Below are positions 1 to 64,000 of a stretch of DNA of 64,000 nucleotides, piece by piece. Below the pieces are notes generated by a model. The model made no database searches, was not told where the DNA came from, and worked only from the letters and a program-made list of their open reading frames with translations. The position numbers were made by a program, and so were the translations under genes. The stretch's first letter is position 1. Every line of letters begins with the position of its first letter. The stretch comes from Trichomonas vaginalis G3 (Eukaryota > Parabasalia > Trichomonadida > Trichomonadidae). Location of the stretch: the NCBI RefSeq assembly GCF_026262505.1, contig NC_067206.1, positions 24,505,896 to 24,569,895 on the forward strand, given 5' to 3'.

Positions 1-1
1 G

Positions 2-1307
2 ACAAAAATACAAGCGGATGAAGATAGTTCAAATGAAGCTTTAACAAATGCTGACTTTAAGAACGCCTTCGAAGCTCTTCATAGTAAGGTGAAACAAGTG
101 AACGACTTCTCATCTGGAAAGAAACTGAAGTCTGAAGGTTTCGACAAAGAGTTAAGAGAAGTAGCACAAAATATGACGAAAATAACAGATGCAGCAACGA
201 GACAGGCAGTTCAAAGTGCCTATGACGCCGTTAGAGCAACTGTTGTGGAAAGTCAAGAAAAAGAGTTACAACAGACCAAAACAGACCTAGTAAATGCTTT
301 CTTAAGAACGAAAAGTCAGGTAGGACATTATGCTGCAGATGGAACATATGTGCCAGCTGGTGGAACTTATATACCACCAAACCCTCCAAGAGAAGCACCT
401 GCACCAGGACTACCTAGAACATTTACATCGTCACATGGACACAGACACAGGCATGCACCAAAACCAACACAACAACCAACACAACAACCAACACAACAAC
501 CCACAACAACCAACACAACAACCAACAGTTCAAAACCCTGCACAACAACAACCACAAACAGAGCAAGGACATAAAAGAAGTAGAGAACAAGGAAACCAAG
601 AATTCTTAAAAATGCTTAAAGAAGAGTGTGGTTTCCCAGATACTGTTGACTTTAGTGACAGATATAAAGAAGCTATTAGAAAGTTCAAGGATGGAAATAC
701 TGACCCGAACCTATTTAGCTTTATGACTCAGCACCAAATGGGATATAATTTCAAACCTGGAAAATACAAGCTCGCTAAGGGATATGATTTAATAGCATAT
801 CATCCAAATGACATGAACGAATTTACTCCGAGATATTTGATGTCAGAGCTAAATGACAATACAACTTTCGTCATGAAACGCGTAAAAAATAGAGACGGAA
901 CGAAAGAAGAAAGGCTTATGAATGCGGATGACGTAGATAGGGAAATTGTTGAAAACGGTCTCGGAATATATGAAATGCCAGCAGATGAGGTACAAGAAAC
1001 TCCACAGGAAGAACTAGTTCAGATACAACCAGACATGGAAGAAATAGTTCGCACAACACAACAGCTAGAAGAGCCTGAAGGAAACGAACAAGTCACTCCT
1101 TTGGAAACTAACTTCACAGAACTAGATGAAGATTTGGAACAGCCGAAAAATCTTGACCCTCAACAAGAGCATGAGGTGAATATGGAATCTTTCCAAGAGT
1201 CTAAGAAAGATTCGGCTGACATAGTAGAAGAATATCGAAAAATGTTTGCCGACATACAAAAGACTCCAACACCAGATGAAATATTCAGCATAGAATGGAA
1301 GAACTGA
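2..1307 (+). pseudogene. Putative virion protein with Gln/Pro/Thr repeat, partial and frameshifted
   Basis: The reading frame is open from the window edge, so the start lies upstream. The first part (to about 470) is charged and helical. A tandem CAACAACCAACA tract at about 465-535 encodes QQPT repeats. The frame changes inside this tract: the upstream frame dies at 574, while the frame one base over continues to the stop at 1307. The downstream part is acidic and begins near 'GHKRSREQGNQEFLKML'. I do not recognise the family. Its place upstream of the capsid gene suggests a structural or assembly protein (inference). Slippage in the tandem repeat is the simplest cause of the frameshift. Confidence 0.55.
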
Positions 1308-1312
1308 AAAAA

Positions 1313-2401
1313 ATGTACACAAATACAACAACCCTTTTTACTTACGAGCATTTAACGTTCAATCTTCGGATGAACTCGGTGAAAATAAAAGGTTAAATTT
1401 CAAGAAAACATATAGAAATGAAACATTGTTTAAAGTTCATTCAGAACCTAACCAAGATGGAAACAAACCTACTTTTGTTTCTGCAGACGATGGAACTACA
1501 ATGAGATGGGGTCATAAAGCTAACTCGGATAGGTGGTTCATAAACTTACAACCACAATTCCAAGAAGTTGTAGACGCAATGGAAGTCAATGGTGAACCAG
1601 ATATAGCTGGTATTTTCAGCGCGGCTTTAATGCCATTGAAAGATATGAAAGATGCAGATATTTTGAACCAGTATGAAATGAACATGGCTGATGGAAATAT
1701 AACACCTGACGTTCTAGAACATTTATCTCAAAGAACTACACAGAACCATAAAGATGGTATATTTGGTGAAGAGTTTAGAAAGAAAGTTAGGGAGAGCGAA
1801 GGAAGAGAACCTATTGTACATGACCTTGCAAACGAAAGTTTACAAAATGTCATAAAAACTTACTTTGCAGACAATGAACTGAGAAGGGATGAATATTTAA
1901 GAAAACTCAAATGGACAGTACCAAATGAAATGTTAGTATTGAAAAACATGTTCCTTGACAAAATAAAACCAACTACAGAAATAAACGACGCAAGACTGAA
2001 AGATTGGGTAGAAGCTTTCCCATTCACAAAAGATATAGTTGGTAACATGGAAAGAAAACCAGAATGGCTACAAAAACATATATTTGGAAACGAGCTTATT
2101 CCATATGGACAGGCACTGTTTGAAGAGCTTGAACCGGAAACTCAGGACAGAGTCATGCAAACAATAAGCGACGACTCAAATACAAACTATGACAAACTCT
2201 TTCTAGGATATAGGTTACCTGAGATGGGCGACCAGAGCCAAAAGGCAAAAAGGACATGGAAAATTTGCAACATAACTAGATGAACATAATGCAAAGATGC
2301 AACAACTTCAAGCAGAGGGCAATGAAGGAAAAAGAAGAGTTAAAAACTCAGTCAGGAAGAAAGTAAAGCTTGGTCGGAGTGGGTTCTATTATGACATATA
2401 A
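1313..2401 (+). pseudogene. Uncharacterised Maverick protein upstream of capsid, two frameshifts
   Basis: A likely start is the ATG at 1313, but its frame closes within 90 bases. The neighbouring frame is open from there through the long segment that closes at 2283, so a one-base shift sits at the ACCCTTTTTAC run (about 1331-1341). A second shift near 2270-2280 is suggested because another frame continues with a basic, Gln-rich stretch ('KMQQLQAEGNEGKRR') to a stop at 2401. The long middle part (about 285 residues) is mixed helical with no motif I recognise. It lies directly before the capsid gene on the same strand. Probably a virion or assembly protein, by position only. Confidence 0.5.
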
Positions 2402-2433
2402 ATCCAACTATTCTATATTTTTACTCATATGAA

Positions 2434-4052
2434 ATGTACGCCGCTCAGAATATAACGCCAACAGTTTTGGATGCTATGAATGGAAATGTTTCCGAATGGT
2501 ATAACGAATGCGACAATGCCATTAGAAGGTCAGAAATAGTTCCTGGAACTTACGAATATACAACTGCTGTTTCTTATGGAAACGTAGGTGAGTTTGGAGA
2601 AGGTTCTTCAACAACAGTAGATATTGCTTGCGACAGGTTTCATATAATTTCTATTGACAACTCTTTCTTATACGTGGAACAAGACATTGAAATAAAACCT
2701 TCTGCCAAGTTGTCTGACAAGAAAGGTTGCAATGGAATTTTCTATGTCGGATACCAATATGCTCCAGAAGTTTTCATGGGATATAAGATATATTCTAACT
2801 CTGACTTAGTTCAAACAGTAACATGGGCAAACTATGAATGGTTCGCTTTGAGAAACTCAGTACAACCACAAGCTAGAGAACAAACAGACCAGTATGCAAC
2901 TATTGAGAAAATAAGAAGACTTGACCCTAACGTTCCAGGAGTTTATGTTAACCTTTCTGGTTCAGATGGAAATGCTGTCACTAAAGTAAAACTGAAACTT
3001 AGAGTTCCTTTGTCATCTTTCCTCATCTTCAGGTTTTTAAGATACTTGCCAAACTGGGCAGGAAAAATTTCTATCGAACTTACTCCAAGCAAAAATAACT
3101 TAGTCATTGCACCAACACAAGACCCATTCACTCTTACAGAAGTAGTGGGAACAAATAAAATGTCATTCGCCGACTTTTGCAAAAACAAAGTTGACTTAGA
3201 CTTTGGTTTCTCAAACCTCAACACTGAAGTAAACTATTATTTCAATGCTGCTGGAGATGCTTGGGACCCAGTTAAGTTCACATGCGAAAAGTTTGAATGC
3301 AAGAGAATAGAAAGCAGACTTGCAGTCTATATGTTGGACCCAGATATTTCAAATGCTTTAGCTGCCAAATATATTGCAGTTCCACTTATGTTCCCTATAC
3401 ACCAAATATCTGTCAAAGACTTTGCAGGTGAAGTTGGAAACCAAAGTGCTGACCAGGTGCAAGAACAGATATTGCCTTAACAACTGCAATGAAACATGCA
3501 GATACTCTGTTTGTACTGTTCAGACGAACTATAAATGACTATTCTTGTTTCTACAACCCCGGTATAAAATATCATATAAACATAGATGGCAAATATTATC
3601 CAAGAGAAGAATATTCCACAGTTGAGGATATGAGGTCATACAACTTGACATTAGATGCTATGAACTTTAACAACAACTTCACAACAACCATTAACCCTGA
3701 AATGCAAAGTTCTATTATGCCATATGTGAAAGTATGGACCCATACAGGAGCTCAAAAAACTCAATATACAAATGGAGACCGTTCAAACTTTTGGCTTGGC
3801 ATTCCATTTGCTGACTCAGAAGACTTTATGGGTGGTATTTCAACTGTTGGTACAGTTCAAATACAATATACTGGTGACAGAGACGGTCCAGATGAATTGA
3901 AAGCAAAGAAGTTTACAAAACCAATAGCACTTTTCACGGAAGATGCTCTTTTGAAGATTCGTTCGATGAAACCTGCTGGGGCTCCTCAGATTGGCATAAA
4001 CGACAGCTTCCATCGAGCAGATTTTGGCAGCAGGTCAGTAAGTTGTTCTTGA
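2434..4052 (+). pseudogene. Major capsid protein (double jelly-roll type), one frameshift
   Basis: The start ATG at 2434 opens a 348-codon frame. The strand then stays open in another frame to 4052 (about 540 codons in all); the switch falls at about 3450-3462, just before the TAA at 3478. Segments such as 'FLIFRFLRYLPNWAGKISIE' and 'SIDNSFLYVEQDIEIKPS' are beta-rich and match what I expect of trichomonad Polinton hexon-like proteins; length and position agree. It would form the pseudo-hexameric capsomers of an icosahedral particle. The last 67 bases overlap the end of a convergent gene on the minus strand, which may mean the true C-terminus has also been disturbed. Family assignment is from residue pattern, not from a search. 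Confidence 0.65.
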
Positions 4053-4353
4053 ACTGACTTCTCTCCGTCAAATATTGACAGTACGCCAGTTTTGACATAA
4101 TATTGTATTATAAACTTACCTTTAGAAATATCTGTAAGTTTTGTTGTTATATTTTGTCTGCTTCAAGAACTTTCACCATTTCAGTTATACCAACTTTCTT
4201 TGCTTTATGAAAATATTTTGGTTCAGCAAAGACTGCTATTCTATAACATTTTCCATTGTTTGTATAAAGAACTATTCTGTCAATGTATTTGTATTGTTTG
4301 TGTGTGTAAACTTTGTTCTGCTTCAATTCGAAGAGATACTCGAATACGTCCAT
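3986..4353 (-). pseudogene. Small Maverick protein on the minus strand, frameshifted
   Basis: Reading the minus strand from the ATG at 4353 gives a convincing N-terminus (begins MDVFEYLFELKQNK) that closes at 4147. One base over, the frame continues sensibly ('GKFIIQYYVKTGVLSIFDG') to a TGA at 3986, so a single shift at the AACAACAAAAC run near 4141-4147 splits an approximately 120-residue protein. The start is 17 bp from the divergent start at 4371, sharing one palindromic A/T start element. This favours the minus-strand reading over the plus-strand extension of the neighbouring gene. Function unknown. Confidence 0.5.
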
Positions 4354-4370
4354 CTTTTTATTCTAAGTAA
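4354..4370. promoter_or_regulatory. Shared divergent start element
   Basis: Seventeen bases, CTTTTTATTCTAAGTAAA-like, separate two outward-facing ATGs (4353 minus, 4371 plus). The T-run with TTTTTAT on one side and AGTAAAA on the other fits the TTTTAY...RTAAAA pattern seen before many genes of both elements. Confidence 0.45.
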
Positions 4371-4860
4371 AATGTCATTTCCGAAAAATAGAAGCGTAAG
4401 TGTTTCAAAAGGTTTAATGGCGATGGCAGATGTGAAGTTAAATTCACCAACTCAAACAAACAGTCAAAGTGTTGTTGTCAATGTCAAAGAAAGAGATGTT
4501 GAAGTGGGGAAACCATACGAAGACGAAGATGGTATAACAATAGTTCCTGTAAAAGAACAACCAACATACCCTGAAGTTAGCAGAGACTTAAGTTCTGTTG
4601 CAGATATTCGAAACGACTACCAACAACTTAAAGACAAACTTAAAACTCAGGAGAAGATTTGTCAGGCTTTGGGTATAATGTTAAACTTGGTTGAGCACAA
4701 CCCTGTAAAAGTGAACTCATATGTCATCGCACCTCATGAAATTTTGAAAGAACTATTGAAACTTTTGACAGAGGCAGACGATATAAACATCAAAGAAATA
4801 GAACCCGACATGCTTGCTGTGGTGTTTCATATAATGTCATTGACAAGATATACGTTATGA
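4371..4860 (+). CDS. Uncharacterised Maverick protein, possible short C-terminal frameshift
   Basis: The start is placed at the ATG at 4371 rather than any upstream ATG, because the start element sits directly before it and the upstream sequence belongs to a minus-strand gene. The product is 162-163 residues: a polar N-terminus, an acidic middle ('VEVGKPYEDEDG') and a helical C-terminal half ('LKTQEKICQALGIMLNLVE'). At the stop (4858-4860) another frame continues for about 30 codons to about 4953 with a plausible ending, so the original protein may have been longer. It sits between capsid and penton genes, so a virion role is possible but unproven. Confidence 0.55.
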
Positions 4861-4956
4861 AAGGAGGTGAAACGTTGAACTTAAAGTATAGTTTCCCAGA
4901 CGTCATAAAAATATTTGACGACCACAACATTTCATTAAAATTTACTTGCTAAGTAA

Positions 4957-5760
4957 ATGGCAGAAGACATAGTGGTTTATACTATTACGACTAAAAACCC
5001 TGAGTCATATAATTCTATAACAACAAACTTACAAAGTCCTCAAGGACGATATTGTAAACTGACCTTAAACACGATGACGACTAAAGCCTTTTTGCTCTTT
5101 TGACACCAGAAGACTTTGTTGTTGTGAATGGTAAAAATACTTCTTTGAAGATACTTACTCAGATATACCACCAACAGGTTTTGTTGACTTATTTAATACT
5201 TTAAGGACGGATGTAACATGTGCTGCAACTAGAGCAGGTTTCATTATGTTTGGATGTCCGACTGAGTTAGTATAAACGATATGAGCTATAATACAAAACT
5301 TATATCTGGTTTTTACTACCAACAGTTTCCTATAACAGGAAAAGGTGTCATACAAGGAATGTCTGTTCCATTGACTTTAAGTACACCTATTTTATATATT
5401 GTTTCAAACTTAGGTTCAAAGTGTTATTCGAATGTCGACAGAAACTACTATGACCAAAAGATACTCATGCGTATAAACAACACTTTCTCTGCTGGTTTGC
5501 CTATTGTTCATTCGAATGCAGAATTTTCAACCTTAGTGAACTCAAACACTTTGGCAAGTATAACGTTGACATTAGTCGACGCAAACTTTGTTCCTGTAAA
5601 ACTTTTATGTCCTATGTATTTGTCAATGACGGCAGAAAGTTTCGAATTGGAAGATGCAACTGGTGAAAGTATTGTATTACAAGAACAACTTCAACAACAA
5701 ATAGCTCAAGAACAACAAATGCAACAAATGGAACAAATGCAACAACAAAGTCAAGAATAA
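4957..5760 (+). pseudogene. Penton-like minor capsid protein, multiply frameshifted
   Basis: The gene starts at 4957 directly after a TTTACTT-GCT-AAGTAAA inverted repeat. The first frame closes at 5104, other frames cover 5100-5280, and the last 160 codons (5281-5760) are open. The C-terminal part is beta-rich ('ASITLTLVDANFVPVKLLCP'), as in single jelly-roll penton proteins of Polintons, and ends in a Gln/Met/Glu tail. At about 267 residues the overall span fits a minor capsid protein that would occupy the vertices. At least two shifts are needed, so this copy is inactive unless the breaks are sequencing errors. The family call rests on position and beta pattern. Confidence 0.5.
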
Positions 5761-5788
5761 AAAAATATTTTTTTTTATTTTTATAAAA

Positions 5789-7020
5789 ATGTACAGAATA
5801 GATGTTTCAGATTTTTATGACTTCCAAGCGTTCAGAAATATGTGTCCATTTAGAGACTATAACAAAGCAGTCGAGAACTTGAAACGTTTAGTCATTTATG
5901 TTGACTCTGCCCCAGAATGTTATGTTATGAAAGAATGGGATGTTGTCTTTAACAAACCAAGAGCAACCATAGTTTCAGAACAAGAATGTAGACAGAAACT
6001 TAAGAAAATAAAAGTCGTACAGGTTGGCATGAAGATGTTAGATGCTTGGGATATTTTATTGTCGAAGTTAGAAGATTTTTCAGTTCGTGGTATAAAGTTC
6101 TATACACCTTCTCCAAACTTCTATTCTATCTTCACTGGATATAAATACGAACAAGTAGAATGGAAAGAAAATATTATAGAAGCTTGGTTAGACCATGTCA
6201 AAGAAATTATATGCAATGGAAACGAAAGAGTCTATGAGTATATCTTATGTTGGTTTGCAAACATCTTACAACATCCAAGTGCTAAAAATGAAACTGCTCT
6301 CATTATAATTGGAAAACAAGGAACTGGTAAGAATACTTTCTTTACAGATATTTTGTGCAAACTGTTAGAGGGCTATTCGAATCCGAATATGACAAACTTA
6401 GAAAACATCTGCGGTAAATTTAACTCTTCAATAGAGAATATGAAACTTATAGTATGTAACGAACTTCAAAGTATAGATACAACAAAAGTTTTGAACTCAG
6501 ATGCTTTGAAGAGTCTTATAACAGACAAAGTTGGAGTTGTTGAAAGAAAATATAAAGACCAAAGAGTTTGTGAAAATTTGCAAACTTCATTATGGTTTCA
6601 AACAATGCTGTTCCGATGAAGTTAGAAAGTTCTGACAGAAGATATGTAGTTGTCAGAACGTCAGATTCTCATATGCAAGATACAGAATATTTTGACGACT
6701 TAGCAGAAACTTTGACACCTAACTTTTACAACCACTTGTTCTCATATTTCATGACATTAGATATTTCAAAGTTCAATCCAAGACAAATTCCACATACCGA
6801 AGAGAGACAAACATTGTTAGAAGCAAACAAGAGTGTATATGAACTGTTCATAGATGAAACTGACTTTGAGTGTTTAGATGAAAGGTCATTGTACGATTAT
6901 AAACAATATTGTCAAGAGTATGGTTATATGACAGCGTCTAAACGAACATTCTTGGCAAATGTCAAAAATCTTTTAGATGTTCAGAATGGTGTATATACAA
7001 AGAAAAATTTTTCTGAGTAA
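5789..7020 (+). pseudogene. SF3 helicase (primase-helicase C-terminal type), one frameshift
   Basis: The first 270 codons contain a Walker A motif 'GKQGTGKNTF' and a Walker B-like 'MKLIVCNELQ'. The following frame, overlapping from about 6575, carries motif C and the arginine finger ('VSNNAVPMKLESSDRRY'). Together they form one superfamily 3 helicase split by a shift at about 6572-6583 in a GAAAATTTG run. SF3 helicases unwind DNA during replication of nucleocytoplasmic viruses and Polinton-like elements. The N-terminal 150 residues have no primase motif that I can see. The start lies directly after the TTTTTAT-TTTT-ATAAAAATG start element, and an AT-only spacer follows the stop before the HNH gene. 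Confidence 0.75.
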
Positions 7021-7054
7021 ATTTTAAAAAAAATATTTTTTTATTTTATTTGAA

Positions 7055-7639
7055 ATGTACGCTGAGTTTGTTGGAGAAGACCGTTGGGAAACTTGTTTGT
7101 TAGATGAGAAATATGAAATTCACTGTTGTGAGTCATTTGAAGTCAGAAACAAAAAGACAAAAAGAGTTTTAAGCGAATGGGAGCGAAATGACGGATATAC
7201 TACTATGAAGATGAGTGGAAAACACTATTTTAAACATATTGTCATTGCAACTCATTTTATACCGAACCCTAACAATCTACCTCTTGTAGACCATATAAAC
7301 CATATAAGAAACGACAATAGACTTGAGAACTTGCGTTGGGTCACATGTTCTGAAAACAATAAGAACATAGGCAAATTTCGAGATATTGTATTCGAATTTG
7401 TCGACGAACTAGAAGATGAAGCAATTGAAATTACAGACTATGGTAAGCATACGTTTGAGTTTTACTACTACAGCGAAGAACAAGACTCTTTCTACTTTTA
7501 TACCGGCGTAAACTATAGGAAATTACAAGTATATTTTACTAAGACGGGCTATGCTCATGTAAACGCTAGAGATACAGATGGAAAAAACGTTCGAATACTT
7601 CTTAACAAATTCAAGAAGCTATATGGCATACCATTTTAA
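7055..7639 (+). CDS. HNH endonuclease-like protein
   Basis: This 194-residue protein has a clear HNH-type core at about residues 70-110: 'ATHFIPNPNNLPLVDHINHI' followed by 'DNRLENLRWVTCSENNKN'. This is the DH...N...LRW...N form common in phage and giant-virus HNH proteins that follow a NUMOD-like domain. The N-terminal 65 residues look like the usual leading beta domain. The C-terminal 80 residues are aromatic-rich and repeat the style of the first domain. It would act as a DNA-nicking or cutting enzyme, perhaps a homing-type nuclease or an accessory replication nuclease (inference). It is intact and sits between the helicase and a small acidic-tailed protein. Confidence 0.7.
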   Translation: MYAEFVGEDRWETCLLDEKYEIHCCESFEVRNKKTKRVLSEWERNDGYTTMKMSGKHYFKHIVIATHFIPNPNNLPLVDHINHIRNDNRLENLRWVTCSENNKNIGKFRDIVFEFVDELEDEAIEITDYGKHTFEFYYYSEEQDSFYFYTGVNYRKLQVYFTKTGYAHVNARDTDGKNVRILLNKFKKLYGIPF

Positions 7640-7680
7640 AACGTTTTTAAAAAAAAATATTTTTTTATCCGATAGAAAAG

Positions 7681-8100
7681 ATGACGAAATATATTTCAGT
7701 AAATAAGTACATGACAGAAGTCAAAGAAGAACTAGACCCATTCGCTTATTTGAATGTTTACTTCTACCATTTTGAAAAGTCTTCATTTGACAAAGTTTGG
7801 AACATCGAACCAGTTAAGTTTGCTATTGTGACTAAAAATGGTGCGAAATTTGAAGACTTAGACATAGAAGGTTTGTTAGCAGTCAAAGAAAATTTTGACA
7901 GAAGGTTCTCAAACCTTAAAGAAGGCAAAGCATACAAACTTGTTATACCTTATGAACCAAAGAAAGCAGACGACTATGAATATTATGAGTCTAAGATAGT
8001 TGAAGTTCAAGGTAAGTTGGGTAAAAAGATTTTAGAGTCTAAGCCAGTGTTTGCTCCTAAAGAGGAAGAGAACATTGACATTGACCCAGAAATGTTCTAA
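7681..8100 (+). CDS. Small acidic-tailed protein, possible ssDNA-binding protein
   Basis: This 139-residue protein starts after a T-run/ATCC/GATAGAAAA element. The body is mixed beta and charged residues ('DRRFSNLKEGKAYKLVIP'). The C-terminus is a short acidic tip ending in an aromatic ('EEENIDIDPEMF'), the layout of ssDNA-binding proteins that recruit replication factors through an acidic tail. It lies in the replication cluster after the helicase and HNH genes. The SSB idea is inference from shape and context only; no OB-fold signature can be shown by eye. It could equally be an unrelated small virion or regulatory protein. Confidence 0.5.
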   Translation: MTKYISVNKYMTEVKEELDPFAYLNVYFYHFEKSSFDKVWNIEPVKFAIVTKNGAKFEDLDIEGLLAVKENFDRRFSNLKEGKAYKLVIPYEPKKADDYEYYESKIVEVQGKLGKKILESKPVFAPKEEENIDIDPEMF

Positions 8101-8116
8101 AAATAAAATTTTATTT

Positions 8117-8587
8117 TTACATGTCAAATTTCTTTTTCTCTGGAACTGGCTCTGGTTCTTTCTTCTCTTCTTCTACTTTCTTTTCTTCTACTTTCTTTTC
8201 TTTCTTTTCTCTCTTCTTCTTCTTCTCTGGTGGAGTTATGTCAAATTTGGCGCAACCATATTTATGTAAAAGTTCTTTGTCCTTTAATAGCTCATCTATT
8301 CTGTTTTCTATTTCATCTTCAAGAACAGCGCATGTGCCTTCTTTGCATTCTAAGAACTTTTGTTGGACTTCATCTTTCCAATCGGCGTCATCTCTGTCAA
8401 CAAGTCTGTCATTGACAAATTTTAAGACTGCTCTTTGTAATGTTTTATGGTTCTTGTCATATTCCCAGAAACAGAACTTTAGAACAAATTCACCTTTCTT
8501 GTTTACACTATGTAAGATTTTATGGTCGACAGAAGTTTTAGAGTCAAAAAGCTTGTCTCGAATATAGATAGCGAAATCGCTAGACAT
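8117..8587 (-). CDS. Uncharacterised Maverick protein with Lys/Glu-rich tail
   Basis: This 156-residue protein is read on the minus strand. The first 110 residues are mixed ('GEFVLKFCFWEYDKNHKTLQ') and the last 45 are a KKE/EKK/VEEKK tail. The plus-strand frame over the same bases is Ser/Phe low complexity, as expected of a shadow. The start at 8587 faces the ATPase start 36 bp away across a shared A/T start element, and the stop is 17 bp from the convergent stop at 8100. Function unknown; the charged tail suggests nucleic-acid or protein binding. Confidence 0.6.
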   Translation of the reverse strand: MSSDFAIYIRDKLFDSKTSVDHKILHSVNKKGEFVLKFCFWEYDKNHKTLQRAVLKFVNDRLVDRDDADWKDEVQQKFLECKEGTCAVLEDEIENRIDELLKDKELLHKYGCAKFDITPPEKKKKREKKEKKVEEKKVEEEKKEPEPVPEKKKFDM

Positions 8588-8623
8588 TTTCTAAAAGATA
8601 AAAATTTTAATTTTTCTAAAAAT
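8588..8623. promoter_or_regulatory. Shared divergent start element
   Basis: A 36-bp A/T-only spacer separates the outward-facing ATGs at 8587 (minus) and 8624 (plus). It contains AAAAATTTTAATTTTTCTAAA, with symmetric T-runs facing both genes, and no other open frame uses it. Confidence 0.4.
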
Positions 8624-9496
8624 ATGTTAGAAAAAAAGTTTGCTGACATTGACAAGAAATTTGAGAATGTTTTGAAGAAGAACAAGAGGAAGTTAGAAAA
8701 TGCTCAGATAAAACCTATACATGACAAGTTCTTATTTGCTCAGAATGGTATAACAGGTCTAATTGCACCACCTGGGTCGGGTAAGACTTTCACTTATCTT
8801 AAAATGGCTGCACAACAACAAGAACTAGATGAGAAGAACCCATTCTATGAGTTAGTAGTCATTTGTAGTACTTCTGGTCAATTTGACCAAACCGTAAATT
8901 CGTTCAAAGATATTATAAAAAAGTCTAAGTTAGTATGTATAAAAGACTCTGAGTTGTTAGATTGGATAAAGAAGTACCAAAGAAGAGTTTTGAAGTACAA
9001 TGCTATAAATGAGTATGTCAATTCGAAGTTTAAAGACCCAAATGAGGAAATGCAGAGAATATTAGAGAAGAAACACTTCAGAAACAAACAGAAAGAGATA
9101 GAATACATTTCGAAGAAATTGCAATCTTACGATTGGAAGACTTACCCTCATAGATGTCTTCTTATCTTAGATGACTTTGCTTCTCATCCTTTGTTAAAGA
9201 ACAGAGAACAAGACATGTGTCGAATTCTTAAGAAGCTCAGACACTTTAACATCTCAGTTGTCATTTGTGTACAGACAGCAAAGAGTTTAAGTAAGGATGT
9301 AAAGAGAATACTTACTGATATCATACTTTTCCCTGGATTGTCCGAAGACGATTTCATGGAACTTATGAAAGAGTCCATGGCAGGTAAGTTTGACAGACAT
9401 GAACTATGGGAGAAGTACAAAGTCATACAAGACCCTCATACTTCTTTCAGAATTCACATCTACGCGAACAAAGTTCAAATTGTAAAAAGTCAATAA
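8624..9496 (+). CDS. Genome-packaging ATPase (FtsK/HerA, A32-like)
   Basis: The start is taken at 8624, just inside an open frame that extends further upstream, because the upstream part overlaps the divergent gene. The 290-residue product has Walker A 'GLIAPPGSGKTF' near residue 45 and Walker B 'CLLILDDFAS' near residue 185. It also has the conserved downstream Gln segment 'ISVVICVQTAKSLSKDVKR', the layout of A32-like packaging ATPases of Polintons, virophages and NCLDV. It would pump element DNA into the capsid. The frame is intact, unlike the capsid genes. A terminal-repeat-like block begins at the stop codon. Confidence 0.8.
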   Translation: MLEKKFADIDKKFENVLKKNKRKLENAQIKPIHDKFLFAQNGITGLIAPPGSGKTFTYLKMAAQQQELDEKNPFYELVVICSTSGQFDQTVNSFKDIIKKSKLVCIKDSELLDWIKKYQRRVLKYNAINEYVNSKFKDPNEEMQRILEKKHFRNKQKEIEYISKKLQSYDWKTYPHRCLLILDDFASHPLLKNREQDMCRILKKLRHFNISVVICVQTAKSLSKDVKRILTDIILFPGLSEDDFMELMKESMAGKFDRHELWEKYKVIQDPHTSFRIHIYANKVQIVKSQ

Positions 9497-9590
9497 AAAT
9501 AATGTTTAGGGTAGAAGGTTAGATATACCCTCTTTTCTACCCTCTTTTCTACCCCAGTTATTTTATAAGCGTTTTACATGGTAAACGTTA
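9493..9590. repeat. Solo copy of unit terminus plus gene 3' end
   Basis: AATGTTTAGGGTAGAAGG followed by GTTAGATATACCC, TCTTTTCTACCC units and CAGTTATTTTATAAGCG. The same approximately 95 bases recur at 9668-9763, where they form the left end of a complete single-gene unit including the last codons of its gene. This copy therefore looks like the remnant of another insertion or a tandem duplication of the end. The 9591-9667 spacer holds no gene. Confidence 0.6.
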
Positions 9591-9675
9591 TTTTTAAAAT
9601 TTTGTGAAAACTCAACGGTTTGACACATGCCCTAAAAATTATTTTACTCAGAATTTTACTCAGAATTCAATAAAA

Positions 9676-10793
9676 ATATAATTTAGGGTAGAAGGTTAGA
9701 TATACCCTCTTTTCTACCCTCTTTTCTACCCCAGTTATTTTATAAGCGTTTTACATGGTAAACATTGTGAATTCGTGAAATTCTAAACAATTTCGTAGCT
9801 TCTATTTCTTCTGTCAGTACATCGAATGTTTTAACTATGCCGAATGTTTCTTTATATTTCTTCTTGACGTCAGATAGAAGGAAATCGTCAGCTGTTGGAT
9901 AGTTTTTGTTTAGAAATGTCAACATGTCCATTTTATCTTCTGCTGGTTTCTCTGCCTCCCTCTTTAAGTCAGCATAGTCGTTTCGCATACGTTCTATCTC
10001 TTTGACGGAGTAGTTATATTTCCTCATTACTGCTTTACATTTTGAACATTGTGGGTTCATTTTAGCATTGTACATTGAAATCTTACCTGCTAGTATGACT
10101 AAGGCGTCAATTGCTCTCTTTAACTCAAAAGTTGCGGGTTTTATCTGTTCATTCCATATCTTACCTCTTCTATCTTTATCTCTTATCTGCCATACACATT
10201 TTGCAACTAACGAAACAAAGTTGTCGTAGGTCTTAAACTCCCCAGATTTGTATATGTCAGAGATGTTCTTATATACCATATCGCAATCTTTGTCCATGAC
10301 TTTGTGGTTGCAATGAAATCCAAGAAACTCATAGTTAACCTTTCGTATGAACTTCTTTATTTCTACTGAGTCAGTTGCTTTGACTTCTATTTCATCGAAT
10401 TCTGGAATAGTAAGCTTTTGTTGTTGGATTTCAGGTAGTTTAGGCAAATGGTCAATAATGTCCTGCATTTCATAAAGATACTGTTCATTTGTTTCATCTT
10501 TCGCAGTGCAATCTAAATCTCCTTGGAGAAGTTCTTGCTTTATCTTCTGGATTGTTGTTTCGAAAGTATATGAAGAAGGAATGAAGCTTTTCATCTCTAC
10601 TAACATTGAAGTTGGGTTCATGACTAAAGAGTTTGGTGCTGTTGTTGCTAACATGTTCTTACAATAAAAATAAAAAATATTTTTTTAAAAAAACCAACTT
10701 TATTTTTTATTTCGGGAAAACTCATGACAAATTCAAGAGGGTAGAAAAGAGGGTAGAAAAGAGGGTAGATATACCCTTCTACCCTAAAATATA
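9676..10793. mobile_element. Single-gene unit with ~50-bp inverted termini (copy A)
   Basis: The left terminus at about 9676 (TTTAGGGTAGAAGG, then TTAGATATACCC and TCTTTTCTACCC repeats) is mirrored at 10737-10793 on the opposite strand. Between them lies one gene (9740-10654, minus). A homologous gene in element 2 is bounded by a perfect inverted repeat of about 52 bases with the same architecture. The two Maverick families are otherwise unlike, so this unit seems to move or recombine independently. No transposase motif was recognised. Confidence 0.55.
9740..10654 (-). CDS. Orphan protein of the inverted-repeat unit (copy A)
   Basis: This 304-residue intact protein is highly similar over its full length to the product at 55611-56555 in the other element. 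Visible features are a conserved N-terminus 'NSLVMNPTSMLVEMKSFIPS', Cys/His residues in 'FLGFHCNHKVMDKDCDM', a 'PQCSKC' pair near residue 205 that could bind zinc, and a long charged helix ('VKEIERMRNDYADLKREAEK'). I recognise no catalytic motif. The start follows TATTTTTTATTTTTATTGTAA. The gene lies inside about 50-bp inverted termini, which makes it the candidate mobility or maintenance protein of that unit (inference). It might equally be a passenger or a DNA-binding regulator. Confidence 0.65.
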   Translation of the reverse strand: MLATTAPNSLVMNPTSMLVEMKSFIPSSYTFETTIQKIKQELLQGDLDCTAKDETNEQYLYEMQDIIDHLPKLPEIQQQKLTIPEFDEIEVKATDSVEIKKFIRKVNYEFLGFHCNHKVMDKDCDMVYKNISDIYKSGEFKTYDNFVSLVAKCVWQIRDKDRRGKIWNEQIKPATFELKRAIDALVILAGKISMYNAKMNPQCSKCKAVMRKYNYSVKEIERMRNDYADLKREAEKPAEDKMDMLTFLNKNYPTADDFLLSDVKKKYKETFGIVKTFDVLTEEIEATKLFRISRIHNVYHVKRL

Positions 10794-10799
10794 TTTTTG
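10735..10799. repeat. Right inverted terminus of unit copy A
   Basis: TTCAAGAGGGTAGAAAAGAG with two more GGGTAGAAAAGA units, GTAGATATACCC and TTCTACCCTAAAATAT: the reverse complement of the block at about 9676-9735. The same block, with GGTTAGAAAAGA units, recurs at 23128-23195. Confidence 0.6.
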
Positions 10800-10820
10800 C
10801 TGAAAAAGTGTCATTTTTTC

Positions 10821-11015
10821 ATGTCCGAAGACTCGAAGGTGCAACACTTCCAAAATACCGACGAACTCAGAAGAGCAGCATGGCAGTATCTTCTTGACAA
10901 CTTCTTTGAGTTCTCCAGGTACACCTTGGAAAATGCTGAAGAACTCCGACACAGAGAATTTGGAGAAATTGCACTCCAATACTACATTGACAAACAAAGG
11001 GTAAACAAAGGGTAA
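10821..11015 (+). CDS. Small uncharacterised protein (host-like initiator)
   Basis: This 64-residue protein begins MSEDSKVQHFQNT. The frame is open further upstream, but the ATG at 10821 is preferred because TGTCATTTTTTC, a trichomonad initiator-like TCAYTTTT sequence, lies directly before it. The product is helical and charged ('EELRHREFGEIALQYYIDKQ'). Function unknown. It is the first gene of a GC-richer block (10.8-14.7 kb) whose start signals differ from those of the surrounding Maverick genes. Confidence 0.5.
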   Translation: MSEDSKVQHFQNTDELRRAAWQYLLDNFFEFSRYTLENAEELRHREFGEIALQYYIDKQRVNKG

Positions 11016-11055
11016 AATAAGACTAAAAACTTAACGTTTAAAAAGTGACATTTTT

Positions 11056-11256
11056 ATGAGCTCCGAGTCACCGAGAAAACTTGGTCAGATGTTAGCAGCT
11101 TACTTCCCTGAGGAGGATGGAAGCGTTACATACATCAGGTTCAAAAACAACGAACCTGGAATTGCGTACCAAATTCGCAATTACATGACCATGGAAGAGT
11201 ACGAAAGGTTTCTACAAGAGAAACCAGCTCTAAACAACTCAGAAAAGAAAGAATAA
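11056..11256 (+). CDS. Small uncharacterised protein
   Basis: A 66-residue protein, preceded by GTGACATTTTTATG, a variant of the TCAYTTTT start signal used in this block. Composition is mixed ('SVTYIRFKNNEPGIAYQIRN'). It sits 40 bp after the previous small gene on the same strand and its stop faces the stop of the next, minus-strand gene 28 bp away. No family recognised. Codon use looks more GC-rich than in the helicase or integrase genes. Confidence 0.5.
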   Translation: MSSESPRKLGQMLAAYFPEEDGSVTYIRFKNNEPGIAYQIRNYMTMEEYERFLQEKPALNNSEKKE

Positions 11257-11284
11257 AAAGTTTAACTCGTAATTGTTTATTTTT

Positions 11285-11904
11285 TTACTTGTATGGGCAA
11301 GCTGCAAGAATGAAGTCGACTATCTCGGTCTTTGTCTTGACCAGTTGGACTGCTCTTGCGAGTACGTCTGTTTTGCGGTCTCCAGCTGGTGTCTGACCTT
11401 CGTAATTGCGCATGTTCTTGAGAGCTCCAGTTGTAAATGGTTGTAGGATGAAGAGTCTCTCAGACTGCTTGAGGTAGTCTTCACGGTCACGAACCGAATC
11501 TGTGGTACGAGTCGAATCGGTCGATTTGAGGGAAGAGACTGAAAGCCTGTCGTCTTCCATAGGGGCTGTGGCATACTCTTTGCGTAAGCGGTTCAGACCT
11601 TCTTCGAACTCTTGGTCTCTCTTCGATTGGGATTGAGATTGGAATTGGGGTGGAGGGTTTGACATGAACATCCAAGGGTTAGGGAAGTAAGGCATGGGTT
11701 GAGGAGGGTAGTTTGGAAAGCCTTGTGGTGGGTAGTAACCTTGAGGTGGGTAGTAACCTTGAGGTGGAAATTGGTAGTAATTCGGAGGTCCTTGTTGGAA
11801 CTGAGGTTGCTGTGGGTAGCCTTGTGGAGGTGGAACCTGTTGTGGTGCTGGAGCATGCTGTTCTCTGGCTGTGGAACGGGTTCAGTAGGTGGGACGTCGG
11901 ACAT
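11285..11904 (-). pseudogene. Pro/Gln/Tyr-rich protein with helical C-terminus, frameshifted
   Basis: Reading minus, the ATG at 11904 opens 'MSDVPPTEPVPQPEN', but the biased segment that follows is read one frame over. There, 'PPQGYYPPQGYYPPQG' and other Pro/Gln/Tyr repeats run into a charged C-terminal half ending 'DFILAACPYK' at 11285. The shift lies at about 11855-11880. The low-complexity N-terminal half resembles disordered, phase-separating or virion-tegument regions (inference). The C-terminal about 135 residues contain a Ser/Thr/Asp/Arg segment ('STDSTRTTDSVRDRE'). Family unknown. The 21-bp repeat array begins just upstream of its start, between this gene and the divergent gene at 12256. 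Confidence 0.5.
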
Positions 11905-11934
11905 TCGTTTGTGTCTTAACCGTCTTTGTTCTGA

Positions 11935-12250
11935 AACAATATAATATTGTCTTGAAAAAGTACAACATTGTCTTGAAAAAGTACAACATTGTCTTGAAAA
12001 AGTACAACATTGTCTTGAAAAAGTACAACATTGTCTTGAAAAAGTACAACATTGTTCTGAAAAAGTTCAAGACTTGTTCTGAAAAAGTACAGCTGTACTC
12101 AAATTTGAGAGACATTGTACTGAATTTATACAACATTGTTCTGAAAAAGTACAACATTGTTCTGAAAAAGTACAATATTGTCTTGAAAAAGTACAACATT
12201 GTCTTGAAAAAGTACAACATTGTCTTGAAAAAGTACAATATTGTACTGAC
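11935..12250. repeat. Minisatellite: 21-bp units between divergent genes
   Basis: About fourteen units of the form TTGTCTTGAAAAAGTACAACA, with some carrying TTCTGAAAAAG instead of CTTGAAAAAG. A diverged stretch at about 12065-12130 interrupts the array. Each unit contains ACAA-CA-TTGT, an inverted repeat with a two-base centre. Because the unit length is a multiple of three and stop-free, both strands stay open, which makes long false frames. Placement between two outward-facing genes suggests a regulatory or protein-binding array (inference). Confidence 0.85.
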
Positions 12251-12255
12251 TCAGT

Positions 12256-12630
12256 ATGGAGCTTGACCCCTTAGACGAAGCAATTTATCTAATTGAGGTA
12301 AATGAAACCGTGAAGGAATATCTCAGCAAGTGCAAACCAAGCAAGTCCATTGGCTTCTGGTTGTCCAAGAATAGTGTCTTAAAGTTGGAAATTGAAACAG
12401 GTGTTGCAATTCAAGTTCCAGAAGGCACTGCATTCGATGATATTAAGGATGTGAAGAAAGAAGCCCTCTTGAAGTTCTTCATGAAACGTCCTTGGATACT
12501 ACTTCCATATCGTGAGAGCCCAATTCCACGAATTACACAAATTCTCAGAGCACTACTTCACTACTCTGGACAGCCGTTCTTCATAACCTCAGAAGGCGAC
12601 ATCCAACAATTCTTCAAGCCAGTTCAGTAA
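12256..12630 (+). CDS. Uncharacterised 124-residue protein
   Basis: The start ATG at 12256 follows TACTGACTCAGT at the end of the minisatellite; the frame is open upstream only because the repeats contain no stops. The product begins MELDPLDEAIYLIEVNE and contains 'FFMKRPWILLPYRESPIPRI', then an aromatic C-terminus. Mixed alpha/beta appearance; no known motif. It belongs to the GC-richer block. The gene is intact, so it may be functional; I have no basis for a role. Confidence 0.5.
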   Translation: MELDPLDEAIYLIEVNETVKEYLSKCKPSKSIGFWLSKNSVLKLEIETGVAIQVPEGTAFDDIKDVKKEALLKFFMKRPWILLPYRESPIPRITQILRALLHYSGQPFFITSEGDIQQFFKPVQ

Positions 12631-12658
12631 ACATCTCATTTTAACTTCACTTTTTTTT

Positions 12659-12941
12659 ATGTTTTTACTCACACTCGTACTCAACAGGTTTGTGTACAAC
12701 TATTTCAACTGTGAACCTTGTATTGACCGGTCTTCCTGCAAATGCAAGTTCGGTCAATACACAATTTATGGTGGCAAGAAACAGTGGGGAATGTTATTCT
12801 GACATCTGTTGTTGCGCTCGAGAGAGAATTGAAATTCCAGACCCAACTCCAACACCAACACTCAAGTTGCCAAAGACTCATGTGAAGAAGAAGCCTTCTG
12901 GTAAGTTTCTTATAGCCATATACATGGCACGCTTTGAGTAA
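12659..12941 (+). pseudogene. Cys-rich small protein with hydrophobic N-terminus, frameshifted
   Basis: The ATG at 12659 follows CTTCACTTTTTTTT, a good TCAYTTTT initiator. The first frame gives a hydrophobic start (MFLLTLVLNRF) and a Cys cluster ('CEPCIDRSSCKCKFG') but closes at about 12802. An overlapping frame continues with 'CCCARERIEIPDPTPTPTLK' and a basic tail to 12941, so a shift near 12780-12800 probably splits one protein. The N-terminus could be a signal peptide or short membrane segment, and the Cys cluster a zinc knuckle or disulphide knot. Function unknown. Confidence 0.4.
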
Positions 12942-12963
12942 AAACATTTTTTTCATTTTTTGA

Positions 12964-13547
12964 ATGAAGCAAGTTAAATTCGTCCCACACCAATCTCAAT
13001 GGACCGATGAAGAGTTTCAAGCTATGGTTGAAGGTGTTGAGAACGACATAGACGGCGAACTTGAAGGAGCTCAAACCACAATTGCAACCAAAATTGCAGA
13101 AGTCAAGGAACAAATAGCTCCACTTAAAGCTACCAAAGCTACTCTTGACCTCATGGATACTTACCGTTTAGAAGTAAAGAGTGGAATAAGACAATTAAAA
13201 TTAAAACTTCTAAACTACGAAGCTATACTCCAAAAGTTAGCAGAAATGAGAAGACTTTACCAGAGCTACTTACATGTAAGGGACTTACCTTCAAGCAGTC
13301 CGACCAAAGATGAATTTTCTGACATTGTCCCAATTTTGTCCGAAAGTCAGCTCAGATGTTTTGAACTGCTCCCAACATATCCAGAATATGAACGTTTGCC
13401 TGAACTCTTCCGCAATCTCAAAAACGTTTTTTGGTTCTCATGTTCGAAACTTTTATCGGAAGAGACAACAAACGTTCAGAAGAAGAACAAGATATTATTT
13501 TAAACTTGTTGTATGACTTAACCGTCATAACAAGCTTTTTGAAGTAA
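12964..13547 (+). pseudogene. Coiled-coil protein, late frameshift
   Basis: The start at 12964 follows TTCATTTTTTGA, an initiator-like signal. The product is helical: 'TTIATKIAEVKEQIAPLKAT' and 'LKLKLLNYEAILQKLAEMRR' read as coiled coil. The main frame stops at 13503. From the AAAACGTTTTTTGG run (about 13423-13436) another frame offers a more natural acidic and hydrophobic ending ('EEEQDIILNLLYDLTVITSF') to a stop at 13547. A homopolymer slip near the end is therefore likely. No family recognised. It lies just before another coiled-coil gene on the same strand. Confidence 0.5.
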
Positions 13548-13579
13548 AACCGTCATTCTCAAACCACTTCATTTTTTCG

Positions 13580-14284
13580 ATGTCCGAACAAGCACCGAAG
13601 CCGAACACAATGGCAGATGTCCTTTCAATGTTGCCAGACAAGCGCCCAGTTCAAATTCAAATTTTGAATTTGAAAGCTCATCTGACAAACACCGTTAAGA
13701 CTCTCCAAAGTAGTCTTATGGAAGAGATGAAGGGACTTAAAGGTGAGTTCCTCATGAACCAAGCTTCCAATGAGAAAGTCCTGAACGATTTGACGGAAAC
13801 CTTGCGCATTTACGCGAGAGAGAACCGAGACCTTGCCAGACTCATCTACCGTTTCTTCGAAGAGATAGACGCCATCTGGAAGGTACTCGGAAAGGACAGA
13901 ACCTCCAACACCGTACTTCGTGAACACAGAATTGCCGAAGGAATTGTCGAGGAAGAAGAGAAACACGAAGAAGAGGAAGAGGAAGAAGAGGAAGAAGAGA
14001 AACACGAAGAAGAGGAAGTTTGGGCAACCCTTGTTGCCGATGACACTTACGAAATTTCCCAACCCTACCCATACCAAATCCGCAACAAGGAGACCGGCAA
14101 GGTTCTTACCCCAGTTCTCAACAACTTGGGACACTTGAACCTTACCCTTCGGAATTACGGTTCAATCTCCATGGGCAAGCTTGTCGCAATTCAATGGGTT
14201 CCAAATCCAAACAAGAGGACGAAGGTCAGACACATTGACGGTGACAAGCTCAACAACCGTAAGGAGAACCTCGAGTGGTTCTAA
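13580..14284 (+). CDS. Coiled-coil / HNH-like protein with acidic linker
   Basis: This 234-residue protein starts after ACTTCATTTTTTCG, an initiator-like signal. Residues 1-115 are helical ('LKAHLTNTVKTLQSSLMEEM'), residues about 118-150 are almost all Glu with KH insertions, and residues about 155-234 resemble the HNH-type domain of the protein at 7055. That last part has a beta lead-in ('YQIRNKETGKVL') and then 'VRHIDGDKLNNRKENLEWF'. The core is shorter than in the other protein and ends at the LEWF, so the last metal-binding residues may be missing. It may be a DNA-binding derivative of an HNH protein. Base composition is clearly GC-richer than in the replication genes. Confidence 0.6.
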   Translation: MSEQAPKPNTMADVLSMLPDKRPVQIQILNLKAHLTNTVKTLQSSLMEEMKGLKGEFLMNQASNEKVLNDLTETLRIYARENRDLARLIYRFFEEIDAIWKVLGKDRTSNTVLREHRIAEGIVEEEEKHEEEEEEEEEEEKHEEEEVWATLVADDTYEISQPYPYQIRNKETGKVLTPVLNNLGHLNLTLRNYGSISMGKLVAIQWVPNPNKRTKVRHIDGDKLNNRKENLEWF

Positions 14285-14333
14285 GAGTAAAAAAATTTTA
14301 TTTTAGGGGGAAACCCCGAGTAAATTTAAGTTT

Positions 14334-14597
14334 TTAGTTGCGTAAGCGGCTTAAATTAAGGATAATTTGGACAAGTAGTTCCTGACCTCTGAATTGGACT
14401 CTTTCGTCATCCCAGTTGCGTAGGAGGTCGTCCCAGAGGAGTTGGTAGAATTGCCATTCCAAGGACGATTTGTCCTCCCAGGCATTGAGGATGTACTGCT
14501 CGTAGAGTCTCATGACCTCTGCCTTGCACCAGACACCCTCTCCCTTGGAACGTAAGGCTTCTTCGAAGTGCTCGAATGCGATTGGCTGCGGGACCAT
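14334..14597 (-). CDS. Small uncharacterised protein (host-like initiator)
   Basis: Read minus, the first ATG is at 14597, five bases after TGTCATTTCGG, an initiator-like TCATTT. It begins MVPQPIAFEHFEEALR and is rich in Trp, Leu and acidic residues ('LEWQFYQLLWDDLLRNWDDE'), 87 residues in all. The fold appears all-helical. It faces the tiny plus-strand frame at 14628 across a 30-bp spacer. No family known to me. GC content is among the highest in the window. Confidence 0.5.
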   Translation of the reverse strand: MVPQPIAFEHFEEALRSKGEGVWCKAEVMRLYEQYILNAWEDKSSLEWQFYQLLWDDLLRNWDDERVQFRGQELLVQIILNLSRLRN

Positions 14598-14627
14598 CCG
14601 AAATGACACTTTTTGTCCGTTTGGTCA

Positions 14628-14735
14628 ATGTTCGTGTCTCGTGCCATAGTCGACGAAAATACAGACAAACAGGTTATATATGAGTTTGAGACCAAGAATG
14701 GTGTAACTCGACCTGTCCGATTCAAATTCGAATAA
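14628..14735 (+). CDS. Possible 35-residue small protein
   Basis: The ATG at 14628 opens 35 codons ending at a TAA at 14733-14735. The product has a plausible composition (begins MFVSRAIVDENTDKQV, ends 'RPVRFKFE'). The upstream bases include GACACTTTTTG, close to the initiator-like signals of the block. Being this short it could be chance; its position opposite the start of the minus-strand gene argues mildly for it. Confidence 0.3.
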   Translation: MFVSRAIVDENTDKQVIYEFETKNGVTRPVRFKFE

Positions 14736-14742
14736 AAATTTT

Positions 14743-16893
14743 TTATTTCATGCAATGTTTTATTTCTGTGCCGTCTTCAAGTATGCCCCAGTACTTACGC
14801 TTGGAGAGGACATGAACTTCGGTGAAAATTTTGTCCAATTTGAATTGACCCATCTTTTCACCGACCATTCCCATTTCAATGAGTTTGTTATAGCCTTCTT
14901 CGTTCGTCATGAGTGCGTCGATGTTCTCATAGTAAACCTTCACTTTGGATTTGACTTCGGAGAAGAATTTGTTGTAGTTGTCAAGGACTGCCTTTGCGAA
15001 CTGAGGGTAAGACCAATGTTCGACAATAGGTTTTACTGTGGTTACTAAGCCACCTTGACCTTGAGTAAATTCGTATTTCAAAACAAAAGGGGAGAACCTT
15101 TCAACAAAGTTGTCGACCTTCTCATAGTGTTTACTCTTCATCTTTTGAGGTTTCTTAATGGAATATCCCCATGTCGAATTCATAAGCAATTTGAGTGTCA
15201 TTGCAAGTTTGGGGTTTGAAGCTTTCCTAATATCATACAGTTGTTGTATGACTTTTCCAACTGTATAGTTCCTTCCTGGGAACTCACCGTCTTCGTTTGG
15301 AATTCCAGTCGGGATATATTGGACGAACCTCATGTATGCAGCGTTAAGGTCGACATAGTATATCTTTTCATCTGAGTCGAACTTGTCGCAACCAATGGGT
15401 CCAGTTCGTGGAAATTCAAGTGAGTCTCTTATCTTCTGAGAAACTTCGCCTGCTATCTCATAAACATCGTCGAAGCAACCTGTTTCATATAAAACCTTCT
15501 GACCTAACTCAGATGCTCTCCAATACAATTTGACGTCAATTGGATGTCTCAATGGAAGTTTGTTTATAGCATCTTGAAGTTCTTGCAACCTCATTGGAAG
15601 TTCTTCTGGTTCAGGTTGGTATCCGAACAATCCAACTCCTTTTGGAACTGTGTACTTCTTTTGTGCTATAACTTTGTCTGGAACAACTTTTGGTCTTGCT
15701 AACAATGAAAAGTTTGTTTCGTCTTTTGGTACAAAAGTTTCTGTCAGCTTGTCATCTGGAATTGGTTCCAACAAACCTTTCTCGAAAAGAATGTTTACAG
15801 CTCTGACAATGTTGCACTTGCCTTTTCCGAACAATGGGTTTGTAAGACTTTCGTTCAACATGAAGTGGTTGTGGACAATTACAATCTTCAACCATGGTAA
15901 GTCTTTGTCAACAACATAGTCGTCATGTGAAGAACCTTTAGCTGTAGGTATGTTGACTCGGATATTGACATTTGCCAACGGTGCAACTTTTGCCAATTGA
16001 CCTCTGAGAATGTACCTTGTCTTCACACATGACTCAAGATACTTCATCTTCTCATCTGTAACAAGACCAGAGTTCCTGAGACATGTAAGAATACAAGGTT
16101 CATTGACAATTTTTCAATTGAATTGTAAATTCCATACCTTGTCAAGTCAATGTCAGACTTATTTATGAACGGGAAGTATCCAGCATGTTGTCTGACTGCT
16201 TGAGGGTTAGGTTGGTACCATTCAAATTTTACACTTGCAATTCCTTCAATTGCATTCAAAATGTCTGAGTCGGAGTCAACCATTTGTTCTCTCTTTGTAG
16301 TCTTGAAAGCGTCAAGAAGTTGTGCGGCTGTTGTGACATTGCCATGTGCATAGTAAATGTGACCGTCCAAATCTGTTACGGTTAGTCTGAGATTGTATCC
16401 TTTCTTATTTCCGTCTTGTATGGCAGCAAGTACTCCCATGAAGCCTTCTTTGTTCTTTCCTTCGTCAAAGTTTACTGTAAAGGTTCGACCAGATGTAATT
16501 TGACTTCTAACTTCACGTACTTTTCATATGCATATCTTGTTCTTTCCATGGGAGCATGTTTGTCTTCACCTTTTCCTTTTTTCCTTCTCAAAGGATGCAA
16601 TTGTTCGTCATGTTTCCAGTAGAATCTGGCAAAGCCGTCGTGTCCTTCAACTTGAGGTTCAGAAACATCGAAAGGCATGTCCATAAGACGTTCTTCTTCT
16701 AACCTCTCTAGTCTGTTTGGATAATTTGCGCGTGCTGTTTCCAAGTCCATTTCATAGCGAAGACCAGACATTTGTCATAGACTTTTATGGGTCTTCCCTT
16801 CCTATATTTAAAATTCTTCGAAACTTTCCAACCATATCTTTCTAACTCTGCTTTTATTCTAGCAGACTTTCTATCCATTCTATATGGGGGCAT
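14743..16893 (-). pseudogene. PolB-like DNA polymerase, no exonuclease domain, several frameshifts
   Basis: The start is placed at 16893 (MPPYRMDRKSARIKAELERY), after TTTTTAT-TTTT-ATAAAAATG. The coding frame changes near 16770, 16471 and 16085, then stays open for 434 codons to 14743. Motif A is 'YYVDLNAAYMRF' (about 15325-15360). Motif B is 'LLMNSTWGYSIKKP' (about 15150-15190). The motif C position reads 'YYENIDALM' (about 14911-14937), where family B enzymes have YxDTDS, so the first catalytic Asp is Asn. I see no ExoI-III motifs, and the protein ends soon after 'KRKYWGILEDGTE', with little thumb. It is about 717 codons, against over 1100 in element 2. It may be a dead polymerase or a divergent family member. 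Confidence 0.7.
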
Positions 16894-16922
16894 TTTTATA
16901 AAAATAAAAAAATTTTTTTTCT

Positions 16923-17501
16923 TTACTTTACATAACCACCTGCTGCCATAAGTCTTTGACGCCAACCCATACCAGCTAATGAAGGTTGACTTTAGTTTGG
17001 AAACTAACTTTGGTTTTGGTTTATCTTCAGTTTTTGGTTCTCTTCTTCTATCGGTTTTTCGTCACTTTTCGGTTCCTCTGACTTTACCTCACTTGCAGGT
17101 ATGGTTGTGTCGTCAACATCTTCATAAATATCATATGCCATTTGTTTTTGTTTTCCTTTCAACTTTTTGTGTTTGTTGTAAAGTTTAGAATATTTCGACT
17201 CTAAGTCAATGAGATGTTCTATAATGAACTGTTGGTCAGTGAAGTAAACTTTTCCATCTGTTGTCTCGAAAGCTCCTTCAGACTTCAATATTTTATTTGT
17301 GAGAGTCTGTTTCTTTTTTGAGATACTAGCCGTTCCATTTCTATGAAAAGTGACTTTATAGTTAGGGTTTGTATTTCCAGACCTGGCACTTTCTATTATT
17401 GAATTTTTCTCTTCATCTGTAAGTTCTTTGACAGGTTTTGACAATGGTTCTGAACTTTTTGTTTGTGGTGTCAAATCTACCGTTTCAACTTCTTCGGTCA
17501 T
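16923..17501 (-). pseudogene. Uncharacterised Maverick protein, C-terminal frameshift
   Basis: The start at 17501 follows TTTTTTACTGAGATGAAATG. The main frame (165 residues) begins MTEEVETVDLTPQTKSSEP, with an acidic, disordered start, a central basic part ('YKVTFHRNGTASISKKKQTL') and a coiled-coil-like stretch, and stops at 17004. In another frame the strand continues with a clean ending 'GMGWRQRLMAAGGYVK' to a stop at 16923, so a shift near 16985-17010 probably removed the natural C-terminus. It lies just upstream of the PolB gene on the same strand. Function unknown. Confidence 0.5.
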
Positions 17502-17520
17502 TTCATCTCAGTAAAAAATT

Positions 17521-17676
17521 TTAGTTTGGTTTGTTTTCAACTGGTTGTTTAGGTTTTTTAAGTCGGTCTAAAACTTCCTGAGGTATAGGAAGAACTTGAC
17601 AAACACGTGGTTGTGTAACTGCTGGAAGCCGACAAATCCATCTTGAACCCATTTGTCTCAATGCTGTATTGTTCAT
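17521..17676 (-). CDS. Small 51-residue Maverick protein
   Basis: The minus-strand ATG at 17676 follows exactly the same start element (TTTTTTACTGAGATGAAATG) as the next gene downstream at 17501. This duplicated promoter is the main support for such a short gene. The product begins MNNTALRQMGSRWICRLPAV, is Pro- and Lys-rich at the end ('RLKKPKQPVENK') and stops at 17521. It is spaced 19 bp from the neighbour on each side in a compact same-strand series. Confidence 0.5.
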   Translation of the reverse strand: MNNTALRQMGSRWICRLPAVTQPRVCQVLPIPQEVLDRLKKPKQPVENKPN

Positions 17677-17694
17677 TTCATCTCAGTAAAAAAT

Positions 17695-18096
17695 TTACAT
17701 TCCCCACGTTTGAGGCGGTTGCGGTTGGTTATTGTTTACCCACTGTTGTGCATGGTTATATCCTCTGTTAAAGAATCTTTCACCTTGGTCCATATAGTGC
17801 CCTGCTTGGTTATAGTAGTCATTTGCTTTGTTATAGTAGTTTCCTGCTTGTCTTCCTACATTGTCCATCCATCCTTGAACTTTTCCTCTTGTTTCAGGAT
17901 TTGGAATAAGATTTGCTGCATCTCGTGCTACCTCCCAACCTTTCTGTACAGTTTGTATAATAGGTTGTGCTTTCTCTTTAAGTATACCTAATGTACTCAA
18001 AATCTTCCTTCCAATTCCAAATGCACCTCTGGCTATTGTTCCCACTGCGGGCAAAAATCTGGATGCAACTCCTGCTAATGCGCCAAATAAACCCAT
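17695..18096 (-). CDS. Virion-like protein with N-terminal amphipathic Gly/Ala helix
   Basis: This 133-residue protein begins MGLFGALAGVASRFLPAVGT, an amphipathic Gly/Ala-rich start with MG at the very N-terminus. Asn/Tyr/Gln-rich repeats ('YYNKANDYYNQAGHYMDQGE') and a Pro/Gln tail follow. The shape recalls membrane-active minor capsid proteins such as adenovirus pVI and small Polinton virion proteins, but no sequence match can be shown by eye. A second, smaller protein with the same start pattern is at 21467-21709. It shares a 16-bp divergent start element with the integrase gene. Confidence 0.55.
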   Translation of the reverse strand: MGLFGALAGVASRFLPAVGTIARGAFGIGRKILSTLGILKEKAQPIIQTVQKGWEVARDAANLIPNPETRGKVQGWMDNVGRQAGNYYNKANDYYNQAGHYMDQGERFFNRGYNHAQQWVNNNQPQPPQTWGM

Positions 18097-18112
18097 TTCT
18101 TATGGGTAAAAA
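18097..18112. promoter_or_regulatory. Shared divergent start element before the integrase
   Basis: Only 16 bases (TTCTTATGGGTAAAAA) separate the outward-facing ATGs at 18096 and 18113. Both strands show the T-run/RTAAAA layout found before other genes of the element. Confidence 0.45.
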
Positions 18113-19072
18113 ATGACGAATCCAAACAAGGACCCCTATGTTTCTAAGGCAACAAAGAAAGCACTCATGATAAAAATCTTTAGTTCAACACCAAATGCTT
18201 GGTTTATGGATATCTTGGAAAACATTCCGAGGTATAGAGAAGATGGACCACCATACTGGCTAATATTTGTCGGTCAAAACACAAGATACTGTGAAGCCAT
18301 ACCATTACAGTCCAAAAATATTTTAGATGTGAAAACTGCTTTGACAATATTCGTTGACAAATACCATCCAACAAAACTGACATCTGACTGTGAAAGTTCT
18401 TTCAAATCAGACGATATTAAAAACTATCTGCGTTCAAAAAATGTAAACCAATATTTCATTGTCGACCAAAACCATTCTGCTCTTGGTGTCATTGACAGTT
18501 GTATAAAAATCTTAAGAGACTTAAATCAACCACAAGGTGGTGAGGTAGATGAAATGTCATATGACGACAAATATAGACACTTCTCCATGGCAAAGATGAG
18601 ACAAGTTTTAAATATTTACAATAGCCGTAAACAAAAAGGTTTGGGAAACCACTCCCCCGAAGAAATGAAAAACAACCCTGACTTAGAGAAAGACTATATA
18701 TTTAATAGTTTAGTCAAAAGAGACAAACAAGAAAGAATGCCAGGCTTCAAACTTAAGAAAGGTGACAAAGTAAAAATAGAAATACCTAAACGCGACCCAT
18801 ATGAAAATACTATTGACTATGACAACAATGGGAACTCGACAGGTACTCGCATTCGTGTTCGTAAAAATAGAAGAAAGTATACAAGAGAATATTATGAAGT
18901 TTTAGGCAAACATGGCAAAATGTACACACTGCAAGCAGAAGATAAAACTACTATTGTCAGACCTCGTTTCAAACTTGTCAAAGTTCAAGGTGGTATACTT
19001 TCAAAGACAGTTCCTAACAAATATAAGACAACTCCTGACGAATATGCTAAAGAAGTTGAAAATGACGACTAA
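18113..19072 (+). CDS. Retrovirus-type integrase (rve fold)
   Basis: This intact 319-residue protein has an RNase H-like core. The first Asp is in 'WFMDILENIPRY', the second in 'LTSDCESSF', and the third acidic position lies 35 residues further in 'QNHSALGVIDSCIKILRD', where Asp replaces the usual Glu. The C-terminal part is basic ('RIRVRKNRRKYTREYYEVL') and resembles an SH3-like DNA-binding domain. No N-terminal HHCC zinc finger is visible, and the protein starts close to the core. It would insert the element into host DNA. Its stop codon overlaps the stop of the convergent tail-fibre gene. Confidence 0.8.
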   Translation: MTNPNKDPYVSKATKKALMIKIFSSTPNAWFMDILENIPRYREDGPPYWLIFVGQNTRYCEAIPLQSKNILDVKTALTIFVDKYHPTKLTSDCESSFKSDDIKNYLRSKNVNQYFIVDQNHSALGVIDSCIKILRDLNQPQGGEVDEMSYDDKYRHFSMAKMRQVLNIYNSRKQKGLGNHSPEEMKNNPDLEKDYIFNSLVKRDKQERMPGFKLKKGDKVKIEIPKRDPYENTIDYDNNGNSTGTRIRVRKNRRKYTREYYEVLGKHGKMYTLQAEDKTTIVRPRFKLVKVQGGILSKTVPNKYKTTPDEYAKEVENDD

Positions 19073-20597
19073 GCAATTCTATACCATGCGTAAACTGTCA
19101 TGTAAGGTGGCATGTATTCTTTACTTTGTCCCGTTGTTTGCGTATATCCTGAAACCAAATGTGTATGGCTTCCTCCTCCCTGAGTGTCATCCCAGTAACA
19201 ATTTATAGCAAAATCAACGTCGTCTTTAACATCATATCCTTTACCTTTTGTCATTCTTGACCAATCCCAATATCTATGCTTATGCCAACCTTCTAGAGAT
19301 GTACTTAAATTTATGTAATGACTGTGCGCAGGTAGGTTTTCACCTGAAATCGTTTTACTTCCACCTGTTTCCTTTGAAGAGTTTGCACAATACAAAAACC
19401 TGTCGACTATTTGAGTCCAAGTTCCAAAACCAAGTACTACTTCTGGTCTGGTAGAGTTCATTGAAACATACAATGAGCCAACCGGGTAATAAGATTCGGC
19501 AAAATTTGTTTAAGCACATTGAGTTCCTGTCTTAGATGTATAATACTATTGTCATTAGATATCAAAGTATCTACAAGACTTGTTGCCGGTGGTATTGTTG
19601 GAGCTTTACTTGGCAAGGTTGTGTTTAGTGTAATATCATCTGCTGTAAAAGTTGTAAAACTTGTATGTGTATGTCCAACGTCACTTTTCCTGTTTAAGGT
19701 TTCTTGTAAGTTTGTAATATTTGCAATGGTATGTGTATGTCCAACGTCACTTTTCCTGTTTAAGGTTTCTTGTAAGTTTGTAATATTTGCAATGGTATGT
19801 GTATGTCCAACGTCACTTTTCCTGTTTAAGGTTTCTTGTAAGTTTGTAATATTTGCAATGGTATGTGTATGTCCAACGTCACTTTTCCTGTTTAAGGTTT
19901 CTTGTAAGTTTGTAATATTTGCAATGGTATGTGTATGGTTCTTGTCAGCTTTGCCATCTAACTTTTCTTGTAAGTTTGTAATATTTGCAATGGTATGTGT
20001 ATGAGTCTTGTCAGCTTTGCCATCTAACTTTTCTTGTAAGTTTGTAATATTTGCAATGGTATGTGTATGAGTCTTTTTAGAATATTCGTTTTCAGCTCTT
20101 GTCACTTCACTTGACATTTTATTGTCAACATATGTTTTGTCAGCTTTGTTGTCAACATCTGCTTTTGTTGCATATGTTGCATCTGCTCTGTCATGTTCTT
20201 CTTGAACTTTTTCAATGACATACTCTTTGTCAGCTTTCTTTTCAACATCTGCTTTTGTTGCATATGTTGCATCTGCTCTGTCATGTTCTTCTTGAACTTT
20301 TTCAATGACATATTCTTTGTCAGCTTTGTTGTCAACATCTGCTTTCAAAAGAAGTTCATCTATAGGTTTCTCGTTTAAAGTTCCTTTTGTTGGATTTACA
20401 CAGACAGTATGGTTCTTATTGTCTTGAAATAGAAACTCATCTGTCATTGGGTTTAATGTCAGTTTTAAGTTTCCTTCTTTCAATGACTCAGATATCTTAG
20501 AATAGTTTGAAAAGTTTGTTGTGTTCTTATTTAGAGCTTGCAAAATGAGTTGTCGGTTGTGTTTTATTTCTCTCATAGACGCTGTTTCTTTCGACAT
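19069..20597 (-). pseudogene. Phage-like tail fibre with HTH repeats and collar-type tip, one frameshift
   Basis: Read minus from 20597. An N-terminal stretch is followed by 'YATKADVDNKADKTYVDNKM'-style coiled repeats, then at least six near-identical repeats around 'HTHTIANITNLQE' of about 66 bases, as in bacteriophage tail-fibre repeats. The C-terminal domain, one frame over from about 19500, has 'YPVGSLYVSMNSTRPEVVLG', 'LPAHSH', 'GGGSHTH' and 'PPYMTVYAWYRIA', the layout of Gram-positive phage collar or baseplate tip domains. Total about 509 codons. It would be a trimeric receptor-binding fibre (inference from the phage families). The shift is in the GCTTAAACAAATTTT stretch near 19500-19512. 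The product at 58054-59100 shares the tip. Confidence 0.75.
19700..20075. repeat. In-gene tandem repeats of about 63-66 bp in the tail fibre
   Basis: Six units encode the HTH-IANITNLQ repeat. Four central ones are virtually identical at the base level, two are variants. Such near-identity points to recent expansion or homogenisation, which would change fibre length. Confidence 0.85.
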
Positions 20598-20615
20598 TTT
20601 TATTCTAGATAAAAT

Positions 20616-21464
20616 ATGCTTTCAATAGAAAAAGAAAATTCAAGAGTTGCTACAACTAAACCATTAGATGAACTTTTTACGAATGTCGGTCAAAAGTTTG
20701 AGACAGAGACCGTAAAGCATGAAGGCTATCGTTTTGACTACCCACTAAGATGGTTAAGAGACCCATCCGTCACAAAAGCTATTGGCTTTCGTAGAATGAA
20801 GTTCATTTCAGAAGCCATACATGGTTTCCCATTTACGGTCGCTTTTGAAATTCGATACTATAACAAAGAAAAACGTACGTATGAGAAATTTGAACAGGGA
20901 AAACTTTTACAAGTTAGTTTGCTTGTAAACTTAGAAACAACTCTTCAAGCTTTTCAAGAAAAAATAAACGATATCTATCTCGAATATGCAAAACAGTACA
21001 ACATTGACGAAGGAGAGTACCATCTCGATATTTTATATGACAGGAAAAATGCAACTGTTAAAATCAATAGAATAGAAGACCTTGGAGACAACGTTTATAT
21101 TTCTACAAAATATAACAACTTGGCATGGTATAGATTTTTGAGGATGTTAAATCAGCCTGCATGGTATCCAGTACACCCGGACTATTATGAAGTCGAAAAC
21201 CCTAATGGAACATATGAAAATGTTTTCGACCCAGATGCTATTATTGTTCATGCTTCATTTTCTGGCGCCCAAAACTCTTTCTTATGCTTGGCAAATGACT
21301 TTTACGAAAAAGCTACAAAGCTATATGAACCACCGAGTGGAAGTATTTCAGACTTTCAAGTATGGTTTACAACAGATGGAAGAAAGAGAATAGTTCCATT
21401 ATACCATGCGTTTTACTTAGAACTTAGTCTCATATACAACTACTATCGAACGGTAAAAATATAA
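20616..21464 (+). CDS. Putative virion protein paired with the tail fibre
   Basis: This intact 282-residue protein starts after TTTTATTCTAGATAAAAT, 18 bp from the divergent fibre start. It is beta-rich with many aromatics ('NLAWYRFLRMLNQPAWYPVH'), and the last third ('SISDFQVWFTTDGRKRIVPL') ends in a Leu/Tyr strand. A protein of similar size next to the fibre in element 2 (59125-59865) has a comparable final segment, suggesting equivalent fibre-associated or spike-base proteins (inference). No family motif recognised. Its stop is 3 bp from a convergent stop. Confidence 0.5.
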   Translation: MLSIEKENSRVATTKPLDELFTNVGQKFETETVKHEGYRFDYPLRWLRDPSVTKAIGFRRMKFISEAIHGFPFTVAFEIRYYNKEKRTYEKFEQGKLLQVSLLVNLETTLQAFQEKINDIYLEYAKQYNIDEGEYHLDILYDRKNATVKINRIEDLGDNVYISTKYNNLAWYRFLRMLNQPAWYPVHPDYYEVENPNGTYENVFDPDAIIVHASFSGAQNSFLCLANDFYEKATKLYEPPSGSISDFQVWFTTDGRKRIVPLYHAFYLELSLIYNYYRTVKI

Positions 21465-21466
21465 TT

Positions 21467-21709
21467 TTAATACGGTTGAGGTGTTGGATTTGGTTGCCAA
21501 CTAGACTGTGGTGCAGGTTCAGGCTGTTGTATAACAGGAGCTTGTTCTTCTGGTTCAGGGTCTTTAGGTATAATACCAACGAACTGACCTACTCTTTTAC
21601 CAATATTTTTGACTCCGTTCCAAATTCCTCTTCCGACAGATTTTATTCCATTCCATATACCTCTTCCAACATTTCGAAAGAAGTTTCCTATTCTTCCAAA
21701 GAAACCCAT
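21467..21709 (-). CDS. Small virion-like protein with amphipathic repeats
   Basis: This 80-residue protein begins MGFFGRIGNFFRNVGRGIWN. Two or three 'GRGIWNGIKSV'-type repeats form a basic amphipathic helix, followed by a Pro/Gln/Glu tail. MG at the N-terminus would allow myristoylation, though this is not shown. It has the same plan as the protein at 17695-18096: a membrane-active-looking helix and a disordered tail. The start element TTTTAC-ATATA-GTAAAATG is a clean inverted repeat. Confidence 0.55.
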   Translation of the reverse strand: MGFFGRIGNFFRNVGRGIWNGIKSVGRGIWNGVKNIGKRVGQFVGIIPKDPEPEEQAPVIQQPEPAPQSSWQPNPTPQPY

Positions 21710-21727
21710 TTTACTATATGTAAAAAT

Positions 21728-22090
21728 CTAATGTCCGCCTAGTCTCTTACGTTTCCTGTTGAGTTCCATTGCATTCTTTAACTGGAGCTCATACATTCTA
21801 TTTCTCCTCTGGTAGAAAACATACTCTGGGTCAACTCCTGTGTTCGCGTCATCTGCATAAAGTTGTTTATATCCCACTTCAGGGTTTGTATAAAACTCTT
21901 TCCATCTCATATTTGCATACCATGGTGGCAAGCCTAACGCAGCGTCATTTGACATGGCAGTTTGCATTTGTACATCTGTTGGCACTTGACCATAGTTTGC
22001 CATTGCAGTTTGTATTCTAACTTCATTTGGAATATTCTCTGGGTTTGGTTGTCCAGGTTGCTGTGCATTCGCTAAGTTCTGTGCGTCCAT
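21728..22090 (-). CDS. Uncharacterised Maverick protein with basic C-terminus
   Basis: A 120-residue intact protein, starting after TTTTTATCTAATATTAAATG. The N-terminus is Gln/Asn/Pro-rich and contains a repeated 'VRIQTAMANYGQVP' / 'VQMQTAMSNDAALG' motif. An aromatic segment ('LPPWYANMRWKEFYTNPEVG') and a helical end with 'NRKRKRLGGH' follow. It lies in a run of same-strand small genes with 18-20 bp gaps. A virion or DNA-condensing role is possible from the basic end, but there is no direct evidence. Confidence 0.5.
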   Translation of the reverse strand: MDAQNLANAQQPGQPNPENIPNEVRIQTAMANYGQVPTDVQMQTAMSNDAALGLPPWYANMRWKEFYTNPEVGYKQLYADDANTGVDPEYVFYQRRNRMYELQLKNAMELNRKRKRLGGH

Positions 22091-22113
22091 TTAATATTAG
22101 ATAAAAATATCTC

Positions 22114-22245
22114 TTACGAGTACATATACTGGACATTTGCAGGCATTGGTTCATCTTCATATTCTCTATATCTTTCTGCCACGTCAAATAAATAAATGAC
22201 ACAATGGAAAAAACCTAAAACTAACAATCCGATTTCAAACCACAT
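22114..22245 (-). CDS. Small single-pass membrane protein overlapping the methylase end
   Basis: Read minus from the ATG at 22245 to a TAA at 22114: 43 residues, with a hydrophobic segment ('IGLLVLGFFHCVIYLF') near the N-terminus and a charged tail ('RYREYEDEPMP'). It overlaps the last 25 bases of the methylase gene. A hydrophobic stretch followed by a charged tail in an otherwise empty spacer argues for a real gene, but the length leaves doubt. Small membrane proteins occur in many dsDNA viruses. Confidence 0.45.
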   Translation of the reverse strand: MWFEIGLLVLGFFHCVIYLFDVAERYREYEDEPMPANVQYMYS

Positions 22246-23048
22246 TTACTTACCAATAAAATTTCTTTGTTATGACACTTTCTCCAGTTTATAGGACCTC
22301 TCTCATATTCTATCTTATCGTATCTAAACTCATAGTCATGTATGTCCTCTAACCATCTCATGACACTTTCCAAACCACTTTTATCGGATGTAAAGTAAAA
22401 GCATGGACAGTTATGTAAAACGTCTAAAGTTTCTAAAGAGTCTCTCAAAGTCCAGTCTACCTGGTATTGAAAATCCCATGTGTTATAGAACGGCGGGTCC
22501 ACTATAAAGAAAACATTTTCCTTGTCTTTATATTTTTCATACAACTCTGTCCAATGACATCTCACAAACTCTATACCCTCAATATATTTTTCTATGTCCT
22601 CTTTGAAAACATTTGTATAGTTAAGATATAAAACTTTTGACATAAGTGTTTCAATGTCATGAACTCTTATAGCACCACTATATAATAGTCTAGCAGATAT
22701 ACTATTCCAGTCTATATATTCTGCTTTTTTCAAAACCTCTCTCACAATATTTTTCTTATCTAATGGTATACGTTCCATCTTACCTATAGGTATCTTTTCT
22801 TTTAACGCTTTCAATATATTGTTTGTGTCTGGTATATGTTTGAGACGGTCCATATAGTTGTCGAAGTCATTGCATATAATCTTTGAGTCTGGGAATATTG
22901 TATGACATAAATGGGATATATAGAAACTTCCACCGAACAAATCTACAAATGTTAGACCATTCGGTAGTTTCTTAAGTTCTCTCAATATAATATCTTTACA
23001 TTTACTCTTATTTCCAAAGAAGGGTAACGGTGGTTTTGTAAAATTCAT
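22221..23048 (-). CDS. DNA N6-adenine methyltransferase (Dam/D12 class)
   Basis: This intact 275-residue protein has the D12-class layout: 'PPLPFFGNKSKCKDIIL' at the N-terminus (SAM-binding PFxGxK form), 'LTFVDLFGGSFYISHL' as motif I, and the catalytic 'FFIVDPPFYNTW' (DPPF, a form of DPPY) near residue 185. It would methylate adenines in DNA. Trichomonads are known to carry 6mA as a main DNA mark, and Maverick-borne methylases have been proposed as the source. Upstream there are two GTCACTTTT initiator-like sequences besides the A/T start element. It is the last gene before the terminal-repeat-like block. Confidence 0.85.
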   Translation of the reverse strand: MNFTKPPLPFFGNKSKCKDIILRELKKLPNGLTFVDLFGGSFYISHLCHTIFPDSKIICNDFDNYMDRLKHIPDTNNILKALKEKIPIGKMERIPLDKKNIVREVLKKAEYIDWNSISARLLYSGAIRVHDIETLMSKVLYLNYTNVFKEDIEKYIEGIEFVRCHWTELYEKYKDKENVFFIVDPPFYNTWDFQYQVDWTLRDSLETLDVLHNCPCFYFTSDKSGLESVMRWLEDIHDYEFRYDKIEYERGPINWRKCHNKEILLVSKCGLKSDC

Positions 23049-23127
23049 TTATATATAATAATAAAAATGTTTTTTCCTGAAAAGTGACAGAAAAGTGACA
23101 AAACATGTACGAAGAAGTCTTGAAAAT

Positions 23128-23195
23128 TCAAGAGGGTAGAAAAGAGGTTAGAAAAGAGGTTATATCTAACCTTCTACCCTAAACATTATTTTTGT
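23128..23195. repeat. Terminal-repeat-like block near the right end of element 1
   Basis: CAAGAGGGTAGAAAAGAGG, GTTAGAAAAGAGG, GTTATATCTAACC and TTCTACCCTAAACATTATTT: the same architecture as the inverted termini of the single-gene unit at 9.68-10.79 kb. Flanking sequence contains TACGAAGAAGTCTTGA twice (about 23108 and 23205). Related TTGTCAAGACTTCTTCG sequence is found in the 54.4 kb repeats. Confidence 0.55.
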
Positions 23196-23309
23196 CTGAT
23201 TTTACGAAGAAGTCTTGACAAAACATGAAAACATATATAATTTGTGAAAAGCTCCTGGAAGACCCGTATATAAGAACTTCATTTATACTAAACATCTTCA
23301 GGGCTAGAA

Positions 23310-23336
23310 GGCACGAAGTGCCTGGAAGCCCCACTA

Positions 23337-23370
<34 letters not shown>
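23310..23370 (+). other. GC-rich hairpin followed by a run of 32 T
   Basis: GGGCT-AGA-AGGCAC-GAA-GTGCCT-GGA-AGCCC (23310-23331) forms a near-perfect stem-loop. CACTACC and an uninterrupted T32 (23339-23370) follow. This might be the 3' end of a small RNA with a T-run terminator, an insertion boundary or retroposed poly(A) tail on the other strand, or an assembly artefact in a homopolymer. I cannot decide between these. Confidence 0.35.
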
Positions 23371-23373
<3 letters not shown>

Positions 23374-23683
23374 TATCAAAAACATATAGTAGTACAAAGA
23401 TGAGAAATATATCTTCACATAACATAGTTAAAAAATAAGCCATATTTTACTTACTAACCTGCTTTCAAAATTGAATCGCCTTGCCAGTAAACTACCAATG
23501 ATGGGTTTGAATTTTACCTGGCAAAATCCGTAAGATGTAAACCCGCGGTAAAAGTTCTCAAAATTGAGGGAAGGCTTGGCCATATAAATATATAGCTTAA
23601 TTTCCAATTATGCTAAAATATATATAGATATTTGCATTGAGTAAACATATGATTTTTGTTTTTATACAATAAACATAATATTT
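23371..23683. other. Intergenic spacer, no gene; contains a dispersed ~85-bp motif
   Basis: No open frame of interest. The stretch 23509-23592 (GAATTTTACCTGGCAAAATC ... AGTTCTCAAAATTGAGGG ... TTGGCCATATAAATAT) is about three-quarters identical to the minus strand of 46650-46735. See the separate repeat entries. Confidence 0.5.
23509..23592 (+). repeat. Dispersed ~85-bp conserved motif, copy 1
   Basis: It contains CCGTA, AGTTCTCAAAATTGAGGG (a CTCAA-AA-TTGAG inverted repeat) and TTGGCCATATAAATAT. The order and spacing match the opposite-strand copy at 46650-46735 with one gap. A TATAAATA sequence lies about 13 bases after the GAGGG. Confidence 0.6.
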
Positions 23684-26266
23684 TTATTTAGTATTCTTCT
23701 TTAACATGATAAATCCATGAGTCACATGGCCAATTATTGGTGTATAGCTCTTTTCGTATTCTATATCGATATACGGGAGCTGTGACAGTGTTACTCTACT
23801 CATATTCTCGATGATCTGGCAGTTCTTGTCTCCTTCTTCGTCACTTTTTTCGTCACTTTTATCAGAATCTGATTCATCGAAAAACTGTTGTTGTTGTTGA
23901 GTCTGTTGCCCAGAAATTGATAGCTTCACAGGCATTGCCATTTGCTTCTTCGACTCCTCCTGGAAGTCAGGTGGGTAGTCGAAATCAGCTTTAGGAGCAT
24001 TACACCTCATTCTCCAGTTTACAACATTCAAATTTTCATCCAAACCGATTATTGAAGTTGGATGGAATGAAAGAGGCAGCATTAGAGCTAGTGGATGCCA
24101 GAAGAAGTGGTTGCAGAACATTGCAAGACCCACTGTTGCAGATACAGAGTTCTCACCACGCAATGAGTTGCAAGAAATGACAACATTTCTTCCTCCAGCG
24201 TTTAAAATTCCCCAAGCGCAGCAAGTACCGAAAATAAGCATTTCCTGGCGCCTTCTCGATGTCATCTGTCTCAAGAATGTCCTGAACTCCTTGACGTACG
24301 GGACTCTCGCATCACTCTGCTGCATCAAGACCATGGCCATGGCTATCATAGCATTCTGTGTAACAGCATCTTCGTTATCGTTCAAAAGCGGTTTCAACAC
24401 TTCAATTGCCTCTGAATTTCCTGTTCCAGCGCATGAAATTCCGATTGCAAGTGCCGCTCCTGCCCTCACGTGTGCGTGGTAGCTCTGCGCCAAGAGGTTG
24501 ATCATTGAGGGAACTTCCTTTGGACGACGAGACAAAACAAATCCAATGCCAATGACAGCCGCTCTTCTAACATTATCGTTTACATCACTCACAGCGATAT
24601 GAAGAAGTTTTTGCAAAGCGTCATTTGAAGCATTTCCTATGTTTGCGAGTGCGATGATCCATGCAGCTCCTTCGCGCATGAGAGGCTGCCTGCTGTCGAG
24701 CATTCGCTGGATAGTGTCGTTTGCTCTGGCGCCGCATCCGTAGAGGACAAATCCAAGGCCCATCGCAATGCCTCGCATGATTTTCTCGTGTTCGGTGTTT
24801 TCGCAGATTCTGATCATCTCGTCAATGGTTTCCTGGCTGCCACTGCCGAGCATGACCATGCCAAGAGCGTATCCGGCAGCTTCACCTGGTTCGGGATGAT
24901 CTTCCCTTATAACTTTTAATAATAAATTATAATGAGAAGTATCGCGGCTGCCGAGGGAGATGAGGCCAAGAGCAAGACATGCACCATGCTGGATGACGTA
25001 TAGAGGCTTGTTGGTCTGATCGTACGATGTTTTCTGAGAGGATGATTCTAATTTCTCTGTAACAATGTTGAGAATGGCTTTGTCCCATCTGTAGTTGACA
25101 TAGATGAGGCCAAGAGCATAAATGGCACCGCCTGTGACATGTTCGGGAGCTTCTTTGACCAAAAAAGATGTCAGAACTTTTAGAGCGTCTTCTAGGTGGC
25201 CAACATGGATGGCTCCGACTGCAGCGGCGGTTGTGAACTGAGCCCACTTACGTGTCGTGATAAACCAGTTCAAATTGACTCTGAAGAAATTATCATCGCC
25301 AACTCCAGCGTACATGTAAGAATAGGCAATAGTTACGGATGTATGGATGATTGAGCGGGCTGTATCAAGTGAATCTTTAAGGGAAATAAGGACATGAATA
25401 TCATTTTTGTTTTTCTGGAAGAGGAAATCTAAATATTTCTGTAAAAGGAGTTTGCGTGTTAAAATGTCTTTAACAATATTGAGCTCTGGTGGTAAATTGT
25501 CGATAACTTGGGCACGATATTTTTGATGTGCATTTTCTGCAAGTTCAAATGCAATTTGATATCCCATAAGTTTATCGTCAGTCTTAGAGGATGTACAAAG
25601 TTGCTTCAGTAAGTTCGCGCCTGAGATGTAATCTTGTAAATGTAAATAAAGTTGACTTAGCTGGAATTTATCACTTCGTGACCTCGAAAAATCAACAAGT
25701 ATATCAAGAATTTCCTTTTTGTACTCATTATTCATGCCTGTTTCTTGACATAATGTAATTGCGCCACTTGCAAGGCTCGGACACTGTTCTAAAGCGATCT
25801 TTATTGATTCCTTCATGTGGGTTTCAATTGATAGTGTAAGAACTTGACTGTATTTCTTGTTTTTGAGAAGGTTTTCAATACATCTCTGAACAAGTACTTG
25901 ATGATCTTCAGAAATTGGGATGTTTTTCTGCATATTTTGTATATATTTCTGGAATGCAAATGATACTATCTTACGAGTATACTTATCATCGGCTGCAACG
26001 TCGAATAATTGCTTTGAGAGCAATGCGTACTCTAATGCTCTCTCTGAATCACCGTAATAATAACATACAATAGATGCTAGTCTTGCTGCTTGTAAATGAG
26101 ATGGAAATGTTGTTAATTTTGCAAGAACAGTTATTTTATCAAGATAATCAACCATTAATGGCCAAGAATTCGGTAGACTTTGAATAAGTTGCTCAATTGC
26201 ATAACATTTTATGCTGCTATCCTTTTCGGTGAGGAGAACAAGAAGTCCTTGAGTTGTTCCCTTCAT
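23684..26266 (-). CDS. RPN2: 26S proteasome regulatory subunit Rpn2 (PSMD1)
   Basis: The start is set at the ATG at 26266 rather than the upstream in-frame ATG, because MKGTTQGLLVLLTEKD matches the family's short N-terminus and GACACTTTTTCG before it resembles the initiator. The product is about 860 residues, against about 950-1000 in yeast and human. The proteasome/cyclosome repeats are clear: 'GAIYALGLIYVNY', 'GACLALGLISLGS', 'AAGYALGMVMLGSG', 'GAAWIIALANIGNA', 'RAGAALAIGISCAGTG'. A Gln-run and an acidic Ser/Asp stretch ('DESDSDKSDEKSDEEGD') lie near the C-terminus. It is a scaffold of the 19S base that holds Rpn10/Rpn13 and ubiquitin receptors. Intact; a host gene. Confidence 0.93.
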   Translation of the reverse strand: MKGTTQGLLVLLTEKDSSIKCYAIEQLIQSLPNSWPLMVDYLDKITVLAKLTTFPSHLQAARLASIVCYYYGDSERALEYALLSKQLFDVAADDKYTRKIVSFAFQKYIQNMQKNIPISEDHQVLVQRCIENLLKNKKYSQVLTLSIETHMKESIKIALEQCPSLASGAITLCQETGMNNEYKKEILDILVDFSRSRSDKFQLSQLYLHLQDYISGANLLKQLCTSSKTDDKLMGYQIAFELAENAHQKYRAQVIDNLPPELNIVKDILTRKLLLQKYLDFLFQKNKNDIHVLISLKDSLDTARSIIHTSVTIAYSYMYAGVGDDNFFRVNLNWFITTRKWAQFTTAAAVGAIHVGHLEDALKVLTSFLVKEAPEHVTGGAIYALGLIYVNYRWDKAILNIVTEKLESSSQKTSYDQTNKPLYVIQHGACLALGLISLGSRDTSHYNLLLKVIREDHPEPGEAAGYALGMVMLGSGSQETIDEMIRICENTEHEKIMRGIAMGLGFVLYGCGARANDTIQRMLDSRQPLMREGAAWIIALANIGNASNDALQKLLHIAVSDVNDNVRRAAVIGIGFVLSRRPKEVPSMINLLAQSYHAHVRAGAALAIGISCAGTGNSEAIEVLKPLLNDNEDAVTQNAMIAMAMVLMQQSDARVPYVKEFRTFLRQMTSRRRQEMLIFGTCCAWGILNAGGRNVVISCNSLRGENSVSATVGLAMFCNHFFWHPLALMLPLSFHPTSIIGLDENLNVVNWRMRCNAPKADFDYPPDFQEESKKQMAMPVKLSISGQQTQQQQQFFDESDSDKSDEKSDEEGDKNCQIIENMSRVTLSQLPYIDIEYEKSYTPIIGHVTHGFIMLKKNTK

Positions 26267-26429
26267 CGAAAAAGTGTCAAAATATATATCCTTTTGGGAA
26301 TGAATATAAAATACCTTTAACATGATACACAACCACTCTTAATATTGTGGCCGTTTCTGGTTGATAAACCCAAAATCTGGGGAAAAGTTCTTGGGAAAAA
26401 AATAATCTTGTAAAATAAATCGGGTCTCC

Positions 26430-26475
26430 GGCGGTAGCGCTAGCCCTTCAGCCGCATCACCGCCTCCGGACATGA
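26430..26475. other. GC-rich inverted repeat in an AT-rich spacer
   Basis: TCTCCGGCGGTAGCGCTAGC ... ATCACCGCCTCCGGAC folds into a stem of about ten pairs with a two-base bulge around a 23-base loop. It stands out sharply from the surrounding roughly 75% AT spacer. It lies about 165 bp upstream of Rpn2. It may be a structured RNA or a protein site; it does not fold as a tRNA. Confidence 0.35.
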
Positions 26476-26479
26476 ACAA

Positions 26480-26992
26480 CACAAAGTTAAAGTCATCAAA
26501 TATGTAATAAGCCCTATATTATTTTTCCTTTTTCTTTCTTTCCCCCTTTCCTCTAATTTTGTCAAGTAACAAACTAATCTAATGTCTTATCTAAATGTAT
26601 TCATTTCTAAACAAATTCTTAATAAATGCTTTGCTTTCATTATTTCTTTTGAAAAACTCTAAAATCTCAAAGTATGCTCGAAACCACTTCGATGGATATA
26701 AAAATTCCTTGCACTTCGGGCAAGCCTGGCCAACTGAGGCCCGAAATTATATTATATCAAATTTAATTTTTTTGCCTAAAGAATTGTTGCAAGTATATAC
26801 ATCCACGCTAAAGATCATTAGACTTTATTTATTTCACTCTGACAAAAAGCTTCATGACAGGCTTGTTTATTATTTACCGTCGTGAAATGTGCAATAATCT
26901 TTAATTCAATTTTGAAGCCCAAACAAATTATTCCCCAAATAATATTATCTGTATAAGTAACATAGAGTCAAAAAAAAAGTTAAAATATTTTT
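26480..26992. other. Intergenic spacer between Rpn2 and SRP68, no gene seen
   Basis: AT-rich with scattered stops. The plus-strand frame over 26595-26885 is Leu/Phe/Lys/Ser composition without domain features and is taken as chance. A small GC-rich stretch (CTTCGGGCAAGCCTGGCC ... GAGGCCCG, about 26716-26748) is the only other standout. Confidence 0.4.
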
Positions 26993-28525
26993 TTACCAGA
27001 ACTTAAGCTTAGACACGAGACCTTTCTTCTTAAGCTTACCCTCTAGAGAAGGATACTGTAAGTAGTCACCTGCAAGATCGAAGATCATTGGCTTTGGAGT
27101 GACGAACTGTGCCTTCGGAGGAACAGTGACGAGTGTATCGCATGGGGAGTAGCTCTTCTGGTCCTCGAGGAATGGTCTCTGTACTGAATTCGACTGATCT
27201 TTCTTAAGACCGTTGATTGCGGCAACGGCTTCGATACGAGCGACACGTATTTTATGGAGGATTCTCTCTGCCCAGCCCTTGAGTGTTGGTGGATCTTCGA
27301 TTGACTCGTTTGTGATCAAATCAAGTGCTTTAGTAGCATGATTCTGAGCGCGCTGTAACATAGTGATGGTCTCCGAGCCGGACTTAGCCTCGCCAATGTA
27401 GTAGCATTTGATGGCGTGCCAAAGATATTCGTATGACTCGATAGTGACGTCGCCTTCGAATTGTGGACGTAATTCGACAACTCTTGTGAATGTACGGCCA
27501 GCAAATTCAGCGCGTTCGGCTGCTGTATTGAATGTATTGATGAGAGCGTGAGATCTTTCGAGAGTAGCAACGAAACTGTTCCAGCGGAGGAAGAGATCGA
27601 GACGTGCGAGGTCATCGTTTGTATTTTGTGCGGAGAGAGTATGAATAACTTGGCGGGCACCATGGGATTCTGCGATAAGACGATCGAAGATTGTAACACG
27701 GATTTCTTCGTTGGAGATTTCGGATTGTGAGTCTTTGATCAAGTCGAGGATACTGGCCAATTTCGTCTTGAGGCCTTCGTGGTTGATCGGGATTGTCCAG
27801 TTACGCCATTTGACTTCGCTGACCTTGCGTGTAGACGACATTGCGTTGATGCTGACGATGCTCTTGACTTTCTCCTTGATTTCGGCAGAGGCTGTGATGT
27901 TTTCGGAATCGCCAAGATTGTAACGGCAGAAGACAAGAAGTGGCTCAATATCTTCCGTAATATCATGGCAGTGGTTGGCAAGATTCGAATCGCCTGTACT
28001 TTGGCCGAGTTCTTTGAATGTGGCTGAAACTTCAATGAACTTCTTGAGAGCTTCGGACCAATGACCAAGCTCAAGAGCAAGTGTGGCTTGAGCGTAATTG
28101 TAAAAAGCGGTAACCTCAAGCTGTGTTGTTTCAGTGCCGAACGTCTTTGCTGCTTCATTTGCACGGTTCCACCAGACAAGTGATTTACGAAGTCTGCGAA
28201 GAGCGTGCTGGCGGCGTTGGCCGGCTGTGGCGCTGCCTTTAAGATCACGGTATCTGGCCCAAGCACCATCTGCTTGTAAAACAAGTAATTCGATATGCTG
28301 TGGGTTTTGATATCTGTCTGGTGTTAAATCAAAATCTTTTCCACCCTTGATTCCTAATTTAGAACGAATTTTTGCGCATCTACGATTGCAATATTGAGAA
28401 TAGCGGAGGAATTGATTATCTGGAACACCGTATGTTCTCTGCTTGCCACGAATTAAGTTTGTGACTTGGAGTTCTGAGCGAACTATTTCAACTGGTGCTG
28501 CTGGAGCTGGATTTTCTTCACTCAT
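26993..28525 (-). CDS. SRP68: Signal recognition particle subunit SRP68
   Basis: This intact 510-residue protein has the SRP68 N-terminal RNA-binding pattern 'DNQFLRYSQYCNRRCAKIRS' followed by basic residues. The 'WARYRDLKG' and 'ALRRLRKSLVWWNRANEAAK' segments are typical of the TPR-like RNA-binding domain, and helical repeats continue to the C-terminus. It binds SRP RNA with SRP72 in the cytoplasm during targeting of secretory proteins to the ER. It is slightly shorter than metazoan SRP68 (about 600). Start at ATG 28525, preceded by an AT-rich leader. It is on the same strand as Rpn2, separated by about 730 bp. Confidence 0.9.
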   Translation of the reverse strand: MSEENPAPAAPVEIVRSELQVTNLIRGKQRTYGVPDNQFLRYSQYCNRRCAKIRSKLGIKGGKDFDLTPDRYQNPQHIELLVLQADGAWARYRDLKGSATAGQRRQHALRRLRKSLVWWNRANEAAKTFGTETTQLEVTAFYNYAQATLALELGHWSEALKKFIEVSATFKELGQSTGDSNLANHCHDITEDIEPLLVFCRYNLGDSENITASAEIKEKVKSIVSINAMSSTRKVSEVKWRNWTIPINHEGLKTKLASILDLIKDSQSEISNEEIRVTIFDRLIAESHGARQVIHTLSAQNTNDDLARLDLFLRWNSFVATLERSHALINTFNTAAERAEFAGRTFTRVVELRPQFEGDVTIESYEYLWHAIKCYYIGEAKSGSETITMLQRAQNHATKALDLITNESIEDPPTLKGWAERILHKIRVARIEAVAAINGLKKDQSNSVQRPFLEDQKSYSPCDTLVTVPPKAQFVTPKPMIFDLAGDYLQYPSLEGKLKKKGLVSKLKFW

Positions 28526-28932
28526 TTTTTTAGCCAGACAAATTGGCAGAAATGCAGATTAAAAAAAAGAGAAATATTAATTCATTTTGGTATAATTATT
28601 TATATATGGATTTTAATAAACAGTTTTAATGTTTTGTAAACTATTCAATTTATGGGACCCTATCCTTTCGTTTCTAAAACAATGAATAGGAAGCATTTTT
28701 GGTGAGATTATCTATTGAATTAATATTATCATACTATATAGGAATAGAATTATAATATGTTATGCTATAATTATGCAAGAAAAATTCGAAATCGATTCTA
28801 ATTTGTAAAATAAATTATACGTTGATGCAATGAAATAATATATTTAGTAAATATCTATTGATACAACAGCAAATCAAGTCTATGTATTTTTTTTTCTGGC
28901 GTTAAAATTTTAACCGTTTCTCAACTAAAAAT
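28526..28932. other. Divergent intergenic region, no gene seen
   Basis: An AT-rich spacer between outward-facing host genes. TTTCTCAACTAAAAATATG sits before the plus-strand start, with TCAACT as a weak initiator candidate. No repeats or RNA genes found. Confidence 0.4.
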
Positions 28933-31506
28933 ATGAGTCATCTCGATACAGGTGATTCAGGAACAACAATTGATACTCCAACTAATACTCAAGAGACATA
29001 CTCAACACAGAAATCAACACATACCAAAACAAGAATTCGTATTCCGAAAAAATTAAAACAGCAAATCGAAACTTATAGCACAGAAGGTGGTCAATCTTAC
29101 ACGCAGTACTCTGAATACTCAGTAACACCTAGTTATTCTAATACTTATGGATATTCTGCTACACAAAATTCAAATCAAACCGGATATTCTGGTTATACAC
29201 CAACCTATGGTCCAACAGGAACATATAGCTATACAGGTACCACAGGCTATTCTGAAAACCCTTCACAGACTCAATCTTATTCTTATTCTCAAAACCCAAC
29301 GTATTCATACACAAATACAACAGGATATTCATATTCTCAGACCAATCCAACATATTCCTATACAAACCAATCCGGATCTCAAACAAATCCTTCTTATTCT
29401 TATACAGCTTCAGAAGGAGCCACAGGAACAGGAAGCTACACATACTCAAAGACAGGAACGCAAAATGCATCTAACACATACTCAAAAACAGGCACAGATC
29501 CAAACGGAACAAATTCATCATTTTCATACACAGTTTTCACTTCCAATCCGATCTCTACATCCGAAGTCGAGACTAGCGTTGATGCTCCTTCAGTTACATA
29601 TACCACAGATGACTCAGTTACTAAGCGTGTCCGCGTAAAAGTTCGAGTTCCCAAAAAAGGTAACCAAAAAACGATGAAAAGAGAAGCAGCAAGGGTTTTA
29701 ATGCACCGAAACGGAGCAGTTCTTAACACAGATGTACATGATGAGTCCGTAGATGCTGTTTCACTTGATCCTGCCGGTACATCTGATTTATCTACATTAG
29801 ATTTGCCATCAGCCATGGAAGTCCCATACATAGAGACAGTCAAACCAGTCAATGCAGTCAAGAAACCTAAGTGGGATGACGAGGATGACTCAACATTGAC
29901 CCAAATGGCCCCAGAACCTCAAAATTTTGGCCGACCACTTATCGGATCACGATTTCTTGGTCGTAATCAGCTTTCTTCCAGTGACGATGAGAGTCAGACT
30001 AACATAGATACGATCACTACACAAGATGAAACATCTGAATCCACAATTCCGACTGTCATGAACAGAGAAGAGTTCCAAGAGCGATTTTCAGCCAAATCGC
30101 GATCCGTTGCTGCTGTTCCTGCTGCAGAGGACGGCGGCTTTGCGCAAGCGGAGATGGCCAGGCAGCGTATGGAAGAGAAGATGGCCAAGAAGCAAGAGTA
30201 CAAAGCTAAAGTTGCTGAAGCCATCAGGAATGGCGAATCTCCACCTCCAACCTTGACAACAACAGCAACAGACGAATTGAGCACATTGGAGAAAGACATC
30301 AGACTTGAATTGGAGATGCAACAGTACGAGGAAGACATGAAGAAGAACCAGATGACAAACGAGCAAAGACAAGCATTGTTCCCTGCTTCTCGTCGTGGAA
30401 AGTTTGTTAAAGAGAATCCTAAGAAACTCATGTTTGCTTCTGACTCTGATTCCGTTGAAGAAGACGATCTCAATCCAAATCCAGTTGTTTTCGAAGTAGG
30501 AAACAGCTACAACCGCACGAATATTGCACAGATCTCCAAGGGAATGGGATTGTTCGACAGCATGAAACCGATGAAACTGGAAGACATCAAGACATACGAA
30601 CCAGACACAGGCGAATACAATGCATTGAAAGAAGCCGAAGAAGCAAGAAGACAAGCAGAAATGGAGAGGAAAATTGCAGAGATGAGGAAGATGAAGGAAA
30701 GAGAAATTTCTACAACAGATACATATGAAACTAATTTCTCTACAACTACATCTACAGAACTTGCAGAGATTTCACCTCAATATCTGCCAAAGAAACAAGG
30801 TGGAATTCCTGAAAAGGCATACGAAAGAAATCCTGCAGTTAAATTCCCTCCGCCTCCTCAATTCGATCCTCCTAAGAAGAATCGTCCATCGAGAGGTTCA
30901 AGGACAGCAACAACAACAACAAGTACAAATGAGTCCGCAATCATTGAAGAAGTTCATGAATATTTCACTAACACTGATTCGAATAATTCATCAACACCAA
31001 ATCCAACAGTTTTAGTGACTGCAAACTCTTCTTCCGCTGATTACGTTGAAGCTCCTTCCAATGCACAGAACGCAATGAACTACGTGGAAGTAACTCAAAC
31101 AAATACAAATACAAACACCCATGAGGAAGATAATAAGAAGAAACAGAGACCAAAGAGAGGAAATAAAAATTCTGGACCTCCTTCTTATACTTCCAATAAT
31201 TTGACAACAGTTACAGAACTAAGAACAGCTAATCCGACATCGGCCGATTTCGTTGAAGCTTCTGCAAACCAGAATGGAGAATTGTACGTGGAAGTACCAG
31301 CTTCAACAGCTACAAATGCTGATGATTTGACCACTGGACACTCTGAATATGTAACTGCAACTTCAAATGCAACTGGATCTCTTTACGTAGTCGATACTGA
31401 CGGAGCAAGGACGGAATCAACTTATACTTATATAACTGAGGAAGAAGAAGATATCGAGGAAGAAGAAATTATTGAAGAAGAAGAAGTTGCAGAAGATGAT
31501 GCTTAA
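28933..31506 (+). CDS. Large low-complexity protein with Tyr/Ser/Thr repeats
   Basis: This intact 857-residue protein has three zones. Residues about 40-200 are repeats such as 'TGYSYSQTNPTYSYTNQSGS'. Two basic patches of similar form ('TRIRIPKKLKQQ' and 'VRVKVRVPKKGNQK') flank that zone. The central part has charged coiled-coil segments ('MARQRMEEKMAKKQEYKAKV' and 'AEEARRQAEMERKIAEMRKM'). The C-terminal part has repeats around 'SADYVEAPSNAQN' / 'SADFVEASANQNG' and an acidic Glu run. It may be a cytoskeletal or endomembrane scaffold; I do not recognise the family. Host codon style, with no sign of transfer. Confidence 0.8.
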   Translation: MSHLDTGDSGTTIDTPTNTQETYSTQKSTHTKTRIRIPKKLKQQIETYSTEGGQSYTQYSEYSVTPSYSNTYGYSATQNSNQTGYSGYTPTYGPTGTYSYTGTTGYSENPSQTQSYSYSQNPTYSYTNTTGYSYSQTNPTYSYTNQSGSQTNPSYSYTASEGATGTGSYTYSKTGTQNASNTYSKTGTDPNGTNSSFSYTVFTSNPISTSEVETSVDAPSVTYTTDDSVTKRVRVKVRVPKKGNQKTMKREAARVLMHRNGAVLNTDVHDESVDAVSLDPAGTSDLSTLDLPSAMEVPYIETVKPVNAVKKPKWDDEDDSTLTQMAPEPQNFGRPLIGSRFLGRNQLSSSDDESQTNIDTITTQDETSESTIPTVMNREEFQERFSAKSRSVAAVPAAEDGGFAQAEMARQRMEEKMAKKQEYKAKVAEAIRNGESPPPTLTTTATDELSTLEKDIRLELEMQQYEEDMKKNQMTNEQRQALFPASRRGKFVKENPKKLMFASDSDSVEEDDLNPNPVVFEVGNSYNRTNIAQISKGMGLFDSMKPMKLEDIKTYEPDTGEYNALKEAEEARRQAEMERKIAEMRKMKEREISTTDTYETNFSTTTSTELAEISPQYLPKKQGGIPEKAYERNPAVKFPPPPQFDPPKKNRPSRGSRTATTTTSTNESAIIEEVHEYFTNTDSNNSSTPNPTVLVTANSSSADYVEAPSNAQNAMNYVEVTQTNTNTNTHEEDNKKKQRPKRGNKNSGPPSYTSNNLTTVTELRTANPTSADFVEASANQNGELYVEVPASTATNADDLTTGHSEYVTATSNATGSLYVVDTDGARTESTYTYITEEEEDIEEEEIIEEEEVAEDDA

Positions 31507-32255
31507 AAAAACTTTTTTTAATTAAAAATTTTATTGTTTGTTTGAAATTTAATTTTTTTTTAAGGATGTACTTACCACTATCTAACATGCTCTCATAAAA
31601 CCAATATATCTTTTCTGTAATAGAAAAGATAGTCTCTATATTATGTACTATGTAGTGATTTATAAAAACTTTTTCATAACCAGCTTTCTTATATAATGCT
31701 TGCTAATATCAACTTTGAAATTTGGACAATTTTACTCCTAAGTCTCAAGTTAAATTTCTGATGATCTATTCTATCAATATGAAGCCTTTTTTCAGGCAGG
31801 AAATTGTGAAGTGAATATCCACGAACTTCTTCTATTGCATGATATAGATATCAATAAAACAAGCGAATATGGAATAACAGCTCTTCATGATGCAGTATAT
31901 TATAATGAAAAGGTTGAATCCGTATTTGTCGATGAAATATCTAGGAGACAATTATTTAACTGAAATATTATGCACTGAACTGAAAATAAAGATGTAACTA
32001 CTTTTAATGATGATATTAAAATGTAGGAACAGTTCTTAGACATGAAATCTCATATGAAAGATATAAATTATTCACATTTATGCATAGATACATGATTTGT
32101 ATTAAAATAAAAATAATGTCTTTTATCTGGTTTATTTTAATGCAACGGTACATAAGTTTATTGGGCTTAACTTCGAGTTTGAAATTTATGGAAAAAAAAG
32201 GAAGATAAAAAAAACATTTCAGATAGAATTTTTACTAACAAACATACGCAAAAAG
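31507..32255. pseudogene. Spacer with an ankyrin-gene relic (about 31,755-31,965)
   Basis: Most of the spacer is empty. At about 31755-31965 the plus strand reads, with breaks, like the end of a trichomonad ankyrin protein ('HELLLLHDIDINKTSEYGIT' then 'ALHDAVYYNEK'), with no start nearby and stops before and after. This is probably a decayed fragment of one of the many ankyrin-repeat genes of trichomonads. Confidence 0.45.
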
Positions 32256-32669
32256 TTATTTATTTTTATGGTTTTTAGATTTTGGCAGCAAGTTATTGTC
32301 TTTAACCATTCTATAAGCAGTTGAAGGAGAAACTGATGTTTTCGAAGCCAGTTCTTTAATGGTAAGTTCTGGATCAGCTATTAATTCAGCGCAAACTCTA
32401 TGTATATCTTCATCTGTATATTTTATATGTGGACCTCTTTTTGGGGATATATTTTGATCTTTCTGATATCGATAGTACCAATTTTTGATAGTACTTCGTG
32501 AAACTCCTATTTTGGTGCTAATTAATTTCCATAAATTTCCATATTTTTTCACGAATTCAAGGATTTCGAGCTTTTGCTCTGTGGTAAGTGTATTTCGTTT
32601 ATGAGCTGGTTCTGCTTTCTGAACAGGTAGTTTATATACTCTTTTGTGATTTGGGTCTGAGTTTTTCAC
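32256..32669 (-). CDS. Helix-turn-helix protein, transposase-like DNA-binding part
   Basis: This 137-residue protein appears to hold two HTH units. The first is 'NTLTTEQKLEILEFVKKYGN' followed by 'ISTKIGVSRSTIKNWYYRYQ'. The second is 'TIKELASKTSVSPSTAYRMV'. Together they resemble the paired-type N-terminal domain of Tc1/mariner transposases, ending in a basic tail just where a catalytic domain would begin. No DDE part follows, so it is either a truncated transposase or a domesticated stand-alone regulator. The fold-back element at 32835 lies about 165 bp away, but no evidence links them. Confidence 0.65.
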   Translation of the reverse strand: MKNSDPNHKRVYKLPVQKAEPAHKRNTLTTEQKLEILEFVKKYGNLWKLISTKIGVSRSTIKNWYYRYQKDQNISPKRGPHIKYTDEDIHRVCAELIADPELTIKELASKTSVSPSTAYRMVKDNNLLPKSKNHKNK

Positions 32670-32834
32670 TTGGAAAAAAAATCGTTTTTCAATTCAAAAT
32701 TGAAATAGAAAAAAAATGTAGTAATGAACGGCCAAACAAGACCTATCGTCTATTAAAAATTCTAAAAACTTAATAAAATTAAGCTAGAGTCGTTTGAATC
32801 CCCATGAGATGCTTGTATAATTCCATGATTTTCT
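32670..32834. other. Short spacer, nothing recognised
   Basis: AT-rich; no frame or repeat with support. Confidence 0.3.
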
Positions 32835-33674
32835 GTTGTAAACAGAAATTCATCAAAAGTGACAGCTCTCAATTTTTTGACATTTGTAAATTCTAAATTG
32901 AATGAGAAAAATGAAATAATACTAAGCATAATACAATATTCTAGATTTAATTATAATTAGGAAAAAGTTAGTTTTGAGAGTACTTTTCATAGGCATATAG
33001 AATGAAATCTTCTGAAAAATAATATCACATAAACTCATATTATTTTCTAATATATAACTATTTTATATAAAAATCAAATTCAATGATCTTAAAAGCGAAG
33101 GATAAACCTCAAAATTTACGAATATAATGAGTGGGAATATAATGCTTATCTATCATAAAACCATATGAAATATTAATTTTTGCTTTACGCCTAATTTTTG
33201 ACGACAATTAGCAAGAAGAATTGCATGATAAATAAAAACATTTAATCAAAGTCAATTTTATCTTTCATATTCAAATGGACTGAGTGTTAACATTTAACAT
33301 TTTTTGCTAATTGTCGTCAAAAATTAGGCGTAAAGCAAAAATTGATATTTCATATGGTTTTATGATAGATAAGCATTATATTCCCACTCATTATATTCGT
33401 AAATTTTGAGGTTTATCCTTCGCTTTTAAGATCATTGAATTTGATTTTTATATAAAATAGTTATATATTAGAAAATAATATGAGTTTATGTGATATTATT
33501 TTTCAGAAGATTTTGTGTTCTTCTTCAAAATTTTATTTTTTTATTAAAAAGAATCTTTACAAAATATCCATTTACTTTAATTAATATTTAAAAACGTGCT
33601 CTATCAAAAGTTCCAAAAATTCAATATTTTAGCTTTTCTGAGGTGTCACTTTTGATGAATTTCTGTTTACAACA
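32835..33674. mobile_element. Fold-back (MITE-like) element, complete copy
   Basis: Outer ends are inverted: TGTAAACAGAAATTCATCAA at about 32836 and its reverse complement (TTGATGAATTTCTGTTTACA) ending at about 33671. Inside, two arms of about 205 bp (about 33005-33213 and 33302-33515) are nearly perfect reverse complements around a loop of about 90 bp. No coding frame. A second, partial copy is at 42790-43262. Typical of non-autonomous fold-back DNA elements; the autonomous partner is unknown. Confidence 0.8.
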
Positions 33675-35126
33675 TTTCAACCTTCAATTTCTAATTTGAT
33701 CAGACCTGATATATTTAGAACAATAAACTTAATGATTTGCAAATAAAATGGACATGGTTATCATGCGTTACTTCTAATTAATTATATCCAATATCTTCAA
33801 AATAAAAAGAATCACCGCCAAAAATGTTTCATAATATAGACAAAAGCTATATTTATATATTTGGATTCTGATAACCTTTTGGATTAACGCGTCCTTAAGA
33901 TCATTATGCATATATATAAATACCAACTCAGCATTAGTTCAGGTTAAATCAATATCAATTTTGAACAGAACTTGTTTTGACTTTGATGCTAATATCATTG
34001 ATCATAGTATTGCTTTGCTATTATTTTATTAGAGCGTATACATCCATTTATTAACTCAAATAAAGGTAACTAAACTCCTTTCGCCGATCCGATTTGCTCC
34101 ATATTTAAAATATAGCTTGCATATGTAGAAGAAAAGCTAATTTTGAAGTACGCCCGAAATCCACCAACAGGATTTCGAGCTACTAAAAAGGTACTTTTAA
34201 ATGTGATTTTTTTTATAAAAAATTAAATTTATTTTAAGATCAGACTAAAAACTAATTTTATGGAAAATCTATATCGACAAATTTATTACTTATTGGGTAT
34301 ATAGATTTTTTGATTATGGCGATTATGTCTGATATGCTTCCAATAAGCCAAAACACATTTCATACTGATTTCTATAAAAGGTATCTTTATTATAGAAGTG
34401 TAAGCTATATCTGTTTGTTTTTTTATTATAACAAATTCAAAATTCTCTTATAAGGACTAGATGAAATCTGTATTACTAAATCATTAGCTAAATGAAGGTT
34501 CAAATAGAAAGTAAATATCAATTTATATGATACTGAAACCAAATAGTTCTTTTAATAAAAGATAACACGCTGAAAATTATTGAGTATTTGCAAATCTCAA
34601 AAATCTATTGGTGAATTTGGCTCAACTTTTAAAATTATAACATCCATATCAAATCATAAAAGCAGACAAAAATTAAAGCCAAACCTATCGGCCAATTTTT
34701 TTTTGATATTTTGATTTTTGAGGTATACTTTTAAAAGTGGATTTAAAGCACTTATGAAAAAACATTAACTTCTGTCGTTATGATTATTGATTTAGACAAT
34801 AATGATTTTAATCTTTGATTATCAAAACACTAAAGTCATCTTTTTAACATTTGCTTGGTAGCATTAACTCAAGTCTAAAGTACTATTTTATGTGGCACTC
34901 TTAGAATTTTTGTATTCATTGTACACACTGAAATAGTACCATTAAAGTTATGGCGGACTTTCAAAAAATAGTTTGGTCACCTTTACTCAAATATGATTTT
35001 GATGATCTGTTTATGAGTATTATATTGTGCTATGTATAATCTGATAAATATTCATGCATGCAGTTATAATTTATTGCAACACACTATTTTATCAATTTTC
35101 CTTTCATAAATTTTTTTTTCCTTTTT
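33675..35126. other. Gene-poor spacer, nothing recognised
   Basis: About 1.45 kb of AT-rich sequence with stops in all frames. TCATAAATTTTTTTTTCC just before 35127 could be the SNARE gene's start region. No repeats beyond short A/T runs were seen. Confidence 0.4.
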
Positions 35127-35774
35127 ATGATTCCTTATACAACTGTAGCCAGAGGACAGACAATAATTGCTTCATACTCACGCGATGGTACTGATTTATC
35201 CCGCGAAGTTCAAAAGTTGCTAGAGCAGCCTTATGTTGTTAACGAACAAAGAAGAATGAACAGATATATTTTTACATTCTGTAAAAAGAACAATTTAACA
35301 TTTATTTGCGCATCACCTGCCGAATCACCAACAAGCTATGCTGTCCAATACTTGGATAGACTTTCTGATTGTTGGTGTCTGACTTTATTAGATGCTTCTA
35401 AGACAGCAACGCAAAATTCATTATCAAATTCAACAAAAGATATATTTGACGCTGTTTACAAGGATGTTATCGAAAATGAACCAAGTTCAGAAAAAATAAA
35501 GCGAGAAATGGAACAAACTCAGCGACTAATGACCGAATCAGTACAATTAGCTATGAGTAGAGGTAATGATCTCGAGAATTTGTCAACAAAAACCGAAGAT
35601 TTACTTTCCACTTCAGCAGATTTCAGAAACAACGCCGTAAATCTTAAAAACAAGATGCTTTGTGCAAGGTATAAGGCTTATGCCTTATACACTGCTATTG
35701 TTTTTATAATTCTTTACTATATCTTAGCAAAAATTTGCGGAGGTTACTCATTAAAGCCCAGATGCCGCAAATGA
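35127..35774 (+). CDS. R-SNARE of the longin type (VAMP7-like)
   Basis: This intact 215-residue protein has a longin-like N-terminal domain (about 1-115; 'IPYTTVARGQTIIASYS' and 'YIFTFCKKNNLTFICASP'). A SNARE motif (about 125-185) has the central Arg in 'ESVQLAMSRGNDLENLSTKT', and a C-terminal membrane anchor follows ('ALYTAIVFIILYYILAKIC'). It would sit on vesicle or endolysosomal membranes and drive fusion with Q-SNAREs. Length and domain order match VAMP7/Ykt6-class longins, and the anchor excludes Ykt6. Confidence 0.88.
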   Translation: MIPYTTVARGQTIIASYSRDGTDLSREVQKLLEQPYVVNEQRRMNRYIFTFCKKNNLTFICASPAESPTSYAVQYLDRLSDCWCLTLLDASKTATQNSLSNSTKDIFDAVYKDVIENEPSSEKIKREMEQTQRLMTESVQLAMSRGNDLENLSTKTEDLLSTSADFRNNAVNLKNKMLCARYKAYALYTAIVFIILYYILAKICGGYSLKPRCRK

Positions 35775-36463
35775 TTTCTATCTTTTATTTAATACGTTTA
35801 TTTATAATTTTTGTTCATTATTAAACTAGAAAAATCAAAAATCATTTCAAAGACTCAATCCAACTACATCTGATACAATCTTTTATATAACAACTGCATA
35901 TAGTATGAATTAAGATATCAAAAGTTCTCTCCATGAATAAAAAAAATTACGTAATATGAAATTAACTTTGTATAATGATCTTTTGTATAATAATAGTAAA
36001 TAATAAGAATGAAGATATCAAATTTTCTCTCCATGAATATAAATTATGTGCTAGGAAACATTATTAATATAATGTATATTTATCTTTTGTTCAACAACTG
36101 TATATATTGATAATTAAGATACAAAAAGTTGTCTCCATTATAAACAAGTCATACAATCAATTGCAAATGATTATTCAAACCTTGAGTCATTTTCTTGAAA
36201 ATGATTCTCCAACATGTAGATTACATCATTTCTACAATGAGGTTCCAAATGCGTGCATTTTAATTGAAGAGGCACCTTCTCTTCATGATTATTTCCATTA
36301 TAAAGAATTTATATATATATATATTTAAAAACCACTAGGCTTGTTCATGAGGTAACCCCTGATAAATCCGTACAGAATAAATATGACGATAAAATTTTTA
36401 TTCATATCATTTTTGCTGAAAATATCTTCAATTTTGAGAATTATAGAATGTGGAATCATTAAA
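35775..36463. repeat. Spacer with three imperfect ~102-bp tandem repeats
   Basis: Units start at about 35878, 35978 and 36082. Each begins ATCTTTT and contains AAGATATCAAAAGTTCTCTC or a close form followed by CCATGAATA. The frame at 36107-36328 runs partly through these repeats and is not supported as a gene. The remainder is AT-rich. Confidence 0.5.
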
Positions 36464-37186
36464 TCAAATTGAGAATGGATATTTTATCACAGAAGCATCC
36501 TTTGCATCTTTATTAGCTCCAATAGAGATAAGGTATTCAACAACTTCAAGATGATTTGCTTGTGATGCAAAAATGAGCGGAGTCCATCCATTTACATCTT
36601 TTGCTTCTTTATCAGCTCCAATAGAGATAAGATATTTAACAACTTCAAGATGACCATTATATGACGCAAGAATGAGTGGAGTAGATCCATTTTTATTCTT
36701 TGCATCTTTATCAGCTCCAACAGAGATAAGATATTTAACAACTTCAAGATGACTATTTCTTGATGCCCACATAAGTGGAGTATCTCCATGTATATCCTTT
36801 GCTTCTTTATCAGCTCCAATAGAGATAAAATATTTAACAACTTCAAGACGACCATTATGTGATGCATAAATGAGTGGAGTATATCCAAGATTATCCTTTG
36901 CTTCTTTATCAGCTCCAATAGAGATAAAATATTTAACAACTTCAAGACGACCTTGTTGTGATGACCATATGAATGGAGTATATACAAATATATTCTTTGC
37001 ATTTTTATCAGCTCCAACAGAGATAAGATATTTAACAACTTCAAGATGACCTTCTCTTGATGCCCAAATGAGTGGAGTAGATCCATATTTATTCTTTGCT
37101 TCTTTATCAGCTCCAACAGAGATAAGATATTCAACAACTTCAAGATGACCTTTTTGTGATTTTGCTTTGTCATGCAAAATCTTCAA
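36464..37186 (-). CDS. Ankyrin-repeat protein, possibly N-terminally truncated
   Basis: The product is 240 residues with seven ankyrin repeats of 33 residues (consensus 'GHLEVVKYLISVGADKEAK' plus 'GSTPLIWASR'-like turns). The frame begins inside what should be the first repeat after only about ten leader residues, without the usual N-terminal cap. It may therefore have lost its 5' end; the frame is closed shortly upstream. Ankyrin proteins of this exact repeat style are a large trichomonad family and probably mediate protein binding. The base-level repeats are very similar to each other and to the 45673 gene, so gene conversion or recent duplication is likely. Confidence 0.7.
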   Translation of the reverse strand: MKILHDKAKSQKGHLEVVEYLISVGADKEAKNKYGSTPLIWASREGHLEVVKYLISVGADKNAKNIFVYTPFIWSSQQGRLEVVKYFISIGADKEAKDNLGYTPLIYASHNGRLEVVKYFISIGADKEAKDIHGDTPLMWASRNSHLEVVKYLISVGADKDAKNKNGSTPLILASYNGHLEVVKYLISIGADKEAKDVNGWTPLIFASQANHLEVVEYLISIGANKDAKDASVIKYPFSI

Positions 37187-37470
37187 AATAAAAATTTGGC
37201 TTAGAAATTTTTCTGAGGAAACTTGTGAGGGGAGATTATAAAACCCTTAGAATAATGCATGCATTAATGTATTAATTCTAAATGTAATAAATTTTGTATC
37301 TTTGAAATTTGTCTACCACCTATTTCGAGATTTACATGATGGAAAATAAATTTTAAAAAATTATGAACATCGAGCCTGCGAAATGCAAGATATATGTTGT
37401 AGGAGTTGTATTTTTAAAAAAAATAGAAAAATAAAACAATAAAATCTCTATAATTTATAACGAATAATGA

Positions 37471-38397
37471 TTATTTCTTTTTGGATTGGCTTCGCCTTGC
37501 TTCACGTTGTGCATCTGTTTGAATATGTCCGTAATCAAGGATTCCTTCAAGCGAACCTTGCATCTGTTCGATCTTCTTCATCATGGCTTTATCCTTCTTA
37601 CTACGCTGCAATCGTACAAAGTGTTCTTCCTCGAATTCTTCAATTTCTTTCTGTCTTTTCATGAACTCACGTAATTCGCGACTTGCGTTAGCTTTACGAC
37701 CAGCTTCGAGTGGATCTTCTGTAATATCGGCAGCAACTTCATCCATCAATGCATCACCTTTAGTTCTAGCGCGAATCGACCTTGCATATTTGGCTTCTTT
37801 CTTTTGATCGGACTCTGCCTTTGGATAAAGAGTTGATGAGACCTTAGGAGCTTGATATGTTGCTGAAACCATTCCTTCTGCTTGTTGTGCTTGTTCTCCG
37901 GACTGAAGCATTGAATCTGGATTAGCTCTGTAGTTTTGTGTATTGCCTTTTTCGATTTCGGCGTATTTGTTGATTTGGTATTGAAGCTGCTTCTCTAATG
38001 GTTTGATTTTTTCAATGATGCATCGATTTGTAACAAGTTTGTCGATTGGATCCTTTAATTCGCCACCTCTGCATCTAGTGGCACCATATGAAGCTAAACT
38101 TTCGAGATATTCAACAAGACAATGGTTTCTTACTTGTAATAAAGAAATTCCATCGACAGAAGCTGCTGTATCGTTTTGAACTTTTGTGTTTACCTTTTGG
38201 AAGATTCCGTGTACTTCGTTAGCAGATTGAATGATCTTTTTAAGATGTACTAATAACTCAGATTTTTGTTCAACTGAAATTTTACGCAATGTTTGTTCCT
38301 CACTCACAACAGAAACCGATCCTGTCTCTGTTTGCTTCACTGGCACGGCCTGCTGAAGGCTAATGCCAGGAAGAAGCTCCATTTCTTCATCACTCAT
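37471..38397 (-). CDS. Lcp5/neuroguidin-type protein (Sas10/Utp3/C1D family)
   Basis: This intact 308-residue protein has an N-terminal helical Sas10/Utp3/C1D domain ('SLLQVRNHCLVEYLESLASY' and 'NRCIIEKIKPLEKQLQYQIN'). The family hallmark 'YRANPDSML' follows, then a 'YQAPKVSSTLYP' segment like the YxPPK motif. A basic/acidic C-terminal part contains 'FEEEHFVRLQRSKKDK', as in neuroguidin and yeast Lcp5. It would act in the small-subunit processome in the nucleolus. Neuroguidin and Lcp5 cannot be separated by eye; the family call is firm. Confidence 0.85.
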   Translation of the reverse strand: MSDEEMELLPGISLQQAVPVKQTETGSVSVVSEEQTLRKISVEQKSELLVHLKKIIQSANEVHGIFQKVNTKVQNDTAASVDGISLLQVRNHCLVEYLESLASYGATRCRGGELKDPIDKLVTNRCIIEKIKPLEKQLQYQINKYAEIEKGNTQNYRANPDSMLQSGEQAQQAEGMVSATYQAPKVSSTLYPKAESDQKKEAKYARSIRARTKGDALMDEVAADITEDPLEAGRKANASRELREFMKRQKEIEEFEEEHFVRLQRSKKDKAMMKKIEQMQGSLEGILDYGHIQTDAQREARRSQSKKK

Positions 38398-38837
38398 AAG
38401 AAAAATTTTGAAAAAAAAAGAAAGATAATTATTGGAGACAAAATTGATAAAACATCTAAATTATGTAGCATAAATAAGATCATTGAAACCCTCCAAATTC
38501 AAACGATCTATTGCATTAATACTGCACCAAAGATTTCAAAATTGAATATCAAACTCTAATTTTATTAATGTATATGAGTATTCTGAGCTATGCCAACATG
38601 ATTTCTTGATCAATTTACTTTGTTATCTATAATGATTTTGGTAGAAAATGGTAAAAAAATTGCATAGAAGCTGTATCCCAAGTTTTGGCCATTTGATCTG
38701 TATAAGAGGTAATAGGTATACCTTTTATTATTATGATATTCATAAAATATATTGTATACTTTCTTCCAATTTAAATTAGAACATATGATTTTTTTGTTTT
38801 GAAGTTTTCTAGCATTAAAAATTAAAATATTAATTAT
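38398..38837. other. Intergenic spacer, nothing recognised
   Basis: AT-rich, between two same-strand genes. A plus-strand frame (38293-38559) is a shadow running out of the Lcp5-type gene. No repeats seen. Confidence 0.35.
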
Positions 38838-40523
38838 TTACGTAAACATTTTGGCGCAGATGGAATTCAAAAATCCTCGGAAGTCATCTTTATCTTTGTC
38901 AAATGGTTCGTTTGAAATTTTTGCAACTTCAAGGCAAACATTTGCAAGATATTGTGACATTTCAACAAGATCTCCGATGTCTGTTCTTAACTTATTTACA
39001 GAATCAATAGTTTTTCTATTTTCTTCATTAAGTTTTCTGATAACAATTTTTTGAATTGTTTCTTTGAGAAGAGGTTGTTTCTTTCTCTCTAAAGCAATTT
39101 TATGTAGTTGTTCTTTTCTCTTTTGTTCTTCTTCTTGTCTCTTTAAATATTCGATTTGTTCATCTATATCGTTCATATTGTTAACAATATCTTCTAATTG
39201 TTTGCTTATTTCATCTACTTCTATCTGTTCTGTATCAACAATTTCTTGCTTCGATAAATCAGAAAGATGTTTATCGATCGCTTCTTGTTCTTTTCGCTTT
39301 TGTTCTTGATCCATTCTCTTTAAATATTCAATTTGTTCATCTATATCGTTCATATTGTTAACAATCTCTTCTGCTTGTTTGTTTATTTCATCTACTTCCA
39401 TCAGCATTTGTTGTTGTTGCTCTTCTGTGATTCTGCCAAATTCTTTTTCAGTTCCCTCTTGATTCTTTTCTGATTCATTTATTTCGATTTGTGAATCATC
39501 TTGATTTAACTCTGAATCATCTGGCATTGAGTAAGTAATTGTTTGTGATTCTGCCCTCTTTGGAAACCATTTTTTGTCGAAAACCGGTTCTTTTCTCTGT
39601 TTCTTTATCTCTTCTTCTTCTTGTTTCTTTATCTCTTCTTCTTCTTGTTTCTTTATCTCTTCTTCTTCTTCTTGTTTCTTATTTATCTCTTCTTGCTGTT
39701 GTTGTTGTTTCTTCTTTGCTTCTTCTTTCTTCTTCTTCATTTGTGAAAGCATTTCCATGGCCATTTTAGCTGTTGCAGATTCTTGTGAACGTTGTGCCCT
39801 AATATTTTCTTTACTATAAGAACTTTTAGCTTTCTCTTCATGAGGTGGTTCTTGTTTCACTTCTTCCTCTGTTTTTTCATCAACACAGCCCTGATAATTA
39901 TTTCTTCTTGGCCTTCGTGTTGGAGGTCTTCTATTTCTTGGTCCATTTGATACTTTTTCTTTTTGATTCTCTTCTTTTTCTTCTTCAACAATTATCTTTG
40001 TTTCTTCTTTATTTTCTTCAACGATTTTATTTGTTTCTTCATATGGAAGTTGTGTTTGTTGTGAGAATAAGTCATTCGGGATAATATCAAGATACTTGAT
40101 TGTATAAGTGACATCTCTTGGAACAACTTCGCAGGTGTTTTTCATGATGTTATTCAAAGATTCATAAGAGTTACGAAGATAAATGTAGAAAGCATTAATA
40201 TACATTTCATGATTATTTTTTAATGAAAAGATAGGTACTTCTAGTGTATACATTGGATCATTTTCAGAAATTTCATTTTGATAAAATTTTGTAATAATAC
40301 GACTGTTAATGCCAAGCAGCTTCTGTTTGATAGTTAAAACAAATGAATATTCGATATTTGAAGTAGCTTCATCTTCTTGGTTAATAAAATTGAATAAATC
40401 GTCGATTTCTTCAAGAATTTCTTGTGATAAATCTTTGTATTTTTGCTCATTTAGTTTTCTCTTCACAAAACTAATGCAATTCTTTATGTTGCTTAGCTGA
40501 AAATTTCTTTTATTTTCATCCAT
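38838..40523 (-). CDS. Coiled-coil protein rich in Glu/Lys/Gln
   Basis: This intact 561-residue protein begins MDENKRNFQLSNIKNCISFV, with a helical N-terminal domain of about 150 residues. A disordered basic patch ('GPRNRRPPTRRPRRNNYQG') follows, then long KKQEEEEEIKKQ repeats and a duplicated unit 'NNMNDIDEQIEYLKR' that occurs twice. A helical C-terminal domain ends it ('GDLVEMSQYLANVCLEVAKI'). No known family. It could be a cytoskeletal or vesicle-tether type protein (inference from coiled coil only). Confidence 0.75.
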   Translation of the reverse strand: MDENKRNFQLSNIKNCISFVKRKLNEQKYKDLSQEILEEIDDLFNFINQEDEATSNIEYSFVLTIKQKLLGINSRIITKFYQNEISENDPMYTLEVPIFSLKNNHEMYINAFYIYLRNSYESLNNIMKNTCEVVPRDVTYTIKYLDIIPNDLFSQQTQLPYEETNKIVEENKEETKIIVEEEKEENQKEKVSNGPRNRRPPTRRPRRNNYQGCVDEKTEEEVKQEPPHEEKAKSSYSKENIRAQRSQESATAKMAMEMLSQMKKKKEEAKKKQQQQQEEINKKQEEEEEIKKQEEEEIKKQEEEEIKKQRKEPVFDKKWFPKRAESQTITYSMPDDSELNQDDSQIEINESEKNQEGTEKEFGRITEEQQQQMLMEVDEINKQAEEIVNNMNDIDEQIEYLKRMDQEQKRKEQEAIDKHLSDLSKQEIVDTEQIEVDEISKQLEDIVNNMNDIDEQIEYLKRQEEEQKRKEQLHKIALERKKQPLLKETIQKIVIRKLNEENRKTIDSVNKLRTDIGDLVEMSQYLANVCLEVAKISNEPFDKDKDDFRGFLNSICAKMFT

Positions 40524-40963
40524 TTTTTATGAGTTGGAAAAATTCTGAAAATTTGTCATTTTTAAAAATTCCAAGAATTTGAGAATCTTTATTGACTAAG
40601 AATATATTGTCTGTCAATGGGATTAACGTTTTTATTTTCCTGGTGAAGTGAATTTTTGACAAAGTGGAAAATCTTGGAATGCTATAGCTCTGGCAATCAT
40701 GTGTTTACATACATTAAATTCCAATCAAGTAGTTGTGAAGAACTTGAATATATGTTACATCTTCAGAGGCTTTATACATATATTTTACTAATTAGTAAGA
40801 TATTCCTACAGTTTGTCACTTCAAAAGAGACTGCAGTCCCTTAATATAACATATTTGGATGATATGAAATTTCAAAATTTGAAAATGAAATTTCAGTGTA
40901 TTTTGAAAACAATTAACTAAAACAAAAATTTATAAAATAAAAACAAAACAAAACAAGGATAAA
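40524..40963. repeat. Spacer with a copy of the ankyrin-gene 5' flank
   Basis: At about 40696-40770, CATGTGTTTACATACATTAA ... CAAGTAGTTGTGAAGAACTT ... GAATATATGTTACATCTT matches, with changes, the 5' flank of the ankyrin gene at 45563-45640. No ankyrin frame follows here, so it is a relic or a shared upstream element. Otherwise empty. Confidence 0.45.
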
Positions 40964-42097
40964 TTACTTTGGTTTTGTTGAGATATGAGATCTCACTTTT
41001 TGAGAGGCCAAAAGTTGGTTTACGAATCTTTCCAACTCTATAGCACTCTTTCTGTACACGGATTCACCTTTATTATACATATAACAGTTCGAAAAAATTA
41101 GCCTTAAATCGGCTTCGAATTTCTGGAACGTTGTGTACTTTCCATCGTAAACGTTCTTCTCCAATGTTGACAGATCCATTGGGAACTTGATGATTTCGAA
41201 GTAATTTGGAGCTTCATTTTTAGAAACTGGCTTTCTAAAAGGCCATGAGCGTGAATGGTGCTTGACTTTGTCAACTACTATACGCATCTGGTCTGTAACA
41301 TCGATTGTCGGCGTTGAATTAATGAGAACTCCGGAAAATCTTTTGATTGGCCAAACTCTGGTGATTCTAGTAGGATAATCTGGTAATAAGTCAGATGTCC
41401 ATCTCAATTGAGCGTCAATTACATCGTTAATACGAAGATAATCTATGGAAGGATATAATTTACAGTGAATGAGCGTCGCGCCTTGGTAATCTTTAATGCA
41501 ATGACGCCAAATTTGAGGGTCAAGGTTAATCTGAAGCGTAAAACCTTGACGATTGAAGTATCCGACTGCAGAATTATCTGCATATGTTAAAACATTATGA
41601 ATTTGCATAGCTTGCATATAAGTCTTAACCTGCGACATAATATGAGATCCGTAGCCTTTAATTTGTCCAGTAGATGATACTGCGCAGAAAGCAATTTCGG
41701 CAAAATCTCGATCAAAGAAAGGTCTGAAGCAAATTCCTCCAAAAACCATGCCATCTAATATCAAAACACATGTGAAGTGGTTTTTGTTAAATACAAGCTT
41801 GGAAATGTAATTTTCTGGCATTTGTGATAATTCATGGTGAAAAATATTTCTTGCCATCGTTAACCATATGAGGCTTTGATCGGTGGAGTCATTTGTGATC
41901 AATCTGTATTGAATTTCGGTATCATATTCTCTGAAAGATTTGGATTTTATCGAAGGTTCAAGAGAAACGTTAAAATCTGTAGCGTCTAATCGGTGAAATT
42001 GAGGTTCTACATCTGGCCGCTCAGGATGGCCCCATGATGGATAAGGCCGGGATGAGGGTTTCATGAATGGCCGAGGCGGCGCAAAAATTCGACGCAT
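40964..42097 (-). CDS. GCN5: Gcn5-type histone acetyltransferase with bromodomain
   Basis: This intact 377-residue protein has a GNAT domain at about residues 60-215: 'VFGGICFRPFFDRDFAEIAF' with the catalytic Glu in FAEIAF, 'IKGYGSHIMSQVKTYMQ' as the acetyl-CoA loop, and 'YADNSAVGYFNRQGF'. A bromodomain follows at about 265-365: 'HSRSWPFRKPVSKNEAPNYF', 'IKFPMDLSTLEKNVYDGKYT' and 'FSNCYMYNKGESVY', where the Asn is the acetyl-lysine reader. Order and spacing match Gcn5/PCAF without the long metazoan N-terminus. It acetylates histone H3 in SAGA-like complexes. TCATTGA lies just before the ATG. Confidence 0.93.
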   Translation of the reverse strand: MRRIFAPPRPFMKPSSRPYPSWGHPERPDVEPQFHRLDATDFNVSLEPSIKSKSFREYDTEIQYRLITNDSTDQSLIWLTMARNIFHHELSQMPENYISKLVFNKNHFTCVLILDGMVFGGICFRPFFDRDFAEIAFCAVSSTGQIKGYGSHIMSQVKTYMQAMQIHNVLTYADNSAVGYFNRQGFTLQINLDPQIWRHCIKDYQGATLIHCKLYPSIDYLRINDVIDAQLRWTSDLLPDYPTRITRVWPIKRFSGVLINSTPTIDVTDQMRIVVDKVKHHSRSWPFRKPVSKNEAPNYFEIIKFPMDLSTLEKNVYDGKYTTFQKFEADLRLIFSNCYMYNKGESVYRKSAIELERFVNQLLASQKVRSHISTKPK

Positions 42098-42789
42098 TCA
42101 ATGATTTGTTTACAATAATCGTTAATATTTGATATACGATTATATCTTGTATCAAATCAATATGATAACATTAGGCCATAAGTTTGCAAAATTTTCAAAT
42201 AAGAAGATGATGATTAAAAGTTGTAAACTATTTAAGGGTCCACTGTAAAAATTGAAAGTCTCTCAAAATTGAGAGGCGATTTGCAAATAATCGTTATCGT
42301 CTTTTTTCGAAAATCCACTTTTCCTAGTGTTCTGATTAATATTTTGTGAATGTAACAATAAAGTATATGTTTTAGTAAGATGATAATACATTCTATCACT
42401 TCAAATCACATAAAAATTGCAAAATCAGCGAGTTTTATAAGAACATGATTTTTTCGAATTTTTTCGCTTCTGGATGCGTGTTTTGAAAAATAGATATTTT
42501 CGAATTTTGATTTTAACTTAAGTATAAATTTTATATTAGGAATTTTTTTGACCTATTTCCAATCATTAATTCCTAAGTTTTTCTAGGAATTTAATTGAGA
42601 AGAAATTAGGAAATTCGCTTTAATGCCATTACATCCTAATATTGTGATGCATGTAGTTTATATTTATTGAGGCTAATGCCGGAATATCGTGCATTTTATA
42701 AAAAATTCAAAGAATTGACAATTGGATAGCACAAATTTAATTCTCTAGACAAAGTATTATTGTCTATATATTCAAAGCATTATCCTTGT
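42098..42789. other. Upstream region of the acetyltransferase gene, no gene seen
   Basis: AT-rich. CTCTCAAAATTGAGAGG (about 42257-42273) is a strong inverted repeat about 160 bp upstream of the acetyltransferase start, related to the core of the dispersed motif at 23.5 and 46.7 kb. No coding frame. Confidence 0.4.
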
Positions 42790-43262
42790 AATAAACAGAA
42801 ATTCATCAAAAGTGACAGCTCTCAATTTTTTGACATTTGTAAATTCTAAATTGAATGAGAAAAATGAAATAATACTAAGCATAATACAATATTCTAGATT
42901 TAATTATAATTAGGAAAAAGTTAGTTTTGAGAGTACTTTTCATAGGCATATAGAATGAAATCTTCTGAAAAATAATATCACATAAACTCATATTATTTTC
43001 TAATATATAACTATTTTATATAAAAATCAAATTCAATGATCTTAAAAGCGAAGGATAAACCTCAAAATTTACGAATATAATGAGTGGGAATATAATGCTT
43101 ATCTATCATAAAACCATATGAAATATCAATTTTTGCTTTACGCCTAATTTTTGACGACAATTAGCAAAAAATGTTAAATGTTAACACTCAGTCCATTTGA
43201 ATATGAAAAATGAAATTGACTTTGATTAAATGTTTTTATTTATCATGCAATTCTTCTTGCGA
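42790..43262. mobile_element. Fold-back element, partial copy with flipped loop
   Basis: From AACAGAAATTCATCAAAAGT (about 42796) the sequence follows the left half of the 32835 element almost base for base, to GACGACAATTAGC. It then continues through the approximately 90-bp loop in the opposite orientation and ends abruptly at about 43260 (TTCTTCTTGC), where the second arm should start. The other arm is missing. Confidence 0.75.
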
Positions 43263-45672
43263 CCAAAGATTTGAATAAAACTTCAAAAAATAAGATAGCT
43301 TAAAAAATAATATACGGTAGTGTTTACTAATAGATGAATAGTATATAAATTCTATTAAAATGGATTTGATCCAAAAAAATATATAAAATTTGATCATAAA
43401 TAAAATCGTTTTAAATTACTTCTTCATTTAAATTATAACAATTATTTTTGGTTTTATATCAGACTTCCTTTCTTTTTGATACTTAACATTGTTCCTAAAT
43501 CTTAGCCGTTAAGGCTGTTCTGAAAATATTTTTTTTTTCGAAAAAATTCGAAAAAAATTCTTAAAATTCAAAAATCCCTTAATTCCTGAGGATTTTAGAA
43601 AAAAGTTTTTACATGAACATGTGTATATTATATGAAGTATATTGATAAGGTAAAAATCAAATTTTATTGCATATTCATCGAGAAAATAAACTAACGAATC
43701 CCTCAAAATTGAGAGGGTAATCCTCCTCCTCTCAAATAAACGTACATACGGGTGCACCCTTAATTCCTTTTATTTTATTTATGTGAATTTATGCGGCGTA
43801 AAAGTACTCCAACTCTCAAAACTTTATGGTTTTTGAATTTGAGCGACCAAAATTATAATAATTAAAATGTATATATAATGATATTAGGAATTGATCTATG
43901 CAAAAAATCGTAAACTATTCAAATAAAATTGTAAACTAATCAAAAAAATTCTGACATCGCCAAAAATATTACTCATTGTACATTGATAATCAAGGAAAAC
44001 ATGAAATTTTTGAAAAATATTTCTGAAAGAAAATACGTTATTTGACACTTTCGAAAAAAATTAAATTTCGAAAATTTTATTAGAAATTAGATTTCTCGAA
44101 ACTTTTGAAGACTTTGTGAATTTTTGGATCGAGAGTTATTTAAATATTTTAGCTAAATCCTTTATTTTTATATAAATTATATCATTTATTTCAGTATATA
44201 TTCTAATTATTTTTCCAGGTTTAATCCTTTAAACTCATGTTCTAATCAATTTCGCATCACATATATTATACACTTATTATAGCAAAATCCTTTCAAATCC
44301 TTCCCATGGAAAGTTTACCAAATTATTTAGCTCATTTCCTACTTTGAAACATTCTATATTAGAGAGTCATATTTTTATATATCATTATTTGGTATTTCAC
44401 CAAGCTATTCAAGTATTCTGGCTTATATTTCTCCATTTTAAATTTAATTTTATGTTTTGGCATTGATAGAAAGCATCCCCTAATACCAAATCGTTTGGAA
44501 TTCATTCATATTCAAATATAGCTAAATTTGTTAATATGAAATAATAACATTGAATTCTTTATCATAAATCACTCATTATCACACACATATGATATAAGCT
44601 CAACTAATATAATATATATTTCATTATTACTCCTTGATTCAATCTCCATGGGGCACCCTGAGTTGAGTGACTTCTGGCGTAAAATCTAATTTTGATTGTG
44701 ATTTATTTACAATGAATGCGTTAGTTCGTTTTATCATTGGTTGAGAATCCTTATACATTAAGAATTTCTTTGATTAAACGGTTCTCTTACAAAAATCTTG
44801 AATGATTTTTATTTCAAACTCATTTTAGGATTAAACAAAAAGGAAAATATGCCGGTCAATTGTGAAGATGCCGATTTTACTGATTGCATTGTTGAAGGTG
44901 ATTTTTCATCCAGCCGAAAATTCCAGAGTTTTTGAGAGTTTTACAAAAATTTTTAGTGTAAATATCCTGACAAACTCAGGAAAACATAAGTTTGCTAAAA
45001 GAAGGGAACGATAAGGAAATTGACAAAAATTCCAAAAGTGGGGAAACATTTACTAATTCTTCAAGTATTTTCCGCTTTAAACTAAATTTTAGCTTAATAT
45101 CAGAGAATATGGAACTTATTTTACGAGTAATGGCAGTATAAGTTTTTAATAATCCGACATTTACAATGCTAAAATCATTTACTTTAAATCTAATGCTTAA
45201 TCTTTTACATTTAAAAATTCGATAATGCGAGATTTTTCTTTCAAGTCAAAATACAAGTATGAATATTCAATAAAATTTCATAGTCATGAATTATGAGAAA
45301 GTTATAAACAAAAAGACTGATAAAAATGTAAAATTAAATTTTAGAAGTCTAGTATAGCTTTGAGCATACTTCATCGAAATATTTGAGATTTCTAATGCAA
45401 ATTTCCTTGAATGTTGTATGTTACCTTGATTTGAATACTTATTATTTCATTATAGAACAATGTCTTATGTTCTAATTTTGTTTAAGAGTTCAAATTCATA
45501 GTCTTTCTATTAGAATACATTTCATAATGGTAAATCTTGAAAGGCACGAACATTGACATTCATGTGTCTACATACATTAAATGTAAAACAAGTGGTTGTG
45601 AAAGACTTGAATATAAGTTACAACTTTTGAAGGAATATTAGTCAATTTTTTTTTGATTAGTCAAAAATTTTA
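43263..45672. other. Gene-poor spacer
   Basis: About 2.4 kb, AT-rich, stops in all frames. Standouts are CCTCAAAATTGAGAGGG (about 43699-43716), followed by a CCTCCTCCTCTCAAATAAAC stretch and TACGGGTGCACCC, and the 75-bp ankyrin-flank sequence at 45563-45640. The short minus frame at 43509-43757 includes these elements and has no domain support. Confidence 0.4.
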
Positions 45673-46230
45673 ATGTTTTCAAATCCCCTTACTAAAGCAT
45701 GCGAAGAAGGAAATCTCGATCGTATTAAATCTCTTATAGAAGGTAGTAACTATAAAGTAGAATCTTTAGGTTTACCACTCATTTATGCATCAAAAAAAGG
45801 TCATCTTGAAGTTGTTAATTATCTTATCTCTGTTGGTGCTGATAAAGAAGCAAAGTCTAATGGTGAAAATACTCCACTCATGTATGCATCATATCACGGT
45901 CATCTTGAAGTTGTTGAATATCTTATCTCAGTTGGAGCTAATAAAGAAGCAAAGAATAATGATGGATCTACACCACTCATTCTTGCATCACAAAAAGGTC
46001 ATCTTGAAGTTGTTAAATATCTTATCTCTGTTGGAGCTGATAAAGAAGCAAAGAATAAAAATGGATCTACTCCACTCATTCTTGCGTCATATCATGGTCA
46101 TCTTGAAGTTGTTAAATATCTTATCTCTATTGGAGCTGATAAAGAAGCAAAGGATAAAAATGGAAAAACTGCTCTTGATATCGCAAGGTTTTCTGTGAAA
46201 AAATACTTTTTGGGAGAAAAAACAGAATAG
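45673..46230 (+). CDS. Ankyrin-repeat protein
   Basis: This 185-residue protein starts MFSNPLTKACEEGNLDRIKS, a proper N-terminal cap followed by 'LIEGSNYKVESLGLPLIYAS'. Four ankyrin repeats ('GHLEVVNYLISVGADKEAK' type) and a closing half-repeat 'GKTALDIARFSVKKYFLGE' follow, so it is complete. It is shorter than most trichomonad ankyrin proteins. A sequence related to its 5' flank occurs at 40.7 kb. The repeats are almost identical at the base level to those of the minus-strand gene at 36464, implying shared descent. Likely a protein-binding adaptor; partner unknown. Confidence 0.8.
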   Translation: MFSNPLTKACEEGNLDRIKSLIEGSNYKVESLGLPLIYASKKGHLEVVNYLISVGADKEAKSNGENTPLMYASYHGHLEVVEYLISVGANKEAKNNDGSTPLILASQKGHLEVVKYLISVGADKEAKNKNGSTPLILASYHGHLEVVKYLISIGADKEAKDKNGKTALDIARFSVKKYFLGEKTE

Positions 46231-47061
46231 AGAATAATTATAGAGAACAATAAAATATTAAAAAATAATATCTATTGAAGTTCAAATAATTGTCTTAAAA
46301 ATAAACAATATCCATTTGAGATTTGTGTTAAACATATTCAAAATATGTTTCACACTTTTTCTGAGAAGCTTCAAGCCGATAAAAAGTATGAATACATATA
46401 TTAATAGGTTCTGATTTGATTAAGAAATATAGCATCGCTTAGAAATAGATATTTAACATTCTTTTTTTTAAGAAAAGAAGCATCGCCTTCAGATGATTCA
46501 CTTTTAATCATGAATTGCTGTATAGTATTGGCGAAATGACATCCAAATTAAATATTGATTATGCATTGCTTTAATGATGTAAAGCTATTTTCCATATTTT
46601 ATTTTGAGTCTTAATATTGTAAGTTATGCAAAGAATGGAGCCGTAAAATAAGTCATATTTATACGGCCAAAACTACCCTCAATTTTGAGAACTATTGCAC
46701 GGTTTTGCCTCATACGGGCTTTGTTAGGCAGAATTCACACCTATCATTGACAATTTAATGAGCAGGATAATGTGGCTAATGAAAGGTATAAGTAGAGATT
46801 CAATAAACAAAAGTAGTATGGTATGACGGGTTGTGTGACTTTTTTTGTTACGTCTATATATAGATGAAGGTATATTTTCACATCTTCTATATAGAGATGA
46901 TATAAAATTTTTTCTTACGTTTTTTAAGTCATGAATTCGTAAGAAAGCGCGACATTATTAAATAAATTAGTAATAAATATTATATACTAAACGCATTAAA
47001 AAATTAACATTAATTTTAAAATAATTTATTTTTTATCTTTTATAAAAGAAGCTATATATAG
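46231..47061. other. Spacer containing the junction to Maverick 2
   Basis: No host gene. 46650-46735 holds the second copy of the dispersed motif. At 46850-46912 and 47050-47060 short GTCTATATATAGATG / ATATAGAGATGATA / CTATATATAGATGATG sequences recur around the likely element boundary. The exact end and target-site duplication could not be fixed. Confidence 0.4.
46650..46735 (-). repeat. Dispersed ~85-bp conserved motif, copy 2
   Basis: Read on the minus strand: GAATTCTGCCTAACAAAGCC, then CGTATGAGGCAAAACCGTGC, then AGTTCTCAAAATTGAGGG and TTTTGGCCGTATAAATAT. It aligns with 23509-23592 with one gap and about three-quarters identity. The two copies lie just outside the two Mavericks, in opposite orientation. 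Confidence 0.6.
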
Positions 47062-47184
47062 ATGATGTCAGATATTCCGCGATTAATTAAACATTGTTTA
47101 AATCCTGAATGGAATCAATGGAGTCATAATCAAAGACCTCATAAACGAGTAAAAGAAATTAGAAATAATTATTTTCATGAATAA
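47062..47184 (+). CDS. Possible 40-residue Maverick protein
   Basis: ATGATG at 47062 opens a basic 40-residue frame (MMSDIPRLIKHCLNPEWNQW ... 'KEIRNNYFHE') to a TAA at 47182. It lies between the presumed element end and the first large gene. Composition is plausible for a protein, but there is no further support. Confidence 0.3.
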   Translation: MMSDIPRLIKHCLNPEWNQWSHNQRPHKRVKEIRNNYFHE

Positions 47185-47288
47185 AAGATTCACTACCATA
47201 ATGAAATAAAAAATAAAAAAATAAAAAAATAAACTTTAAAAATTCAATGTCTTACATTTTTGAATAATTTATTTTTAATTCGTATGAA

Positions 47289-48398
47289 ATGAGCGTCAAA
47301 ACTAACAACGTTAAAAAATTAGGATTCACAAACGAGGAAATAAAGGATATATTAGATGAGATGTGTTATGAAGTTAGTAAATATTATTTAAGAAATTGTC
47401 AAAAATTTGCCGAGTTATTAAATGATTTAGATTATGATGGAAAAATGAATAAAGATGATGTTATAAATTTCTTATATCCCACATCTGAAGAAGAAAAACC
47501 TAAAGAACCTGATGTTTTCCCTGAATATTATGAAGAACGGATTAAAGATGATGATGAATACAATGAAATTGAAAAACTGGAAAAAATAAGAGATGAAATA
47601 GATGAAAAAATTAAGGAATTAAGAGAAGTTGAAAAATATAATGAAAATGAAGTAGAGGGTTTAATGAATATCCCAGCTTCAGAATCAGAAGTACAGAAAT
47701 CTCATGAAGAAAGATATAAAAATTATGTCTCAGAATCAACACAAAATTTATTAGATGGTGAAATAGACGAAACACTTTCAGAAGAAGGTACTAAATTTAT
47801 TCGTAAACATAAGTTACAATTTATTGATAATGAAAAATACCCTTGTATCTTACTTTCACCCCCTCTCGATTCCGAAAAATTCAAAAAAGCTCTTAAAAAC
47901 GTGACATATGCAACTAATACGATTAAGAAAGAAGATCATGATATTTACACAAATTATTATTTAAATAAATGCACAGGTGTTGATAAAGTTTTTGATTTAT
48001 TAGATAAAATATCAAAAGAAACCATTGGAACCTATAAAATTTTGTGTGATTGTGGTTTCATTATTGAAGATACCAATAATGTTTCATATGAAAGAACAGC
48101 ACCGAAGGAAGATGAAGTGGAAAGGTCTATACCATTCGTTATTAAGAATATAAAAGATATGAAAACTTATAAACATTATATTTATTCATTTATTTCAGAA
48201 AAAATGGAAGCAACCCATAAAACATCTTCTCATCATTTTATAGCTATTCATACATTCCTTTTCAAAGTTGTGAAATTAAATAAGACAGGAATTAGATTTA
48301 ATGTATCAGGGTACGCATTCTTGAGTAAATTAAAATGTATTCGTCACGTCGCAGATGATAAAAATTTATGTGTTCTTAATTCATTTTATGGGCTTTAA
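47289..48398 (+). CDS. Protein immediately upstream of PolB, possibly its N-terminal part
   Basis: This intact 369-residue protein has an acidic, helical N-terminus ('DEIDEKIKELREVEKYNENE') and a mixed C-terminal domain ending 'LKCIRHVADDKNLCVLNSFYGL'. That end resembles the 'NEPCILTCLRNSGLV' segment found in frame with the polymerase in element 1, where it precedes the palm. The next gene starts 39 bp later with its own T-rich start element. It may therefore be the detached N-terminal region of a longer protein-primed polymerase, possibly carrying the priming (terminal-protein) function. That link is inference. Confidence 0.55.
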   Translation: MSVKTNNVKKLGFTNEEIKDILDEMCYEVSKYYLRNCQKFAELLNDLDYDGKMNKDDVINFLYPTSEEEKPKEPDVFPEYYEERIKDDDEYNEIEKLEKIRDEIDEKIKELREVEKYNENEVEGLMNIPASESEVQKSHEERYKNYVSESTQNLLDGEIDETLSEEGTKFIRKHKLQFIDNEKYPCILLSPPLDSEKFKKALKNVTYATNTIKKEDHDIYTNYYLNKCTGVDKVFDLLDKISKETIGTYKILCDCGFIIEDTNNVSYERTAPKEDEVERSIPFVIKNIKDMKTYKHYIYSFISEKMEATHKTSSHHFIAIHTFLFKVVKLNKTGIRFNVSGYAFLSKLKCIRHVADDKNLCVLNSFYGL

Positions 48399-48437
48399 AA
48401 AATAAACTTTATTTTTTAATTTTTTATTCTTACATAA

Positions 48438-51400
48438 ATGAACAAAAACGGAACAGCTAAAATGAATGATAATCAAATTAGAGCAGAAGGTAGAAGGTTA
48501 TTTAAACGCTTCTATAACATTCCTGATGGTGTTAATCCTAAAACTCGTAGAAGTTATTTAAATGAAGCAATAGATTCATATGAAGGGTTTGACATTTCAT
48601 CAGAAAGTGAGAGATTAGCGAGAATGTTAAATGTTAATATTGATTTCTATTATTGTGATCCTCAACCAGAAGACGTGGACATAAATAAGGTAGACTTTCC
48701 ATTAGTGGAATCAATAATGATAGATCCAGAATTTGAAACAGTAAATATTTTATTAACACAGAGTCCATGTGGAAAACTTCACGCTGACAGAATAACAGAC
48801 GTTGAAGCACTCACCGGCTATAAAGTTTGTCCATATTGTAAAGAAGAAGTTTATTCTATCCGTGATGATCCAGAAAGGAAAAACCAAAGAAGATTTTTAA
48901 AGCATTGTGAGAAATGTAAAGAAAATAATGGAAGATTAATTCAAGACGTTCAATTGCAAAAGACCCAGCAACCATATGCACCACATATTACGAAACAGAA
49001 GATATATCAGTGGTTATTAGCTCACAATTTGCAGGAATATTATCAACCGACAAGATATTATATTACTTTTGACTTTGAAACATTAGAGACTAAGGAAGAA
49101 TTACAACTTTCTGAGTGTGCAACTTTGAACGCTTACTTAAAACCATTCATGGTATCATCAACGGTTAAATTAAATGATAAAACATATACGAGGAATTTTT
49201 GCTTAACTTCGAGTGATTCTTTTATTTCTGATTGGATTGAGTTTTTATTTTCAACCTGTTCATTAGTTGCTAAATCAAATATGAGTCAATACAATGAATT
49301 ATTGAAGTCGCAAACGGCGGGGACTTTGTTCCATACATTAAATGAAAGACAGAAGGAAGCATTTAAAGAACTTCTAGATGAGGAATTCAATAAAGTGAAT
49401 ATCATAGGTTTTAATTCGGGAAAGTTTGATTTAAATTTAATTCTTCGTGATTTAAACGCTGCAAAATGGAAAATAAAATCAATGCTGGGTTCATCTTCAC
49501 AATTTAAGCAAGTCATTGTAAAGAAAACAAACGTTCCATATGAATTGAGATTTATTGACATCAGAAATTATATAGCGGGTGGGACATTAGACCAATTCAC
49601 TCAAGATTTCGGAAACAATAAATCACGTGTTAAATCCTTTTTCCCTTATCAATTTATCACATGGGAGAATTACGAAGAAGAATTATATAAAGAGGAACCA
49701 TTCACGAAAGATTCATTTTATTCAGCATTAACTCAAGAAACTATATCAGATAGTGATTATCAAATATATCTCAATGATGCTAAAAATTTTAAGAATAGAT
49801 TAGAATATTTTATTCATTATTGCAATAAAGATGTTGAAATTATGATTGACTCAATCGATAAAATTATTGAAGAAACATTTGTTTATAAAATTGATATGCT
49901 TCATAATCTTTCTTTATCATCGAATGCTTCAATGATTCGTTACGCTTTAGCATATAAAGACTTTAATCCTAATGAAAAATATCCTGAGGAAGAGATAGAA
50001 TCAAGTTTTGAATTAACGAAAAAGTATTGGAAATATAAAATTGAATCATATAAGAAACAAGATGAAAAAGCAGAAAGGGATACTAAAAATAATGTTTCAA
50101 TGGATGATTTTCAATACTATCACGATTTAATCCTTTCATCTAAATGCAAAATGTGTGGTAAAGCGTTTACATATGCAAATAAACCAACATTGGATAGAAT
50201 AGATAATGAAAAACCACATACCAAAGAAAATTGTCAGTTAATGTGTTGTTATTGCAATGTCGTAAAATCAAATAAAGATGAAGATGTTCAACGTTTAAGA
50301 ATCAATTTAAGAAATTATGCATTAAAAAATAATTTACCAATGACTTTAGATTCAGTTGAAGCTTATCACATTCTCCGTAATGGAATTACTGGTGGTTTAT
50401 CAAATGTTCAACACCGTGTTAATCTTAAAGGAATCACGCACATTAATAAACTTTCATATAATCCAGAAACTAAAACTGTATCAAATGAGGACACTTCCAA
50501 CATCATGACTCATTTCGTTGGTGTTGATTTTAATTCATTATATCCTTCATCATTTTCATCTAATCCTCATGATTTCATTCAATATACTGACCATAAAATG
50601 TATATGCCGGGAAGATTGAATGGTGTTATCATTTGTGATACAGCAACAAAGAAAGCAAAAGCACTGGGAATAATTAAGAAGAAAAATACTTTATTCGTGG
50701 CTGAAGTAAAGGGTCACATTGATGAAAAATACATTAATGATTACATAAACTTTTTACCGATAATAAGAAACTTAGATATTATCACAGATGAAAAAACAAT
50801 TGGTAGTTTTATGTATAATTACATGAAATCAAACAATCTACCAGTTGACCAGAAACAGAGGAAATTAACTCAGTTAGCATCAACACACAACCAATATCAA
50901 TCATTTTCTTCTTATTATCTTTGGTATCTAATAGACAGATTTCATTTTATCATTGATGATATTCAATCAATTTTAACATTTACGAAAAACACTTGTTTTA
51001 ATGAATTTGCGAACGAATTTATGAACGAAAGACAAAAGGCTGAATTAGAAGGAAATAAAGGAAAAAGTTTATTTTGCAAGATTTCGCTTAATGGATCATA
51101 TGGTTACGATGCAATGAATACACAAAATTACGCAAAGACTAAAATAATGAATGCACAGAAGTCACGCGTTGCATGTATGTCAAATAAGTTTAAAAACATA
51201 AGAGAAATAGGTGAGGATACATATCAAGTGATGCTCAAAGATAGATTTTATAGATGTGATACATGTTTACAAGAGGCATTCTTCACTTTAGATAATGCTA
51301 AATACTGGTATTTGGTTTTCATTTATGATTTTATGTATAAATGCATGAATGTTAATCGTTTTCATTTCATTGAAGGTGATACTGATTCATCTTATTGGGC

Positions 51401-51905
51401 AATCGCTGGCGACCCAAATCTTCCTAACACTCAAGCATTTCAAGCAATTGTTACCGATAAACAATTTTATGATAAAAACATTTTCAAATTCGCACCTTTT
51501 GATTTCTTTTGTTTTGATGAGAAATTTAAACCTAAATTAAAGAATAAAGCCAAAGAAAAAGCACATGAGAAAAAATTATTGGGTTTAGCAATTGAGAAAC
51601 AAGGTGATAACATGGTTGCTTTATGTCCTAAATGTTATACATCATTCAACGGTTCAATTGATGGGGGTGATTTTAAAAAGATTGCACAAAAAATGAAGGG
51701 TGTTAGTTTAAGACAAAATAAGCAATTAACACCTAAAAAATATTTGGATATAATAAATGATAAAGTGATATTTGATGGTCAGAATATTAATTTACAACTT
51801 AAAAACGGGTCAATGACTCGCTTAACAATCGGTAAGACTGCATTAACAGGAGCACACACTAAGGCTGTATGTTGTGAAAATGGATGTTGTATGCCATTTA
51901 TTTAA
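48438..51905 (+). CDS. polB: Protein-primed family B DNA polymerase with embedded HNH motif
   Basis: This intact 1155-residue protein has a CxxC zinc-type segment near residues 130-165. Exo motifs are I 'YYITFDFETLE' (about 207), II 'IIGFNSGKFDLN' (about 322) and III 'HYCNKDVEIMID' (about 460). Polymerase motifs are A 'VDFNSLYPSSF' (about 695), B 'KISLNGSYGYD' (about 881) and C 'EGDTDSSYW' (about 979). All catalytic residues are present. Between ExoIII and motif A (about 568-615) lies an HNH-like cluster: 'CKMCGKAF', 'LDRIDNEKPHTKENC', 'CCYCNVVKSNKD'. It replicates the element, probably from a terminal protein. The start follows TTTTTTATTCTTACATAAATG. Confidence 0.9.
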   Translation: MNKNGTAKMNDNQIRAEGRRLFKRFYNIPDGVNPKTRRSYLNEAIDSYEGFDISSESERLARMLNVNIDFYYCDPQPEDVDINKVDFPLVESIMIDPEFETVNILLTQSPCGKLHADRITDVEALTGYKVCPYCKEEVYSIRDDPERKNQRRFLKHCEKCKENNGRLIQDVQLQKTQQPYAPHITKQKIYQWLLAHNLQEYYQPTRYYITFDFETLETKEELQLSECATLNAYLKPFMVSSTVKLNDKTYTRNFCLTSSDSFISDWIEFLFSTCSLVAKSNMSQYNELLKSQTAGTLFHTLNERQKEAFKELLDEEFNKVNIIGFNSGKFDLNLILRDLNAAKWKIKSMLGSSSQFKQVIVKKTNVPYELRFIDIRNYIAGGTLDQFTQDFGNNKSRVKSFFPYQFITWENYEEELYKEEPFTKDSFYSALTQETISDSDYQIYLNDAKNFKNRLEYFIHYCNKDVEIMIDSIDKIIEETFVYKIDMLHNLSLSSNASMIRYALAYKDFNPNEKYPEEEIESSFELTKKYWKYKIESYKKQDEKAERDTKNNVSMDDFQYYHDLILSSKCKMCGKAFTYANKPTLDRIDNEKPHTKENCQLMCCYCNVVKSNKDEDVQRLRINLRNYALKNNLPMTLDSVEAYHILRNGITGGLSNVQHRVNLKGITHINKLSYNPETKTVSNEDTSNIMTHFVGVDFNSLYPSSFSSNPHDFIQYTDHKMYMPGRLNGVIICDTATKKAKALGIIKKKNTLFVAEVKGHIDEKYINDYINFLPIIRNLDIITDEKTIGSFMYNYMKSNNLPVDQKQRKLTQLASTHNQYQSFSSYYLWYLIDRFHFIIDDIQSILTFTKNTCFNEFANEFMNERQKAELEGNKGKSLFCKISLNGSYGYDAMNTQNYAKTKIMNAQKSRVACMSNKFKNIREIGEDTYQVMLKDRFYRCDTCLQEAFFTLDNAKYWYLVFIYDFMYKCMNVNRFHFIEGDTDSSYWAIAGDPNLPNTQAFQAIVTDKQFYDKNIFKFAPFDFFCFDEKFKPKLKNKAKEKAHEKKLLGLAIEKQGDNMVALCPKCYTSFNGSIDGGDFKKIAQKMKGVSLRQNKQLTPKKYLDIINDKVIFDGQNINLQLKNGSMTRLTIGKTALTGAHTKAVCCENGCCMPFI
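50138..50290 (+). other. HNH-like motif inside the PolB coding sequence
   Basis: The CxxC ... DRIDN ... H ... N ... CxxCN ... K arrangement of HNH nucleases lies between the exonuclease and palm parts. The polymerase frame passes straight through it; no intein splice motifs are evident at its borders. Confidence 0.65.
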
Positions 51906-52080
51906 TACAATTTAAAAACGTAGGGGTTGAGTCATGAATTTAAAATTTTATTTTTAATAAAATGCCACAGAAGAGACAAAAGGAACCGTTAATGATGCGA
52001 TTCAATATGTAAATGATGGTTTTGATACTATGATTCAAAGAGGTGGGCACCCTTAAAACATTTATTTTATTTTTATATAA
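51906..52080 (+). pseudogene. Relic of a small gene between PolB and integrase
   Basis: The ATG at 51961 opens 16 basic codons (MPQKRQKEPLMM). One frame over, the sequence continues 'VNDAIQYVNDGFDTMIQRGG' to a stop at about 52056. This could be a small frameshifted gene; too short to identify. Confidence 0.3.
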
Positions 52081-53621
52081 ATGGATAATGTAGATTTAGA
52101 AATTTTAATTGATGATTTAGTATTTAATCAAAATTTTCTTAGTTATTACGATTTAAAATCATATCTCCAAAAATATAATAATAATATAACGGGTGATGAT
52201 ATGGAATATTATTATCCATATTATAAAAATGAAATTTTGAAATATCATAATAAAATAATTTCTGAAATTAAAGACAAAATTAAAAATAATGAATATACAA
52301 AGGGAAAAACTAAATCACAACTTAAACAGTTGAAAGATTTCAAAAATAAAGTATTAACAGAAGAAGATATTGATGAATTATATAATTTATATAATCCTGA
52401 GCCGCAAAAGCCAAAGCCGAGGTCTAAAGTAGCAAATGTTCAACAGCTAAAGGAACAAAACGCCCAGGTTCTTCAGACCATAAATGATGCACAAGCTTTA
52501 ATTTATGATTCATTAGTTAAACCATATTCAGCCCGACTTTTAAATGAAGATCAACTTTTGGAATTCATCCTTCAACATAAACTCGAAGCGGGAAAGTATA
52601 TCAAACCTTTATATACAGCATATTTAAAACAAATGAATAGAATACATCCAGAATTAATGAAGGGGGGAATGAATTCCAAAATCAAAGCAGATAAAATTAA
52701 ACCACTTGCAACACCAAAACCTCCAACGACAGTACCGCCTCCTCCTTCAGTTAATCCTTCATCATTCACTTTATTATATCCATTTCAAACATTAAAGAAG
52801 CAAAAAGATTTTAAAAAGGATTTCAAGATATTAAATAAACCAATTGACCCGAAAATTCAACCGTTAAAGGAAAATTTAGTCGCCCTTCATTTGCTCCATA
52901 TCCATATTCATACGAAATCGATCATCTGGAATATTCAAAAGGAAACGTTACTTATTTATTTGCCATTAACATTAACACTAGATATTTATATTGCATTCCA
53001 GTGAAAGGGAAAACAGAACAGGAAACAAGAAGAGCTATTCAATACTTACTAGATCATGAAAGAGTAGATAATATCAGGGGTGATGGTGATAAAGGATTTC
53101 AGGCAACTATGACTCATTATTTCCCACAAATTAATTTTTTCTTTTCATCCTCTCCATATACGTTTCATAATAAAATAGTTGATGCGGTAATGAGAACTCT
53201 TAGAGATGTGTTAGGGGTTAACGGTCAGATATACTGGGATGGAAATCATGACTCCATCATACAACAGTTAGTATATTATTATAATAATACATGGCATAGA
53301 ACTATAAACATGAAACCAGTGGAAATGAAAAATGATATTTCAAAAGAATGGGAATATATTAGAAAGCAAATGGAAAGGTTGAATGATGTTAAACGTGAAC
53401 AAATTAATTCGGGGCTCATGAATTTTAAACAAGGAAATAAAGTTTTGATTCATCTCGATTATGGAAAAACTGATAAATCAATGACAAAAAGAAGACGAAG
53501 ATTTGACACAATAGCTGAATTTGTTAGATATATTAACGGCAATGCATTAGTTGAAGTTGACAATAAATTAATAGAAATTCCGATTTATTTTATTACTCCA
53601 TTATATTTAAATAATATTTAA
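52081..53621 (+). pseudogene. Retrovirus-type integrase with long N-terminal extension, one frameshift
   Basis: Codons from 52081 give about 265 residues of helical N-terminal sequence ('KSQLKQLKDFKNKVLTEEDI') and a Pro-rich linker ('KPPTTVPPPPSVNPSSF'). Near 52875-52885 the frame changes. The next frame carries the rve core: first Asp in 'YEIDHLEYSKGN', second in 'IRGDGDKGF', third acidic position as Asp in 'HNKIVDAVMRTLRDVLG', then 'YYYNNTWHRTINMKPVEM'. The C-terminal SH3-like part follows. It is the counterpart of the integrase in element 1, but with a much longer N-terminus. The break would inactivate it. Confidence 0.75.
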
Positions 53622-53640
53622 TTTTTTTATTTCGTAAGAA

Positions 53641-53961
53641 ATGAGTGATAACAAAGCAGCCAAGAGTCCTGATTTAATTAAGATTCAGAGTCCAGACAAT
53701 GAATATAAAAAGAAACTAAACAGAATTAAATCAAAAATATGCTATTACAAAAAGAAGTCGCAATGCGGTGGGGCTGATGCCCATAAAACTAATGGAACTG
53801 AAAACGATGAAGAGAGGAAAGAAATAATCGAAAAATTAGAAACTTACCGTTCAATCCTTAAACTGGGTGAAGCAAAAATAAAAGAATTTAATAGAATAAA
53901 TAAATTGATTGGAAGAGATGAATTTAATAAAGATGAATTTTTAAACTCAATCCAAATTTAA
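53641..53961 (+). CDS. Small basic/acidic Maverick protein
   Basis: A 106-residue protein, starting after TTTTTTATTTCGTAAGAAATG. It has a Lys-rich front ('YKKKLNRIKSKICYYKKKSQ'), a short 'CGGADAHKTNG' turn and a helical acidic end. Its stop overlaps the stop of a small minus-strand gene. It might bind DNA through the basic part. Unknown family; located after the integrase and before the inserted module. Confidence 0.5.
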   Translation: MSDNKAAKSPDLIKIQSPDNEYKKKLNRIKSKICYYKKKSQCGGADAHKTNGTENDEERKEIIEKLETYRSILKLGEAKIKEFNRINKLIGRDEFNKDEFLNSIQI

Positions 53962-54122
53962 TTTTTATTCCTCTTCGACAACGTCTCTCTTTCCATCATT
54001 ACTGCATAACCGCATCTTCTCAGTTTTAGTGGTTTGTTATTTTTAGCAAGTTCTCGCATCATTTTTATCGTTTCCTCCCTTGTTATGATTCGTGGTAAAT
54101 TTTGAGCTTGTGGGGTATCCAT
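53958..54122 (-). CDS. Small 54-residue Maverick protein
   Basis: Read minus from ATG 54122, after TTTTTATCATAAATG: MDTPQAQNLPRIITREETIK, then a basic 'NNKPLKLRRCGYAVMMERET' end, stop at 53958. The start element matches others of the element. It is convergent with the gene at 53641 with overlapping stops. Function unknown. Confidence 0.45.
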   Translation of the reverse strand: MDTPQAQNLPRIITREETIKMMRELAKNNKPLKLRRCGYAVMMERETLSKRNKN

Positions 54123-54299
54123 TTATGATAAAAATAAAAATTTGTTATCAGTTATTTTATCGTTAATGGTTTTCAGGTTATTCAATAATTAATTATTTTT
54201 GAAGAACTGAAGGTGTTACCATGTTACCATGTGCTACCAGGTTAATTAACTTCTCTGAAAAAATGAGACAACATGACATTTTGACAACACAGGAGGAAG

Positions 54300-54490
54300 G
54301 TATTTTATCGTAAATGTTTTGTCATGATTTCATCGTAAACTCTATGTCAAACATGAACGTATATGTTTTGTCATGACTTCATCGTAATGAGCGTAAACTC
54401 TATGTCAAACATGAACGTAAACTCTATGTCAAGACTTCTTCGTATATGTTTTGTCAAGACTTCTTCATCGTAATGAGTGTAAATGACCCA
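54300..54490. repeat. Short tandem repeats, TTTTGTCATGATTTCATCGTAA type
   Basis: Repeated units such as GTTTTGTCATGATTTCATCG, TAAACTCTATGTCAAACATG and TTTTGTCAAGACTTCTTCGT, with more copies at 54945-55045. The reverse complement of the last form occurs near the right end of element 1 (about 23100-23225). No coding content. Confidence 0.6.
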
Positions 54491-54499
54491 AAAATAATG

Positions 54500-54550
54500 T
54501 TTACGTTAGCATGTTAGATCTAACCTGATATCTACCCTCATTTCTACCCT
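54500..54550. repeat. Solo unit-terminus sequence
   Basis: AATGTTTACGTTAGCATG, GTTAGATCTAACC, then ATCTACCCTCATTTCTACCC. It matches the termini of the single-gene unit and holds the 12-base palindrome GTTAGATCTAAC. A further copy, in the same orientation, starts at 54901 (AATGTTTAGGGTAGATGG, GTTAGATCTAACACC). Confidence 0.5.
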
Positions 54551-54599
54551 CATGAATTTTCATGAATTTTATATATTAATGTTTTCGTTAAGCCACTTT

Positions 54600-54910
54600 G
54601 TGCCGTCAGTCAGTCAGTTTAGGAAAGACTTTAGAAAGTTGTTGGAAAATAAGTCCTGGGAAGAGTATTATAAGGCATTTTGTGAAGAATATAGCAACCG
54701 CCGGAATTCAGACGGTTGTTTTTTTATACAAAATTCATGCAGGAAATTCTTGAGTTTTGGTTGAAAGAATACGGTCGAGCCACTTTTGGCTCCACCTCAA
54801 AACAAGCATTTTATGAGCTTACTAAGGGCGTTATAAATGAATTCAAAGGTATTTACATATATCCTGACCTCGTTCATTTTGTTGCTGAATTCAGCAAAAA
54901 TAATGTTTAG
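54600..54910 (+). pseudogene. KilA-N domain gene fragment
   Basis: Plus-strand sequence from about 54612 encodes 'FRKDFRKLLENKSWEEYYKA', identical to the central part of the KilA-N gene at 57041-57701, including the T7 run where the frame breaks. After the run, another frame continues with an unrelated-looking end ('YELTKGVINEFKGIYIYPDL') to 54910. The 5' part of the gene is absent. A duplicated, truncated copy. Confidence 0.6.
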
Positions 54911-55444
54911 GGTAGATGGTTAGATCTAACACCTTTTCTAACATGTTTTGTCATGATTTCATCGTAAATGTTTTGTCAAGGTTTCATCGTAAATGCTTTG
55001 TTATGATTTCATCGTAAATGTTTTGTCATGATGATTTCATCGTAATGAGTGTAAATGACCCAAAAATAATGTTTACGTTAATGGTTTTCAGGTTATTCAA
55101 TAATTAATTATTTTTGAAGAACTGAAGGTGTTACCATGTTACCATGTGCTACCAGGTTAATTAACTTCTCTGAAAAAATGAGACAACATGACATTTTGAC
55201 AACACAGTGGGATTAATGAGGAAGGCATTTATGAATTATTTTTGAAGAACTGAAGGTGTCACTATGTCACCATGTGCTACCAGGTTAATTAACTTCTCTG
55301 AAAAAATGAGACAACATGACATTTTGACAACACAGTGGGATTAATGAGGAAGGCAAAAATAAATTCCAATCATACTTTATAAAGCATCATTTACAGGTAT
55401 TTCATCGTCAGTAAATGAATCCTCATTATCGTTTGGTTCAACCT
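54911..55444. repeat. Repeat-only spacer
   Basis: It contains a solo unit terminus (54901-54940), TCATGATTTCATCGTAA tandem repeats, and two forward copies of the module repeat (55060-55208 and 55230-55335). No gene. Confidence 0.5.
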
Positions 55445-56609
55445 GTTTATGTTAGCATGTTAGATCTAACACGTTTTCTAACCACTTTTCTAACATGGTC
55501 TAAAACACACAAAACTCATGAAAACAATTTATTTTTAACACTTTCACAAAAAAAATAAAAAATAAAGTTAGTTTTTTATAAAATATTTTTTTTATTTTGT
55601 ATGTAAAGATATGATTTCAACAATAGGTTCTACAACACTTCAAACAACAACTTCACCAAACTCTTTAGTTATGAATCCAACATCTATGTTAGTAGAGATG
55701 AAAAGCTTCATTCCTTCTTCATATACTTTTGAGACAGAAATCCAGAAGATAAAGCAAGAACTTTTAACAAGTACTTTGGACTGTTGTGCGAAAGATGAAC
55801 AAAATGAAAAGTATCTTTATGACATGCAGGACATTATTGACCATTTACCCAAATTGCCTGAAATCCAACAACAAAAGCTCACTATTCATGAATTCGATGA
55901 AATAGAAGTGAAACCAACTGACTCAGTAGAAATAAAGAAGTTCATACGTAAAGTAAACTATGAGTTTCTAGGATATCATTGCAACCATAAAGTTATGGAC
56001 AAAGATTGCGACATGGTATATAAGAACATCTCTGACATATATAAATCTGAAGAATTTAAGACCTACGACAACTTTGTTTCGTTAGTTGCTGAATGTGTAT
56101 GGCAGATAAGAGATAAAGATAAAAGATGTAAAATATGGAACGAACAAATCAGACCTACATATTCTGAGTTAAAGAAAACCATTGACGCCTTAGTTGTTCT
56201 AGCAGGTCAAATTTCAATGTATAACGCAAAAATGAACCCACAATGTTCAAAATGTAAAGCAGCAATAAGGAAATATAACTACTCCGTCAAAGAGATAGAA
56301 CGTATGCGAAACGACTATGCTGACTTAAAGAAAGAAGTAGAGAAACCAGCAGAAGATAAAATGGACATGTTAGCATTTCTGAACAAAAACTATCCAACAG
56401 CTGACGATTTCCTATTATCTGATGTCAAGAAGAAGTATAAAGAAACCTTCGGCATAGTTAAAATTTTTGATATTCTTCGTGAAGAAATAGAAGCTACAAA
56501 ACTGTTTAAAGTCATGAACCATCGCAACATATACCATGTAAACGTTTGTAAATAGTTATGTTAGAAAAGTGGTTAGAAAACGTGTTAGATCTAACATGCT
56601 AACATAAAC
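55445..56609. mobile_element. Single-gene unit with ~52-bp inverted termini (copy B)
   Basis: The left end 55445-55496 (GTTTATGTTAGCATG, GTTAGATCTAACACG, TTTTCTAACCACTTTTCTAA) is repeated in perfect reverse complement at 56558-56609. One intact gene (55611-56555) lies between. Length 1.17 kb, close to copy A (1.12 kb). Copy A termini use TACCC where copy B uses TAACC, but order and palindromic centre are the same. Confidence 0.65.
55611..56555 (+). CDS. Orphan protein of the inverted-repeat unit (copy B)
   Basis: This 314-residue intact protein is collinear with the product at 9740-10654. Shared blocks include 'NSLVMNPTSMLVEMKSFIPS', 'KKFIRKVNYEFLG', 'CNHKVMDKDCDMVYKNISDI', 'MNPQCSKCKA' and 'NYPTADDFLLSDVKKKYKET'. 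Differences are mostly conservative, which suggests selection on the protein. The start follows TTTTTTTTATTTTGTATGTAA. The Cys/His pattern may bind zinc. No nuclease, transposase or polymerase motif was recognised. The KilA-N gene nearby uses the same TTTTATTTTGTATGTAA start element. Confidence 0.65.
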   Translation: MISTIGSTTLQTTTSPNSLVMNPTSMLVEMKSFIPSSYTFETEIQKIKQELLTSTLDCCAKDEQNEKYLYDMQDIIDHLPKLPEIQQQKLTIHEFDEIEVKPTDSVEIKKFIRKVNYEFLGYHCNHKVMDKDCDMVYKNISDIYKSEEFKTYDNFVSLVAECVWQIRDKDKRCKIWNEQIRPTYSELKKTIDALVVLAGQISMYNAKMNPQCSKCKAAIRKYNYSVKEIERMRNDYADLKKEVEKPAEDKMDMLAFLNKNYPTADDFLLSDVKKKYKETFGIVKIFDILREEIEATKLFKVMNHRNIYHVNVCK

Positions 56610-56932
56610 ATTATTTTTTGGTGTAAATAAATGGTACCTTTAATGATATCATGACTGTTCTCGTTCATGTCTGATTTACATCTAATGAAAAAGTTTAGAA
56701 GAATTTTCTTATTCTTTCTGGTATATTTTTTGTCTTTCCAGTACTCCCGCTCTAATGGTCCCAGATGAGTTGGTTTAGATTCTCTCAAGTTCTTAGATGG
56801 TATAACATCTTCAACGCCTCCTTCATAAGTCTTGACAAAGTCATGACAAATCATTTCCCCGACTGTTGTCAAAATGTCATGTTGTCTCATTTTTTCAGAG
56901 AAGTTAATTAACCTGGTAGCACATGGTAACAT
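56591..56932 (-). CDS. Doubtful frame overlapping module repeats
   Basis: A 113-codon open frame whose first third is read from the dispersed module repeat ('TRLINFSEKMRQHDILTT'). The remainder ('VIPSKNLRESKPTHLGPLER' and 'KILLNFFIRCKSDMNE') has protein-like composition. The unique part may be the relic of a gene cut by the repeat. No family recognised; no start element before it. Confidence 0.3.
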   Translation of the reverse strand: MLPCATRLINFSEKMRQHDILTTVGEMICHDFVKTYEGGVEDVIPSKNLRESKPTHLGPLEREYWKDKKYTRKNKKILLNFFIRCKSDMNENSHDIIKGTIYLHQKIMFMLAC

Positions 56933-57040
56933 GGTAACACCTTCAGTTCTTCAAAAATAATTAATTATTGAATAACCTGAAAACATTAACGTAAACATTT
57001 ATTTTTGGTCGTTTATGACAAAAATAAATGGTTCATTTAC

Positions 57041-57701
57041 TCACAATATTTTTGTACAAAACGACCCCCAAGCTTTTAACTTCTTTTCTGCAGCTTCTAA
57101 TGCTATCTTAGCGAGTTCATATTCTCTAAATTCTCTCTTTAAATCTTCTTGTTCCCATTGGTCTAGTTCGTATGGAGAATCTCTATAACCATAATATATC
57201 TCACGTTCATGTTCTAATTGTTTTTCACACATTTTTCTAACTTCTTGTTCGAACAAAGGTTTAGCATTCTCTACTGTATCTTCAAGTTCTTCTTCATCTA
57301 ATTTCTCATGAACTTTCTTGTCTATGGAGTCCATAATTTTTCCAACTGCTATGCAATATTTTGGAGAAGCCCACATTGCTATATAGTTTATAAGTCTTGG
57401 GTCTACATACGTTCCTCTAACCTGTTTGATTTCATCAGGAATTCCTGCATGAATTTTGTATAAAAAAACAACCGTCTGAATTCCGGCGGTTGCTATATTC
57501 TTCACAAAATGCCTTATAATACTCTTCCCAGGACTTATTTTCCAACAACTTTCTAAAGTCTTTCCTAAACTGCTGACACATATTTGTTGCATTAATGTAA
57601 CCATCCTTGTCTCTACGTAAGACTTCAATACCGTTATAAGTGCCTTTTGTGAATGTTTCGCCATTAGATTTGTTCGTGAACGTTTTTGCTTCGACTGACA
57701 T
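57041..57701 (-). pseudogene. KilA-N domain protein, frameshifted at a T7 run
   Basis: Read minus; the ATG at 57701 is preferred over 57719 because it follows GTATGTAAGAACAGAA. The first frame has 'GIEVLRRDKDGYINATNMCQ' and 'FRKDFRKLLENKSWEEYYKA', typical of KilA-N DNA-binding domains of phages and large DNA viruses. The frame breaks at the T7 run (about 57461-57468). It continues one over with 'RGTYVDPRLINYIAMWASPK', the conserved end of the domain, then a charged coiled coil to 57041. The protein would bind viral or host DNA. The plus-strand fragment at 54.6 kb has the same T7 run, so the break predates the duplication or is tolerated. Confidence 0.7.
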
Positions 57702-57719
57702 TTCTGTTCTTACATACAA

Positions 57720-58053
57720 AATAAAAAAATAAAAATAATTTTAAAACTAACGTTATTTTTGGACTGCAGCAAATTTCCTGTGTTGTTGTCAAAATGTCAT
57801 GTTGTCTCATTTTTTCAGAGAAGTTAATTAACCTGGTGACATGGTGACGTAGTGACACCTTCAGTTCTTCAAAAATAATTAATTATTGAATAACCTGAAA
57901 CCATGAGACTTTGTCTCCGGACTCTTTGAGTCACTTAACGTAAACATTATTTCTGCAGTTCATCCATTACTTCATTACCTAATTAATTACAGACATAAAA
58001 TATATTTAGTTCATTCGGTAAGCCTTGACACAAAAGTCTGGGCTCAAGCACAT
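57720..58053. other. Repeat spacer at the right edge of the inserted module
   Basis: Holds the outermost reverse copy of the module repeat (57780-57902) and a short CCATGAGACTTTGTCTCCGG stretch with AGACTTTGTCT symmetry. No gene. Confidence 0.45.
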
Positions 58054-59100
58054 TCAATGAACGCGGTACCATGCGAATACAGTCACAAATGGTGGCATGT
58101 AATCTTTACCCAAGCCTGTTGGATTTGTTGTGAAAGTGTGTGAATGATTTCCTCCTGGTTCAGTTGGTCGAAAAATCTTTTTTGCTGCATTGTTATAAGA
58201 TAGAGATAAAACGTCATGGCCAGCTTCATACTCTGAGTTGTATAATGGGTGGTCTCTTAATGAGTGGCTATGGTCGCCAGAAAAGTTTGTAGTTCCTGTA
58301 TGAGTGTGTGGTGGAAGGTTTGCTTCTTTAATTTTCTTCGAACCTCCTGTTTGCTTTGAATATCTAGCACAGTATAAGAATTTATCTACAATCTGCTTCC
58401 ACATACCAAAACCTAAAACTGTTGCTGGATTTGTTGAGTTCATTGATGTATAAATAGAACCAATAGGATATAATGTTTGAAGTATTTCATTTTTCATGCT
58501 TGTAATCACATCATTTACTTCCGACTTCTTTGCATAATTTTCATCAACATAAGTTTTATCTGCTTTAAGGTCTAAACATCCTGAAACCCATTCTGTATCA
58601 GCTTTAACTTTAAAAGTCTCAAATGTCCATTCATGATACCATTCAACCTTTTCTTTAATTTCATTATCTTTTTCATCAACATAAACCAAATTTGCCTTCT
58701 TATTTAACTCACTATCCACATATTCCTTATCCACCTTCTTCATTATGTCATTTAGGAAACCTTCTATGAATTCCTCATTTAAATTAAACCTTCCAATCTT
58801 CAAAACTTTAGGAAATGCATTTAATGCGTAATATCTCTGTTCTTCTGGTGGAATTGATGTTATATCATCCGTTATACCTTTAATTTTAGAATTCATAAAT
58901 AAAATTTCTTTTATATTTGATATCACTGCACCACCTTTGCAAACGAATTCGAAATGTTCATTTTTCAATACTATCTCCAAATCTCCATATTTCAACCTTT
59001 GCGTTTGTTCTGCCGTCTTTGAATTATATGCATATATGGCGTATGTAATGGTCTGAAGGACCTGGGTGCTTTGCGCCTTAAGTTGCTGTTGTTTAATCAT
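58054..59100 (-). CDS. Phage-like tail fibre with collar-type tip, intact
   Basis: This 348-residue protein begins MIKQQQLKAQSTQVLQTITY. Residues about 30-125 form a head domain. 'VDKEYVDSELNKKANLVYVD' and 'ADKTYVDENYAKKSEV' are trimer-type coiled repeats. The C-terminal 140 residues carry 'LYPIGSIYTSMNSTNPATVL', 'ANLPPHTHTGTTNFSGDHSH', 'GGNHSHTF' and 'MPPFVTVFAWYRVH'. The tip is clearly homologous to that of the element 1 fibre and to bacteriophage collar/baseplate tips. HxH pairs are of the kind that bind metal in phage fibre tips. It lacks the long HTH-repeat shaft of element 1. It lies next to a putative spike protein, as in element 1. Confidence 0.8.
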   Translation of the reverse strand: MIKQQQLKAQSTQVLQTITYAIYAYNSKTAEQTQRLKYGDLEIVLKNEHFEFVCKGGAVISNIKEILFMNSKIKGITDDITSIPPEEQRYYALNAFPKVLKIGRFNLNEEFIEGFLNDIMKKVDKEYVDSELNKKANLVYVDEKDNEIKEKVEWYHEWTFETFKVKADTEWVSGCLDLKADKTYVDENYAKKSEVNDVITSMKNEILQTLYPIGSIYTSMNSTNPATVLGFGMWKQIVDKFLYCARYSKQTGGSKKIKEANLPPHTHTGTTNFSGDHSHSLRDHPLYNSEYEAGHDVLSLSYNNAAKKIFRPTEPGGNHSHTFTTNPTGLGKDYMPPFVTVFAWYRVH

Positions 59101-59124
59101 TTATTATGATTTAAAAATAAATAT

Positions 59125-59865
59125 TTAATCTGTTATCTCATCAGCTATTTTCTCTATTTGAAATTGCCATAATATTTCATTCATGAATTCTAAATCACAA
59201 TCAAATAGGTCAGTTATTCTAAATTTAATATTTGATAAATCTTTTGAATGAAGAATAAATGAATTCCCGGATAATTGAAACGGATATGATAAAGAAAATG
59301 TGTTTAAGTTGATGGATAAAATGTTTTGTATTGATGGGTAAGAGTTAGGGTCTAATGTTTGATGTGAAAATCTCATTGGGGTATTAACTTTATCACATTT
59401 GATTAAAATGAAATTGGAACCAGTGTCAGAATACAAAACATCCCCAACATCTTTTTCAAAATTTAATATCCCCAACAATGAACGAAGATGAGGAGTACAA
59501 AATTTAATTTTCAGCGGGAATTTAATAAGGTTATTTATTTCATCAAGTTCAAAAAGTTTATCGGGTTTTGATTTAAAATTTTCTTCATACCATACGATAA
59601 ATGATTCATTTAAATAACTTAAAATCATGTTAATATCCCATTTCGCTATCACATTATTTATATACATATCATACGTTTTTTCATGGTCTACGACCCCGCC
59701 GCTATGTGGCTCATGGTCATCTTTAATAAATGATATATAATCTGAAGGGTCTAAAAGAATGGGATTAAATTTACCACTCACAGAAACGAGAGTAACATTA
59801 TAAATTCCGCTAACTGTTAAATTTAATTCACAGTTATTATTCGAAATAATATTGATAATTGACAT
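59125..59865 (-). CDS. Putative virion protein paired with the tail fibre
   Basis: This intact 246-residue protein starts after TTTTTAATCGTAATAAAAATG, divergent to the next gene with a 19-bp spacer. It is beta-rich; its last third ('NTFSLSYPFQLSGNSFILHS' then 'LSNIKFRITDLFDCDLEF') resembles the final strands of the fibre-adjacent protein of element 1 (20616-21464) in layout. A role as fibre base or vertex protein is inferred from position in both elements. No database family is claimed. Confidence 0.5.
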   Translation of the reverse strand: MSIINIISNNNCELNLTVSGIYNVTLVSVSGKFNPILLDPSDYISFIKDDHEPHSGGVVDHEKTYDMYINNVIAKWDINMILSYLNESFIVWYEENFKSKPDKLFELDEINNLIKFPLKIKFCTPHLRSLLGILNFEKDVGDVLYSDTGSNFILIKCDKVNTPMRFSHQTLDPNSYPSIQNILSINLNTFSLSYPFQLSGNSFILHSKDLSNIKFRITDLFDCDLEFMNEILWQFQIEKIADEITD

Positions 59866-59884
59866 TTTTATTACGATTAAAAAT

Positions 59885-60364
59885 ATGGTAAAGCGTTATT
59901 TTCCAGTGATAAATAAAACTAGAATAAGATTACCTCAAGAATTCATAAATTCAACGAATTAGAAATTCATTCATGTTATAAATTTTAGTGTTTTCAGAAA
60001 ATATGAGTCGATGTCATATTCATCAACAGGTTATATTTCACTTCATTCAAATTTAGTTCAATCAAACCCATATAATGACCATTTCATAAGATTTTCAGAT
60101 GGTATTAAAAATGTAATTGATAGATTAAAATATGAACAGATTGACAATATCGAATTTTTGGAATTTTGGTTTAAATATCCCGATGGAAAAAAGATTGAAG
60201 TTAAAGATAAAGCTGATACTATAACAAAAACAATTACAATGACCGATCCGGATAGTGGGGAACAAAAAGAAATAAAACAAACGATAGAAACTGGTGAAAG
60301 GTCAATTATTATTGATTATGATTCAAAGGATTATTATTCGATAATGTTAATGCTTGAATATTAA
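59885..60364 (+). pseudogene. Maverick protein with one in-frame TAG
   Basis: From ATG 59885 the frame runs 25 codons to a TAG at 59960-59962, then stays open in the same frame for 133 more codons to 60364, including an internal ATG at 60011. Sequence on both sides is protein-like ('RYFPVINKTRIRLPQEFINS' before; 'NPYNDHFIRFSDGIKNVIDR' after). Either a single nonsense mutation, readthrough, or re-start at 60011. The C-terminal part is beta-rich and ends 'YYSIMLMLEY'. Function unknown. The stop is convergent with the next gene (4-bp overlap). Confidence 0.5.
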
Positions 60365-61029
60365 ATAGCCTTAACAAAGAATTTTTCAAGTGATATTTTA
60401 TATTCATCAACTATTTTATTATAAATATCATTATATGTTAAATGAAGTTCAGTTGTTGTTCCGTTCTTTGATATCTTAATTGTGCTAATATCCTTTATAG
60501 GATTTATTTTTGCAACTGTTCCGCAGCATGAAACCTCATCATCTATGAAAAATTGAATCTTAACGTCTGAATCTTGAACATCACAAAGAATGGCGATAAT
60601 GTGAATTAATGATTCATAAGGTAAAATAATTAAACCGGATTGATCAATTAAATTTATTATTGAATCATAATTATTAATTATTATATCACGGTAAATTTTC
60701 ATTAATTCTGAATTAATGTCTATTTTATATGGGTTCTCGATGTTTGATGAAAGAGGTGGGGGGTATGTTGGATAAGTGGGAATTTCAACAGGTTCTTTAC
60801 CAGGTTCAGATAAAATGATTGGGTCTCCATCTTCTTTATTTTGCTCCTCCTCCTTTTTCGGTAAGTCACGAGTTAATAAATTTGGTTGAGTTGCTGACTT
60901 TGTTAATTCGGGGCTAACATTAACTTTAACATTTTGAATAATTCGTGATTTATCATCATTTACGTTATAACCAACCGTAATCTCTGCTTTTGCGTTAGTG
61001 TTCTTTTGACTAGTGAAACGTCTTCTCAT
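60361..61029 (-). CDS. Uncharacterised Maverick protein
   Basis: This intact 222-residue protein starts after TTTTTTATTCGAATATAAATG. A basic N-terminus (MRRRFTSQKNTNAKAEITVG) and a Pro-rich stretch ('VEIPTYPTYPPPLSSNIENP') lead into a mixed C-terminal domain with 'YESLIHIIAILCDVQDSDVK' and 'FFIDDEVSCCGTVAKINPIK'. No family recognised. It sits in a minus-strand series of virion-type genes. Confidence 0.55.
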   Translation of the reverse strand: MRRRFTSQKNTNAKAEITVGYNVNDDKSRIIQNVKVNVSPELTKSATQPNLLTRDLPKKEEEQNKEDGDPIILSEPGKEPVEIPTYPTYPPPLSSNIENPYKIDINSELMKIYRDIIINNYDSIINLIDQSGLIILPYESLIHIIAILCDVQDSDVKIQFFIDDEVSCCGTVAKINPIKDISTIKISKNGTTTELHLTYNDIYNKIVDEYKISLEKFFVKAI

Positions 61030-61060
61030 TTATATTCGAATAAAAAATATATTTAAACTT

Positions 61061-61960
61061 TTATTTTGCTGGAACTTTTGAATCTATTATTCCCTGTATT
61101 TGTTCATGAAGTTGATTTTTAGCTGTTTCATCGAAATTAATAGACCGAATATATTCATTAATTGCATTCTTATAATCATCTGATTTCTCAAATTTTCTTT
61201 TATCTGATTCCTTAACTAAATCATAAGTTAAACCACGTTGCTGATATAATGGTTTCTTAATTAAATCTTTGAATGCTTGAGATAAAGCACCTGATGCAAT
61301 TCTTGCTACTATAATTGGTTGGAATTGCTGTTTAAGTTCATCTTTAACATTTGCGAAAACTGGATCGAATAAAGCAACTTTAAAGAATTTCTTAGCTGAA
61401 ATTTCAGGTCTAATATTTGCATATTGACCATCAAACTGGTTAGAATATCGTGGTAATCCATCCGGTCCCTCTTCAATAGCATTTAATTCTTCATTGAAAT
61501 AAGAATATGGATTATGACGGAATGAATTAATTGGACCATTTTCACCTTCTCCAATGTATTGTTTAACAGCTTTTCCATTTTCATCAAATTGCATAGGATA
61601 ACGTTCATTATATACTTTACGTTTAGGATAATCAGATATAGTTAATTTATAACCATTTATGACTTTAATATTACCTTGACCATCAGTAACGAAAACTTCA
61701 TTTATACCATCAGGTTTTCCATTTGGACCCGTAATGTCTGCTTCGTGTGCTTCCCAATTTGGACCATGACGTTTGGCATATGCTTGAGCTTCTGGTAATG
61801 TTAAAACGTTTCTCATTTGTTTAACATCTTTTTGAAGACCAGCAACAATATGAACTAATTCTTTCATTCCATCAGGAACTTTCATAGTCCTATTATATGC
61901 ACCCCTTTTGTTTGTTCCTTGTTTTAATGGAACCTGTAGAAGATTTACCATTTCTGTCAT
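61061..61960 (-). CDS. Uncharacterised Maverick protein, putative virion component
   Basis: This intact 299-residue protein begins [20 protein letters not shown], with an N-terminal helix ('[20 protein letters not shown]'). A beta-rich centre ('[20 protein letters not shown]', '[20 protein letters not shown]') and a helical C-terminal third follow. It lies before the ATPase and capsid genes on the same strand, a place often held by penton or other structural genes. A by-eye match to penton proteins is not convincing. Start element TTTTTTATTTATAATTAAACATG. Confidence 0.5.
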
Positions 61961-62001
61961 GTTTAATTATAAATAAAAAATAAAAAATAATTATAAAAAA
62001 G

Positions 62002-62823
62002 TTAATCAAATTTAACACTTCCTTTATTTAAATCAACTATTATTTTTCCATGTTCACCTAATTGCTGATATTGTGTGTAAAGTTCATTAATGCTCATTGG
62101 TAAATTCACTTGATAAAGCATAACGTTCAACTGTTGACGACTAAACCCACTGAAAATGAAAAGTGTTGATAGATTTTGATTTAATGTTTGTGCTTAATGC
62201 TTTGAAATATTGAACAGCCATAAAGAATGAACACTGAATGTGTCGACATTGAGTTAATAACTGATTAAAATATGATTTCTCATTTTTATTAGTTTTGATT
62301 TCACCGCATCATCTAGAAAAATGAGTGAATGCAAAAATTCTCTATCAAAATTTGAAATAGAAAGTGTTTCAAATAATTCATCCCGTTGTTTATCAATAAT
62401 TTTATCCTCTAATCCTTGCTTCTTGATTGTATTATATAATTCTTTATACATTAAAAGTTTTTAAATAATCTTCTGCTTCTTCTTGTGATAAATAAATAAT
62501 TGGAATTTTGATTAAATGCTTTAAAGATTCAAATGTATCATCTGAAGGTGAACCGAACGGTTGATATAAATTAACACATGTGAATAGGTAAGTGTTAGCA
62601 ATAAATAATTTGTTTTAATATCGTTAATTTTTACCTTTATTCTGTTTACCAATTGCTGCAGTGATTTGAATTTAAGTAACATTCAGAATATGGAATTTTC
62701 ATTAATTTTTCCTTAGATAGAGCATTTCTATTATCACTCAATGCTTCATTAATCATATCATCTACGTATGTATTATATACTCCTGCTAATTCTTCATAAG
62801 GGGTGGATGAATTTAAATCCATT
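62002..62823 (-). pseudogene. Packaging ATPase (A32-like), several frameshifts
   Basis: Read minus from ATG 62823 (MDLNSSTPYEELAGVYNTYV). Frames alternate through 62700-62450 and 62250. A possible degenerate P-loop 'AAIGKQNKGKI' lies near 62640. A Walker B-like 'FLHSLIFLDDAVKSKLIK' is near 62310. A Gln segment 'QCRHIQCSFFMAVQYFKALS' and the C-terminal 'INELYTQYQQLGEHGKIIVD' end the gene at 62002. The order equals that of FtsK/A32-like ATPases. At least three shifts are needed, so the gene is dead unless they are errors. It lies beside the capsid gene, as in many Polintons. Confidence 0.6.
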
Positions 62824-62859
62824 TAATCAAAAATAAATTTATAATTTAAACATTTCTAT

Positions 62860-64000
62860 TCATCAATATTTCATCATATGAACTTCTATACTGTGGTGGT
62901 GTACCTATTGGATGATATTTTCAAACCTTCATCCGGTGTCCATGTCCAAATATGTAGTCCTAGTAAACCAAACCTGAGGAGGATTTGTCACCTTTGAACA
63001 GTAAGTGTCATTTTCACCCTGAATGATTGGATAAGCTTTCACTTGTACTGTAACTTGTGAGTTGAAAGTTTCTAATCCATCAAAGAATATACCCGCTTCC
63101 ATCACGTTGAACTGGAATAGTGCATAAGAATGAAGTTTGGTCTTTCCACGTTCTAGCTAATGGCGTGCCATATCATCATTCAGTGGTCTAGTTAATGAGT
63201 CCTCGTATTCTTCTGTGCATTCATTCACTCCATCTAAATCAGAAGCTTGAAGCATACGTGTAAAGAATATGTCGCCCACTGTGGTCATCGCTTGATCGGG
63301 GAAGTTTCTGGAATCTATAGTGACCTGAAGACCTCGAAGCATTGGATTTTCTAAAACCGTTCTTTGCATTGCATTCTTCGGAAATGTTAACACAACATCT
63401 GTAACATTATGAAGAGCGTATGAGAAATCTGAAGCTAATACCTTCAGGAGTGATGCAACCTCCATTTAGTGAACGAACGTCAATATGTTGAGCTGGAATC
63501 ATGAATGGATCTTCCTTACTGAATAAACGTGGTATTGCTTTAACTGATTCTTCAATTAAACCGTATCCTGGTGTAATGCATTTATCCTCTAAAACTTCCA
63601 TCTTTGTGCATGAAATAATAACATCATCAACTGTTGCGTCAGCAGATGTAGCGGCTAAGCTTGTAATAATTTGGCAGGAAGTCCGATTTGTTGGAATTTG
63701 CGATCAATATTTATAAACATGATTCATAATCTTTTCATAATTTTCATCAGTTATCTTTTCATAAACGTAATTTTTGTAAATCAGCAACTCTTAACGGGTC
63801 AACCTGACAAAATACTAAATATCCTGAAAACATAATATTTAAGAATGATATCACCAAATGATTTAGGATAATCATCGAACGCCTGAAATTCTAACAAATC
63901 ATTTACCGGAAAATCATATCAAAAGTGATATCACTTCTTCATTTGCGTTCTTGAAAACTTCTGAGGGTCAATATATTTACCACATACTGAGTTATCATAT
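62860..64000 (-). pseudogene. Major capsid protein (Polinton type), broken, partial at window edge
   Basis: Read minus from the window edge, changing frame several times. Segments include 'FPVNDLLEFQAFDDYPKSFG' (about 63850-63915), 'MEVLEDKCITPGYGLIEESV' (63601 down), 'VTDVVLTFPKNAMQRTVLEN' (about 63400) and 'FNVMEAGIFFDGLETFNSQV' (about 63100). These follow the DDYP...FP..NP...FDGL order seen in hexon-like capsid proteins of Polintons. Several shifts and stops make it inactive. The sequence is not similar by eye to the capsid protein of element 1, showing that the two elements belong to different families. Confidence 0.6.

What the first reader, a model, noticed from the sequence alone, without database searches (positions are those of the whole stretch)
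19069..20597. A bacteriophage-type tail fibre in a eukaryotic Maverick, repeat-expanded
Seen: six 'HTHTIANITNLQ' repeats, ADKTYVD coiled repeats and a tip with 'YPVGSLYVSMNSTRP' and 'PPYMTVYAWYRIA'. Established: such repeats and tips belong to tail fibres and collar/baseplate proteins of bacterial viruses. Inference: the element acquired a phage adhesion module, presumably to bind trichomonad cells, and four nearly identical repeats suggest ongoing length change. The particle would be a capsid with a phage-style receptor-binding trimer.
Basis: partly seen in the sequence, partly recalled or inferred. Interest (0 to 1): 0.8.

Follow-up and report, generated by a model that had tools for sequence, protein, structure and literature searches.

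The report
Phage-type attachment fibre of Trichomonas Mavericks
Virus-like elements in the genome of the parasite Trichomonas vaginalis carry a bacteriophage-style attachment fibre whose tip varies and is swapped between elements as if it were chasing a moving receptor, which suggests that these elements have lived as real viruses.

Summary
The fibre is real and phage-like. In this window copy it lies in two ORFs in different frames (20597-19458 and 19473-19069, minus strand), so this copy is broken; 29 of 40 sister copies (picks leaning to long frames) are not. The shaft matches Pfam PTR (E 6.6e-86) and the tip Pfam Gp10_C, the T4 gp10 C-terminal family (E 5.5e-20). The gene lies head-to-head with DUF7777, whose predicted fold best resembles mavirus and adenovirus pentons, and tail-to-tail with the integrase, in a Maverick stretch that also has the DUF4106 capsid gene. 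Six 66-nt repeats are present, four of them identical; the 29 sisters hold 0-5 and are 391-607 aa. Shaft and tip cassettes are joined to at least three different N-termini, once with 93% DNA identity. In tip type A the distal part shows mostly amino-acid changes (72 against 13 silent over 67 codons; 69 against 7 over 56, boundary chosen afterwards), while N-terminus, tip scaffold, penton candidate and integrase are conserved; type B shows no excess. Best reading: a virion fibre with a phage-derived, recombining, diversifying receptor-binding head. Phage-like fibres and PTR repeats in T. vaginalis elements are in print; tip type, penton candidate, cassette exchange and selection pattern were not found in my searches.

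The parts
19458..20597 (-). Fibre ORF 1 (379 aa): N-terminal anchor, coiled-coil-like repeats, six PTR units; ends out of frame with the tip in this copy
   Evidence: PF12789 PTR E 6.6e-86
20331..20597 (-). N-terminal anchor, class A (89 aa), presumed to attach to the capsid; the same region of sister L036 has no PHROG match at E up to 0.01
   Evidence: 93-100% identical to the window in the 150 rows
20128..20307 (-). Two 90-nt tandem units coding for the coiled-coil-like ADKEYVIEKVQEEHDRADATYATK repeat (a partial third at 20308-20345)
19674..20069 (-). Six 66-nt HTHTIANITNLQ units; the four at 19937-19674 are identical
19069..19473 (-). Fibre tip ORF (134 aa): Gp10_C-like domain with three HxH motifs (codons starting at 19326, 19284 and 19167)
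   Evidence: PF21939 E 5.5e-20
20616..21464 (+). DUF7777 protein (282 aa), divergent from the fibre, 18 nt between the two ORF starts; probable penton protein
18113..19072 (+). Maverick integrase (rve), convergent with the fibre; the ORF ends overlap by 4 nt
   Evidence: PF00665 E 9.5e-8
330..1307 (+). DUF4106, C-terminal part of a Maverick major capsid protein (model positions 228-429 of 431); same element as the fibre not proven
   Evidence: identity as capsid protein from PMC10120064 (passages)
8522..9496 (+). ATPase with Pox_A32-type match, possibly the packaging ATPase
   Evidence: PF04665 E 1.4e-6

Best explanation
The gene encodes the host-recognition fibre of a Maverick virion. A Trichomonas-specific N-terminus anchors a trimer on the capsid, most likely at the penton made by the neighbouring divergent gene DUF7777. 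A phage-type shaft of coiled-coil and PTR repeats sets the reach, and a T4 gp10-like tip binds a receptor with the region between its two conserved ends. Shaft and tip form a cassette that recombines between Maverick lineages with different N-termini, repeat number changes by duplication and loss of units, and the distal part of tip type A is under diversifying selection while the rest of the gene is conserved. Shown here: domain families, gene order, length variation, cassette sharing across N-termini, the contrast between amino-acid and silent changes. Inferred: trimer, capsid attachment, penton identity, receptor binding, selection as the cause. Not known: the receptor, and whether any element still makes particles.
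Confidence: 0.75

Rival explanations
1. The fibre binds bacteria, as its phage relatives do, and the particle reaches the trichomonad when the parasite eats the bacterium.
For: Tip relatives include phage proteins annotated as antireceptors and tail fibres. A virophage with T4 gp37-like tails was reported to bind Synechococcus LPS and was proposed to hitchhike into bacterivorous algae (PMC12724248, abstract and passages). That T. vaginalis takes up bacteria is recalled; a paper on its bacteria-targeting enzymes was seen only in a search listing with the start of its abstract.
Against: No direct evidence for a bacterial ligand. The Trichomonas tips are one group on a long branch (0.85), so ligand type cannot be carried over from phages.
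Confidence: 0.18
2. The fibre genes are passive relics: copies of source elements that differ by neutral decay and gene conversion, with no recent function.
For: The window copy is broken; 11 of 40 fetched copies are broken or frameshifted at the end, in a sample that leans to long frames; expression of element ORFs is reported as very low.
Against: N-terminus, tip scaffold and DUF7777 have fewer amino-acid changes than neutral (0.35, 0.20 and 0.21), and variants seen in three or more copies keep the contrast (41:2 in the 56 distal codons, p 0.007; 44:5 over 67, p 0.078). This speaks of past selection, not of present activity.
Confidence: 0.15
3. The parasite itself uses the protein as an adhesin.
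For: Very many copies (150 scored of 2,324 candidates for the N-terminus); phage-type domains could bind cells or bacteria.
Against: 40 of 40 loci have DUF7777 and integrase matches as neighbours; the N-terminus reads as hydrophilic, without an evident signal sequence (read by eye, no program run).
Confidence: 0.05
4. The tip is diversified by a targeted mutator, such as a diversity-generating retroelement, rather than by selection.
For: Changes are almost only amino-acid-changing over 56 codons.
Against: No adenine-specific pattern: 56 of 76 changes involve A, against 38 of 55 in N-terminus and scaffold. No search for a template repeat or reverse transcriptase was run.
Confidence: 0.04

Closest known systems
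T4 gp10 C-terminal domain family (Pfam PF21939 Gp10_C)
   Same: The tip matches nearly the whole model; L045 matches the T4 gp10 structure entries by sequence
   Different: T4 gp10 is a baseplate protein of a tailed phage; here the domain ends a fibre in a Maverick stretch with a DUF4106 capsid gene, and no other tail gene was seen among the window ORFs scanned
PTR phage tail repeat proteins (Pfam PF12789)
   Same: The HTHTIANITNLQ units belong to this family
   Different: Unit number varies between element copies, and four units here are identical in DNA
Phage-like fibres of polinton-like viruses, including T. vaginalis elements (PMC12220804)
   Same: PTR repeats in fibres of T. vaginalis elements (n = 20), and the view that such fibres attach to the penton and bind cells
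   Different: That paper reports a collagen-like domain fused to up to seven PTR repeats; here no collagen family match in the window ORFs and four sisters and no run of six GXX triplets in 29 unbroken sisters, but a Gp10_C tip. Tip, exchange and selection are not in the part of the section read
Virophage tripartite tails of DSLV2 (PMC12724248) and OLV18/OLV19 tail-collar proteins (PMC3671162)
   Same: Small eukaryotic virus with phage-type fibre; in DSLV2, conserved collar ends around a variable head
   Different: DSLV2 uses three genes with PF07484 collar domains and gp37 similarity; here one gene with PF21939
Adenovirus penton and fibre
   Same: Penton-like predicted protein beside a fibre gene
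   Different: No adenovirus fibre family matched in the Pfam scans of the fibre

Membership tests
Gp10_C tip domain (PF21939) | Match over the curated cut-off across the domain | tested here: met
   73.2 bits, positions 12-139 of 139 in the window; 81-94 bits, positions 1 to 138 or 139, in four unbroken copies; cut-off 27
Gp10_C tip domain (PF21939) | gp10-like trimeric fold | tested here: inconclusive
   Monomer model too weak. Of 4 Foldseek rows three are T4 gp10 chains and one a 607-residue chain of a Klebsiella phage baseplate, E 0.11-1.1
PTR repeat (PF12789) | Match over the curated cut-off | tested here: met
   282.7 bits against 27
Maverick/Polinton element | rve integrase | tested here: met
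   PF00665 E 9.5e-8, 32.7 bits against a cut-off of 32.6
Maverick/Polinton element | Capsid protein genes | tested here: met
   DUF4106 E 9.3e-114 at 330-1307, C-terminal part only; same element as the fibre not proven. DUF4106 is the capsid protein by PMC10120064
Maverick/Polinton element | Protein-primed DNA polymerase B | not tested
   No PolB match among the ORFs scanned with Pfam, but not all window ORFs were scanned and the left end lies outside
Maverick/Polinton element | Terminal inverted repeats and target duplication | tested here: inconclusive
   Element ends not determined; the roughly 70-nt inverted repeats found look internal
Penton protein (DUF7777) | Penton-type fold | tested here: inconclusive
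Virion attachment fibre | Presence in particles and receptor binding | not testable with these tools
   Needs particles or recombinant protein

The most novel reading that the evidence does not exclude
T. vaginalis Mavericks have been infectious viruses in a receptor arms race: they share a pool of phage-derived shaft and tip cassettes, swap them between lineages with different capsid anchors, and diversify the distal tip, much as tailed phages do with host-range fibres. Its boldest form is that the ligand is bacterial and that the particle enters by bacterivory of the parasite.
Probability: 0.45. Interest if true: 0.85.

Novelty: new variant of a known kind. Interest (0 to 1): 0.62.

Why it matters
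Mavericks make up about a third of the T. vaginalis genome and their lack of capsid genes was an argument for calling them transposons, until a capsid gene was reported in 2023 (PMC10120064, passages). A fibre whose distal tip diversifies, while anchor and penton candidate are conserved, is evidence of past selection for entry into cells and makes the infectious-virus question testable. It would also be a eukaryotic case of phage-style exchange of host-range cassettes.

Tried and rejected
Eukaryotic family as a better match: none; the weak Apolipoprotein, DUF4116 and DUF4795 matches are below their cut-offs. PDB by sequence with the window tip: only two antibody chains, E 0.17 and 0.98. Closest phage lineage of the tip: unresolved; 19 of 37 inner branches are open, and two long rows meet. 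The tree used 8 phage tips picked by hand from the hits and 17 of the 27 viral-contig loci. Common origin of the three N-termini: not shown; best pairwise E 0.074. Viral-contig relatives: of 27 loci I checked the neighbours of two (L051, L053), and both lie beside phage tail genes; the other 25 were not checked. Nearest relatives in the large protein set: the lists show 120 of 655 for the tip and 120 of 362 for the N-terminus; the named ones are T. vaginalis, two in the second list have no name; the unlisted ones were not seen. Other trichomonads could not be searched, as no relatives of this genome are held. Literature on tip selection, cassette exchange or a penton of these elements: searches showed no paper that I recognised as covering it; I judged by listings and passages, and most subscription papers are not held. 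PMC11071308 has no hit for Trichomonas or fiber. The 56-codon boundary was set.

Rows dropped or choices made: the 40 loci were picked by hand from 150 and lean to long frames; L026 was left out of the selection counts; EARG-type scaffolds were left out of the main scaffold count (with them N27:S23, 0.37); L045 was left out of the distal-tip pairs; loci without full-length matches were left out of the distance tests (27, 40, 34 and 31 of 40 kept for DUF7777, N-terminus, tip and integrase); the controls kept 23 of 40 loci for DUF7777 (only the type at least 90% identical to the window's) and 29 of 40 for integrase. Of the 50 type A tips 28 come from the 40 loci, 20 were picked as close to the window tip and 2 came with the Gp10_C picks; of the 19 type B tips 18 came with the Gp10_C picks. 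One search failed on a division by zero and was redone; one search built the tree but failed at display and was redone; the locus extraction did not turn minus-strand loci and was superseded; searches failed on term length or frame.

Full report
Setting. The window lies in a 180.85-Mb genome. An unbroken fibre from it (L036) is 100% identical in its tip and N-terminal regions, and equal in length, to T. vaginalis G3 protein TVAG_411810, so the organism is T. vaginalis. The window up to about 23.2 kb is Maverick sequence: the C-terminal part of the capsid protein DUF4106 (330-1307), DUF5906 of primase/helicase type (5789-6619), an ATPase (8522-9496), the integrase (18113-19072), the fibre, and DUF7777 (20616-21464), followed by host genes RPN2 and SRP68 (that DUF5906 is of primase/helicase type is recalled). 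Element ends were not determined, and whether all these genes belong to one element is not proven.

The observation. ORF 1 carries the anchor, coiled-coil-like repeats and six PTR units; ORF 2 carries the tip. Four of six 66-nt units are identical in DNA, a sign of recent duplication or homogenisation.

Families. ORF 1 matches Pfam PTR at 282.7 bits and ORF 2 matches Gp10_C at 73.2 bits, each against a cut-off of 27; PHROG tail families agree. Four of four unbroken sister proteins scanned have both. By tblastn the window tip matches 27 phage records and the type B tip of L045 631, at 26-34% identity in the rows listed, including antireceptors of Lactobacillus phages and tail fibres. L045 finds T4 gp10 in the PDB, E 8.2e-4. 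The first 95 residues of L036 have no PHROG match at E up to 0.01, nor have the N-termini of the two other classes or DUF7777: the protein joins an anchor known here only from Trichomonas to phage-type shaft and tip. The databases already name many copies tail fiber protein, phage tail repeat-like family or baseplate structural protein.

Copies and gene order. The genome holds at least 150 scored copies each for tip, N-terminus and Gp10_C, out of 4,823, 2,324 and 4,413 candidates. I fetched 40 of the 150 N-terminal hits, picked by hand with a lean to long frames: 35 of 40 have at least 390 aa open, against 101 of 150. All 40 have at least partial matches to DUF7777, N-terminus, tip and integrase; the neighbours are degraded in some. 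By my rule 30 of 40 fibres are unbroken, and 29 after dropping L026. These 29 are 391-607 aa long; the exact HTHTIANITNLQ motif occurs 0 times in 8, once in 12, and 2-5 times in 9 of them. The shaft also varies by alternative middle modules, seen by eye in the proteins printed.

Tip structure. The model of the tip is confident only at both ends (pLDDT 74-90 in the first 30 residues, 76-87 at the end) and unresolved in between. Of four fold matches three are T4 gp10 and one a Klebsiella phage baseplate chain of like length, none significant. The layout, conserved ends around a variable middle, is that described for T4 gp37 and DSLV2 in PMC12724248 (passages). Three HxH motifs are invariant in the eight Trichomonas tips aligned, though single copies depart from them; metal binding by such motifs in phage fibres is recalled.

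Cassette exchange. At least three different N-termini carry the same kinds of shaft and tip. L050 has no blastn match in its first 346 nt to its best class A targets and is 93.2% identical to L040 over 916 nt, up to 6 nt before the end of its ORF; L049, beside an integrase only 33% identical to the window's, is 80.7% identical to L045 over 715 columns near its end (three best targets per query). L050 had no DUF7777 or integrase match in about 1.5 kb upstream and 1.2 kb downstream. Among the class A loci, distances of DUF7777, N-terminus, tip and integrase are not correlated: rho -0.12 to 0.09, with N-terminus against tip the nearest to significance (13 of 200 permutations), and 302 of 528 site pairs in tip A show all four combinations. 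The 15 Trichomonas tips put in form one group at 100/100 against 25 others, which fits one acquisition followed by divergence into types A and B.

Selection. I counted the fewest amino-acid (N) and silent (S) changes per codon column, which needs no tree, and compared with the neutral opportunity. Type A, 50 copies, 67 distal codons: N72:S13, ratio 1.43, p 0.28; first 56: N69:S7, 2.49, p 0.015; last 11: N3:S6, 0.15. Scaffold N11:S17, 0.20; N-terminus N15:S12, 0.35; type B distal, 19 copies, N44:S31, 0.46. With variants in three or more copies only: N44:S5 over 67 codons (p 0.078) and 41:2 over 56 (p 0.007). Controls: DUF7777 N31:S40 (0.21, p 1.5e-10), integrase N17:S10 (0.47, p 0.06). The contrast with the rest of the gene is strong (Fisher p 3.8e-6); the excess over neutral is significant only for the 56 codons chosen afterwards. 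Pairwise pN/pS of the distal part is 1.71, 95% range 0.84-4.45. The substitution spectrum is not A-specific. Copies are related and recombine, so the p values are guides.

Prior work. PMC12220804 (section 13, part 1 of 2) already says that polinton-like viruses use phage-like fibres and reports PTR repeats with a collagen-like domain in 20 T. vaginalis elements. PMC10120064 (passages) identifies the capsid protein. PMC12724248 (abstract and passages) proposes bacterial hitchhiking for a virophage. PMC3671162 (passages) lists tail-collar proteins in a virophage. PMC7845603 (passages) reports few expressed element ORFs (25 of 38,656), recent spread of Mavericks, and fused and nested copies. So the headline of the finding is known; the gp10-type tip, the penton candidate, the cassette exchange and the selection pattern were not found in the searches named under Tried and rejected.

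Verdict. A real, phage-type attachment fibre of a Maverick, broken in this copy, and part of a variable family that looks shaped by selection for binding. Receptor, trimer and particles remain to be shown.

Noticed in passing
window 9490-9569, 9664-9746, 10729-10804, 23119-23215: A conserved repeat of about 70 nt, partly palindromic, sits between genes of the element in both orientations; it may be a terminator or regulatory element.
   Followed up: partly
window 11884-12291: A 21-nt tandem repeat array (14 registers) overlapping listed open frames on both strands.
   Followed up: no
window 22221-23048 (-): ORF matching a phage DNA methyltransferase family (phrog_56, E 7e-15).
   Followed up: no
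window 9740-10654 and 55645-56508: DUF3839 gene in the element, with an inverted stretch 89% alike about 45 kb away.
   Followed up: no
P0250-P0253: Unnamed proteins of 377-402 aa from the source labelled ena, about 30% identical to DUF7777: possibly pentons of Mavericks of other protists.
   Followed up: no
L012, L013, L016, L022, L024, L032: Class A fibres with 94-99% identical N-termini sit beside DUF7777 of only 46-65% identity in its best piece, so fibre and penton-like gene seem to assort freely.
   Followed up: partly
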